From a virus, in the IMG/VR virus record IMGVR_UViG_3300027770_002285, positions 1 through 41,567 of that record: a stretch of DNA of 41,567 bases, one strand, 5' to 3'. Positions within the stretch are counted from its first letter, which is position 1. Each line of letters opens with the position of its first letter. The position numbers and the translations under genes are program-made. Below the pieces are notes generated by a model. That model saw only the letters and a program-made list of their open reading frames with translations. It had not been told where the DNA came from and did not search any database. Positions 1 through 41,567 of this stretch are shown piece after piece.

Positions 1-126
1 TACCCGGCCAGCACATTCAGCCACAATCAGCCGGGCGAACTTTTCTAATTCGTGAATTGGACACATACTACACACATCATCGTGTATGCCAGCCTGTTCA
101 GCAAGTTGTTGAAGTCGTTGATTCAT
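1..126 (-). CDS. Small hypothetical protein, 3' end outside window
   Basis: Forty-two codons are visible from an ATG at 126-124, reading MNQRLQQLAEQAG at the N-terminus and continuing off the left edge. The ATG overlaps the TGA of the upstream DNA glycosylase gene by 4 nt (ATGA), the usual sign of translational coupling in phage operons. The start 'LAEQAG' followed by a 'CSMCPIHELEKFARLIVAECA' type segment resembles short conserved phage proteins of unknown function. Two Cys in CSMC and a nearby His could bind a metal, but with the C-terminus missing this is only a guess. Confidence 0.6.
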   Translation of the reverse strand, partial: MNQRLQQLAEQAGIHDDVCSMCPIHELEKFARLIVAECAGRV

Positions 127-530
127 AATATTTCTTCTTCTAAATATCTCTTTAATTCTTTATCCAACGGCTGTACCGAGTAATTCTGTTTGAAAAATAT
201 CTCATAACTATCACTGCCATATTTACCGATACCATATAGGTCAGTAGCATCAATTCCATCCCAAGTCAACCAATCTCGGCTCATACCTACCAGACGCCGG
301 TATCTAACATTAGTCATGCCCAGAGGTTTGATAATGCTTTTGACAAATTCCTCGTCGGCGTTGATCAATGCGTCGGGTGTAGGAAACCAATATAGGAATT
401 CAGGTAGTGTGGTCTTAACAGGCTTGCGGCCAGTTTGGTTAAGCATGATCACGCCCACCATATGTTCCCAACTGTTGCGGATCTGTTGTTGTACCATTAG
501 ATCATCGCGTAAGGGTTCAAAGAATTTCAT
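123..530 (-). CDS. MBD4-like HhH-GPD DNA glycosylase (mismatch/base excision)
   Basis: A 135-aa protein that aligns by eye with the catalytic domain of MBD4, the eukaryotic thymine/uracil glycosylase of the HhH-GPD superfamily. Seen: an N-terminal segment like 'W..M....LNQT' (about residues 21-33), 'IIKPLGM.N.R' (66-76), the hairpin YGIGKYGSDSY (99-109), which matches the MBD4 HhH, and an Asp in PLDKEL (D123) where MBD4 has its catalytic Asp. The family flips out a damaged or mismatched base and cuts the N-glycosidic bond. Start: an ATG at 530 overlaps the TAA of the upstream 91-aa gene (TAATG) and has GGGAG 8 nt upstream. A longer version would need a TTG start at 545. The methyl-CpG-binding domain of MBD4 is absent, as in prokaryotic relatives. 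The substrate (G:T, G:U or a modified base) cannot be read from the sequence. Confidence 0.8.
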   Translation of the reverse strand: MKFFEPLRDDLMVQQQIRNSWEHMVGVIMLNQTGRKPVKTTLPEFLYWFPTPDALINADEEFVKSIIKPLGMTNVRYRRLVGMSRDWLTWDGIDATDLYGIGKYGSDSYEIFFKQNYSVQPLDKELKRYLEEEIL

Positions 531-805
531 TAAAGGTGCTCCCAAGTATTTCTATCATAATCCCAATGCCGCATATCGTAGAAATGCAGTTCTACAGCAT
601 ATCCAAACAGTCCCAGCATGATTCGAGCACCTGCATGGTCACCTGTAAATTTTGCATTGAATTCCACATCGATAATATATTCGGTGCGATATCCATTAAA
701 CTCCACGGCTTTGTGTTTGGTAATCGACCTGCTGATGTTCCATAGTATATCCCAAACAGAATTAGAATGCCATGGATTGGCAATGCTAAAGTTTAAATCG
801 ATCAT
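530..805 (-). CDS. Conserved small phage protein of unknown function
   Basis: A 91-aa protein beginning MIDLNFSIANPW and ending in a tryptophan- and histidine-rich segment around 'DHAGARIMLGLFG' and 'FYDMRHWDYDRN'. A C-terminus of the form DHAG...G..G....F.YD.RHW.Y recurs in small conserved phage proteins, but I know of no assigned function. Its stop overlaps the ATG of the glycosylase by one base. The ATG has no Shine-Dalgarno sequence and lies only 5 nt downstream of a perfect TATAAT -10 box (811-816), so the mRNA may be leaderless. No signal peptide or membrane segment. Confidence 0.75.
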   Translation of the reverse strand: MIDLNFSIANPWHSNSVWDILWNISRSITKHKAVEFNGYRTEYIIDVEFNAKFTGDHAGARIMLGLFGYAVELHFYDMRHWDYDRNTWEHL

Positions 806-810
806 ACAAT

Positions 811-839
811 ATTATACACAAAAAGAAAGGGTCCGTCAA
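811..839 (-). promoter_or_regulatory. Sigma70-like promoter overlapping the tmRNA terminator
   Basis: On the minus strand TTGACG (839-834) is followed by a 17-nt spacer and TATAAT (816-811). The -35 hexamer is exactly the loop of the terminator that follows the tmRNA gene. The expected transcription start falls at or next to the ATG at 805, implying a leaderless 91-aa mRNA. Seen: the hexamers and spacing. Inferred: activity. Confidence 0.6.
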
Positions 840-847
840 GACCCTTT
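820..847 (-). terminator. Intrinsic terminator of the tmRNA transcript
   Basis: AAAGGGTC (847-840) and GACCCTTT (833-826) form an 8-bp stem around the 6-nt loop TTGACG. CTTTTT follows on the minus strand. It lies just past the coding piece of the tmRNA and ends its transcription unit. Confidence 0.75.
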
Positions 848-849
848 GG

Positions 850-1270
850 TTGTTTTGGTAATAAGGTAAGTCCTACCTCACCAAAGCCTAAGCAGCTATG
901 GAATATAACTCGTCGTTTGCAGTTATGAAATTTGCTTGATTAACGGTCATCGCCTACCGTGCTGTCCACTCTGTTACTCTTTGCCCTGTCGAAACTATGC
1001 AGGCCCATTATAAAGTACACTAACCGCTCTGTTGCTACTGTATGCCTACAGCTTGTATCCATTCGTCTAATATACTTTATGGTGGACCTGGGGGGATTCG
1101 CACCCCCGTCCAGAACACTTTTCTCTTTGCTTCATACAGCAATAACTCTTATTTAACACACATAATGAAAGAGCACTTGCATATCTTCTTTGGCATACAC
1201 AACCTGTCTACGACCATACAGCCTTGCTTCTCTTTCCTGACCCAGGCATCTCAGTGTGCGTTAATCTTAC
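850..1270 (-). ncRNA. ssrA: Circularly permuted (two-piece) tmRNA
   Basis: tmRNA rescues stalled ribosomes and tags the nascent peptide for proteolysis. Read on the minus strand, the tRNA-like 3' half comes first: T-arm GGGGG-TGCGAAT-CCCCC (1107-1091), acceptor strand CAGGTCC (1090-1084), discriminator A, then CCA (1082-1080). A 73-nt intervening segment follows (1079-1007), then the 5' acceptor strand GGGCCTG (1006-1000) and the hallmark AGTTTCGACAGGG. GGGCCTG pairs over 7 bp with CAGGTCC and contains the G3-U70 pair recognised by alanyl-tRNA synthetase. P2 can form between 973-967 and 1117-1111. ACGGT/ACCGT gives a PK1-type stem. The tag frame lies at 920-888. A hairpin AGGTA/TACCT follows the tag. 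This order (acceptor piece, intervening segment, coding piece) is the permuted arrangement known in alphaproteobacteria, cyanobacteria and some betaproteobacteria. The outer ends (about 1270 and 850) are estimates, and the central pseudoknots are not resolved. CCA is encoded. Confidence 0.92.
888..920 (-). other. tmRNA tag reading frame ANDELYSIAA
   Basis: The resume codon GCA (920-918) is followed by AAC GAC GAG TTA TAT TCC ATA GCT GCT and TAG (890-888). With the alanine carried by the tRNA-like part this gives (A)ANDELYSIAA. It keeps the ANDE...Y start and the hydrophobic-Ala-Ala end of bacterial tags read by SspB and ClpX. The upstream bases CATAACT fit the usual context of a resume codon. 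Confidence 0.9.
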
Positions 1271-1276
1271 TTATCT

Positions 1277-1513
1277 TCAATGTTTTACAGCAAACATACT
1301 GCTGATCATCGCTCTTACCAAAACTAAATCACTTTCACATGTGACCACTATGGGTTCATCCAAATCTTCGTCATCTTCCCACGCTGCTTTTGGAAACTGT
1401 AAGAAATCAAAAATAGTTCTAAAGGTCACAGTCCTACCTTGTGTGTAGGCTAACTCTATCACATCCACTATGGAATTCACTACTTGTTGGGTTTTGAAAT
1501 CTAGCGGAGTCAT
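1277..1513 (-). CDS. Hypothetical protein, 78 aa
   Basis: An acidic protein beginning MTPLDFKTQQVVNSIVDVIE, with a DDEDLDEP stretch near residue 48. I recognise no domain. The first 45 residues (QQVVNSIVDVIELAYTQGRTVTFRTIFDFLQFP) could form two helices of a small DNA-binding-like fold, but this is weak. It lies between the lipoprotein gene (22 nt upstream) and the acceptor piece of the tmRNA, which starts close to its stop codon, so the two are probably on the same transcript. No clear Shine-Dalgarno sequence. Confidence 0.6.
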   Translation of the reverse strand: MTPLDFKTQQVVNSIVDVIELAYTQGRTVTFRTIFDFLQFPKAAWEDDEDLDEPIVVTCESDLVLVRAMISSMFAVKH

Positions 1514-1535
1514 AATAGTTAATTCAATTTAGCCA

Positions 1536-1673
1536 TCATTTGTCTCTACAGGTACGCTCGCTATAAACACGACCGTCTTTAGTGTGTATTTCTTGCCAAT
1601 CACTACATACGATTACACGAGTGACACAACCCGAAAGAGTTGCAGCCAATGCCAACATTAGTATGGTTTTCAT
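1536..1673 (-). CDS. Small lipoprotein, 45 aa
   Basis: The ATG at 1673 starts MKTILMLALAATLSGC, a short lipoprotein signal with lipobox LSGC (Cys16). The mature part is only about 30 residues and contains DWQEIHTKDGRVYSERTC. That segment closely matches the C-terminus of the 119-aa protein encoded immediately upstream (GWKEIQTPDGAIYRERSC), including a Cys at each end. The start lies 3 nt after the stop of that gene. Seen: signal, lipobox and shared motif. Inferred: anchoring to a host membrane as a fully processed lipoprotein. The function is unknown. Small phage lipoproteins include Rz1-type spanins and superinfection-exclusion proteins, but it has no Rz-like partner in the usual overlapping arrangement. 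Confidence 0.75.
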   Translation of the reverse strand: MKTILMLALAATLSGCVTRVIVCSDWQEIHTKDGRVYSERTCRDK

Positions 1674-1676
1674 ATT

Positions 1677-2036
1677 TTAACGGTAGTAGCAACTACGCTC
1701 ACGATAAATTGCACCATCGGGTGTTTGAATCTCTTTCCATCCATAGCAGGCCATTTGCAGTTCGCGTGGAGGAATTATCTGTTCACGCTGGACGATAACT
1801 GGAGGCTGTTGTTGTATGTAAACTGGTGGTTGTTGCTGTACAATCACAGTTTCTTGCCTATTTGAGTTGGCGATCGCTGCTCCAAAAATTCCACCAATTA
1901 CTAATGGAAATAGGATATCCGAACCTGAAGTTTTCTGCACATAGACATCACGATGCCCATGATTACGATACTCTCGATTATCCGCTTGTGCAAGACCAGA
2001 TGCCGCTAACATAATTACCAATAACACTTTTTTCAT
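1677..2036 (-). CDS. Exported protein with glycine-zipper segment and Cys motif, 119 aa
   Basis: A signal peptide (MKKVLLVIMLAASGLAQA, cleavage near residue 18) is followed by a basic segment. Then comes a hydrophobic Gly/Ala stretch LFPLVIGGIFGAAIANS (about 42-58) resembling a glycine-zipper membrane segment, and a Gln/Pro repeat (VIVQQQPPVYIQQQPPVIVQ). The C-terminal module is ACYGWKEIQTPDGAIYRERSC. This module is repeated in the 45-aa lipoprotein encoded next. The ATG is preceded by AGGAG and by TTAAATA (2060-2054). Likely periplasmic or outer-membrane associated. Function unknown. Confidence 0.8.
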   Translation of the reverse strand: MKKVLLVIMLAASGLAQADNREYRNHGHRDVYVQKTSGSDILFPLVIGGIFGAAIANSNRQETVIVQQQPPVYIQQQPPVIVQREQIIPPRELQMACYGWKEIQTPDGAIYRERSCYYR

Positions 2037-2053
2037 ATATAACTCCTGTCAGT

Positions 2054-2060
2054 TATTTAA
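2054..2060 (-). promoter_or_regulatory. Late-promoter-like TTAAATA
   Basis: TTAAATA lies 17 nt upstream of the 119-aa gene, a member of the NTAAATA set found before many genes here. A weak TTGACA lies about 40 nt further upstream (near 2095). Confidence 0.35.
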
Positions 2061-2076
2061 CGCTACAATACATAGT

Positions 2077-2211
2077 TTAGTTGATTTTTTCGGCTTTGTC
2101 AACCTGTATTGTTGATTCAACTGCCGGTTTGTCAATTTCTTTTTGGACCTTACCGGCGGTCCACCATCCAAACGATGACATAAAACCTATTATAAAAAAT
2201 GCTGCGTACAT
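2077..2211 (-). CDS. Small membrane protein, 44 aa
   Basis: The ATG at 2211 starts MYAAFFIIGFMSSFGWWTAG, a single N-terminal hydrophobic helix (residues 2-20) followed by a charged tail of about 24 residues. The start is 4 nt after the stop of the 213-aa coiled-coil membrane protein and the ribosome site GGGAAG overlaps that stop, so the two are probably translated together. Size and topology would fit a small holin-like or accessory membrane protein. No family is recognised. Confidence 0.65.
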   Translation of the reverse strand: MYAAFFIIGFMSSFGWWTAGKVQKEIDKPAVESTIQVDKAEKIN

Positions 2212-2215
2212 AATT

Positions 2216-2857
2216 TTACTTCCCTGCTAATGGATTATCTATTGCTTTTTGGATTTTACTATCCAATTCTTTCTTTAATGTTTCCACATCTTTGGTAACT
2301 TCTTTCTTCAACTGCTGTGTTTCAGCACTGACTTCTCTACGGGCCTGTGCCATTTCGGTTCTAACAGCATTGGCTTCGGCACGGGCTTTGTCCAAATCTT
2401 CTCTAACACCCTTACGCATTTCACGCATCTCACTTTCGGAATCACGCTGTGCTGCTTTAACAAACCGCTCAACTTGTTCTGTAACTGTTTCGTTTCTGCG
2501 TAAGTCGCTCTTGAGATCATTTTTAATATCGCGTGTATATCCATTTGCTTCGGCAACTGAATCTTCAGCCTTCTTGATTTTAGAATCAAGTATGGCCAAT
2601 CGCTTGTCAAATTCGGATAAGTCTGGTGCCGAATATTCCGATATCTTTTTCTTCATGCCCTGGTAATCTTTATAGACTTCAAAGCATCCATACAGACCAC
2701 CCAATATGGATGATACCAATGTAAACGCTACCATTAGTTTAGCAGGGGTAAATTCATATCCACCTATGCTGATAACAGTATCCTTGCTGGCATATTTTTT
2801 CACTGCCTCTTCGGCTTCATCAATCTTGGCATTTACATCTTTGATTTCTTCTGTCAT
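2216..2857 (-). CDS. Membrane-anchored coiled-coil protein, 213 aa
   Basis: A short charged N-terminus is followed by one transmembrane helix (LMVAFTLVSSILGGLYGCF, about residues 40-58). A long highly charged heptad-rich region (about 70-205) then follows, with KKISEY, DLDKARAEANAVRTEMAQARR and similar stretches. The C-terminus is IQKAIDNPLAGK. The start has a good AGGAGAT ribosome site. It lies directly after the nidogen-like gene (2 nt gap) and before the 44-aa membrane gene. A membrane anchor plus a long coiled coil could span the periplasm like an i-spanin, but the orientation is unproven and there is no sequence match I can name. Confidence 0.75.
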   Translation of the reverse strand: MTEEIKDVNAKIDEAEEAVKKYASKDTVISIGGYEFTPAKLMVAFTLVSSILGGLYGCFEVYKDYQGMKKKISEYSAPDLSEFDKRLAILDSKIKKAEDSVAEANGYTRDIKNDLKSDLRRNETVTEQVERFVKAAQRDSESEMREMRKGVREDLDKARAEANAVRTEMAQARREVSAETQQLKKEVTKDVETLKKELDSKIQKAIDNPLAGK

Positions 2858-2859
2858 TT

Positions 2860-4416
2860 TTATCTCCTGTATTGTTGGTCCACCATTTCTTGATGTAACC
2901 TATCACTGCTTAACTGTCTTAACGCACGGGCGTTATCTACGGTCTTTTGATTACCGTATATGTCCTTGGGTGCGTAGAATGCATTGTCCTTCATTGATGT
3001 CATGGCATATACATCAAATCCTTTTGGTTGTGTGGCCATTGCGGCTATATCAACACCACCTGCTAAATCGTTAGGTTGTATATCCTTCTTGACTGTTTCG
3101 GTTCTCTGTTCGTTTTGTGCTGATTCTATTATGGCTCTAACTTCAGTCAATGCTGTAAGTGTGGTGCCACGAGATTGTGGAGTCGGCATGGGCAACATAG
3201 AACTTTCAGCATCGTTGGCCATTGTGGCATTCCTATTGGCCACATATGCTGATGCCATCGAATAGTTTGATACCACTGTGGATGATCCCATCATGTCCAC
3301 GGGTTGTGATATGGATTGTATCATTTGCTGTGCTGCTGAATTAGCCTGTGCTGCCTGCGATGATTCCATGCTCATGCTGTTCAATGATTCAACTATGGCC
3401 ATAGATTGCTCTTGTGATTTAGCAGTGGCCTGTGCTGATGCTCGATTGGAGTTTTGTATTGACAGTGACTGTGTAGCCCGTTCGTTGGCCTGTATCCTGC
3501 TGACCGCACTTATCACGGCAGGAGATAGACCAGATCCCTGCGCCTGTCTGCTGACGGCCTGCACATCTCTCAAGGCTTGTGGGACATTGTCTGGTGGTGA
3601 GATTTCACCGCTTGTTGACAGTTGAACCCCACCCACATTTACAGTCTGTGCAGGAGTGTCTGCTGTAGTTGAATTAGTTGTAACTGCGGTTGTGGTAACT
3701 GTTACATTAGTTGAACTAGGTGTAACGGTAGGAGTTTCTGTTTTAACCCCTGTATATGAAACACCAAGTCCTGCAATGTTCACACTATTACCATAATAGT
3801 TCTGATAGTATTGTCCTTTACTTAAATCGCCAGTAAATCCCATAGTCACGGCTGCGGAAGAAACTACGGCACCACTCCAACGCATATCCACAGTTCCTCC
3901 AGAATCTAATCTAACTTCGAAACCGCTACGGTTATTGCTATTAGCATATTGGCTGGTTCCATACCATCCATATGTCATTGAATTCTCTGTACCCAAATAA
4001 TATGTACTTCCGCCATTGCGGGCATACAAGTCAGTCCATAATGGCATGATAGCATAGTTGTATCTGCTGTCAGTCGTTCTAGAAAGATCAACTCCTGAAC
4101 AGCAGAAGTTACCTGTAATAGAAGGATTTTGGAAACTGACTACACCGTTACTGTGCATCCATGAGTTAGAGAATGTCTGTCCAAAATAAGAAAATTGGAA
4201 TTGTAACGGCACAAGGGTATTACCATCATCGCCAAGGTATACCTGTGTAGCTGATTGATTGTTTTTAAGTTCTTGCAATGCTGGAACATTTGAGCCAGTC
4301 ATAACACTGACTGTGAGTCCGTTGCCAATTGGAACAGAAACTATGTCAGCATTAGAAAATCTTGAAAACAATAGCACCGAGCAAAGCGCCCAGGCCAATA
4401 TTTTTGATAGTTTCAT
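2860..4416 (-). CDS. Secreted nidogen-like (NIDO-type) protein, 518 aa
   Basis: A signal peptide (MKLSKILAWALCSVLLFSRFSNA) is followed by a beta-rich region, about residues 40-225. This contains F.FSYFGQTF..SWMHSNG.VSF, a pair of Cys (NFCCSG), MPLWTDLY and YGTSQYANSNNRSGFEVRL. The pattern (phi-F-x-Y-G...NG.i.F...W.D) resembles the extracellular NIDO/nidogen domain. A Thr/Val-rich linker (about 230-265) leads to an Ala/Gln/Ser-rich, mostly helical C-terminal half. The start overlaps the end of the upstream Asn-rich gene by 65 nt. The ATG is preceded by a weak AAGAAG. A protein of this kind would be exported from the infected cell rather than packaged. Function unknown. Confidence 0.75.
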   Translation of the reverse strand: MKLSKILAWALCSVLLFSRFSNADIVSVPIGNGLTVSVMTGSNVPALQELKNNQSATQVYLGDDGNTLVPLQFQFSYFGQTFSNSWMHSNGVVSFQNPSITGNFCCSGVDLSRTTDSRYNYAIMPLWTDLYARNGGSTYYLGTENSMTYGWYGTSQYANSNNRSGFEVRLDSGGTVDMRWSGAVVSSAAVTMGFTGDLSKGQYYQNYYGNSVNIAGLGVSYTGVKTETPTVTPSSTNVTVTTTAVTTNSTTADTPAQTVNVGGVQLSTSGEISPPDNVPQALRDVQAVSRQAQGSGLSPAVISAVSRIQANERATQSLSIQNSNRASAQATAKSQEQSMAIVESLNSMSMESSQAAQANSAAQQMIQSISQPVDMMGSSTVVSNYSMASAYVANRNATMANDAESSMLPMPTPQSRGTTLTALTEVRAIIESAQNEQRTETVKKDIQPNDLAGGVDIAAMATQPKGFDVYAMTSMKDNAFYAPKDIYGNQKTVDNARALRQLSSDRLHQEMVDQQYRR

Positions 4417-5326
4417 TCTTTTCTTCTTTTTCTAATTGTGGAATCTGTTCTTGATTTTGTGCCCATGCAGCACGAGCGGCTTCTCCAATTTTACCATCAT
4501 ACGGGCACGGTGTTCCTGCCGCCATCATAGCATCAAACACACGACGATCTTGGCACATGGTCGCAACTGCTGCCACCTTCATACCCATATCATACAATGT
4601 CTTACTCAACTTTAATCTTTCGCAATTCATATCGCGGATGGTGCCACCACTACTTACACCGAATATCTGTGTCTGTACCGCACCACTACTACCTGTTGTG
4701 CATAGGTCAGCATTACCACCACTCATCATAGAAGGTGCTGCTGCTGTTGGAGGAGGTTGGATAATCTTCTGTGTGATAGTAGTATCGTTGATATTGCGGT
4801 TGGTCATATCTCCAGAGTTGACATTTTGGTTCACATTGGTAGATGAATTGACATTGTTGTTAGTATTAGCAGATGTTGTGGTATTGATATTTCTATTAGT
4901 CATGTCACCCGTGTTGACATTGTTATTGTTATTAGTGTTGGTGCTTGATGAAGTATTGCTGTTGACATTATTGTTATTATTGGTCATCGTGCCACTGTTG
5001 ACATTGTTATTATTGTATGTCATTGTACCACTATTAACATTGTTATTGTTGTTGGTCATTGACCCACTGTTGACATTGTTGTTGGTATTCACACTGGTGC
5101 TACTATTGACATTATTATTGTTATTGGTAGAAGTGCTGGTAACCGCTGTATTATTAACATTGGTCACTGTACCACTATTAACATTGTTATTAGTGATAGT
5201 GCTGGTACTGGTACTTGTACTGTTAGTATCTACAAGTGTGCTGGAATCGTAAGTTGTGGCTTGACCAAGTGTCGTGAGACAAGCCAATAACAGAGCAGTG
5301 AACCCTGTGCGTATTTTTCTAAACAT
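4352..5326 (-). CDS. Exported Asn-rich repeat protein with C-terminal Cys domain, 324 aa
   Basis: A signal peptide (MFRKIRTGFTALLLACLTTLGQA) is followed by about 165 residues of degenerate repeats of the type NNNNNVNSGTMT, in which Asn, Thr and Ser make up most residues. A compact domain follows (about 195-290) with cysteines in DLCTTG, MNCERL, MCQDRR and PCPYDG and the helix KLSKTLYDMGMKVAAVATMC. The C-terminus is a hydrophobic Gly-rich helix (IGLGALLGAIVFKIF). Cysteine domains like this occur in marine and freshwater phage proteins of unknown function. The repeat could stack as a beta-solenoid or form an amyloid-like fibre. The last 65 nt overlap the next gene. Confidence 0.8.
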   Translation of the reverse strand: MFRKIRTGFTALLLACLTTLGQATTYDSSTLVDTNSTSTSTSTITNNNVNSGTVTNVNNTAVTSTSTNNNNNVNSSTSVNTNNNVNSGSMTNNNNNVNSGTMTYNNNNVNSGTMTNNNNNVNSNTSSSTNTNNNNNVNTGDMTNRNINTTTSANTNNNVNSSTNVNQNVNSGDMTNRNINDTTITQKIIQPPPTAAAPSMMSGGNADLCTTGSSGAVQTQIFGVSSGGTIRDMNCERLKLSKTLYDMGMKVAAVATMCQDRRVFDAMMAAGTPCPYDGKIGEAARAAWAQNQEQIPQLEKEEKNETIKNIGLGALLGAIVFKIF

Positions 5327-5329
5327 TCT

Positions 5330-5384
5330 ATAACCCCCGTTATAGAATTATTTATGGCATATCGCCTTTCTAAACGGGGGTTAT
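5330..5384 (-). promoter_or_regulatory. 12-bp inverted repeat that can cover a ribosome-binding site
   Basis: Minus strand ATAACCCCCGTT (5384-5373) is fully complementary to AACGGGGGTTAT (5341-5330). The second arm carries the GGGGG that would act as the ribosome-binding site of the Asn-rich gene (ATG at 5326). A late-promoter-like ATAAATA lies in the 31-nt loop between the arms, so only transcripts starting upstream of it would contain both arms. Confidence 0.55.
5349..5355 (-). promoter_or_regulatory. Late-promoter-like ATAAATA
   Basis: ATAAATA 22 nt upstream of the Asn-rich exported gene, inside the loop of the inverted repeat. Transcripts from it would lack the distal arm and leave the ribosome site free. 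Confidence 0.5.
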
Positions 5385-5394
5385 AATGATTTAG

Positions 5395-5538
5395 TTATGC
5401 TCGGAAGTAATTCAATACATTACCGTGACCATAAAGGCTTTCAGCAAGCATTTTGGCCTGGATATCGTTATCTGCATTAACGATAACATTAGCAGTTTGG
5501 GTTTGATTCAAACGGATCCAAACTCGATATTGATACAT
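5395..5538 (-). CDS. Small conserved phage protein, 47 aa
   Basis: The ATG at 5538, with AGGAG 8 nt upstream, starts MYQYRVWIRLNQTQTANVIV. The rest, with DNDIQAKMLAESLYG, follows the pattern of short phage and bacterial proteins with a single beta-beta-alpha unit (V.A.N..QA..LAE..YG). It has its own consensus sigma70 promoter and is separated from the next gene by the inverted repeat. This suggests early monocistronic expression. Function unknown. Confidence 0.75.
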   Translation of the reverse strand: MYQYRVWIRLNQTQTANVIVNADNDIQAKMLAESLYGHGNVLNYFRA

Positions 5539-5567
5539 AGCAGACTCCTGTGTGTTGTTAAGTAATA

Positions 5568-5596
5568 ATTATAACAAGGTTTTACCAGTTTGTCAA
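5568..5596 (-). promoter_or_regulatory. Consensus sigma70 promoter
   Basis: TTGACA (5596-5591), 17-nt spacer, TATAAT (5573-5568): both hexamers are perfect. The predicted start near 5561 gives a leader of about 23 nt with AGGAG for the 47-aa gene. Confidence 0.85.
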
Positions 5597-5632
5597 GAGA
5601 AAATGGAGAGATCTGTAAACATTGGTCTCTCC
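5597..5632 (-). terminator. Probable intrinsic terminator after the M15 peptidase gene
   Basis: GGAGAGA (5632-5626) pairs with TCTCTCC (5611-5605) across a 14-nt loop and is followed by ATTTTCTC. It sits directly before the sigma70 promoter. The 60 nt between it and the peptidase stop hold a palindromic AATGCTATGCATT and a second arm complementary to the loop (TCTGTAAAC with GTTTACAGA), but no gene. Confidence 0.5.
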
Positions 5633-5692
5633 AACCTCCCGGACTCGCACCTTACAAAATGCTATGCATTATACGTTTACAGACAACTATAC

Positions 5693-6604
5693 TTATCCAT
5701 TACTTAAATCGTATAGTCCGGTTACCCCAGGACCTTTACAATTTTTGTCATTCATGAATGTACAAACCTGTCCACGATTTCCAGCCTTGTTGAAACTGAT
5801 GTGATGCCACGGGAGTCCTGTACCAGTAGTTTTATATTCTAAAAGGAATTGATCATACTTGGTATTATCCTTGACCCACTGTGCTCTTATATAATAATCG
5901 GCCTTGCTGGCCTTAGCATATTGGATATCACATGCCATACCAAGTGGATGTTGACTTGTGGGGCTTCCTACACCCTTTTTCCTAAATGAGCAGGTCATAA
6001 ATGCATCCGGAAACTGGTTCTTTATTGGGTCAAAACAGTTGATAATCAATAGTCTTAAATTATCACAAACAGCCTGTACAGTAGTTCCATTTTCAACTGC
6101 CAGAGTGGCTACATCGTATGGGAATACAACTCCCGGCTGTTTAGTTACATCTTTGACCTTATAGGTCTTTCCTGTTAATGGACTTACATACAATACAGTT
6201 TCATCTACTGTTCCTGCCACTGTCACCGCACCTCCGGTCTCCCCTTGTGTTACTTCGGCAGGAGGAGGAGCTTCGTCTGCTTTTGCTGGACTTTTACCTG
6301 CGATATCGCCATTAACTACAGATTCTTTATCAAGTGTACCGTTGTCAATTAATACTTTCTGTTGACTTGCAACCACATCCGGAGATTCAGAGTCACCTTC
6401 AATAGCTTCGACCACCGCCACTGTTTTGGCAAAATCTGGATGATTAATTTCAAATGCTATTGCTGCGGCAATAGCACTTTCAACAGGGTCTTGCCATAAC
6501 GCTATTTGCACATTATTAGCAAATACATTTGGACTATGAAAAACATCTAAAACTTCCGGCGAGCCACCTGCTAATTGAGGACCACCACCTGCTACATACG
6601 GCAT
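5693..6604 (-). CDS. PAAR-like N-terminus fused to M15-type peptidase, 303 aa
   Basis: The N-terminus (MPYVAGGGPQLAGG, then FHSPNVFANNVQIALW, residues 22-37) has the Gly-rich, 'SPNVFVNG' character of PAAR-like tips of phage and type VI spikes. A variable Ala/Pro/Glu-rich linker covers about residues 60-135. The C-terminal domain carries SQHPLGMACD (217-226), which matches the SxHxxGxAxD zinc motif of M15 D,D-/L,D-peptidases, then E256 and WHHIS (266-270) with the last His ligand. The enzyme would cleave peptidoglycan cross-links or stem peptides. A tip plus lytic domain suggests a baseplate spike protein that punctures the cell wall during infection rather than a free endolysin. No signal peptide. 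It has AGGAGAT before the ATG and a GTAAATA late motif (6630-6624). Confidence 0.8.
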   Translation of the reverse strand: MPYVAGGGPQLAGGSPEVLDVFHSPNVFANNVQIALWQDPVESAIAAAIAFEINHPDFAKTVAVVEAIEGDSESPDVVASQQKVLIDNGTLDKESVVNGDIAGKSPAKADEAPPPAEVTQGETGGAVTVAGTVDETVLYVSPLTGKTYKVKDVTKQPGVVFPYDVATLAVENGTTVQAVCDNLRLLIINCFDPIKNQFPDAFMTCSFRKKGVGSPTSQHPLGMACDIQYAKASKADYYIRAQWVKDNTKYDQFLLEYKTTGTGLPWHHISFNKAGNRGQVCTFMNDKNCKGPGVTGLYDLSNG

Positions 6605-6623
6605 ATATTATCTCCTATGCTAA

Positions 6624-6630
6624 TATTTAC
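6624..6630 (-). promoter_or_regulatory. Late-promoter-like GTAAATA
   Basis: GTAAATA 19 nt upstream of the PAAR/M15 gene, a variant of the NTAAATA set. Confidence 0.4.
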
Positions 6631-6914
6631 CGTAGGGCGATATCAGTAGTGCTGTCTCTGTATTGATCAGCAGCATCGTGTTTGCTGGTCATCATGGCAA
6701 ATATATGTGACTTGTTTAATGTCACTTCTTTTCCATTGCCCAAGAACATCCAAGGCATCAATCCAACACCTTGTCCATTTAGTGTAACACACATGGGTTT
6801 AACGATCTTAACCACATCTGCTGTTTCGCTTTCAAATCGTGCAATCAATTCCTCGCCGTTGATCAATTTCAAACTGACAACATCTGCACTGGTAAATCCT
6901 CTTTCTATTAACAT
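6627..6914 (-). CDS. Small conserved phage protein, 95 aa
   Basis: The sequence contains VVSLKLINGEELIARFE near the N-terminus, then VVKIVKPMCVTL and LMPWMFLGNGKEVTLNKSHIFAM. This reads like a small SH3/Sm-like beta barrel. Very similar small proteins (K.I.GEE.IA...P......PW.......v.i....v) are common near structural genes of T4-type aquatic phages, without an assigned function. It starts 1 nt after the stop of the 148-aa gene and is probably co-transcribed with it. No catalytic motif. Confidence 0.75.
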   Translation of the reverse strand: MLIERGFTSADVVSLKLINGEELIARFESETADVVKIVKPMCVTLNGQGVGLMPWMFLGNGKEVTLNKSHIFAMMTSKHDAADQYRDSTTDIALR

Positions 6915-6915
6915 T

Positions 6916-7362
6916 TTATTCCTTGGTTTCTTTTGGTAATTCGCATAATGCCTCTAACAACTTATAGTGGTCGTAGGCTTTCTTCAACGCTTCGAAGTGT
7001 TCTAATTTTTCTGGGTCTGGTACAAGTATGGCCAAACGCTTGCTCATTGTTTCCATAAACTCTGCAAGATCTTTTCCGTTTATTTTAACCCGGCCTTCGA
7101 ACTCTGCATCACCCGATACTTTTATCGTAGGTTGAGTGGTACTGGGGATAATGTTATTCCAATTTGTTGAACCAATGTTTGTGTAGGGAGAAGTTGTCCA
7201 CAGGGTAGTGTTAGGTACGGTGTTGATAGTATAGGAGGGCATGGGACTCGAATAGGTTCCATTGGCACCGGCAGAGGTGCCAATCCCGGTGTTTACTTTG
7301 AAATAATCATTTTTTAAATCATCTATCAATGCTTCTAATTCTGCTTCTTTAGGATAGGTCAT
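6916..7362 (-). CDS. Conserved phage protein, likely structural or assembly, 148 aa
   Basis: The N-terminus (MTYPKEAELEALIDDLKNDY) is helical. The middle is a Ser/Thr/Asn-rich low-complexity segment (residues 25-78). The C-terminal third (IKVSGDAEFEGRVKINGKDL, then a helix through EKLEHFEALKKAYDHYKLLE) matches a recurrent aquatic-phage pattern, 'L.G.A.....I.G..L......I..RL.IL..n..le..w..L......Y..le'. No activity is known. The start overlaps the stop of glutaredoxin by 4 nt (ATGA), placing it in the nrd operon. Confidence 0.75.
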   Translation of the reverse strand: MTYPKEAELEALIDDLKNDYFKVNTGIGTSAGANGTYSSPMPSYTINTVPNTTLWTTSPYTNIGSTNWNNIIPSTTQPTIKVSGDAEFEGRVKINGKDLAEFMETMSKRLAILVPDPEKLEHFEALKKAYDHYKLLEALCELPKETKE

Positions 7363-7580
7363 TTCAAATACTCTTTAAGTTCGTTGAATCCGCCAACATA
7401 TCCATCCTCGATAAAGATCTGCGGAACGCTGCGAGCATTAGGTACTGCTTCTAACAATTCTTCTCGACTAAATCCATCACCGATCTTGCGTTCTTCAATT
7501 TGGTAACCTTTTGATTTTAATAATGTGTATGCTTGATCACAGTAGGGGCAGTGATACTTACTCCATAATATTGCTTTCAT
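7359..7580 (-). CDS. Glutaredoxin, 73 aa
   Basis: A compact thioredoxin-fold protein with the active site CPYC (HCPYCDQ, residues 10-16), the cis-Pro loop SVPQIFI and the C-terminal GG(Y/F)xEL-type helix (VGGFNELKEYL). Length is typical of short phage glutaredoxins. It would reduce the C-terminal cysteines of the NrdA subunit using glutathione. Its place two genes downstream of nrdB fits this role. ATG follows the stop of the 53-aa gene by one base. Confidence 0.92.
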   Translation of the reverse strand: MKAILWSKYHCPYCDQAYTLLKSKGYQIEERKIGDGFSREELLEAVPNARSVPQIFIEDGYVGGFNELKEYLK

Positions 7581-7581
7581 T

Positions 7582-7743
7582 TTATCCTCTTCTATTAATT
7601 ACTGAGGCTATCTGATTCACCTCGCCGCGTCTGCGATTATTCTCTCTTTCCAATAAACTAATCCGTTGATTTAACTCTTGATTTTGTTTAATCAATTGCT
7701 CGACAAATTGCTCGAGTTTTTTAATTTTCTCTGCTTCGGTCAT
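7582..7743 (-). CDS. Small coiled-coil protein, 53 aa
   Basis: The ATG at 7743 overlaps the TAA of nrdB (TAATG). The protein (MTEAEKIKKLEQFVEQLIKQ...) shows a clear heptad pattern over about 35 residues (LEQFVEQLIKQNQELNQRI and on), then a basic tail with NNRRRG. It lies between nrdB and glutaredoxin, with stop-start overlap on one side and a 1-nt gap on the other, so it is translated with the RNR genes. It may be an oligomerisation or regulatory peptide. No homolog is recognised. Confidence 0.75.
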   Translation of the reverse strand: MTEAEKIKKLEQFVEQLIKQNQELNQRISLLERENNRRRGEVNQIASVINRRG

Positions 7744-8846
7744 TATAGATCAGGTAGTTCATCATAACTAACACTATCGCTCATCACACCAATAACATAG
7801 TTAGTGCTTTCAGTTTCCTGTAATGCACTTTGCTTCTTGCCGATGTTGACATGCTTGTTGAACCATGGAATAGGGCTTGATCGTGGATGCTCTTCAGCAT
7901 ACTTGATACCAATGTCTTTTAGTCTAACGAATGCTGTGTGATCCACAAAGTCTTTTAGGATCGTGGCATTGAGTCCAATCACTGGACCTTTCTTGAACAA
8001 GTAATCTGCCCAGGCCTTTTCTTCTTCTATGACTTCCATATACATAGCATATACTTCTTCGCGACATTCTTCTACCACTTCGGCAAAACGCTCGTCATCT
8101 TTAACTACATTGTTGATCAACCAAGCAGTCCACTCTGCATGTAACAACTCGTCCTGTAGAATCAAACTGATGATATTGCCGTTGCCAATGTAGATCTTGT
8201 TCTCCACCATGGCTAAACTGGTAGCAAATGATACCATGAAACGGAATGCTTCCAATGCATAACTGGCATTGAGTGCCATCCAGATTGCTTTGATGTGACT
8301 TTTTTCATTTACTGTTTTAGGATTGATTTCCTTGAAGCAATTTAGTTCATGTAGTTTGTCATAGTAGCGGCCAATGCTGGCAGACATCTCTACGATTTCT
8401 TTAGTGTCGTGGATCTTGTTGAATTCTTCTTTCGGCACACTATAGACATTACGGATGATGTGACTATAACTCTTACTGTGTATATTTGTTTCGAACATCG
8501 ACCATATTGAAACCAATGCTTCTAATTCAGGGATACTAACTACCGGACCAAAAATTTGTGCTGGTGCTCTTCCTTGAATTGAATCTAATGCAGTTTGACG
8601 TAATAGATTACTTGTAAAGATATGTTTGACTGCATCGCTGGCATCTTTGTGATCCATCTTGTCTTTGGTTAGACTGATCTCTTCTGGTACCCAAAAGAAT
8701 CCACGTGCCAACGATTCAAATGTTTGTAATTTATTGTACTTCACTTCTTCGAAGCGTTGAACAGTGACAGGACCTTCGGGGTCTAAAAACATTTTTCTTT
8801 TAAGATAGTTTGGTCGTTTCGATAGATCGTATTGCTCTTTACTCAT
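7743..8846 (-). CDS. nrdB: Ribonucleotide reductase class Ia, beta subunit
   Basis: The 367-aa protein holds the diferric-tyrosyl radical used by NrdA. Visible residues: D88 in LDSIQGR, E119, H123, radical tyrosine Y127 in HSKSYSHIIRN, the glutamate in VENKI...GN, and the DELLH pair (E-x-x-H) of the second helix. The C-terminus (SVSYDELPDL) is acidic, as needed to dock on NrdA. One oddity: the first metal helix reads FETNIH, with three residues between Glu and His where E. coli and T4 have two (ETIH). The genes nrdA, nrdB, 53-aa protein, glutaredoxin and two small genes are closely spaced and co-oriented. Confidence 0.95.
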   Translation of the reverse strand: MSKEQYDLSKRPNYLKRKMFLDPEGPVTVQRFEEVKYNKLQTFESLARGFFWVPEEISLTKDKMDHKDASDAVKHIFTSNLLRQTALDSIQGRAPAQIFGPVVSIPELEALVSIWSMFETNIHSKSYSHIIRNVYSVPKEEFNKIHDTKEIVEMSASIGRYYDKLHELNCFKEINPKTVNEKSHIKAIWMALNASYALEAFRFMVSFATSLAMVENKIYIGNGNIISLILQDELLHAEWTAWLINNVVKDDERFAEVVEECREEVYAMYMEVIEEEKAWADYLFKKGPVIGLNATILKDFVDHTAFVRLKDIGIKYAEEHPRSSPIPWFNKHVNIGKKQSALQETESTNYVIGVMSDSVSYDELPDL

Positions 8847-8873
8847 TATGTGTTTTCCTATGATTTTCTATAT

Positions 8874-11198
8874 TTACAACTTACACGATTCGCAGTCTTC
8901 ATCTTCACTATAGATAGTAACTGGTTCTACTGCTACTAATCTGTCACTCTGTGTATTCAACACGTTTTTACTACCTGCCTTATCCAGAAGGCTATAATAC
9001 AAAGTTTTGATTCCCCACTTGTAGGCCAACATTAAGTTCTTAGAGATCAACGTAGCAGGTACCTTGCCATCCCTGAAATGTCGTGGACTGTAGAATGTGT
9101 TGGTACTTAGGCTTTGATCAATGTATGCTGCCAATACTGCTGATGTCTTTAGGTAATCAACACAGTCAGTCTGCTCCCACATGAGTTGATAACGATTCTT
9201 TAGTCGTCGATATTCTGGAACCACCTGTACAAAACTACCTGCCTTGCTTTCTTTGACGCTGATCAATTCCATAGGCATCTCAATACCGTTTGTGCTGTTC
9301 AATACAACACTACTGGATTCAACAGGAGCCACTGCCATCAGCGTGGCATTGCGGATACCATACTTCTTCATACGCTCACGCAGGGGTTCCCAATCCATGC
9401 TGGGAGTAAAGTCGGTAAGTTCGTTAACACCCTTGGCCCTACGCTCCCAGGGAAATACTCCCCGACCGTAATAGGTGTGTTCGCTACGCAGACATGGGCC
9501 ACGCTCTTGGGCCAATTCCACACTGGTTTCGGTAAGGTAGTATGCTTGATGTTCCATCCAACGCTTGACTTCGGCCAGTGCTTCTGGGGTGCCATATTTA
9601 AAACTACGACGAGCATGCCAATAGGCCAAGTTTGTGATGCCAACGCCGAGAGGTTCGAAGTCTGTATTGGCCAACTTGCTTTGTATGCTTAGGAAGTCTT
9701 GATAGTTTAATAGATTGCTTAGACTGCGGACCAACACACGACACGCCTTACGCATCTCCTGTGGGTTCTTAAATGCACCCCAGTTTATGCTGCCAAGAGT
9801 GCAAAGAGCGATTCGCCCCTCCGGATCTTCAATTCTTTGGAAAGGACGGGTGGGTAGAAGTATTTCTTGGCATAGATTTGATTGATAAATGGGATCAAGC
9901 GTTGTATCAAATGGACCCTGATTGATGACGTTGTCGATATTGACAAGATAGATGCGCCCCGTATCAGTACGCTCTTTAAGAATGCCGTTTTTGAATATCT
10001 CATCTGCTGATACGCTTTTCTTTTTAATCGTCGGATGCTTTTCATAATTTAAGTATAGTGTTTCAAATTCTTTGCTGTCTCTGTAATAGGCTTCATATAA
10101 GTCCGGAACATCATGTGGATCAAATAGTGTGATCATCTCACCACGCTTGTAACGATTCCAGAACATGGCATTAACTACTACTGAGTAATCCATTTGACGC
10201 ACACGAGTTTCATCTGTACCTTGATTGTTCTTCAATACAATAAGGTCTTCGAACTGATAATGCCAAACGGGAAATGTAACTGTACAACTGGCATTGCGTA
10301 TACCGCCTTGGCTACAACTACGCAAATCTGCGAACCATTTCTTTAAGAATGGTATCATACCCGTATGTTTGATCTCACCGTTGCGGATTGGAGCACCTAA
10401 GGGTCTGATTCTGCCAATTTCAAGGCCAATTCCGGCTCGTTTTGATGCATATTTGGCCATCATTTCACCAGAAGCGAAGATACTGTCCAGAGTATCATCA
10501 CTGCTGATAAGTACACAGCTACTGAACTGCTTAGTAGTAGTACCAAGCCCAGCAAGCACAGGTGTAGCCAACGTGAAATGCCCCGCCGAGGCACATTCAT
10601 AATATTCTTTAACATACTTGAGTCTTGCCTCCTTGGGTTCATTATGAAACGCAGTGGCAGCGGCGATAGCATAGCGTACCTGAGGAGTTTCAAATATTTG
10701 TCCTGTTGCACGATTTTGCACCAGATACTTTTCACACAGTTGAGCGATAGCAGCAAATGTATAAGTTTCGTCTTTGTCGTGATCGATAAAGAGATCAATT
10801 ATATCCCATTCTTCTTTTGTATACCAGTCTAACAATTCTCGAGTATACATGCCTGATTCTATATTACGTTTTACAATATCATGAAGTGACATTGGCTCAT
10901 ATTGGCCGTATACTTCTTTTCGTAACATACTAACACGTTGACGTCCTGCCACATATTGATAGTTAACATTATTAATTTCTGGATTTTCACTTTCGTCAAT
11001 CAAATCCACCATAGCCTTAAGTAGTAGTTCGTCTATGGTTTCAGTAGTCATTCCATCGTGTAGTTCTATTTGTGCTTTAATCTCTACCATACTCGGGCTG
11101 ACACCGTCGATACCTTTACATGCATGGGCCACCTGTCTTTGTATCTTCTCGATGTCCATGGGTACACGATCCCCATTGCGTTTAACTACTGTAATCAT
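8874..11198 (-). CDS. nrdA: Ribonucleotide reductase class Ia, alpha subunit
   Basis: The 774-aa catalytic subunit reduces ribonucleoside diphosphates to deoxy forms. An ATP-cone (VVKRNG..., residues 3-93) is present, so dATP feedback control is possible. Active-site residues are conserved: C228 in FSSCV, N441-C443-E445 in NLCQE, C466 in ALCTLG, the radical-transfer pair in TLYY, and the redox tail CESCKL (769-774). Numbering is offset +3/+4 from E. coli. It lies 27 nt upstream of nrdB. Only a moderate ribosome site (AGAAG) is visible, and GTAAATA lies 28 nt upstream. It supplies dNTPs for phage replication. Confidence 0.97.
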   Translation of the reverse strand: MITVVKRNGDRVPMDIEKIQRQVAHACKGIDGVSPSMVEIKAQIELHDGMTTETIDELLLKAMVDLIDESENPEINNVNYQYVAGRQRVSMLRKEVYGQYEPMSLHDIVKRNIESGMYTRELLDWYTKEEWDIIDLFIDHDKDETYTFAAIAQLCEKYLVQNRATGQIFETPQVRYAIAAATAFHNEPKEARLKYVKEYYECASAGHFTLATPVLAGLGTTTKQFSSCVLISSDDTLDSIFASGEMMAKYASKRAGIGLEIGRIRPLGAPIRNGEIKHTGMIPFLKKWFADLRSCSQGGIRNASCTVTFPVWHYQFEDLIVLKNNQGTDETRVRQMDYSVVVNAMFWNRYKRGEMITLFDPHDVPDLYEAYYRDSKEFETLYLNYEKHPTIKKKSVSADEIFKNGILKERTDTGRIYLVNIDNVINQGPFDTTLDPIYQSNLCQEILLPTRPFQRIEDPEGRIALCTLGSINWGAFKNPQEMRKACRVLVRSLSNLLNYQDFLSIQSKLANTDFEPLGVGITNLAYWHARRSFKYGTPEALAEVKRWMEHQAYYLTETSVELAQERGPCLRSEHTYYGRGVFPWERRAKGVNELTDFTPSMDWEPLRERMKKYGIRNATLMAVAPVESSSVVLNSTNGIEMPMELISVKESKAGSFVQVVPEYRRLKNRYQLMWEQTDCVDYLKTSAVLAAYIDQSLSTNTFYSPRHFRDGKVPATLISKNLMLAYKWGIKTLYYSLLDKAGSKNVLNTQSDRLVAVEPVTIYSEDEDCESCKL

Positions 11199-11226
11199 TC
11201 TTCTGCCTTTTTATTATCTTAGGTGA

Positions 11227-11233
11227 TATTTAC
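11227..11233 (-). promoter_or_regulatory. Late-promoter-like GTAAATA
   Basis: GTAAATA 28 nt upstream of nrdA, overlapping the end of the preceding gene. RNR is usually an early or middle gene in T4-type phages, so this copy may be incidental. Confidence 0.3.
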
Positions 11234-11664
11234 CTGGGACTTGTAACTTCAATTAGATTTTCAAGTTTAAATGCATCGGTTATTTCAGTAGCATCTACAG
11301 GCCCATTATCATTATAATTCAGGACCCAAGTATCATCAATATACAATACATTATACTCTTTAGTTCTATTAGAGTCAACAAGTGTTTTGATCTCAATCTT
11401 ACTATTTTGATATTTTTTTGTCAATTTCAATGTCCAGCCCATCATCAAAGTTTTGGTAAAATCATCGTATCTATTAGTTTCGATAATTTCCCAAGGTGTT
11501 GGCCAACTTTTACGATGGTATGGATCAATATTTCTATTGTGTGGAATGAACGGAGCGGGTTGCCAGAAATCCCAAACTGCCTGTAGAGGGTTGGAATTTT
11601 GATCTAACTCTCTCCTATGTTCTATCCACTCTGTTAGTCTTTCGTCTACAGGTTGATTAAACAT
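11230..11664 (-). CDS. Conserved T4-type phage protein, 144 aa
   Basis: The N-terminus VDERLTEWIEHRRELDQNSNPLQAVWDFW is followed by ..NIDPYHRKSWPTPWEIIE.NRYDDFTKTLMMGWTLKL. I recall the same order (DPY...WP.PWELI..n.YD.F....G.G.TL.L) from conserved hypothetical proteins next to structural genes of T4-type aquatic phages. The C-terminal part (KIEIKTLVD...YIDDTWVLNY) is beta-rich. The gene starts 4 nt after the stop of the tailspike-like gene. Probably a virion or assembly factor. No enzymatic motif. Confidence 0.75.
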   Translation of the reverse strand: MFNQPVDERLTEWIEHRRELDQNSNPLQAVWDFWQPAPFIPHNRNIDPYHRKSWPTPWEIIETNRYDDFTKTLMMGWTLKLTKKYQNSKIEIKTLVDSNRTKEYNVLYIDDTWVLNYNDNGPVDATEITDAFKLENLIEVTSPR

Positions 11665-11668
11665 AATT

Positions 11669-13339
11669 TTAAATCATCAGTTTGGTTTGATATTCGAGAT
11701 TTAATACGTCGAGAACGGTATGTGTAACATTAAGTGAATAAAATGAACTACCAGAATCGAGTATTATTGACCAAGCAAGTTCACCATCCGACGGGCTGGT
11801 ATAACTATAATTATCATTGATATAACTTTGAGTAGATGATACAACATCTGCTGGTATATAAATTTCAAGATTACCTGCTCTATTAATTTGTGTTCCAACA
11901 CATGACACTGTATATTTTATATTAAGTTGTTGTGAAGAATCGGTTAAAGGGAATTTAAAAAGAGTAGTAGTTATACTGGGATCGAGATCAATTGCAGTTG
12001 GATCGGAACTGTCCAATACTGCCTTTCCTGCTACCAATGGATAATATGTTCCTACAGTAGTATGTTGATTTTGCCATTCTTCTCTATCAAAGTAATCGTT
12101 AACAGATGAATTGGTATCTGTAATAAAAGTTATAACAGGAGTAATGGCAGTGGATTCGTCACCACCACCGTTACCTACATTATAAAATTGATTGTTCATA
12201 CTGACATGGTGTGTTCCTAATATAGAATCGCTTGCGCCGACATATATGCCTTCTTCTTCAATATCTTCAAATCTATTGTTTATGATACGAGCATATCTCG
12301 GGCCCACGGTGGCATTGATATCTTTTATATTATTAAACATCACACCATACACCGATGTATAGAATTTAGAATTTTGTATTATAGGGTTTATGATATCATA
12401 ATTTGATTTAACACCGCTATATAATCCATTGAAAATACAATTATCAATTACAACATTTTCGGATGATACGGTCAATCCACCATTACCTCTAATATCAATA
12501 CCGGAATAATCAGTAGTAGCACCATCAGTAGGTAAATGATTTCCTTTAAATTCAACTCTTCTAATCAATGCATTCTCAGAGCAATCAATGCTGATCAAAC
12601 TATATGCATTAGCAACATTTGTTAATGCATCGTCGAACTGTACTGTAATTCCTTCGATGTGAATAAAATTAGGTTGGGTGACCCCTGAACTAATTCCATC
12701 TTCAAATATAGTGCGTCCTTCAGTAGCAGGATCGGAGCCGACCGTTTGAAAAGCATGAACAGCATCGGATGTTAGATTAATGATTGTCTTTCCTATACCC
12801 TCTCCTATAATCGTAGTATATGCAGGGCAGAAGATCGATGTGTCTATATTGTATGTTCCTGCAGGGAAATATAAAATCTTAGCAGAATGTTCGCCATAGT
12901 TGCTGGTATCTTTTAATGGATCCAGGAATAAATTATCTACGGCCTTTTGTATCTTATCAGTTTCATTTCCTGATCCAACAACATTAAAATCAGCAATACT
13001 AACTGTATCGTCTGCTTTCTTTCTTAGTAGACGTTGATATGGAGTATGAGAACCGGGCGGTGAAGTTATACCATCAATAAATCCTGTGGCAGTATCACTT
13101 CTATATGTGTAATAAGCAGAGTCTAAAGTTTGATTGACATTAAAGAAATTTACAAGATCATTTTCTGTTAGTATCCTAACATTGGCATCTCTTGCACCAC
13201 CGTCGTCTCTACGTAGACCTATGTATAGGTGTTCAGTGTCAGCCGCCCAACCAAACTCGCCACCTACTAATGTAGGTACACCTGTTTGATTTTCTTGCCC
13301 TCTACGTACTTGTATTCTACTGATTTCCACTACAGCCAT
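11669..13339 (-). CDS. Tailspike-like beta-helix protein, 556 aa
   Basis: The N-terminal segment (IQVRRGQENQ...GGEFGWAADTEHLYIG, residues 9-42) matches the short repeat at the start of many phage tail proteins, as in the N-terminal domain of the major tropism determinant. From about residue 115, DFNVVGSGNETDKIQKAVDNLF fits the entry motif of the pectate-lyase-like superfamily (D.GA.GDG..D.t.Ai..A). YFPAGTYNI and repeated beta-helix rungs follow (IDNCIFNGLYSG, IIQNSKFYTSVYG, IINNRFEDIEEEG). The C-terminal 120 residues form another beta domain. Such proteins bind or cleave surface polysaccharide. No catalytic residues can be assigned. ATAAATA lies 22 nt upstream and AGGAT before the ATG. Confidence 0.8.
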   Translation of the reverse strand: MAVVEISRIQVRRGQENQTGVPTLVGGEFGWAADTEHLYIGLRRDDGGARDANVRILTENDLVNFFNVNQTLDSAYYTYRSDTATGFIDGITSPPGSHTPYQRLLRKKADDTVSIADFNVVGSGNETDKIQKAVDNLFLDPLKDTSNYGEHSAKILYFPAGTYNIDTSIFCPAYTTIIGEGIGKTIINLTSDAVHAFQTVGSDPATEGRTIFEDGISSGVTQPNFIHIEGITVQFDDALTNVANAYSLISIDCSENALIRRVEFKGNHLPTDGATTDYSGIDIRGNGGLTVSSENVVIDNCIFNGLYSGVKSNYDIINPIIQNSKFYTSVYGVMFNNIKDINATVGPRYARIINNRFEDIEEEGIYVGASDSILGTHHVSMNNQFYNVGNGGGDESTAITPVITFITDTNSSVNDYFDREEWQNQHTTVGTYYPLVAGKAVLDSSDPTAIDLDPSITTTLFKFPLTDSSQQLNIKYTVSCVGTQINRAGNLEIYIPADVVSSTQSYINDNYSYTSPSDGELAWSIILDSGSSFYSLNVTHTVLDVLNLEYQTKLMI

Positions 13340-13360
13340 AATAATATCCTCGCTATGGGA

Positions 13361-13367
13361 TATTTAT
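13361..13367 (-). promoter_or_regulatory. Late-promoter-like ATAAATA
   Basis: GATAAATATC 21 nt upstream of the tailspike-like gene. It lies in the 104-nt gap between this gene and the divergent homing endonuclease, which holds no other gene. Confidence 0.55.
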
Positions 13368-13443
13368 CATGGAAGGGCTACTTATTCAGGGCGTAGTACT
13401 CTTCGACCTTTTACAATTGTGATCACACATGATAAATAATATT

Positions 13444-13995
13444 ATGAAAAAATCATATGTATACGCTTATTTAAGAGATGACAGAACTCCGTACTATATT
13501 GGCAAAGGTGTTGGGAATCGTTATAAGAATCCTCATAACGTAACAGTCCCCCCGGCCGATCGCATACAATTTATTAAAGAAAATTTAACAGATCGAGAAG
13601 CAATTAAATTAGAAATTGAACTTATTGCTAAGTATGGCAGGAAAGATTTAGGTACTGGAATCTTACGTAATTTAACTGATGGTGGTGAAGGTATGTTAAA
13701 CCCGAGTCTAAGTATAAGAAAAAAACTATCCGATGCTAAAATAGGTAAACTTCCAAATAATTACGGTAAGAAATATACATCGGGACCATCTGCTGCTAAA
13801 AGTTTATCTAAACAGGGAGTGAATAATTCTATGTTTGGAAAAACTCATAGTGACAAAATTAAAGAACTAATAGGTATAAGTTCGGCGGAAAGATATAAAC
13901 TTATACCTATTGTTGAATGTCCATATTGCGGTAAGACTGGAAAAGAACCACCAATGAGAAGATGGCATTTTACAAAATGTAAACTATCACCCTAA
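13444..13995 (+). CDS. GIY-YIG homing endonuclease with NUMOD3-like repeats
   Basis: The protein opens with YVYAYLRDDRTPYYIGKG, the GIY-YIG nuclease signature with the catalytic Arg region (GVGNRY) following. The middle has repeats like LSDAKIGKLPNNYGKKY and NNSMFGKTHSDKIKE, matching the NUMOD3 DNA-binding motif of phage homing endonucleases. The C-terminus has ECPYCGKTG...HFTKCK, a probable zinc finger. The start is taken as the ATG at 13444 (MKKSYVY), because the earlier ATG at 13429 lies in AT-rich sequence upstream of the conserved part. It stands alone on the + strand, with its 3' end overlapping the convergent exonuclease gene by 9 bp. This is typical of a mobile, free-standing endonuclease. 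No intron is visible. Confidence 0.9.
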   Translation: MKKSYVYAYLRDDRTPYYIGKGVGNRYKNPHNVTVPPADRIQFIKENLTDREAIKLEIELIAKYGRKDLGTGILRNLTDGGEGMLNPSLSIRKKLSDAKIGKLPNNYGKKYTSGPSAAKSLSKQGVNNSMFGKTHSDKIKELIGISSAERYKLIPIVECPYCGKTGKEPPMRRWHFTKCKLSP

Positions 13996-14688
13996 CAATT
14001 TATAATATTCTTCGACTTTATTAAACCATGCGTCCTGCCATTTATTAAAATCTGTTGGTTTGAGATCAAATTGTTGATATTGTAAATCCCTACTACACAT
14101 AAAAATGTGTCCTTCTTTGATATCAGTACCGTAAACTTCGTTGTGGGCTAATATATAAGCCATTAACTGCAAATAATAATCATCAACCCATTCTGCCTTC
14201 TTGGGCTTATTAGTTTGTTTATGGTCGGCGATACAAGGATTATCTTGATAAACTCCAATTAAGTCAGTAGTGCCACTATATAGTCCAGGAAAGTAAAGGC
14301 TCTGTTCCATGGCCCAAACTTCGCTCATTTTATTAATACCATTTTCAATAATGACATCTGCCATTTTGTTGGCTTGTACGTGTACGGGATTACTTCCGAG
14401 TTGACGAGTTTCTCCAACAAGGAATCTTTCTAAATTGTTATGCATGGCTGTCCCCACTCCAGCTGCCTCTGTAGTAATCTGTTGTGCCTTATCGTGCCCA
14501 ATACGATTACGCCATTCGTTTAGGTGTGTTTGGTCTTTAGTAGCACCTAAGATAGTAGTTACACTTGGTAACTTCTCTCCATCTGGAGTTCGGTAAACAC
14601 GTTTACGAGTTATAGGATCATTTATTTGAACACAATTTTTATATTGGAATCGTTCAATAAATGGTGGAGGAGTATAGGTTGTTGTCAT
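13987..14688 (-). CDS. PD-(D/E)XK (RecB/MGME1-like) exonuclease, 233 aa
   Basis: LPSVTTILG (40-48), GTAMHNNLERFL (79-90), the metal-binding Asp in GTTDLIG (D142), the core ADHKQTN (D155-x-K157) and the helix YYLQLMAYI with Q174 and Y178 follow the order of motifs in the Cas4/RecB-like PD-(D/E)XK nucleases. The closest resemblance is to the MGME1-like single-strand exonucleases often annotated in T4-type aquatic phages. A role in recombination or processing of DNA ends is likely. Its 3' end overlaps the convergent homing endonuclease. It sits among late genes but has no obvious late motif of its own. Confidence 0.85.
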   Translation of the reverse strand: MTTTYTPPPFIERFQYKNCVQINDPITRKRVYRTPDGEKLPSVTTILGATKDQTHLNEWRNRIGHDKAQQITTEAAGVGTAMHNNLERFLVGETRQLGSNPVHVQANKMADVIIENGINKMSEVWAMEQSLYFPGLYSGTTDLIGVYQDNPCIADHKQTNKPKKAEWVDDYYLQLMAYILAHNEVYGTDIKEGHIFMCSRDLQYQQFDLKPTDFNKWQDAWFNKVEEYYKLLG

Positions 14689-14726
14689 ATAGTGTTAATT
14701 ATAACACCATGTGATCAGTATAGCAA

Positions 14727-15068
14727 CTATTTGGTTACAGTTTTGGCATTCTTAGATGCCATAGCATCAACTGCAGGGCTTGCGCCTGTTTCGGGTTGTG
14801 CTTTATCTTTATTTGGATTTTGTGCAGTTGTTTTTAATAAAACGGTACCATCATCTAACACATCGGAAATAACATCACCTGCTGGATCAACTGCATTTTT
14901 AAGTGCTATCAATCCATCGGGTGTGCTTATTCCTAGACCAAAGGGTTTTAGGATATTCATTACTACAGGGAAAGGTAATGTAGATGGTTTATCTGCACTA
15001 TTAGCCTTACCTTGTAAGACAGCCAGAACATCTCTGGCTGATCCTAAATCCACTTCGAATAATCGCAT
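14727..15068 (-). CDS. Conserved phage protein, 113 aa
   Basis: MRLFEVDLGSARDVLAVLQG opens a predicted helical N-terminal domain (LPFPVVMNILKPFGLGISTPDGLIALKNAV). A disordered Pro/Ala/Lys-rich tail follows from about residue 85. The ATG directly abuts the stop codon of the 475-aa scaffold-like gene, so the pair are translated together. I recognise the N-terminal pattern from aquatic T4-type phages without an assigned function. Internal head protein or assembly factor is possible. Confidence 0.65.
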   Translation of the reverse strand: MRLFEVDLGSARDVLAVLQGKANSADKPSTLPFPVVMNILKPFGLGISTPDGLIALKNAVDPAGDVISDVLDDGTVLLKTTAQNPNKDKAQPETGASPAVDAMASKNAKTVTK

Positions 15069-16496
15069 TTATTTTGCCAATGTAGACATGATGCTATGTG
15101 ATTCAGCCAATTTGCGAGCAAAACGGCTTTCACGCATTTCACGTCCTGTTGTGCCTGCACCTGCTGCTGCATCTGCTGCACCGAACTCATCACCTGCTGG
15201 CATTGGATTCATTTCGTCAGGAGCACTTGCATCCATACCTGGTTCAGGAGGCATTGCCGGTTCCATACCCATCGCTGCATCTGGAACTGCTTCACCTGCT
15301 AATGTTGCAACCGCATTGCTAACTGCTTCGCGTTGTTGAGTCAATGTCTCAAGTGTAGCGGATAGTGCTGGACCAACTGCTGCTTTAAATGTTTCTGCTT
15401 CCTGCGCTCCGAAGTCTGCTTTAATCGCATCTGCTAATTCAATCATGGTCTTAGTTTGATATTGACCAACACGTTGCATCCAACTTGTAAAGTCATTGAC
15501 CATATCACCTGCTGCGGTAATAGCCTTGGCCTTACCTTCTTCATCTTCCTGTAGTAAGTAACCAATGCTTTCGTTTACAAAACGAACATTGTGTTTAAAT
15601 GTGCTGAAAGATTCTTTAACTTTCTTCTTGCTTTTAACAGCGGCCTTCATTGGCTCTTTTTTATCGCCATCTTTGTCCATATCTAAAAAGTCAGGTTTGG
15701 CTTTCTTTGCTTCATACATACTACCACACTCTTTTAAACCGTGTACTGGACACTTTTTGCCCTTAGCCGAATGATTACATTTCTCATCTGCGGCTTCTTT
15801 GACTTTCTTCTCTTTTGGCTTGTCTTCAGTACCATTGTCGAATGTATTAGACTTGCGTGTATAAACAGTACCAGTGGTAGTTGTTTTCTTATCAAACTTA
15901 CCTGTACCTTTAGATGTCTTTTCTGCTTCGTGATCAGACTTGACTTTCTTTATCATGTCGTCAAACCCTTCTTTCATGCCATGTACTGGGCAACTATCTT
16001 TACCCTTGGTAGAGCAGCAGCACTTCTTGCTCGTTGCTTCTTTAAATGGATTACCTGCTTTAGCAGCGGCTTTAGCACGACTACCCATAACTTCGGCTTT
16101 ACCTGTTTCGACTTTGCCGTCACCGTCATAGTCTTTCTTAGCCATTGGACCTTTGGCTTTTGTAGTATGTTTAACATCACGAACACCTTTCTTGGCCTCG
16201 CTTAATTGATCCATTTTGTCACGTAGTTTTTTAATGTCTTCGCCTAGCATTTCTTTAATCCTTGTATTAAGCAAGTCCAACATGGCCTTGTCCTTTTGGT
16301 ATGTTTCATTGGTTAGCAAGTCGTTGATACCTGCTGCACCCTCTTGTTGGAAAACTCGGGTACGTAGTCTGTTACGCATGTCTTCAAGTTGTTCTCTAGA
16401 ATAATTTTCTAACTTAACTCGCACACCGAACAATTTGTTCATGTTTTCATTAAGTTTAGCACTTGTTAACGGAGGTGTAAAATCGCTTGTTTTCAT
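15069..16496 (-). CDS. Scaffold-like helical protein with EF-hand-like and CPVHG motifs, 475 aa
   Basis: An N-terminal helical region (1-105, NYSREQLEDMRNRL...) is followed by a Lys-rich middle. This middle contains two calcium-loop-like motifs (DYDGDGKVE at 122-130 and DMDKDGDKK at 272-280) and two cysteine motifs (CCCSTKGKDSCPVHG at 159-173 and CNHSAKGKKCPVHG at 240-253). Then comes a helical segment (300-405) and an acidic Met/Pro/Ala-rich tail. Highly charged modular proteins with D.DGDGK loops occur in T4-type phages as head-core-like proteins. I infer a prohead core, scaffold or encapsidated role, not proven. CTAAATA lies 27 nt upstream. Confidence 0.6.
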   Translation of the reverse strand: MKTSDFTPPLTSAKLNENMNKLFGVRVKLENYSREQLEDMRNRLRTRVFQQEGAAGINDLLTNETYQKDKAMLDLLNTRIKEMLGEDIKKLRDKMDQLSEAKKGVRDVKHTTKAKGPMAKKDYDGDGKVETGKAEVMGSRAKAAAKAGNPFKEATSKKCCCSTKGKDSCPVHGMKEGFDDMIKKVKSDHEAEKTSKGTGKFDKKTTTTGTVYTRKSNTFDNGTEDKPKEKKVKEAADEKCNHSAKGKKCPVHGLKECGSMYEAKKAKPDFLDMDKDGDKKEPMKAAVKSKKKVKESFSTFKHNVRFVNESIGYLLQEDEEGKAKAITAAGDMVNDFTSWMQRVGQYQTKTMIELADAIKADFGAQEAETFKAAVGPALSATLETLTQQREAVSNAVATLAGEAVPDAAMGMEPAMPPEPGMDASAPDEMNPMPAGDEFGAADAAAGAGTTGREMRESRFARKLAESHSIMSTLAK

Positions 16497-16523
16497 AATT
16501 AATCCCAGAAAGATTTATAGTGT

Positions 16524-16530
16524 TATTTAG
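16524..16530 (-). promoter_or_regulatory. Late-promoter-like CTAAATA
   Basis: CTAAATA 27 nt upstream of the 475-aa gene. A second AT-rich ATAAATC copy lies about 14 nt closer. Confidence 0.45.
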
Positions 16531-16997
16531 CCAATTCGTATCAGTTTGTCAAATCCCTTGACCACTGTGATCTTGAATTGTTCCTTTTTATAACGAGCAA
16601 TCGAGGATTTAGTATACATAACATCTGCTCTATCTATAGCATTAGACTCTATACTCTTTTTGGCCAAATGCGTATGCAGTTCTTCATCAAAAAGTGCATG
16701 TCCATATCCTTGGTCAGCAGCTAAAATCTTATCATCTGTCAGCTTGCCTAATGCCAATTGGTTGGCTAATACTGCTGCTGTTTGTGGTAAATTTATTCGA
16801 TCGATTAGTATCTCTTTTTCAAAATCTACTATACAATAGAATCCATCTTTCTTTTTCTTGATTGAAAAGTGTCCTACGTTGATAGAACCATCTTTGCTTT
16901 TCGAAGGTACTACTATGCCCTTTTGTTTTAATTTTTCTTTAACGGTTTTGCCCAGTTGTTCTATTTTGTCATAGACATCGTTAGGTAGTGGTTTCAT
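16527..16997 (-). CDS. Conserved hypothetical protein, 156 aa
   Basis: MKPLPNDVYDKIEQLGKTVKEKLKQKGI begins a Lys-rich protein. A beta segment (INVGHFSIKKKKDGFYCIVDF) and a helical C-terminal half (LPQTAAVLANQLALGKLTDDKILAADQGYGHALFDEELH) follow. The second half resembles small proteins found beside T4-type structural genes, with Asp/Tyr/Gly conserved around DQGYGHALFD. No known fold or catalytic motif. Its start overlaps the upstream 69-aa gene by 17 nt, so the two are probably translationally coupled. Confidence 0.7.
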   Translation of the reverse strand: MKPLPNDVYDKIEQLGKTVKEKLKQKGIVVPSKSKDGSINVGHFSIKKKKDGFYCIVDFEKEILIDRINLPQTAAVLANQLALGKLTDDKILAADQGYGHALFDEELHTHLAKKSIESNAIDRADVMYTKSSIARYKKEQFKITVVKGFDKLIRIG

Positions 16998-17190
16998 CTA
17001 ATTTCTTTACTAATGTTCGGTTATCATTACTTATCGAGTAAATTCCTTTGCGAACAAGGTTCTGAGCCAACCATTGATCATGTTCATCTAAACTGGTGAG
17101 AGATATGTGATCCTTATGTTTTTCAACAAATGAGTTTTCCTCATTAGTAAGAGCGATATTCATACCTGACAGTAATTGACCAATTTTCAT
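16981..17190 (-). CDS. Hypothetical protein, 69 aa
   Basis: MKIGQLLSGMNIALTNEE begins a small mixed-charge protein with a predicted helix-turn-helix-like centre (SLTSLDEHDQWLAQNLVRKGIYSI) that could be a small winged-helix fold. The N-terminus has the M-(K/R)-I-x-x-LL pattern shared with the next two gene products discussed in the findings. It overlaps the 156-aa gene by 17 nt and starts 2 nt after the stop of the 120-aa gene. Confidence 0.65.
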   Translation of the reverse strand: MKIGQLLSGMNIALTNEENSFVEKHKDHISLTSLDEHDQWLAQNLVRKGIYSISNDNRTLVKKLDETTT

Positions 17191-17192
17191 AA

Positions 17193-17555
17193 TTAGGCAG
17201 CAGGTTTTTGCATCTGCTGTTGCATCTGCTGTTGTTTTTGTTTTAATAAAACTATCTGTGCCGCAATATTATCAAGGTCGGTCATCGTATCTTTCATACC
17301 TTGTTGCATTGCAGGATTAGGTTGTTGTACTTGTGCTTGGTTAGGGTCTGCAGGTTTTCCTGCAGGTTGTGCTGGTTTTCCTGTAGGCTGTGCCGGTTTA
17401 CCTAATTGTTGTCCGGGCTGAGGTGGTTCATTGCTATCCACTTGATCAGTTGGTACATCAGTAGGGGCTTGATTAGCATCTGGTGGATCATTACTAATTT
17501 GATCTGTTGTAGAACCAACGGGTTCTAATGCTTCTAATAATTCTGATATACGCAT
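17193..17555 (-). CDS. Pro/Gln-rich low-complexity protein, 120 aa
   Basis: MRISELLEALEP is followed by about 80 residues of Pro/Asp/Gln/Gly low complexity (repeats of KPAQPxG), a short helix (MKDTMTDLDNIAAQIVLLKQ) and a Gln/Met-rich end. The first ten residues resemble capsid-targeting leaders of T4 internal proteins, with LLE followed by A as a possible prohead-protease site. The body would be disordered. An encapsidated or head-core role is suggested, not shown. Confidence 0.65.
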   Translation of the reverse strand: MRISELLEALEPVGSTTDQISNDPPDANQAPTDVPTDQVDSNEPPQPGQQLGKPAQPTGKPAQPAGKPADPNQAQVQQPNPAMQQGMKDTMTDLDNIAAQIVLLKQKQQQMQQQMQKPAA

Positions 17556-17556
17556 A

Positions 17557-17877
17557 TTATGTAAATATTTTACCTAATGTATCAGCATGTCCTGATACCC
17601 ATCCTAGTGCTGCTACAGCACCGGCACTAAGATAAACCCATTTTGTTTTAAATTGCTCAAGGTCTTTAATCTTGGTGGCCATGTCACTGTGTTGACTAAC
17701 ATTAGCATCGTGCATTACTTCGAGTTGTGCCATGATACTATCACGTGTACGATCGAGACAGTCATGCATGTCTTTGACATCTACTTTGAGATCGTCAATC
17801 TTTTCTTCTATGTTATCTACTTTAGTTTCTAATACGCTAACACGTTCTGGAACGGTTGCTAATGCTGCTGAAGCCAT
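17557..17877 (-). CDS. Coiled-coil protein with C-terminal membrane segment, 106 aa
   Basis: The protein has a long heptad region (VSVLETKVDNIEEKIDDLKVDVKDMHDCLD, residues 13-42) continuing to about residue 75. A C-terminal hydrophobic stretch (WVYLSAGAVAALGWVSGH) follows. The layout resembles XhlA-like membrane-associated phage proteins implicated in lysis, and small proteins of aquatic T4-type phages. A holin-accessory role is plausible but unproven. AGGAGAG precedes the ATG. Confidence 0.7.
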   Translation of the reverse strand: MASAALATVPERVSVLETKVDNIEEKIDDLKVDVKDMHDCLDRTRDSIMAQLEVMHDANVSQHSDMATKIKDLEQFKTKWVYLSAGAVAALGWVSGHADTLGKIFT

Positions 17878-17925
17878 CCAAGGTCTCTCCTAATAAGGTG
17901 TACGAATTTCCAACTATCGAGTTGC

Positions 17926-18351
17926 CTAAATTGTGCCTTTGATTGCCTTGATGACTGTATTCTTGGAAGAGCCATCTATTAGATCGAAAATGGCCTTCTC
18001 GATATTTATCGTTTCGGTTAATTTTTCTACTACTGGTACTCCATGTATGTCTTCATAAAGGCAACCAACATCACCTCGATCATTGACATATACACCTGAT
18101 CTTTCAGGATTAAATCTAAATGTCCATACAGCATGTTTACCCTTATGTTTAGATCCAAATCCCAAATCCTTAATATCAATTACTTGCATCTCGGGAGAAA
18201 AGTCATACATGATATTTGATCTTAATTCAAGACATTGTTTTAATGTAACAAAATTTCTATGTTGATCATGCTCAAGTGTTGTACCTTGATTGGGTCTACT
18301 TACATTGGTGTTTGTAATATCTACGAGGGTTTTTATTTCTATTGTTTGCAT
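17926..18351 (-). CDS. Conserved hypothetical protein, 141 aa
   Basis: The start is set at the ATG at 18351 (MQTIEIKTLVD), because it lies 17 nt downstream of a late-promoter-like ATAAATA and downstream of the terminator of the upstream gene. A longer frame to 18510 would run through that terminator and into the upstream gene. The protein is mixed alpha/beta with WTFRFNPERSGVYVNDRGDVGCLY in the middle. An IEIKTLVD segment is shared with the 144-aa protein at 11230-11664. No family recognised. Confidence 0.75.
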   Translation of the reverse strand: MQTIEIKTLVDITNTNVSRPNQGTTLEHDQHRNFVTLKQCLELRSNIMYDFSPEMQVIDIKDLGFGSKHKGKHAVWTFRFNPERSGVYVNDRGDVGCLYEDIHGVPVVEKLTETINIEKAIFDLIDGSSKNTVIKAIKGTI

Positions 18352-18368
18352 AATATACCTATATAATA

Positions 18369-18375
18369 TATTTAT
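18369..18375 (-). promoter_or_regulatory. Late-promoter-like ATAAATA
   Basis: CATAAATATA 17 nt upstream of the 141-aa gene, directly after the terminator of the 137-aa gene. Confidence 0.55.
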
Positions 18376-18378
18376 GCC

Positions 18379-18406
18379 GTAAAAAAAGGTCCTTAAAAAG
18401 AACCTT
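18379..18406 (-). terminator. Intrinsic terminator of the 137-aa gene
   Basis: AAGGTTC and GGACCTT form a 7-bp stem (one G-U) on the minus strand, followed by a run of Ts. It lies 15 nt past the stop codon. Confidence 0.8.
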
Positions 18407-18421
18407 CTTATGTGATTAAAA

Positions 18422-18835
18422 TTATAGTGCAACGCCGCGTATCTCTGCTGCCACTGTGGTAAGAGTGTTAGAATATCCTTGTAAAGCACCTGTAACTGTT
18501 CCCATTGCAACGATAGCTTGTTGGCATGCTACTGGAAATGTTTCCACATCGTCATCACCGTCGTAGTCAGATGTACCAAATGCACCACCTAATGCTGCTA
18601 CTGCAATACTTAATGTAGTGGTAGTGGAATACCTAGGAGTACCAATAATTTCAATACTGGCTATTTTAGCAACAGCATCTAGTGCCTGTACCACTGGACT
18701 TTGTACTCCAGCTACTCTACCTAATTTGTCTGTTAGATCTGCGTCTGGAAATGAAAGTGTTACGAACTGTAATGTAACACCATTCTTATATGCTGGTGCA
18801 ACTAACGTCTCATGTGTTTTTGTTATTCCTGTCAT
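18422..18835 (-). CDS. Probable virion protein, monocistronic late gene, 137 aa
   Basis: An Ala/Thr/Val-rich protein (SPVVQALDAVAKIASIEIIG, STTTTLSIAVAALGG) with a DYDGDDDVE loop near residue 94. I recognise no family. It is flanked by its own late-promoter-like CTAAATA (22 nt upstream) and its own strong terminator, with GGAGAT before the ATG. This is the arrangement expected of an abundant virion component. No signal peptide (N-terminus MTGITKTHETL). Confidence 0.65.
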   Translation of the reverse strand: MTGITKTHETLVAPAYKNGVTLQFVTLSFPDADLTDKLGRVAGVQSPVVQALDAVAKIASIEIIGTPRYSTTTTLSIAVAALGGAFGTSDYDGDDDVETFPVACQQAIVAMGTVTGALQGYSNTLTTVAAEIRGVAL

Positions 18836-18856
18836 TTTGGAATCTCCTTAATGATG

Positions 18857-18863
18857 TATTTAG
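18857..18863 (-). promoter_or_regulatory. Late-promoter-like CTAAATA
   Basis: GCTAAATACA 22 nt upstream of the 137-aa gene, between it and the preceding terminator. Confidence 0.5.
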
Positions 18864-18872
18864 CAATCTTGA

Positions 18873-18902
18873 TCAAAGAAAAAGGGAGTCGAAACTCCCT
18901 TT
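18873..18902 (-). terminator. Strong intrinsic terminator with UUCG loop
   Basis: AAAGGGAGT and ACTCCCTTT form a 9-bp stem closed by the stable TTCG tetraloop and followed by TTCTTT. It ends the 139-aa gene. Confidence 0.88.
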
Positions 18903-18919
18903 GTCTATGCTTAAAAATA

Positions 18920-19339
18920 TTAAGCGAATGTGAACGTACCGTCACCTTGCAATGCTGTAGCTGTAGTAACTGTGTAGTCAGTGTATGCACCACCTAAAGC
19001 CGTAGCCAATGCGTTTCTTAACGCACGGAAGCCAGTTGTAGCACCAGATTGACCGCCTGCGCCGTCACCTTGGTTAGCTGTTGGTTGATCAACTATTGCT
19101 GAGAAATAGTCATTACCTGAATCGCGTGCGCCCATCCATACGATACTAGCAAAGTTTTGTAGTGTCTGACGTGCGACTGTGTATCCGCCAACAGTGATAT
19201 CACCTGTAGTACCGTCTACTGCATCTGCTGTGAAAGCGTTAGCTGCACCACCAGCGCAAGCGACCTTAATCACTAATGGTGAATAACCATAAAATGCGCC
19301 ACCTGCGTCTTGTCCGTGTTTTCTAATAATTGTTGCCAT
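18920..19339 (-). CDS. Probable virion protein, monocistronic late gene, 139 aa
   Basis: A Gly/Ala/Thr-rich protein beginning MATIIRKHGQDAGGAFYGYSPLVIKV, ending in a beta-rich ATALQGDGTFTFA. The composition resembles the neighbouring 137-aa protein, but I see no clear sequence identity. It carries an ATAAATA 55 nt upstream, a hairpin in the leader (AAGTTT/AAACTT), GGAGAT before the ATG and a UUCG terminator at the end. A head-decoration or similar abundant structural protein is a reasonable guess. No homolog recognised. Confidence 0.65.
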   Translation of the reverse strand: MATIIRKHGQDAGGAFYGYSPLVIKVACAGGAANAFTADAVDGTTGDITVGGYTVARQTLQNFASIVWMGARDSGNDYFSAIVDQPTANQGDGAGGQSGATTGFRALRNALATALGGAYTDYTVTTATALQGDGTFTFA

Positions 19340-19393
19340 TTTGAAATCTCCTAATCTTGTTTTTAAGTTTCCCCATGAAACTTATTATGTTTT

Positions 19394-19400
19394 TATTTAT
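19394..19400 (-). promoter_or_regulatory. Late-promoter-like ATAAATA
   Basis: GATAAATAAA 55 nt upstream of the 139-aa gene, with a 6-bp hairpin in the leader between. Confidence 0.5.
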
Positions 19401-19432
19401 CTCGATTAGAAAAAATTTACCCAAATGGTCTA

Positions 19433-19795
19433 TTAATCGTCGTTTTTGACATCACCTTCGACTATTTTAAGGTGTTTGATTGTTTCTTTGTTGTCTCTTA
19501 ATTTGCGTATGCTGCGTGTAAACTTGCCGGAATCACCACCCTTGATACTGTTGATTAGTCTACGTTCTAACTCATATGCATCTTCTGGGGAGAAATTTTC
19601 TCGAATAAGTGATAGTAGATTGATAGCACTATCAATAACATGTGTAGCCCTGCTCTCAATAACGGCTTCGGTATTCTTCTTTTCCGATATGGAATTGAGT
19701 TCTTCTAATATGCTTCGAGTGGCTTTTTTCAAGATACTGTCCTTGTATATGGTATTTAGTGATATTGTAACATAGTTGTTTGGAAAAATAAACAC
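19433..19795 (-). CDS. Conserved hypothetical protein, 120 aa (GTG start)
   Basis: The frame starts with GTG at 19795 (read as M-FIFPNNYVTISL). There is no later Met, so GTG is the best start, although no ribosome site is evident. The protein is helical and charged: SILEELNSISEKKNTEAVIESRATHVIDSAI, then AYELERRLINSIKGGDSGKFTRSI. N-termini of the type 'M.IFPN.Y' and a core 'L..RL.NSIKG.D..KF.R' are familiar from aquatic T4-type phages, function unknown. It is divergent from the + strand island, whose promoter abuts its start. Confidence 0.7.
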   Translation of the reverse strand: MFIFPNNYVTISLNTIYKDSILKKATRSILEELNSISEKKNTEAVIESRATHVIDSAINLLSLIRENFSPEDAYELERRLINSIKGGDSGKFTRSIRKLRDNKETIKHLKIVEGDVKNDD

Positions 19796-19824
19796 TTGTG
19801 AAAAATGTTGCAGAGCAGCATAAT
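19796..19824 (+). promoter_or_regulatory. Probable sigma70-type promoter of the + strand island
   Basis: TTGTGA (19796-19801), 17-nt spacer, CATAAT (19819-19824): the -10 matches five of six consensus bases and the -35 four. An ATAAATA overlaps just downstream (19827-19833), so early and late transcription from nearly the same site is possible. Confidence 0.5.
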
Positions 19825-19826
19825 GA

Positions 19827-19833
19827 ATAAATA
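19827..19833 (+). promoter_or_regulatory. Late-promoter-like ATAAATA, + strand
   Basis: GAATAAATAC, 55 nt upstream of the first gene of the + strand island and just downstream of the sigma70-like -10 box. Confidence 0.4.
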
Positions 19834-19888
19834 CTTTACTCAGTAGAAACCATGAGAGGTAACTGAGATTAACACACAGGAGAAAAAT

Positions 19889-20062
19889 ATGTTAAATCAA
19901 ATCACTGGATACTTCCAAAAGATGTTTCAGAACTTTAGTAAGCCACAAACTTACCAGTCGGCATTAGAAGAATACATTGTTAAAAACGCACCACAAACTA
20001 CATGCGATATAGATCGCTTGACTCGTCAATTTGAGTTAATGCATTCACGTAGGGGGTGGTAA
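19889..20062 (+). CDS. DUF3563-like small protein, 57 aa
   Basis: The ATG at 19889 has AGGAGA 6 nt upstream. The sequence contains SALEEYIVKNAPQTTCDIDRLTRQFE and ends MHSRRGW. The pattern 'YI..K.P....D.ERL.R.FE...RRGW/L' recurs in small phage and proteobacterial proteins, including those annotated DUF3563-like. Function unknown. It is first in the + strand island and its stop is 2 nt before the next ATG. Confidence 0.75.
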   Translation: MLNQITGYFQKMFQNFSKPQTYQSALEEYIVKNAPQTTCDIDRLTRQFELMHSRRGW

Positions 20063-20064
20063 TC

Positions 20065-20190
20065 ATGAGTCTATTAAAATTAATCTATATTTTTTTATGT
20101 GAGATGGGCCGCGCCCGGGCTGCTGCACACCTTGCATATTGTGGGGATTATGCAGGTGCCCGCAGAATCATGAAGATAGAATTAAAATAG
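20065..20190 (+). CDS. Small protein, 41 aa
   Basis: MSLLKLIYIFLCEMGRARAAAHLAYCGDYAGARRIMKIELK. A short hydrophobic N-terminus is followed by an amphipathic helix with the 'R.AA.LA..G....A..IM' pattern seen in small proteins that accompany DUF3563-like genes. The region around GGGCCGCGCCCGGGCTGCTGC is markedly GC-rich compared with its neighbours. It starts 2 nt after the upstream stop (TAATCATG), with AGGGGGTGG as ribosome site. Confidence 0.7.
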   Translation: MSLLKLIYIFLCEMGRARAAAHLAYCGDYAGARRIMKIELK

Positions 20191-20205
20191 CCGATAAGGT
20201 TGTTA

Positions 20206-20213
20206 TATAAATA
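20206..20213 (+). promoter_or_regulatory. Exact T4-type late promoter TATAAATA
   Basis: TATAAATA on the + strand, 44 nt upstream of the 93-aa gene. This is the textbook T4 late-promoter octamer. Confidence 0.6.
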
Positions 20214-20218
20214 ATATT

Positions 20219-20234
20219 GCATTACAATTAATGC
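20219..20234 (+). promoter_or_regulatory. 16-bp inverted repeat in the leader of the 93-aa gene
   Basis: GCATTA-CAAT-TAATGC: perfect 6-bp arms just downstream of TATAAATA, around the expected start of transcription. It could be an operator or a 5' stabilising hairpin. Confidence 0.4.
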
Positions 20235-20257
20235 ATACACATACACAAGGAAATAAA

Positions 20258-20539
20258 ATGTTTAATAAAATGTTCGCACCATATCTAACACTTGACGCAC
20301 ATATCGAAGCGTTCCAAGAAACCAAGCGAGGCCTAACAGATAAGATCATTACTGATCCTACTCTTAATAAGGCAGCACACGAATATATCGATGCTCAGAC
20401 ACAGTTTGCTAAAATGTTGTCACACAACTTTACTGACATCGCAAAGTATTCCATGGATTCCATTACTGACAAATGGTTTCCTAAGAATGAAGAAGTAGCC
20501 CAGGCTAAGGCTACACGTAGCAAAAAGGCTACTGCCTAA
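20258..20539 (+). CDS. Hypothetical helical protein, 93 aa
   Basis: The start is set at the ATG at 20258 (MFNKMFAPYLTLDAHIEAF), with AAGGAAAT as ribosome site. An earlier ATG at 20231 lies in the leader and has none. The protein is entirely helical, with ALN-type contacts in YIDAQTQFAKMLSHNFTDIAKYSMDSI and a basic Ala/Lys tail (AKATRSKKATA). It has a loose phasin-like look, but no match is firm enough to name. The next gene follows after 25 nt with its own AGGAG. Confidence 0.7.
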   Translation: MFNKMFAPYLTLDAHIEAFQETKRGLTDKIITDPTLNKAAHEYIDAQTQFAKMLSHNFTDIAKYSMDSITDKWFPKNEEVAQAKATRSKKATA

Positions 20540-20564
20540 GACATACACACACAAGGAGAATAAT

Positions 20565-20837
20565 ATGTCAACAACAATACCAAAACTACCTGAAGTAAAA
20601 TTCAACAAGAACGGTTATGAAATCCGTACAGATATTCTAGACATGGCCAAAGGTCTTGTTAGTGAAGAATATCACTCTAAGTTCCGTGGCTGGGAAATGT
20701 CAGTTGCTAAGGATGAAAAGACTGGGCAAGTGGTTACTCGAGTAGATATGCCAGAGTTTCCAGGTCTTGAGAAAGTATTAGAAACAGCTGAAAAGATGTA
20801 TGCCTTCGTTAATGCAGGCGTTACAACTAAAAAATAA
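20565..20837 (+). CDS. Conserved T4-type phage protein, 90 aa
   Basis: MSTTIPKLPEVKFNKNGYEIRTDILDMAKGLV... and ...MPEFPGLEKVLETAEKMYAFVN. This is the order of conserved blocks (FKKNGYEIRTE.L.MAK; PE.PG.EKVLETA...Y.FVN) in small proteins widespread in T4-type aquatic phages, function unknown. It has a strong ribosome site (AAGGAGA). It is last in the + strand island, before a clear terminator at 20871-20897. Confidence 0.8.
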   Translation: MSTTIPKLPEVKFNKNGYEIRTDILDMAKGLVSEEYHSKFRGWEMSVAKDEKTGQVVTRVDMPEFPGLEKVLETAEKMYAFVNAGVTTKK

Positions 20838-20870
20838 TATAATTAATAATATGTAGGACGTAGTCCAGGA

Positions 20871-20897
20871 GCCCCAACAATAGAGTGGGGCTTTTTT
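20871..20897 (+). terminator. Intrinsic terminator of the + strand island
   Basis: GCCCCA and TGGGGC form a 6-bp GC-rich stem with a 9-nt loop, followed by six Ts. The convergent peptidase gene begins its 3' end at 20906. Confidence 0.9.
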
Positions 20898-20905
20898 ACG
20901 ACTGT

Positions 20906-21316
20906 TTAGATCGGGCGACTACGTAGGAATTCAGGATAGCGTTTATTGAAGTGACGCATGATAACGCCTGCTATCTCATGTGCTTGATTTTCTTCAGGAC
21001 TACCAGTAGCACCACTTTCGTCGTTTAGTTCATTACGCATATCTTGTCTAAAATGAACTAATTCGTGTGCAACTGTGCGTAAAATATCTACAGGATGACG
21101 GTTAAGAATAGCAACATGTAGAGTATTCTCACCATTAACATACATACCAAAACTTGGTTGATTACCTGTACCTGTTTGTATATCAGGTTCAAAATTCATC
21201 TTAGGCAATCTATCAATTTCTAATACTTCCATAGCCAGAGGAAGGAACTTCTTAAACATCTCAACGAATGTTGCCCGTGATTCTTGCCCTTCAACTAATA
21301 GCTCTGTAATTTTCAT
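20906..21316 (-). CDS. HExxH zinc peptidase with capsid-targeting-like leader, 136 aa
   Basis: The protein holds VAHELVHFRQD (H84-E85-x-x-H88), the gluzincin zinc motif, and downstream glutamates in SPEENQAHEIAG (108-114) that could supply the third ligand. The size fits the minimal 'minigluzincin' type. The central beta segment (PSFGMYVNGENTLHVAILNRHP) forms the expected edge strand before the helix. The first residues, MKITELLVEG, resemble the leader of T4 internal proteins, which is cut after an L/I-x-E by the prohead protease. If so, the enzyme may be packaged and injected. CTAAATA ends only 4 nt before the ATG and no ribosome site is visible. Confidence 0.75.
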   Translation of the reverse strand: MKITELLVEGQESRATFVEMFKKFLPLAMEVLEIDRLPKMNFEPDIQTGTGNQPSFGMYVNGENTLHVAILNRHPVDILRTVAHELVHFRQDMRNELNDESGATGSPEENQAHEIAGVIMRHFNKRYPEFLRSRPI

Positions 21317-21420
21317 ACTGTATTTAGTGCCGGTGACTTTATCCGGCGCTCACTACGCGGAGCAGTCCAATTGTGCGGACGCCTTTGCCGTGGCTTCCAA
21401 CGGAACCTAAGGTAGGTGTT
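21317..21420 (-). other. Structured non-coding stretch after the nuclease gene
   Basis: About 100 nt, more GC-rich than its surroundings, with several short inverted repeats: GCCGG/CCGGC, GGCG/CGCC, GTCC/GGAC, CCTA/TAGG. It contains CTAAATA (21327-21321) immediately before the peptidase gene. It could be a terminator/processing region or a small RNA. No tRNA can be folded from it. Confidence 0.35.
21321..21327 (-). promoter_or_regulatory. Late-promoter-like CTAAATA
   Basis: CTAAATA ends 4 nt upstream of the peptidase ATG. If used, the mRNA would start at or within the first codons, so either the message is leaderless or this copy is not a promoter. Confidence 0.3.
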
Positions 21421-21504
21421 CTATACTGGACTATATGGATTACGTGTCCGATCCGTTCCATCGTCCTCCGGGTATACCGGATAATCATTTGGGTTATTCT
21501 GCAT
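21421..21504 (-). CDS. Possible 27-aa peptide overlapping the nuclease gene
   Basis: The ATG at 21504 lies 11 nt inside the 3' end of the nuclease gene, in another frame. It reads MQNNPNDYPVYPEDDGTDRTR and six more residues (NPYSPV) to TAG. The composition (Pro, Asp, Asn, Tyr) looks coding rather than random, but there is no conserved motif and the ribosome site is weak (TGGTAAA). Confidence 0.3.
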   Translation of the reverse strand: MQNNPNDYPVYPEDDGTDRTRNPYSPV

Positions 21505-22309
21505 TTTTACCACATTTTTGGCGTTTCATAGTCGTGAGTTTTCCAAAATCCACGGGCCATTCTCCGCCGGGATTTAGTTCTGTAGCATTTGGTGGGAAGG
21601 CAAAGTTAACGCCTGCTTCTTGTTCAATTAAATTAATTGGTACACGGAATACTTTTAAGTCATTTCCTAAGTTAGGATAAGGTGCGGTATGTGGAAATAG
21701 CCATCCTGCCATAGCACCTGTGTTATTATTGATTACTATTTTATAATATTTGTGTGGAACAATAACTCCATTGCCGATTACTTTATCACCAGCGCCATAT
21801 ATAGCGCCAACGTATATCGTAAACCCTTGGTTCAATTGTACCGCCCAACCACGAATTGAAGTTTCCAGTAATTTCCAGATCCCACGATTTAGGCTTCCAG
21901 CCTGGGGATACATGTTTGTCATCAAAAAACTTTCATACTCCACTTGCTGACTCCAACTTAGATCGCCGTCTGGAGCCGCGTGTCCTTTATCGTAGCCTGT
22001 TCCAGCATAGTCATCTGGACGAGCACCACCCTTGATACTTTGATCGGCTACGAAGGCATTGGTACGTGGAAAGCAACCGAGTGCATTTTGTGGTAGTAAT
22101 GTATATGCTACGTATACTGGAATCTTAACAGGTGCGTCATAGGCCACAAGATATGCTTCACGGCAAATAGGTTGTGCTGCTCTTTGTGTTTGTGCAAATC
22201 CGTATGGACTATGAATTTGGCATGCCTGTGGTGGTAACGGGGGACGTTGATCCCAGGCGTTTGCTAACCCTGCTAAAAGCAGTAGAGCAACGGTTAATAG
22301 TTTTTTCAT
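21494..22309 (-). CDS. Exported DNA/RNA non-specific endonuclease (NucA/EndA type), 271 aa
   Basis: A signal peptide (MKKLLTVALLLLAGLANA) gives a mature enzyme of about 250 residues. The active site of the beta-beta-alpha-metal family is present: YDKGHAAP (H110 as general base; Lys replaces the usual Arg of DRGH), TNMYPQ (N132) and LNRGIWKLLE (N141 as Mg ligand, W145, E149). Paired cysteines (C30/C49, C79/C266) suggest disulfides and a periplasmic or extracellular location. It would degrade DNA and RNA outside the cytoplasm. ATAAATA lies 22 nt upstream; AGGA precedes the ATG. Confidence 0.9.
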   Translation of the reverse strand: MKKLLTVALLLLAGLANAWDQRPPLPPQACQIHSPYGFAQTQRAAQPICREAYLVAYDAPVKIPVYVAYTLLPQNALGCFPRTNAFVADQSIKGGARPDDYAGTGYDKGHAAPDGDLSWSQQVEYESFLMTNMYPQAGSLNRGIWKLLETSIRGWAVQLNQGFTIYVGAIYGAGDKVIGNGVIVPHKYYKIVINNNTGAMAGWLFPHTAPYPNLGNDLKVFRVPINLIEQEAGVNFAFPPNATELNPGGEWPVDFGKLTTMKRQKCGKNAE

Positions 22310-22330
22310 GGTAGTCCTTTAAACTACCAT

Positions 22331-22337
22331 TATTTAT
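22331..22337 (-). promoter_or_regulatory. Late-promoter-like ATAAATA
   Basis: CATAAATAAT 21 nt upstream of the exported nuclease gene. It sits at the very end of the preceding gene. Confidence 0.5.
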
Positions 22338-22338
22338 G

Positions 22339-25300
22339 TTATCTACGCACGAAATGATAATCACCATCAGGACCATTGTTACAAAATAATCCAAGACAAT
22401 CAAATCCCTGATCGTGCATATATTTTATAACCTCGTCGCGCAATGGAGCACCTTTATTATACTCAACCACCTGTAGTTCTAATATGATGTGTTTGATATT
22501 TCTTATGGTTTCCATTGCGCCTTTAAGAACATCCAATTCAGCACCTTGAACATCCATTTTAATTAGATCAGGCAACGGTAATGCTTTCAATCTAACTATA
22601 GCATCAAGCGTTACTGATCTTAATTTGCGTCGATGAGATTCATTATACAATTTAGATGCATCAGGATTAATATCGGGATTTTCTCTATAATAACTGCTAC
22701 CAGCTGGGTGATAATCATTTTGATAGAAATCTATTTCTTTACCGGTTTCATTACTAAGCACCCCTATATGATATTTAAATCCTCGTTCAGCATATAAGAA
22801 TTCGCAATCTTTCACTGCTTCAAACAATACATAGTCTGCATTGGGCCAAACACGTTGAGCTTCGTTAGTCCAGTGTAATACAGATGCTCCTAAATCATAT
22901 ATAACTTTTGGATCAACTCCTGTTTCCTTCATTTTAGCGAGATAATTTATATGATCAGTTGGAAGTAATCTCTGACTTTCAAGGTTCCTCAATCTTGATT
23001 TAATATCGGTTGTTTCATCACTCTCTATTACCGGAATATTTGTATCTACATTAAATGTAAAACTGCCTGTATGTCTACATAAAATATTAGGATCTGCCCA
23101 AATTCTAAAACCTTTGTCTTTGGCCTTTCTACAGAAGTCAACATCTTCGGAGACTGTATCGTTCATTGAGATAGCACTATAGTATTTGAATTGTGGATAT
23201 CCTATAGCCTTCATGACTTCTGCCTTGACTAATACACATCCAAATCCACATCCGGCAATCTCAACCAATGTCCTACCTTTTAATTTTCCATAAGGCATAT
23301 TAGTAACGCCACCAGTTGGGGTTGGTTCATAAATTTCGAGTATGTGTTGTCCTGGTTTTCTCTGTATATATAGTCCACTGACCACATCTTTATCATGTGA
23401 TAATAATCTTGTTAATGTGTCAGGAGAGAATGAAATATCACTGTCCACAGAGAACAGATAATCATAACCATTAACTACCCAATCTGCTATAAGATTTCTA
23501 ACCTGATCTATATTGTATCCAAAGAAGTATTGAAAATCTGCCTTGTATCCTGCTGGAATAACAAGATCATATATACTCTTAAATGTGTCAGGTTCGATAT
23601 TTCTGGCAGTTGGAATACCTATCAATATTCTTTTTGTAACAGGGGGTGCTACAACAGGATTAGGTACTTCTACTGCCGTTACCTGGGCAATCCTTTGTTC
23701 ATTTATTTTATGCTTGATATCGTTGTATATCATTCGTTCACGTTCTAAAAATCCACCAGTTATATCGGTGTCGGATGTAGTAACGGCAAATTGTGTAAAG
23801 TGGTCCATGTTTGTTATAAGATAATTTATTTTTCCATTTGTCAATTGCAAATTGAATATGAAGTCGTCGCCGAAATATATTTCAAGCCCTTCGGGTATAT
23901 CAGTCCATGCATCTTTATGTAAGAACATAAGAGATCCAAACCCATATGTATGTTGACCTGTCCAAGGTATTATATCAATGCTTTTATCTGTTACAGGAAC
24001 TTGATCAAAGTCCGACACTCCGGGACATAATCCAAATACTCCAACATCCCCTGACAGTAGATATTGTAACCGAGTGAAAATTAATGTGTCAAAAACAACA
24101 TCATCATTAACTATGCAGAGACGGTCATTCTTTGATAAATTTACTCCAATGTTCCATGCAGGATTTACATAGATGTTTTTTCCATAGTTCAATACTTTAA
24201 TCTTCGAATTAGATAATACTGCCGACTCTGGAGTATGTGTTTCATCGTTATTGATAATGATAATTTCACCAACTGATGGGCAATCACATAATGTTTGTAA
24301 GAATCCTAAAAATTGATCTGCGACACGCCACATAGTAGGAACGACAACAGAATATTTTTCTATCCTATTCTTATTAACGATTTGACGAGCATTTTTATTT
24401 TGTTCTTCTCCATTGACTTTATAATCATTTAAAGGACTGGCATCATTATAATTATAGACGATATCTTGTAGACATTTAACCTTGTTGGGATCTGCTGCTT
24501 CTATCAATGCATAGAATACACTACCATCTCCGCCGGCTTTATACCATTGTCCTTTATCATCTTTAAATTGACTGTCATTGATGTCATTCAATAATTCTTT
24601 GCGGAATGTACGTAAATGTGTATAAGGTAAAATCCAATTGAAATGATGTTGTCTGTATAATCTTTTTTGTTTTATTTCATCTGGATAGGGTTGACTGATC
24701 AATGGAATATTATCGACCATGCTCCAGCATGATCCATATGCGAAATCAGTTGTTCCATCGTAAATTGAGTTGTAACGAGATAAAATCGTATTGTCGTTGA
24801 CAAGACTGTCATCACCATCAAGTAACATCACAAGTGAATCATCACTAACTAACAATCTAATATTTTCAATTTGGTTTCTGACCGCACCGACATTTTCAGT
24901 ATTTGAAATTAAAGTAAATTTATTTCTTATATCCTCAGGCAATGATAGAATAGTAGACCTGGCTATTTCTACCGTATTATCAGTACTGTTATCATCTATA
25001 AGAATGTGTTGATAATTATTGTAGTCTTGTGTGGCTACACTGATAATACAACGATTGATATATTCAGCACAGTTGTAGAAGGCACTAACAATCGCAATCT
25101 TCTGCTCGTTACCGGTTTTATAATTTTCTAATTCAATGGTATTATGGAATTTTCTGTTCCAAATTTTGTGTACTCTACGATTGATCTCGGATACCTTGCG
25201 ATAATCATTTCTTGACAAATATTTGCCCAGACGCTTACCTATCAATTGTTTCCATTGTAGAGCCACACTATCCCACCCTGCTACATCTTTAACTATATTA

Positions 25301-26427
25301 CAATAATATTGTTTCTGTTGATGTAGGTATTTGTTGTTGTAGGCCTGTACGGTCATCGCTACAAATTGTTCCACTTGCTGGGGTGTATTGATATCAGGGA
25401 ACAATCCATTTGGCTCTATAGCATAATCAATATGATAACATGCTCCCTCTAATGCGATTTCTTCCAATGCACCAAATCTACAGGTCAATACAGGTGTATT
25501 GTATAACAGACTTTCTAATGTTGATATACCAAACGTCTCAGGAAATGCTGCTGGATATATCATAAAATTAGCAACAGTCAATATGTCAGCTATTTCACGT
25601 TGAGGAATCACTCCTGTAAACTCTATACCCATGTCCGCTAATTTAGGATCAGCTGCCATTACTCGCCAATCTTTTTCCTGTTGATCGGGTTCTGAGTTGT
25701 TACTAAATCTATAGTAGCCGCCGATGACTTTTAATTTTGCAGTAGGGATATGTCTTTTAACATGTGGCCATATGAGATTAACCAAAGGTATCATACCTTT
25801 AGTCACACTGGCATTATAAACAAACAAATCGGGATCTTTGGCAGTGATGTCCACTTCACTACGATAGTTCTTAGCACCATTACGTGTGATAAACATCTTA
25901 CGTTTCAGCACTTCAAAGTTACGTCTACGTCCATGATGGCAGTTGGCTACATATGTTAGATGGAAATCGCTCAGTGTGAATACATCTGTAATTCGATCGG
26001 CCACGACTAATTCTTCTATTAGGTTATCGCCTAAACAGAATGTATCATGCATCCAGAGTATACGCATTTTGCATTTACTCATAATACGATTATATAAATC
26101 CATATTGCGGAATGGATTGGCTCTGTAGTCTCCTAATTTATCATAGTCGTTAGGATCGGTAAATGGTATTATTGTTCTTGAGCTTATCACCACATCAAAC
26201 TGATGGTCTTTTGCTAAATCACTGAGTGGAACATATTTTACGCGATCGTAAACCCCCGGTCGTGCATGATCCAACTCGCAATTATTAAACACAGTGACTT
26301 CAAAACCAATCTGTGCTAATTCTCGGGCCATAAGTGTCACTGCACTTTCACTACCTCCAAGCCCCCTGGTGTCTATGGTAGTACCATCATATGGTATACC
26401 AATAATATCTATAATAGCAAGTTTCAT
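22339..26427 (-). CDS. Five-domain glycosyltransferase/FkbM methyltransferase fusion, 1362 aa
   Basis: Residues 1-400 form a GT-B glycosyltransferase of GT4 type, with LGGSES (23-28) and the E-x7-E of PETFGISTLE (E297, E305). Residues 440-690 are a GT-A domain of GT2 type (SAFYNCAEYI, IDDNSTDNT, LLDGDDS at 535-541). Residues 690-905 are a second GT2-like domain (VVVPTMWR, NNDETH, VNDDVVF at 773-779). Residues 930-1130 are a third GT-A-like domain (IGIPTARNIE, SVDSDISF at 993-1000). Residues 1175-1362 are an FkbM-type SAM-dependent methyltransferase (IYDLGAS, FEAV, KMDVQGAELDVLKG). It can thus in principle transfer several sugars and methylate the product. It has its own sigma70-like promoter 10 nt upstream and sits between tail-fibre genes. 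The target (fibre, DNA or surface glycan) is unknown. Confidence 0.88.
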   Translation of the reverse strand: MKLAIIDIIGIPYDGTTIDTRGLGGSESAVTLMARELAQIGFEVTVFNNCELDHARPGVYDRVKYVPLSDLAKDHQFDVVISSRTIIPFTDPNDYDKLGDYRANPFRNMDLYNRIMSKCKMRILWMHDTFCLGDNLIEELVVADRITDVFTLSDFHLTYVANCHHGRRRNFEVLKRKMFITRNGAKNYRSEVDITAKDPDLFVYNASVTKGMIPLVNLIWPHVKRHIPTAKLKVIGGYYRFSNNSEPDQQEKDWRVMAADPKLADMGIEFTGVIPQREIADILTVANFMIYPAAFPETFGISTLESLLYNTPVLTCRFGALEEIALEGACYHIDYAIEPNGLFPDINTPQQVEQFVAMTVQAYNNKYLHQQKQYYCNIVKDVAGWDSVALQWKQLIGKRLGKYLSRNDYRKVSEINRRVHKIWNRKFHNTIELENYKTGNEQKIAIVSAFYNCAEYINRCIISVATQDYNNYQHILIDDNSTDNTVEIARSTILSLPEDIRNKFTLISNTENVGAVRNQIENIRLLVSDDSLVMLLDGDDSLVNDNTILSRYNSIYDGTTDFAYGSCWSMVDNIPLISQPYPDEIKQKRLYRQHHFNWILPYTHLRTFRKELLNDINDSQFKDDKGQWYKAGGDGSVFYALIEAADPNKVKCLQDIVYNYNDASPLNDYKVNGEEQNKNARQIVNKNRIEKYSVVVPTMWRVADQFLGFLQTLCDCPSVGEIIIINNDETHTPESAVLSNSKIKVLNYGKNIYVNPAWNIGVNLSKNDRLCIVNDDVVFDTLIFTRLQYLLSGDVGVFGLCPGVSDFDQVPVTDKSIDIIPWTGQHTYGFGSLMFLHKDAWTDIPEGLEIYFGDDFIFNLQLTNGKINYLITNMDHFTQFAVTTSDTDITGGFLERERMIYNDIKHKINEQRIAQVTAVEVPNPVVAPPVTKRILIGIPTARNIEPDTFKSIYDLVIPAGYKADFQYFFGYNIDQVRNLIADWVVNGYDYLFSVDSDISFSPDTLTRLLSHDKDVVSGLYIQRKPGQHILEIYEPTPTGGVTNMPYGKLKGRTLVEIAGCGFGCVLVKAEVMKAIGYPQFKYYSAISMNDTVSEDVDFCRKAKDKGFRIWADPNILCRHTGSFTFNVDTNIPVIESDETTDIKSRLRNLESQRLLPTDHINYLAKMKETGVDPKVIYDLGASVLHWTNEAQRVWPNADYVLFEAVKDCEFLYAERGFKYHIGVLSNETGKEIDFYQNDYHPAGSSYYRENPDINPDASKLYNESHRRKLRSVTLDAIVRLKALPLPDLIKMDVQGAELDVLKGAMETIRNIKHIILELQVVEYNKGAPLRDEVIKYMHDQGFDCLGLFCNNGPDGDYHFVRR

Positions 26428-26436
26428 ATGCTATTA

Positions 26437-26464
26437 ATTATACATTATTAGATCAACATGTCAA
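26437..26464 (-). promoter_or_regulatory. Consensus sigma70 promoter of the glycosyltransferase fusion
   Basis: TTGACA (26464-26459), 16-nt spacer, TATAAT (26442-26437): both hexamers are perfect. Only 9 nt separate the -10 box from the ATG at 26427, so the leader would be 0-3 nt. No ribosome site is visible. Confidence 0.8.
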
Positions 26465-26490
26465 GGATATTGATTTATAATTTACCAAAT

Positions 26491-29466
26491 TTATTTTATT
26501 GGTATACTGGTTGGGGGTGTAAAGGTGCTGGTTGTATATCTGGCCATTTTAGTGAGTCTAACGTCGTCGACATATCCAGAAAAAGAACGGGCTCCACTGG
26601 AGAAATATGGATAGTATCCAACATAGAAGCTGGAGGTAGTCGTTTGTAATGCAGTGGTACCGGCAGATGCTGTTACTTTTGACACCCCGTTGATAAACAG
26701 AGAGATCGTACCATTATATCTAACTAACGCAAGATGTGTCCATACATTGATAGTTGGTATAACAGTAGAATTTAATGTATACGTCCAAGATCCACCACCT
26801 GTTGCGAAATAAGCATAAATTATATTAGTCGTTTCTGTAATTAATATCCATCCATTGGTATCTGCTAAACCGGTATTGGCCAGCAACGGTTGATATCCAG
26901 CAGTATTGGTAGTAAAGTAAAACCATCCTTCTGCTGTGAAATTACCTGCACTAAAATTTGCAACCGAAATATTTGTTGCTCTTAATGCAGTAGAAATAAC
27001 ACCATTAAAATACATACTTTTTGAATATAAAACATTTCTTCTTACGGTAGCAGTTGAAAGAGTAGCAGCATTTACCGTAGCAATACTGATATTTCCTCTT
27101 TGATCAATTATACCAGCATTGGTAAAATTCAGTAATAATGAAGTTGCTGTAGAAGTGTTGATAGGTCTTAATGGTGAGAGTGGCGGACTAAAATATACAG
27201 TACCAGTGGTATGACCTACTGGATAAACAAGACTATTTGTTACCCTAAAATTACTCATATATCCAGTAAAATAGCCATCAGCACCACTATTAATAGTGCC
27301 TACATCAAAATTTGATCCCACAGCATATACACCTGCGGTGCCAGTTGACGAAAGTTTTCCGTTGATATATGCTCTAACAATATAAGGACTAACACTACTA
27401 TATGTAATAACAAGATGGAACCAAGCATTAAGAGGAAACAATCCAGTAATATTTGCACCGGCGCCATCGTTTCCTTGATATCCAAATTTATTCGCATTTA
27501 TATTTCGTATTACATTAACTTCTCCAGTTCCACCATCATATAATCCAATTATTGACGAAAGAAAAGAATATATCCAAGTTTCTATAGTAAGGTCTCCACC
27601 GGCAGTAGCTAATACCCCTGCCCCTGCTTTGCGTAGATAATCCGTGGTACCATTGAAATAAGCAGATCCGCCCTGAACTAAAGAACTATAGGTACCCTGA
27701 GGTGGAAATGGTGAGAAACGATGTATTCTTGGTGTACCAGCAATAGTAAAAGTAGCAGTTGTACCACTTGCATCTACAAATCTACTATTTCCACAAATTA
27801 ACAAACCTGTTTGTGTACTAATAACTGATAATGGTGCAGTGGGAGTAGTAAATGTGGAAGTATAAAGTGCAGTACCTTTTATTATACGTACATTGCTGAT
27901 ATATCCATTAAAATAATCTACAGTTGATATTCTACCTATTTGTACAACAGCACCATCGCCCATGGTAACAGATCCAGTTTGTGTCGCACCTTCTTGTACA
28001 CCATTTAAGAACAATTTCCAACTGCCCACTGATCCTGATAATGCTGCATGATACCAAGTGTTAGCAGCTAATGTAGTAGTTCCAGATATTAAAGTAGTAT
28101 CTCCAGTTAATGCTACTCTCATAACACCGGATAATAATTTAATACTCCATCCAGAACTTCCACTGGCATATTGCGATACTACCGTTTGATTTGTAGTTGC
28201 GGTAGTAGTGGTATAAAACCATGCTTCAGCTGTCATAGGTGATACGGATGCACCAGATCCAAAAGTTAAATTTGTAGTTTGAGGAATACTCAAATAATCA
28301 GTAGTACTATTAAAAAACACGCTCCAATTAGGTCCATATGGACTAAAGGATCCTTGTCCTGGAATACCATTGGGAGTGGTAATAGAAAAATTATTGAAAC
28401 TACTGTCTAAAAATCTGTTGTTAGTTGCAGTTGAAGTTACACTACTTCTATCAGATAAAATCAAGGTGGTATATTTGATATTAGAGTCTTGCAGATTTTC
28501 TTTGTTTGAGAAATAATTTGGATCTTTATATCTTAAAATGACCGCACCAGCGGTAGCGTAAATGCCAGATAATGCACCGGCTACACCGGATCCATATGTT
28601 CCTGTGGTATCAAAAAAGCTAATTGAATTTGTCCCAGCAGCACCCGAAGGAATCGCCGCTGGTGATGGTGATGCTTTGGCTCCACCGGATCCAGTGGTCA
28701 CAGTTGATGTAGATATTCCTGCATAATAATTTCCGCCTCCACTGGCATAAGTCGATGATATCGGAGTACCGGACTGAATTCCTACAAGGCTTTGTCCAAG
28801 TCCACCATAATAACCACCACCGCCACCACCGCCCCCGCCGCCGTCAACAGACCCGCCATAGTTTGCGCCTGCTCCACCTGATAAACTTGTTCCATTTGCA
28901 CCAACCGGTTGATATCCACCACCGGATGCTGGAACATCATTGGCCGATCCTTCGTCAGCACCACCTGCGCCTGCTCCACCACCTGCAACAACCAGATAAC
29001 CGGTTGCGGTATATATTCCACTCCATCCACCGCCACCACCACCACCACCTGATGACGGAATCGTACCGGCATTTCCCCCTGGCCCGCCTCCATTGGTTCC
29101 GCCGGCTCCGCCGCCTGTGCCGATCTGACCTGGACCAAGTCCAGATTGTCCGCCACCACCGACTGCTATAGTGTATGCAGTATACGGTGATATAATCAAA
29201 GTACCGGTGATAACAGCACCTGCGGCGCCGCCCGCGGTACCATTGGCCCCACTATCAGCACCACCCCCACCACCACCTGCACCAATCACTGCTACATTGA
29301 CAATAGAGGTAGATAGAGCATATGGAAAATTTACAGTATAGGTACCAGTGTTTTGAAAAACTAAATTGGTATAACCATCAGATGAATAACTTACTGTCGC
29401 TCCTGTTGGGAGATACTCGTAAAAAAAATATCTTTGTCTTTTAATTATACCAAGGTCGTAGGTCAT
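26491..29466 (-). CDS. Tail fibre with Gly-rich sandwich and three LamG-like domains, 991 aa
   Basis: A short N-terminus with LGIIKRQRYFFYEY is followed by a beta strand region and a long Gly-rich domain (about 55-310, runs such as GAGGGGGGADSG). Such Gly-rich stretches form polyglycine-II type bundles in phage adhesins. Three concanavalin/LamG-like domains follow, each opening with 'FNGTTDYL' and 'T.E.W.Y' and closing with 'F.GY.S..R...G.AlY'. They are typical of carbohydrate-binding fibre tips and are largely paralogous to those in the 1852-aa fibre. The gene starts 2 nt after the 117-aa gene. Confidence 0.85.
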   Translation of the reverse strand: MTYDLGIIKRQRYFFYEYLPTGATVSYSSDGYTNLVFQNTGTYTVNFPYALSTSIVNVAVIGAGGGGGGADSGANGTAGGAAGAVITGTLIISPYTAYTIAVGGGGQSGLGPGQIGTGGGAGGTNGGGPGGNAGTIPSSGGGGGGGGWSGIYTATGYLVVAGGGAGAGGADEGSANDVPASGGGYQPVGANGTSLSGGAGANYGGSVDGGGGGGGGGGYYGGLGQSLVGIQSGTPISSTYASGGGNYYAGISTSTVTTGSGGAKASPSPAAIPSGAAGTNSISFFDTTGTYGSGVAGALSGIYATAGAVILRYKDPNYFSNKENLQDSNIKYTTLILSDRSSVTSTATNNRFLDSSFNNFSITTPNGIPGQGSFSPYGPNWSVFFNSTTDYLSIPQTTNLTFGSGASVSPMTAEAWFYTTTTATTNQTVVSQYASGSSGWSIKLLSGVMRVALTGDTTLISGTTTLAANTWYHAALSGSVGSWKLFLNGVQEGATQTGSVTMGDGAVVQIGRISTVDYFNGYISNVRIIKGTALYTSTFTTPTAPLSVISTQTGLLICGNSRFVDASGTTATFTIAGTPRIHRFSPFPPQGTYSSLVQGGSAYFNGTTDYLRKAGAGVLATAGGDLTIETWIYSFLSSIIGLYDGGTGEVNVIRNINANKFGYQGNDGAGANITGLFPLNAWFHLVITYSSVSPYIVRAYINGKLSSTGTAGVYAVGSNFDVGTINSGADGYFTGYMSNFRVTNSLVYPVGHTTGTVYFSPPLSPLRPINTSTATSLLLNFTNAGIIDQRGNISIATVNAATLSTATVRRNVLYSKSMYFNGVISTALRATNISVANFSAGNFTAEGWFYFTTNTAGYQPLLANTGLADTNGWILITETTNIIYAYFATGGGSWTYTLNSTVIPTINVWTHLALVRYNGTISLFINGVSKVTASAGTTALQTTTSSFYVGYYPYFSSGARSFSGYVDDVRLTKMARYTTSTFTPPTSIPIK

Positions 29467-29468
29467 TT

Positions 29469-29822
29469 TTATTCTGTGGTATTAAGAACCCAATTTTGAA
29501 CGTCTTCATTCCATTCGTACATGGCAATCTCATCTGGAGCGGGTACAGGAGGTTCCCAATTGCAAGTATCTTCATTAAGAATCCAGCTTGGGTATGGTTT
29601 TGGTGGAATAAATGCATCTCTTACAGAGTCATATGTATAACCAGCACCTGCATAGTTTTTACGAAGAGGAGTACCACCTAATCTATGTTGTCCTGCTAAT
29701 GTATTATAACTGGTTTGAACCCAAGATGAAGGATCTCCAAATAATCCAGTATTAATGACGTCTTGCTCTATCACAAGGACTTGAGTGACAATACCATTCT
29801 CGATTTTTGCGAAATGACTCAT
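29469..29822 (-). CDS. Conserved small tail-associated protein, 117 aa
   Basis: MSHFAKIENGIVTQVLVIEQD...WVQTSYNT..G.HR.......LRKNYAGAGYTYDSVRDAFIPPKPYPSW.LNE...W. This order of blocks is highly recurrent in aquatic phages beside tail-fibre genes, where it is annotated as conserved hypothetical or tail-fibre-associated. It lies between two LamG fibres, has GGAGAT before the ATG, and a late-promoter-like ATAAATA 32 nt upstream. A fibre chaperone or baseplate-associated role is likely but unproven. Confidence 0.85.
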   Translation of the reverse strand: MSHFAKIENGIVTQVLVIEQDVINTGLFGDPSSWVQTSYNTLAGQHRLGGTPLRKNYAGAGYTYDSVRDAFIPPKPYPSWILNEDTCNWEPPVPAPDEIAMYEWNEDVQNWVLNTTE

Positions 29823-29853
29823 TGGTTAAATCTCCTTTTATTATAGACTATGA

Positions 29854-29860
29854 TATTTAT
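29854..29860 (-). promoter_or_regulatory. Late-promoter-like ATAAATA
   Basis: AATAAATATC 32 nt upstream of the 117-aa gene, in the 58-nt gap after the 1852-aa fibre gene. Confidence 0.55.
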
Positions 29861-29880
29861 TAATATCTATTTTTGATATG

Positions 29881-32800
29881 TTAACGAAGTGGTAACTTGC
29901 CAGGAATAGTGAATGACCCAACCCCAAAGGTGCTGGTAGTGACAAAGTTTCCAGGTATGTATAATGGCAATGTTGGAAATAAGTGATTACCTGTATATCT
30001 ACTAAATCCCCTTGTTATACGAAGTTCATCGATATATCCATAAAAATCTTGATTGGATGCATTAGGATTGCATCCTATATATATACCCGCAGTAGAACTA
30101 TAATTATATAAAATGTATGGGGTGCCGTTTAGACCCCCGGCTAATATAAAACCATTTTTATATCCAAATAGCAATAAACCTTTCCTTGTTACAGCGATAT
30201 GCATCCATTCACCTGAAGTAAATGTACCCGCCGGGAATGTTACTCTTATGGTAGTTGATTCATAAAAACCACCACCACCATCAGTATTAATAATTAATTG
30301 GAATTCCCCAGTGGTGAATGTACCTTGTGATAGTATTTTTACTGTGGTATTGAGCCTTAACATATACATCCAAAATTCTATGGTAAAATCTGCATAGCCT
30401 AAAGAATTTTGAATGCCCGGTGAAGTTAACAGATATTGTCCTACTCCGTTAAAGAAGAAACTCGAAGGGGTATTTTTTAATACACCTGTGGTAAATGGCG
30501 ATGTACTTTGAATTGAATAAAGATTACTGTAAGTAGCTGTATTAACGTTGGTAATGGTAGCATTATTACTACTTCTATCTCGTAGGTTTATACTATTATT
30601 TGTTTCATCAACTGTTACATCTAATAATAACTGTGTTCCGGAAATTGCAGACATTTTTCCTATTGGTGGACTGAATGTGCTGGTGGTATAAACCGCAGTA
30701 CCATTAACCACACGAAGATTAGAAATAAGGCCGTTTAAGAAGGGACCTGATCCGAGATTACCTGTGCCAATTTGAGTTAATCTTGTTTGACTAAAACTAT
30801 AGGTACACGCTACAGGAGTTCCTCTTATTCCATTTACATAAATTACAGAACTTCCCGAAGTTCTTACTGCGGCTATATGATACCATTGTCGAGCTATTAA
30901 CGTAACTGGGGATAACGCATACACAGTCGTATCATTTGTTATTGCAAACTGTCCACTGCTTCTAAAGTTAAGATGGAAATCTCCTGTAAAAAAAATCTCT
31001 GGTGATGATGTGGGTACTGCACCCAAGTATATCCAACATTCAACAGTAAAATCATTTGTACCAAATGCATAATTTGAGTTTATAGGAAGAGTTAGGTATT
31101 GTGAAATTCCATCAAATGATACACTTCCTACTTGTGTATTTCCATCAATCCAACTGCTTGACAATGTTAAATTACTTCGGTTGATTGCAACCGCATTTGA
31201 AGTATTAGATGACGTATTAATAAATGGGGATCGATAATTAAATACCGTGGTACCAACATTATTTAATGTTGATCCTATAGGACTACTATCAACAATATGG
31301 CTGGTGCTCGAAGATGCCCTTAATAGTAATACTGTGGTACCTGTTGTACCAACATCTTGCAATGGTCCTGTAGGAACAGAGAAGACAGGTGTATTATAAA
31401 CTGCTGCACCTTTGACTACACGAACATTGGTCATATACCCGGTAAAATAAGCGTTTAATGCTTGACCAACACCGGCACTATTGTTGGTAAAGAAGGCAGA
31501 CTGTGTGGTCATATCTTGATTAGTCCATTTATATCCTACACCGTTTATGTATCCAGTGACATTGGTACTGGCCGCAATAGTTCCATCTACAACTAATGCT
31601 ACATGAGTCCAGGAGTTGACACTGAATGGTGTTGGATGTGTCAATCGAAGTTCAGCACTGGGGCTGATGGTGTAATTGAATGCAAGACTTGCGCTATTAG
31701 AAGTCACGGTATTGACAGCGCCTAAGTAAAATCTACCATTTGCCCCGGTGTTGGTATAATTACCAAGTATTACAAAAATGTTTGCCCCGGTGGGTGCAGC
31801 CGTTGGATATATCCATGCTTCTATAGTAGTGACTCTTCCAGTGAATCCAACCATTATTCCGTTAAAGAAAGAAGCTGTGCTTAAATATTGAGTTGAACCG
31901 TTAAATGATATGCTACCTTGAGTTGAATTAGAAATTAAATTGTTATTCATAGTAGCATCTACCACAGCACCATTATCAAAGTTTAATAACAATGAAGTAG
32001 AGGTACTGGTATTGATAGGGGTTAATGGTGCATTTGGAATTGATATAGTAGTTGTTGTTGTACTATATATCCCTGTACCTTTTATCACTCTAAAATCACT
32101 GATATAACCATTGAAAGAAGCTGTAAGAGGTGAAAACCCCGAAGTACCTATTATAGGTCTACCAACACCGTTTGAAAAATCAGTAGCATCAATGAAGGAG
32201 GATTGTCTCGCTGTTCCGTTAACATATAGATTCATGTAACTGCTTGTTCGAATTAATGCAACATGTATCCATTGGCTTGCAGTTGTAGAAAAGGATGTGG
32301 CAGTCGTATGATATTGTCCATTAAAGTTCACCCTTATGGTTCCTGAGCTTGTATACATAATGGAAGGATATGTTCGTCCTGCCCAACTTCCTAATGGTCG
32401 AGAATCGTATATTGTAGCAGTGGAAGTTGGCCATGTTCGAGGATACATCCAAAATTCTATACTAAAATCACCAGTACCAAATGCGTATGACGATGTTGAA
32501 CCATTTAACATCAAATAATCCGAAGTACCATTAAAGTAAGCACTATTACCATTAAGCAATGGATTATAGATTTGTTTATTAGGAAACGGTGAAAATCTTT
32601 GCACCGAAGGATATCCAGAAATAATTAAAGTTGCTGTTCCTGATAGATTAGTAAATCTATTGGTAGCACATGTCAATAAAACTGTATCAGAAGTTATTGG
32701 TAATGACGAGGTAGGAGGAGTGAAATTGCCTGTATATGCTGCTGATCCATTAATCACACGTACATTAGAAAGATAACCATTTGCTCTGTGTATGATACCT

Positions 32801-35439
32801 CCACCTTCTATTGTTGCTCCTACAAATGTCCCGGTTGTTGAGGTATTAACCATAAATGTACTTAGTGTTGCAGTACTGGCAGCAACACCGTTAACATAAA
32901 ATGTCAATCCACCTGTACCGGTACTGGATCTAACCAATGCAAGATGATTCCAGGTATTTGGGCCAATCCTTGGGCCTGCTAATCCATATGTCATTACCAT
33001 GACATTGTTTTTACCATTGCTCGGTGACGGGTCGGCATAACCGGTAGAGACATCATTGGTAGCAACAGTAGCGGTTGTTTTTCCAAGAACATAGTTTTCG
33101 AAATCTAAGTCAGGTCTTGCAATAGATAAAACTTTTGTGTAATTAAGTGAATATGTGGTTCGAGGATTAGGATCCTGGGTACCATATGATCCAAATAGTA
33201 CAGATGTGATTACTCCAACGGGCGCGGTAAACGTAAATGATTGCCCTTCCGCGGTCGAAGCACTGCCTACCCCAACAGAGCCAAATGGCATTCCAGATCT
33301 TGATACCCCTAATGAAAATGCATTATTCTGTGCTCCTTGCCCTATGATGGTCATGGAATTTGAAGCAGTGAATCCAGGATTACTTTGTCCTGTAGAATAA
33401 TATATCCATCCTTCTATGGTAAAGTTATTATAACCAAAATTAAATGCCGATACATCTGATGTTGATAGATAATCTGTAGTACCATTGAAATTATTGCTCC
33501 AATTTGATCCATATGGATTTATCGTGCCTTGTGTTATTGTACCTGTAGAAGTAGTAACAACATTATTAAAACTACTATCGATAAAAATATTGTTTACTGT
33601 AGATGTAGATACAGTACCTCCGCTCAACAAAAGAGTATTATATCTAAAATATGGATCATCTATTGGACCAATTACAGAAGTTGTAACAGTGGATGTAACT
33701 GAATCAGTTGGATATCTTATTATCACCAGGCCTGACCCACCATTACTGCCGGCATGAATAGCAGGGGTTCCGGGTGCGTAGCCCCCGCCCCCGCCCCCAC
33801 CACCTGAGTTACCTTTTCCAGCTGTTGAATATACAAGGGCCGCGGGTGCGGTGATATTACCGTTAGAACCAATACCACCGCCGCCCCATCCACCAGGAGC
33901 TCCATATTGAAAATATGGTCCGGCGGCAGGCGCAGCTGCGCCTGTTCCACCACCACCTCCACCTCCATAATATACAATATTTGTAGAAGTTATATATTCT
34001 CCTATGTTAAATGCTATAGCCAGTGCAGTAGTAATTATTAATGTTGAAGTTCCTGTTCCGCCGGTGCCTGCATTGTTACTCGTATCTCCCGGTAGTCCAG
34101 TTTTCCATGCCCCGCCACCGCCTCCCCCACTATCGAACACACCTGGAGCAGTAGGAGCACCGGCGCTTCCACTACTTCCAAGTCCGATGGCATATCCTGA
34201 GCCGTCGCCGTAGATAACCTTATCTTGTAATGGAAAGCCAACTGCTGGAGATCTAAGAGGTCTACCTTGTCCACCACCGGATCCTCCAACTCCTTCCACA
34301 GAGGGGGCACCTGGATCACCGCGCCCTCCTTGGCCGCCGCCAAGCCCGACAATTATACCACCAATGGTGGTGTCATTACCAGTTCTTCCAGCAGAATTTG
34401 CTCCTGGACTTCCTGTTCCCCCTGATCCTATAGATATAGTATGTGATCCCGGTGGAAATATTAGAGAAGGACTCCATGCTACTCCTCCAGCGCCACCACC
34501 ACCACCTAAATAGCCACCACCACCACCACCACCACCTATTACGAATACCTCTAACTTTGCAATATTTTGTGAAACATTTAATACACCGGATGATCTAAAA
34601 ACATGAGTTGTATATCCAACATTTGCTATAGTAGAAGTAAACGAGAAATTTGTTGGATTGTTGATATAGGTTGGACCAAATGGTTGAGAATACACACCAC
34701 CTACATTTGCAATCGTAACAGTGCTCGTACCTATATTTCTAATGTCAGGTGTTTGAATTAAAACTACAGTAGATGATTCAGTAATGGCAGAGATATTTGT
34801 ATCTGCACCTTGAGTTATACTCAATGGAGGAGTGGGTACAGTAAAGTTTCCAGTGTAAACTCCAACACCTTTTACAAAACGGAAATTAGAAATAGACCCA
34901 GCGAAGTAAGTGCTACTAACAGAATCCCAACGACGACCGAGATAAAAATTACCTATCGCATTAGTAGTCCAAGATATACTTCCACTATTAACTAATGTTC
35001 CATTTAAAAATAATCTTGTTGTAGTACCATCAAATGATGTTGCTATGTGATACCATGTGTTCAATGATATCGGAGTAGGAGAAACCAATATATTCCACCC
35101 GGAAAATCTACCTACATAGAGATATGCTCCAGGAAGATTTGGATCTGTTGCTGAGGAAAGGTCAGTAAATCCCATGGCAAATTCAACCTGACTGGTGATA
35201 ACAGATGATATAACGGCTACTCCAGTAAATGCGGTAACATAAACCCATGCTTCTACTGTGAATGGAGTACTTGTTGTGGGTAATGTTAAACTACTACCAG
35301 TAATGCTCAAATACTGCGTAGCACCATCAAACGGTATTGAAAAAGTACTGGGATCAATCGGAGAACTACCGATTATGTTTAATACAGGTTTTTGTAGATA
35401 GCGCTGTTTTCTTGTCAGCCCCATTTGTGGTGATGCCAT
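29881..35439 (-). CDS. Giant tail fibre with six LamG-like domains and a Gly-rich domain, 1852 aa
   Basis: N-terminus MASPQMGLTRKQRYLQKP, then a first LamG-like domain (DGATQYLSITG...TVEAWVYV, about 35-210). A Gly-rich domain follows (about 290-560, starting VFVIGGGGGGGGYLGGGGG). Five more LamG-like domains then begin at FNGTTDYLST, FNGTSDYLML, FNGSTQYLST, FDGISQYLTL and FNGVGQYLLT, each with 'F.iE.W.Y' and a closing 'G.is..RvvnG.avY'. Each domain would be a jelly roll able to bind sugars. The many paralogous modules suggest growth by duplication and shuffling. It starts 13 nt after the 328-aa Gly-rich gene. Confidence 0.87.
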   Translation of the reverse strand: MASPQMGLTRKQRYLQKPVLNIIGSSPIDPSTFSIPFDGATQYLSITGSSLTLPTTSTPFTVEAWVYVTAFTGVAVISSVITSQVEFAMGFTDLSSATDPNLPGAYLYVGRFSGWNILVSPTPISLNTWYHIATSFDGTTTRLFLNGTLVNSGSISWTTNAIGNFYLGRRWDSVSSTYFAGSISNFRFVKGVGVYTGNFTVPTPPLSITQGADTNISAITESSTVVLIQTPDIRNIGTSTVTIANVGGVYSQPFGPTYINNPTNFSFTSTIANVGYTTHVFRSSGVLNVSQNIAKLEVFVIGGGGGGGGYLGGGGGAGGVAWSPSLIFPPGSHTISIGSGGTGSPGANSAGRTGNDTTIGGIIVGLGGGQGGRGDPGAPSVEGVGGSGGGQGRPLRSPAVGFPLQDKVIYGDGSGYAIGLGSSGSAGAPTAPGVFDSGGGGGGAWKTGLPGDTSNNAGTGGTGTSTLIITTALAIAFNIGEYITSTNIVYYGGGGGGGTGAAAPAAGPYFQYGAPGGWGGGGIGSNGNITAPAALVYSTAGKGNSGGGGGGGGYAPGTPAIHAGSNGGSGLVIIRYPTDSVTSTVTTSVIGPIDDPYFRYNTLLLSGGTVSTSTVNNIFIDSSFNNVVTTSTGTITQGTINPYGSNWSNNFNGTTDYLSTSDVSAFNFGYNNFTIEGWIYYSTGQSNPGFTASNSMTIIGQGAQNNAFSLGVSRSGMPFGSVGVGSASTAEGQSFTFTAPVGVITSVLFGSYGTQDPNPRTTYSLNYTKVLSIARPDLDFENYVLGKTTATVATNDVSTGYADPSPSNGKNNVMVMTYGLAGPRIGPNTWNHLALVRSSTGTGGLTFYVNGVAASTATLSTFMVNTSTTGTFVGATIEGGGIIHRANGYLSNVRVINGSAAYTGNFTPPTSSLPITSDTVLLTCATNRFTNLSGTATLIISGYPSVQRFSPFPNKQIYNPLLNGNSAYFNGTSDYLMLNGSTSSYAFGTGDFSIEFWMYPRTWPTSTATIYDSRPLGSWAGRTYPSIMYTSSGTIRVNFNGQYHTTATSFSTTASQWIHVALIRTSSYMNLYVNGTARQSSFIDATDFSNGVGRPIIGTSGFSPLTASFNGYISDFRVIKGTGIYSTTTTTISIPNAPLTPINTSTSTSLLLNFDNGAVVDATMNNNLISNSTQGSISFNGSTQYLSTASFFNGIMVGFTGRVTTIEAWIYPTAAPTGANIFVILGNYTNTGANGRFYLGAVNTVTSNSASLAFNYTISPSAELRLTHPTPFSVNSWTHVALVVDGTIAASTNVTGYINGVGYKWTNQDMTTQSAFFTNNSAGVGQALNAYFTGYMTNVRVVKGAAVYNTPVFSVPTGPLQDVGTTGTTVLLLRASSSTSHIVDSSPIGSTLNNVGTTVFNYRSPFINTSSNTSNAVAINRSNLTLSSSWIDGNTQVGSVSFDGISQYLTLPINSNYAFGTNDFTVECWIYLGAVPTSSPEIFFTGDFHLNFRSSGQFAITNDTTVYALSPVTLIARQWYHIAAVRTSGSSVIYVNGIRGTPVACTYSFSQTRLTQIGTGNLGSGPFLNGLISNLRVVNGTAVYTTSTFSPPIGKMSAISGTQLLLDVTVDETNNSINLRDRSSNNATITNVNTATYSNLYSIQSTSPFTTGVLKNTPSSFFFNGVGQYLLTSPGIQNSLGYADFTIEFWMYMLRLNTTVKILSQGTFTTGEFQLIINTDGGGGFYESTTIRVTFPAGTFTSGEWMHIAVTRKGLLLFGYKNGFILAGGLNGTPYILYNYSSTAGIYIGCNPNASNQDFYGYIDELRITRGFSRYTGNHLFPTLPLYIPGNFVTTSTFGVGSFTIPGKLPLR

Positions 35440-35452
35440 AAATTCTACCCCT

Positions 35453-36439
35453 TTACCAGCCGGTGGCTATAACTATACCATCGCCCCCGTCACCACCTGC
35501 TCCTGCTACGGCTGGTGCAACACCACCGCCACCACCTCCACCGCCGCTGCCATTTCCACCTTTTCCGCCACGTCCACCGATATTGGTAGCAGCGGCCGCT
35601 CCAGCGACTCCACTACCACCACCCCCGATACCGCCAAAATTATAAAAAAGTCCTCGGAATGGTCGGAAACCGCCGGGACCAGGCCCGCCGCCAAGGCCAG
35701 CAGTTGATCCACCATTTAATGGTGCAACTGTTTGAAATACTCCTGCTCCGGTAATGCTACCACCAGCCAGTCCTGCTGAGTTAATGGCAATCGCACTGCC
35801 TCCGCCGCCTGTTCCACCTGTCACCACTAATCCAGTTACAGGCAATGTCAATGCGCCGCCTGCTGCATTTTGTGCGGCTCCGGCAATACCGGCTTGCCCT
35901 GCAATTGATATGTTTCCAAGAGCTACTGTGGTTACCTGAGAAGATGCCAATGCTGCCAATGGTGCTGCACCTATCAATGAAGCTGCACCTGCTGTTCCTG
36001 CGGCACCAGCAGCTGGTGCTGTCGAAGCACCACCACCTAATCCACCGTTAACAAACATCAATAAATTATTTGTGGTAGTATTACAATCTACAGATATAAA
36101 TGTATTAATTCCATTGCCAGAAACAACTGGTGATCCTGTTGATCCTACGCCGCCGCATCCTACACTCACAAATAGTATGTCTGGAAGAGCCCATGCAGGA
36201 AAAGTAAGTGATGACTGAGCACTACTACCGCCACCGCCGCCACCACCACCCCCGGCCGGAATCGTTCCAACAGATCCGCCACCACCACCACCTCCGCCGG
36301 CTAATCCAAAGAATTGTACAAAATTAACACCTCTTGGTTTACGCCATGTTTGCCAAGTTCCAGCCTGGCTGGTCGAGCTAGCGTTGAATATCTGTACATC
36401 AACCTTAGGATTATCTGCTAAATGACTTACATCTAACAT
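35453..36439 (-). CDS. Gly-rich tail fibre/adhesin protein, 328 aa
   Basis: The start is set at the ATG at 36439 (MLDVSHLADNPKVDVQIFN), which overlaps the TAA of the upstream gene (TAATG). An upstream in-frame start would lie inside that gene. The N-terminal 55 residues form the connector (TWQTWRKPRGVNFVQFFGLAGGG). The rest is Gly/Ala-rich with patches such as GGGGGGGGSVGT and GGKGGNGSGGGGGGGG, typical of polyglycine-II packing in phage receptor-binding tips. Probably part of the tail fibre together with its neighbours. Confidence 0.8.
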   Translation of the reverse strand: MLDVSHLADNPKVDVQIFNASSTSQAGTWQTWRKPRGVNFVQFFGLAGGGGGGGGSVGTIPAGGGGGGGGGSSAQSSLTFPAWALPDILFVSVGCGGVGSTGSPVVSGNGINTFISVDCNTTTNNLLMFVNGGLGGGASTAPAAGAAGTAGAASLIGAAPLAALASSQVTTVALGNISIAGQAGIAGAAQNAAGGALTLPVTGLVVTGGTGGGGSAIAINSAGLAGGSITGAGVFQTVAPLNGGSTAGLGGGPGPGGFRPFRGLFYNFGGIGGGGSGVAGAAAATNIGGRGGKGGNGSGGGGGGGGVAPAVAGAGGDGGDGIVIATGW

Positions 36440-37194
36440 TAGTACTTTCCACCTATAGCAGTAACATACCACCCCGATACTACGGTGGAACCCAGACCTA
36501 CTAATATTCTGTAACCGGGAGGTAATGCCAGGTTCATTGGATAATCAACTTCTGTGAGAGCAGATGCGGCCGAGGCAGCAGTAGCCGGCAAAGAAACTTC
36601 ACCATAAAACATATTATTAACTACATAATCCGAAGGGTTTGCAATTTGTCCGGATACATATGGAATAGTCTGAAGATAGCTTGTTGTGGCGGTGGTAAAA
36701 TATGCATATTCACCACCGGCAGCAGGTCCTACATATAAACGATAACTAACAGCTCCTGGAACAATATTCCATGTCCAATTGATATTACCCGGAACTACCG
36801 CTATAACCTGTCCCACACTTTCTGCAGATATAGTTCCCAACCCGGCATATTGATCAATGGCCTGTACCTTGGCAAAATATGTTGATGTTTGCAATGTGCC
36901 TGCTCCACCAGATGAAGTTGTAATAGTACCAAATGTTGGTGCTGCTAATAAGGATTTCTGATTTAGTTGTCCTTCGTTTATCCATATACGTGCTACGGTT
37001 GCTACGTTAGCACCACCAGCGTCGGCCTTAAATCTCAATCTTTGTACAAAACCACCATTGGTTGGATCTGCCGAAAATATAGGAACTACGTTGGTATTTG
37101 TACCGGAAAAATCGGTGATCGCACCAGTTTGCAACAATGCTCCTCCCTGTATATCGCCGACTCTTGTAAATATTGGATTATTATTACCTGCCAT
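36439..37194 (-). CDS. Phage structural protein with FN3-like segment, 251 aa
   Basis: An N-terminal beta region (GDIQGGALLQTGAITDFSGTN.N, VQRLRFKADAGGANVATVARIWIN) is followed by a fibronectin-III-like segment (about 85-180: APTFGTITT...AKVQAIDQ...IVPGAVSYRLYVGPAAGGE). The C-terminal strand block is MNLALPPGYRILVGLGSTV.SGWYV. Proteins of this kind (G...W.VTA.GG.Y at the end) occur in tail-fibre clusters of aquatic phages. It is placed between the collagen-like fibre and the Gly-rich fibre. ATAAATA lies 34 nt upstream. Confidence 0.8.
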   Translation of the reverse strand: MAGNNNPIFTRVGDIQGGALLQTGAITDFSGTNTNVVPIFSADPTNGGFVQRLRFKADAGGANVATVARIWINEGQLNQKSLLAAPTFGTITTSSGGAGTLQTSTYFAKVQAIDQYAGLGTISAESVGQVIAVVPGNINWTWNIVPGAVSYRLYVGPAAGGEYAYFTTATTSYLQTIPYVSGQIANPSDYVVNNMFYGEVSLPATAASAASALTEVDYPMNLALPPGYRILVGLGSTVVSGWYVTAIGGKY

Positions 37195-37227
37195 TTTATT
37201 ATTCCTTGATTTGGTTATCTATAACTA

Positions 37228-37234
37228 TATTTAT
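37228..37234 (-). promoter_or_regulatory. Late-promoter-like ATAAATA
   Basis: CGATAAATATAG 34 nt upstream of the 251-aa structural gene, overlapping the 3' end of the collagen-like fibre gene. Confidence 0.55.
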
Positions 37235-40200
37235 CGCATGAGCCAGCCAGCGGCCATAACATATGATGTAGCATAGCTTGCTTGGCCTATGCTACCTGTA
37301 TATCCATTTGGGTCACCGTTTGATCCTGTATATCCTACGCCGGATGGGCCCGTTGGCCCTGCACTACCTGAATATCCTAATAATCCATCTGTCGGCCCAG
37401 TCCACCACCATTGATTGCTTCCTACCTTTATTATTGTACCGACACTATATTGAGTATTCAATAACGGTATATCTGTATAATTTAAAGTAACTCCAGACGC
37501 TCCGATAATCTGCACTGGACCAGCTGATCCTTGTGCAAGGTCAATACGGTGACCTATTTGAAAACCAACAGCATCTGTCGGTACTGTTACTGTACAACCA
37601 AGAGGATTGGTAAAATTAATAAAATATCCTGCATCGGAATCCAGTAAGGTATATGTAGTTCCGGATGGTGAATTGAGAGACTGTACAGAGGCAAAACCAC
37701 CAATACTACCAGTGAATCCAATACTACCAGTATACCCACTACTACCAGTGAATCCAATGCTACCTGTAAATCCAACACTACCAGTGAATCCAATACTGCC
37801 TGTAAATCCACTACCCGAAAATCCATTACTACCCGAAAATCCCCACGGACCTAAACTACCTGTATATCCTACTGCTTGAGTAGCTGGGCCAGCCCAAGTC
37901 CAATCATTGTTTCCTGTTTTAATTAAAGTACCTATAGTATATTGAGAATTTAAAATAGGTTGATCTGTGGTATGTAATGTAACACCAACTCCTGCGGCAA
38001 TGATTACTGGACCAGTACCCGCTTGTTCAATATCAATACGCTGTCCTATCGCAAAATTTACAGAACCTTCGGGCGGAACTGTAACAGTTGTTCCAGAGGC
38101 ATTATCAATGCTTATTAATTTCCCTGCATCTGTTAGCACCAATGTATATGTTAATCCTGTCTGAGGATTTATTGTTTGTACCGCACTAAATCCTCCAATA
38201 CTACCTGTATATCCTAATCCACCGCTACCAGTATAACCCGGTGCTGTACTGGCAGATCCAGTGTATCCGAAATTATCACCTTTTGATCCGGTGAACCCTC
38301 CTGTTGTACTGGCAGATCCTGTATATCCGCCACTACCTGTATATCCGCCACTACCTGTAAATCCACTGCCTGTATAACCCGCGCCCTGACTACCTGTATA
38401 TCCGACACTACCTGTATATCCGCCACTACCTGTAAATCCACTGCCTGTATAACCCGCGCCCTGACTACCTGCATATCCTGGCGTTGTACTGGCAGATCCA
38501 GTATAGCCGCCACTACCAGTATAGCCGCCACTACCTGTAAATCCACTGCCTGTATAACCCTGTACTGTGCTGGCAGATCCAGTATAGCCACCACTGCCAG
38601 TATAGCCAATGCTACCAGTGAATCCATTACTACCTATAAATCCATCTAATCCAAAACTACCTGCAAAACCATTTGCCCCAGCACTACCTGTATAACCTAC
38701 TTCACCGTGACTACCTGTATAACCCGGTGCTGTACTGGCAGATCCAGTATAGCCACCACTGCCAGTATAGCCAATGCTACCGGTATAGCCAACACTACCG
38801 GTATATCCGACAAACTGTCCAACGTCTACCCAATTAGGAGAAGCCCATACCCAAAGATGTCCTGTATCAGCAGTAATGTAGGCATCACCATTACTTCCAA
38901 CATATGATGAAGGATATCCTGGTAGTGAGGTAGATGTAGCAACATTTCCTTTAATTGTTACATTTGAACCCGCTGTTCCAGTATCGCCTTTGCTTCCAGT
39001 ATAACCCGGTGCTGTGCTGGCCGATCCGGCATATCCAGCACTACCAGTATATCCATAGCTACCAGTATATCCATAGCTACCAGTATATCCATAGCTACCC
39101 GTATATCCATAGCTACCAGTATATCCTTCACTACCAGTGTATCCATAGCTACCAGTATATCCATCTGCACCAATATAGCCAGCACTACCAGCATATCCAG
39201 CACTACCTGTAAATCCACTACCAGTATACCCTGGTGTTGTACTTGCTGATCCGGTATAACCATAACTACCTGTATACCCATCTACACCAGCACTACCTGT
39301 ATAGCCGTAACTACCGGTATAACCATAGCTACCTGTATACCCATCACTACCGGTGTATCCATAACTACCTGTGTATCCATAACTACCTGTAAATCCACTA
39401 CCGGTATAGCCGAAACTACCTGTAAAACCAGTTGAACCTGTTGGACCAGTAGGACCCCTGGGTCCTTGTCCGCCTTGGAGACTCTTTTCAAGAGCGACAT
39501 AATCAATCCATGTCCTATGATTCGTGTTACCAAAGCTGATATGATCAATTCTTACTGTGACCTTTCCACCGGATATATAAGGTAAAGAATCAAATGTTTC
39601 TAATATAAATTCAAACCAACCCGGAGATCCCGAATAGGTGGTGAAGGTATCCCATTGGCTTTGAACATAGTTGTATAAATCAATAGTCTGAGTATGTCCG
39701 GAATTTTGAGTGTAGTTGATATTCAATACAAAACGATTGAATTCCGTTATCTCCTCAAACCCGATATAAACGATAAATCCAGGAGTACTGGCAGCATCAT
39801 GTATGCTATAATATCCAGTATTGGTACCAGTATTATAATCATTAAATGTCCAAATATCACTTACACTTCCAAAATCGTAAGTACCATAAACATTAGTTGT
39901 ACCAGCAAGGGTGTCAAGTCCAGTAATACTTGTGGGGTTGTTGGTAATGTATGTAGCAGTATATGTAATGTTTACCAGGTCAATAGCAGTTAGAATTTTC
40001 GAACCAGCAACATAACTTGTATTCAAGGCATTAATTGCTCCACCGACCCCTAATCCACCATTGAGTACTAATGCACCAGTTGTGGTTGATATAGATTCGG
40101 TAGTAGCAGTATTGAATATCGCAGTGATATAATTTGAATTGGTACCTGCTACTATAATCTTAATGCTGGAACCCGGAGCCAATGTACCTATTGCCAAGTG

Positions 40201-41567
40201 TCCTGCTGTCGGAAGATTACTGTCTCCAACCAACAAATATCCATCATTAGGTCCTATTGCATCACCAAAACTTAATCCAGCAGTTCCGTCCCATCCGCTG
40301 CTGGTAATACCCATATCAATGAATGCACCGGTTTCGCTAACATTATCTGCACTTGCAACAATATCAGTACTGGCCGTAGCACCGGAATTAATATTCTGGA
40401 CATTGATTTCCATGTAATCATTAAGATCACCGGTGAATTGAGCCATTGTTTGTGCGAATGGAGTATATCCAAGCACACCGGCATATAAAGCACCACTACC
40501 TGTTGCATCACCGTAGAAGGTAGCACTATTAGCCGACAATACATTTAAGGTAATATTGGTACCAGTGATGTAACCAAATACGTTTAAATTACCATGTAAG
40601 TATCCATCGCCGTTAATATTGAATCCACTGTCTCCACCAATGCCACCTGCCACATATAGGGCATTGGTGGAGAATGATGATGTGCTGGTAAGTGTATTAC
40701 TAATGGTAATAGCTTGATTGGTTGTAGCACCTCGTGCTGTTATACTTTGTAAATTACTTGTATTCCAAATGGTAACATTACCGGTGCTGGTACTTATTGC
40801 AGTATCGGTACCAGCAGTAATAATAGTTTTAGATGCATAATCATTGACAGTAGCAGTGGTAATTACCTGCTGACCTTTTGTATAGATATCTCCACCGACC
40901 CATAACTCTTGACCAATCCCAACTCCTCCTGCAACTATTAATGCACCTGTATCTGTTCCTGTTGCATTCGTAGTATTGAAAGTTGTAATAATATCATCAG
41001 TTTCGACAATAGTAGTTGTTATTGTGGTATATTGGATTGTTAATCTATCAGCTGTTATATTACCGCCAACATACAAATCCCCACCGATACCAACACCACC
41101 ATCAACAATCAATGCACCGGTTGCGGTGGAGGTGGATGAACTTGTATTTGTGATATGTACTATTTCATCTGTAGTACCAGTAAAACTACCTTTGCTACCC
41201 GTATATCCATAGCTACCAGTATACCCATCACTACCAGTATAACCATAGCTACCTGTATATCCATAGCTACCTGTATATCCATCACTACCAGTATAACCAT
41301 AGCTACCTGTATATCCATAGCTACCAGTGTATCCTTCACTACCAGTATACCCATCACTACCAGTATAACCATAGCTACCTGTATATCCATAGCTACCAGT
41401 GTATCCATCACTACCAGTATAACCATAGCTACCTGTATAACCATAGCTACCAGTGTATCCTTCACTACCAGTATACCCATCACTACCAGTATAACCATAG
41501 CTACCTGTATATCCATAGCTACCAGTGTATCCATCACTACCAGTATAACCATAGCTACCTGTATAAC
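37231..41567 (-). CDS. Collagen-like tail fibre, 5' end outside window (more than 1440 aa)
   Basis: The frame is open to the right edge of the window; the ATG near 41112 is internal. From the N-terminal side: a GYTGSx repeat block (beyond 41567 to about 41165), then beta-repeats of the type TGALIVDGGVGIGGDLYVGG (four copies, about 41120-40020), and a beta domain (about 40000-39480). A second collagen-like block follows (GPRGPTGPTGSTG then GYTGSx, about 39470-38200), interrupted by a small beta domain (GNVATSTSLPGYPSSYVGSN). Two homologous beta domains (TYTLVLTDAGK...TVTVPPEG...QRIDIEQAG and TYTLLDSDAGY...TVTVPTDA) separated by a third block complete it. Gly at every third position fits a collagen-type triple helix, so a trimeric fibre shaft is likely. 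Confidence 0.88.
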   Translation of the reverse strand, partial: YTGSYGYTGSDGYTGSYGYTGSYGYTGSDGYTGSEGYTGSYGYTGSYGYTGSDGYTGSYGYTGSYGYTGSDGYTGSEGYTGSYGYTGSYGYTGSDGYTGSYGYTGSYGYTGSDGYTGSYGYTGSKGSFTGTTDEIVHITNTSSSTSTATGALIVDGGVGIGGDLYVGGNITADRLTIQYTTITTTIVETDDIITTFNTTNATGTDTGALIVAGGVGIGQELWVGGDIYTKGQQVITTATVNDYASKTIITAGTDTAISTSTGNVTIWNTSNLQSITARGATTNQAITISNTLTSTSSFSTNALYVAGGIGGDSGFNINGDGYLHGNLNVFGYITGTNITLNVLSANSATFYGDATGSGALYAGVLGYTPFAQTMAQFTGDLNDYMEINVQNINSGATASTDIVASADNVSETGAFIDMGITSSGWDGTAGLSFGDAIGPNDGYLLVGDSNLPTAGHLAIGTLAPGSSIKIIVAGTNSNYITAIFNTATTESISTTTGALVLNGGLGVGGAINALNTSYVAGSKILTAIDLVNITYTATYITNNPTSITGLDTLAGTTNVYGTYDFGSVSDIWTFNDYNTGTNTGYYSIHDAASTPGFIVYIGFEEITEFNRFVLNINYTQNSGHTQTIDLYNYVQSQWDTFTTYSGSPGWFEFILETFDSLPYISGGKVTVRIDHISFGNTNHRTWIDYVALEKSLQGGQGPRGPTGPTGSTGFTGSFGYTGSGFTGSYGYTGSYGYTGSDGYTGSYGYTGSYGYTGSAGVDGYTGSYGYTGSASTTPGYTGSGFTGSAGYAGSAGYIGADGYTGSYGYTGSEGYTGSYGYTGSYGYTGSYGYTGSYGYTGSAGYAGSASTAPGYTGSKGDTGTAGSNVTIKGNVATSTSLPGYPSSYVGSNGDAYITADTGHLWVWASPNWVDVGQFVGYTGSVGYTGSIGYTGSGGYTGSASTAPGYTGSHGEVGYTGSAGANGFAGSFGLDGFIGSNGFTGSIGYTGSGGYTGSASTVQGYTGSGFTGSGGYTGSGGYTGSASTTPGYAGSQGAGYTGSGFTGSGGYTGSVGYTGSQGAGYTGSGFTGSGGYTGSGGYTGSASTTGGFTGSKGDNFGYTGSASTAPGYTGSGGLGYTGSIGGFSAVQTINPQTGLTYTLVLTDAGKLISIDNASGTTVTVPPEGSVNFAIGQRIDIEQAGTGPVIIAAGVGVTLHTTDQPILNSQYTIGTLIKTGNNDWTWAGPATQAVGYTGSLGPWGFSGSNGFSGSGFTGSIGFTGSVGFTGSIGFTGSSGYTGSIGFTGSIGGFASVQSLNSPSGTTYTLLDSDAGYFINFTNPLGCTVTVPTDAVGFQIGHRIDLAQGSAGPVQIIGASGVTLNYTDIPLLNTQYSVGTIIKVGSNQWWWTGPTDGLLGYSGSAGPTGPSGVGYTGSNGDPNGYTGSIGQASYATSYVMAAGWLMR
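38200..39470 (-). repeat. Collagen-like GYTGSx repeat block in the fibre gene
   Basis: Tandem 18-nt units encode GYTGSx or the variant GFTGSx (Gly-x-x twice). They are interspersed with ASTxPGYTGS spacers and interrupted at about 38800-38960 by a folded domain. Units are about 80-100 percent identical. Confidence 0.9.
41165..41567 (-). repeat. Near-perfect collagen-like repeat with 126-bp higher-order period
   Basis: 18-nt units encoding GYTGSY, GYTGSD and GYTGSE recur in a fixed seven-unit order. For example, the TTCACTACCAGTATACCC landmark (+ strand) recurs at 41335 and 41461, 126 nt apart. The block continues beyond the window edge. Confidence 0.9.

Follow-up and report, generated by a model that had tools for sequence, protein, structure and literature searches.

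The 41,567-base window analysed here, which is the whole of a linear virus record and probably a fragment, carries on its minus strand a complete gene for a circularly permuted tmRNA. We put at about three in four the probability that this gene specifies a working, phage-owned tmRNA for host-SmpB-dependent ribosome rescue in infection; the reading is based on sequence, and every step after transcription is one that we infer. The gene belongs to a published kind, and the parts worth pursuing are the exchange of the tRNA elbow and the protein genes within tmRNA spacers.

The tmRNA gene and its conservation

The tmRNA_permuted model (RF04321) scored 133.9 bits at positions 888-1141 of the minus strand (Rfam gathering cut-off 47), and the beta_tmRNA model (RF01850) scored 122.4 bits (E 5.7e-37, cut-off 84) at 824-1184 on the same strand, matching model positions 1-331 in full. 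The E-values of the covariance models, 3e-26 and 6e-37, exclude a chance match. ARAGORN called the gene at 797-1172, minus strand, with the tag ANDELYSIAA. A circularly permuted, two-piece tmRNA had been claimed by the first-pass annotation, which named covariance models and tmRNA finders as the means to check it, and both kinds of search bear the claim out. It had placed the gene at 850-1270, with the tRNA-like 3′ part before the 5′ part on one strand: the order stands, but the position does not, the complete precursor gene extending by the beta_tmRNA model over about 1184-824 on the minus strand.

Read 5′ to 3′ on the minus strand, the gene consists of the tRNA-like 3′ half, a spacer and the 5′ half, the CCA end falling at 1080 and the GGG start at 1006. 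The core of the acceptor piece (1080-1141) comprises the P2 5′ strand, the T-arm, the 3′ acceptor strand CAGGUCC, A73 and an encoded CCA (1082-1080); its T-loop, UGCGAAU (1096-1102), has G55 instead of U55. The intervening sequence (1007-1079) is exactly 73 nt long, the separation originally given. The coding piece starts with the 5′ acceptor strand GGGCCUG (1000-1006), which pairs with CAGGUCC at 7/7 positions, including the G3-U70 wobble, which is the alanine identity pair, again as noted before. Next comes the D-loop, CAUAGUUUCGAC (988-999), which includes UUUCGAC (TTTCGAC in DNA; 988-994) and has A18 paired off with G55. In the Rfam alignment, ACAGCA (960-965) is the partner of UGCUGU (1141-1136), and these outer P2 strands, paired in the window, join the two pieces. 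The tag frame (888-920) runs cleanly from the resume codon GCA through ANDELYSIAA, with a hydrophobic residue before the final Ala-Ala, to the stop UAG, and an intrinsic terminator of the tmRNA transcript, with a 9-bp stem and a T-rich tail, lies at 826-847, minus strand. With the helices, G3-U70 and the tag frame all intact and a terminator following, the gene is predicted to be functional, in agreement with the first-pass annotation, which had missed G55 of the T-loop and A18 of the D-loop.

Two further elements flank the gene on the same strand. Immediately upstream is a 78-aa ORF (1277-1513), which is an ORF only. A σ70-like promoter sequence, TTGACG-17-TATAAT (811-839), an 11/12 consensus match only, overlaps the terminator hairpin and lies upstream of ORF 805-530.

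Conservation of helices was assessed in 29 related tmRNAs, where only P2a and G3-U70 are independent tests: P2a was not used to pick the sequences, whereas pairing of the T-stem and acceptor stem was partly required by sequence extraction and is to that extent circular. In P2a, 96.6% of cells were paired and double changes were found in six of the seven pairs (for example, CUG-GAC/GAC-AGG replaced by CAA-GAC/GAU-UGG), and G3-U70 was invariant (29/29). When partners were slid by 1-3 columns as a control, pairing dropped from 98.7% to 36-56%.

Predicted function and competing readings

In the reading that we prefer, the spacer would be removed by host RNase P and 3′ processing enzymes, and the two pieces would afterwards be held together by the acceptor stem and P2. 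Host AlaRS would charge the phage tmRNA, and ribosomes that had stalled on broken mRNA would receive it through host SmpB. The growing chain would be tagged with (A)ANDELYSIAA and directed to host proteolysis, and the freed ribosome would become available for phage mRNA. SmpB was detected in none of 42 phage records, a weak absence as most of them are fragments, by a search that was positive in 10 of 14 control genomes; host SmpB would therefore have to serve. In T4 infection, host tRNAs are degraded but host SsrA remains stable (PMC9697503), in keeping with rescue still being needed.

An AA end is present in 120, and an [LIVM]AA end in 119, of 134 distinct phage tags, which vary more than the bacterial tags compared. 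This variety, with 14 tags lacking the AA end, could be taken to mean that a phage, with a tag of its own, directs host proteins into degradation and so recycles amino acids, as proposed by the authors of the Melnitz report (PMC9004378), or to alter the fate of tagged phage proteins. Such selective tagging appears improbable for the window, whose tag is of ordinary length and has an IAA end shared with bacteria (3 of 29 distinct bacterial tags). The RNA might also be a decoy that, by binding to host SmpB or to stalled ribosomes, blocks trans-translation in the host, a role suggested for the tRNA-like, tag-less RNA of mycobacteriophage DS6A, and a TLD-only phage RNA is indeed reported to inhibit tmRNA in E. 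coli (PMC4131195, PMC11915505). However, the window and nearly all phage relatives retain what a decoy would not need, namely a tag frame, a resume codon and an Ala-Ala end, and we think it quite unlikely that the RNA acts in this way.

Phage context and known relatives

The window contains phage genes for ribonucleotide reductase subunits, tail-fibre and lectin-domain structural proteins, an exonuclease and a homing endonuclease. The ribonucleotide reductase large subunit gene, nrdA (8874-11198, minus strand; phrog_84, E 1.6e-267), served as the landmark for the position of the tmRNA. As to other genes, a homing-endonuclease-like ORF (13429-13995, plus strand) lies amid minus-strand genes, and an ORF with an HhH-GPD base-excision-repair domain (123-545, minus strand) is close to the contig end. 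A 1362-aa protein with glycosyltransferase-like and methyltransferase-like stretches is encoded at 22339-26427 (minus strand), and 26491-35439 (minus strand) encodes two very large proteins, of 991 and 1852 aa, in which lectin-like (Laminin_G_3) or virion-structural matches recur, the larger having its best kin in phage DSL-LC04 and cyanophages.

The nearest NrdA of an isolate is that of Xanthomonas phage X1 (60%), followed by those of Stenotrophomonas phages such as IME-SM1 (55%); X1 and IME-SM1 each have gp23 and a permuted tmRNA. Relatives in viral contigs were taken as the best 80 loci by NrdA, 82-93% identical to that of the window. Among these 80, RF04321 was found in 25 records, and in all 23 where the tmRNA could be placed (23/23) it follows nrdA on the same strand, at a distance of 3.6-8.0 kb; of 25 loci whose sequence extends 9 kb or more downstream, 11 have it in this position. 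The gene is phage-encoded, as had been claimed, given its constant place and strand relative to nrdA. Assignment to a T4-type phage does not follow from the window itself, a 41.6-kb fragment with no gp23 major capsid protein, but is supported by relatives G109 (NrdA 84% identical) and G007, which have gp23 together with a permuted tmRNA. Within a T4-related phage group the tmRNA gene is resident, though optional; its absence from many close relatives shows that it is not essential to the group. Habitat-like features of the relatives suggest that the group is a freshwater one, and the gene, sitting in the minus-strand nrd region, would be an accessory, recombining locus of these phages.

The same comparison bears on whether the gene belongs to the phage. 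A 41.6-kb linear record that is probably a fragment might be chimeric, a bacterial gene having been fused to phage DNA by misassembly, and a host contig so joined had been named beforehand as grounds for discarding the claim. The conserved nrdA-linked place and strand in 23 contigs, the permuted tmRNA near nrdA in isolates X1 and IME-SM1 and the lack of a near match in the sampled bacterial genomes contradict this; we consider it extremely unlikely and reject it. It is also very unlikely that the gene is a passenger, i.e., a tmRNA gene that was captured or is decaying and has no function, left for example by imprecise prophage excision. While tmRNA genes often serve as integration sites (PMC9004378, PMC11915505) and the presence of the gene among relatives is patchy, the gene is complete down to its terminator, compensatory changes and matched elbows are seen among diverse phages, and no integrase was identified among the proteins searched.

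A close copy of the window tmRNA was found neither in 289 Alphaproteobacteria genomes nor in 369 genomes of the Gammaproteobacteria class, two of which gave local matches of only 34-37 nt; these samples are thin, and Burkholderiales may be under-sampled. Permuted tmRNA is nevertheless held by 131 of 142 of the Alphaproteobacteria genomes. The first-pass annotation had pointed to acquisition from, or descent alongside, a lineage with two-piece tmRNA. Acquisition from a host finds no support in this comparison: recent host capture was rejected for want of a close copy in the sampled genomes, and for the same reason the gene looks old in phages.

The first-pass annotation had further called a permuted gene in a T4-type phage unusual, which is not supported: such a gene is published for Melnitz, another is present in IME-SM1, and they are abundant in viral contigs, at least 120 permuted tmRNA loci being retrieved by one pattern scan. 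The Melnitz paper lists 53 two-piece structures in a 2021 phage database, 50 of them aquatic (PMC9004378), and the T4-type Stenotrophomonas phage Marzo has a beta-class tmRNA (PMC8928761), which in its relative IME-SM1 is permuted. These data confirm trans-translation RNA as a widespread phage-carried function in water and supply a large set for comparison from which to ask why tmRNA is retained by phages.

The window gene shares with RF04321, in which alpha-, beta- and cyano-tmRNA are merged, the gene order, acceptor stem, D- and T-arm positions, P2, tag frame and spacer; it differs in being held by a phage and in its 73-nt spacer, compared with 3-47 nt in the bacterial tmRNAs compared. Body and resume region are like those of RF01850, over whose whole length the score was obtained. 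However, the window has UGCGAAU with UAG where the Rfam consensus has UUCGAUU with UGGUUUCGAC (UUC T-loop, GG D-loop), and because this UUC/GG elbow is absent the gene was not filed as plain beta-type. The tmRNAs of Bxz1, Wildcat and phage G are of the one-piece form and have no spacer, unlike that of the window; mycobacteriophages Bxz1 and Wildcat and Bacillus phage G are listed as encoding tmRNAs in PMC4131195. Melnitz (a Methylophilales phage) and Mosig (a Pelagibacter phage) likewise have permuted tmRNA as T4-type water phages, but the window falls in a different sequence group, and the gene of Melnitz is related by its authors to SAR11 (PMC9004378). In the set of Stenotrophomonas phages IME-SM1 and Marzo (PMC8928761) with X1, IME-SM1 and X1 have gp23, the tmRNA near nrdA and NrdA 55-60% identical to the window's. 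Unlike the window, this set has a U55/G18 elbow, the tags VAANDDSYTVRIAA and VAANDADYSVARYA, and the tmRNA before rather than after nrdA.

Permuted tmRNAs without annotation in the stretch shown were seen in isolates Xanthomonas phage Rb1 (L002), Xanthomonas phage X1 (L004), RcXuper (L889), CcrBL9 (L890) and DSS3P8 (L891). In Stenotrophomonas phage QDWS359 (L003), an opposite-strand “hypothetical protein” call at 1472-1889, probably spurious, overlaps the permuted tmRNA.

Elbow types and spacer genes

We find it fairly probable that phage permuted tmRNA genes are a modular and partly dual-coding locus, with exchange of an elbow cassette and a spacer that serves as a nest for small genes. The T-arm, spacer and D-loop would form one contiguous cassette, and matched elbow types (U55/G18 and G55/A18) would be exchanged as blocks. 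In many phages the spacer would house a small selected protein gene whose ribosome-binding site often lies in the spacer-end stem, and translation of this gene may compete with folding or processing of pre-tmRNA. The window has the variant elbow and no spacer gene.

Position 55 of an ordinary tRNA T-loop is the pseudouridine site. The window has G there, a point against a working tmRNA, although alphaproteobacterial tmRNAs have it too, and its elbow is G55/A18 in place of U55/G18. Among 230 distinct viral permuted tmRNAs, collected by scans that always left position 18 free and fixed letters of the T-loop or, in the U55 set, G19 alone, U55 occurred with G18 in 123/123 and G55 with A18 in 105/107; allowing one extra spacer base, the two exceptions (AGGUUUCGA) can also be read as A18. 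All 68 bacterial permuted tmRNAs retrieved by the G55 pattern had A18 (68/68), and the G55/A18 kind was found in 30 tmRNAs from Alphaproteobacteria and in two from the Gammaproteobacteria class. As this elbow is present in Alphaproteobacteria, SAR11 among them, its invention by phages is ruled out. A 2005 paper had already noted G55 in Caulobacter, and GG in the mitochondrion of R. americana (PMC1168896); we found no report of 18-55 co-variation in tmRNA in the papers searched. Co-variation of two positions that sit on separate RNA pieces speaks for their direct tertiary contact within the tmRNA.

Mapped onto a tree of 26 NrdA proteins, the elbow shows at least 10 changes of state, and elbow types therefore pass between close relatives. 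Loci L183, L190 and L199 agree at 38/38 bases in the 3′ flank and at 23-25 of 26 in the 5′ flank, and yet carry three different T-arm/D-loop cassettes. The tmRNA gene is a mosaic, that of the window combining a beta-like body with an alpha-like elbow. Because permutation puts both halves of the elbow beside the spacer, one exchange could move the matched pair, and permutation would thus let the elbow move as a unit. In L165 and L221 (L272), the T-arm is apparently of 6 bp with a GGCAGUU loop.

Phage permuted tmRNAs have longer spacers than the bacterial ones compared. An ORF was scored in a spacer if it covered at least 60% of its length, had a ribosome-binding motif and had its stop at the end; expected numbers came from dinucleotide shuffles that kept the last four bases. 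Spacers of 60-84 nt contained ORFs in 3 of 114 cases (expected 2.5), those of 85-114 nt in 26/131 (4.5), those of 115-149 nt in 23/105 (2.8), those of 150-179 nt in 60/92 (1.8), and still longer ones in 4/7 (0.03); the three scans that gave most of the long spacers required TGATGGG with the frame left free, and the fractions are not unbiased frequencies. Complete spacer ORFs are present in L164, L167, L168, L169, L191, L199, L310/L311, L785, L813, L837 and others. Of the 113 with at least 20 aa, 83 stop 1 nt before the coding piece, and the ribosome-binding site is often directly 3′ of CCA. In 15 clusters of spacer ORFs, pN/pS was 0.24 in total and below 0.42 in each, a sign of purifying selection, and third-position changes were the commonest in the larger clusters. 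By eye, many of the peptides resemble single-membrane-span peptides.

The spacer ends pair with each other in runs of at least seven pairs in 277 of 292 spacers without an ORF (72 when ends were re-paired at random) and in 78 of 92 spacers with one (44 at random). In ORF-bearing spacers an AAAGGA motif is often inside the end stem, so that translation of the spacer and folding of the precursor could compete. In the window, the spacer ends form a 13-bp stem prolonging the acceptor stem (MFE -24.4 kcal/mol, z -2.8), and the 73-nt spacer is a plain hairpin with no complete ORF; an ATG frame running out of it (940-1062) lacks a good ribosome-binding site and was judged a chance occurrence. Its relatives L191 and L199 have spacer ORFs of 26 and 37 aa.

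Text searches found no description of protein genes in tmRNA spacers in the literature; a 2025 paper on a tmRNA database names a tRNA gene and a repeat as spacer contents, but not protein genes. If the dual-coding reading is true, protein genes within the spacer of a structural RNA are an overlooked class, missed by RNA and protein annotation alike, and could link translation to tmRNA maturation. Three other spacer ORFs compared with isolate phages by tblastn gave no match. Independent support for spacer genes comes from the peptide of L169, which matches phrog_13558 (E 9.8e-13), and from that of L352, which matches Pfam CxxCxxCC above the cut-off. The SsrA gene of the cultured phage Melnitz (L887, MZ577097.1) has a 142-nt spacer with an unannotated ORF, MFKWLSK...IPKYLSGT..., which is preceded by GGAG, continues into the coding piece and resembles the spacer ORFs of L613, L739 and L743. 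Independent support also comes from one family of spacer peptides, a homologue of which, Mosig_00134 (69%, E 3e-11), is annotated as a free-standing gene in the baseplate region of Pelagibacter phage Mosig.
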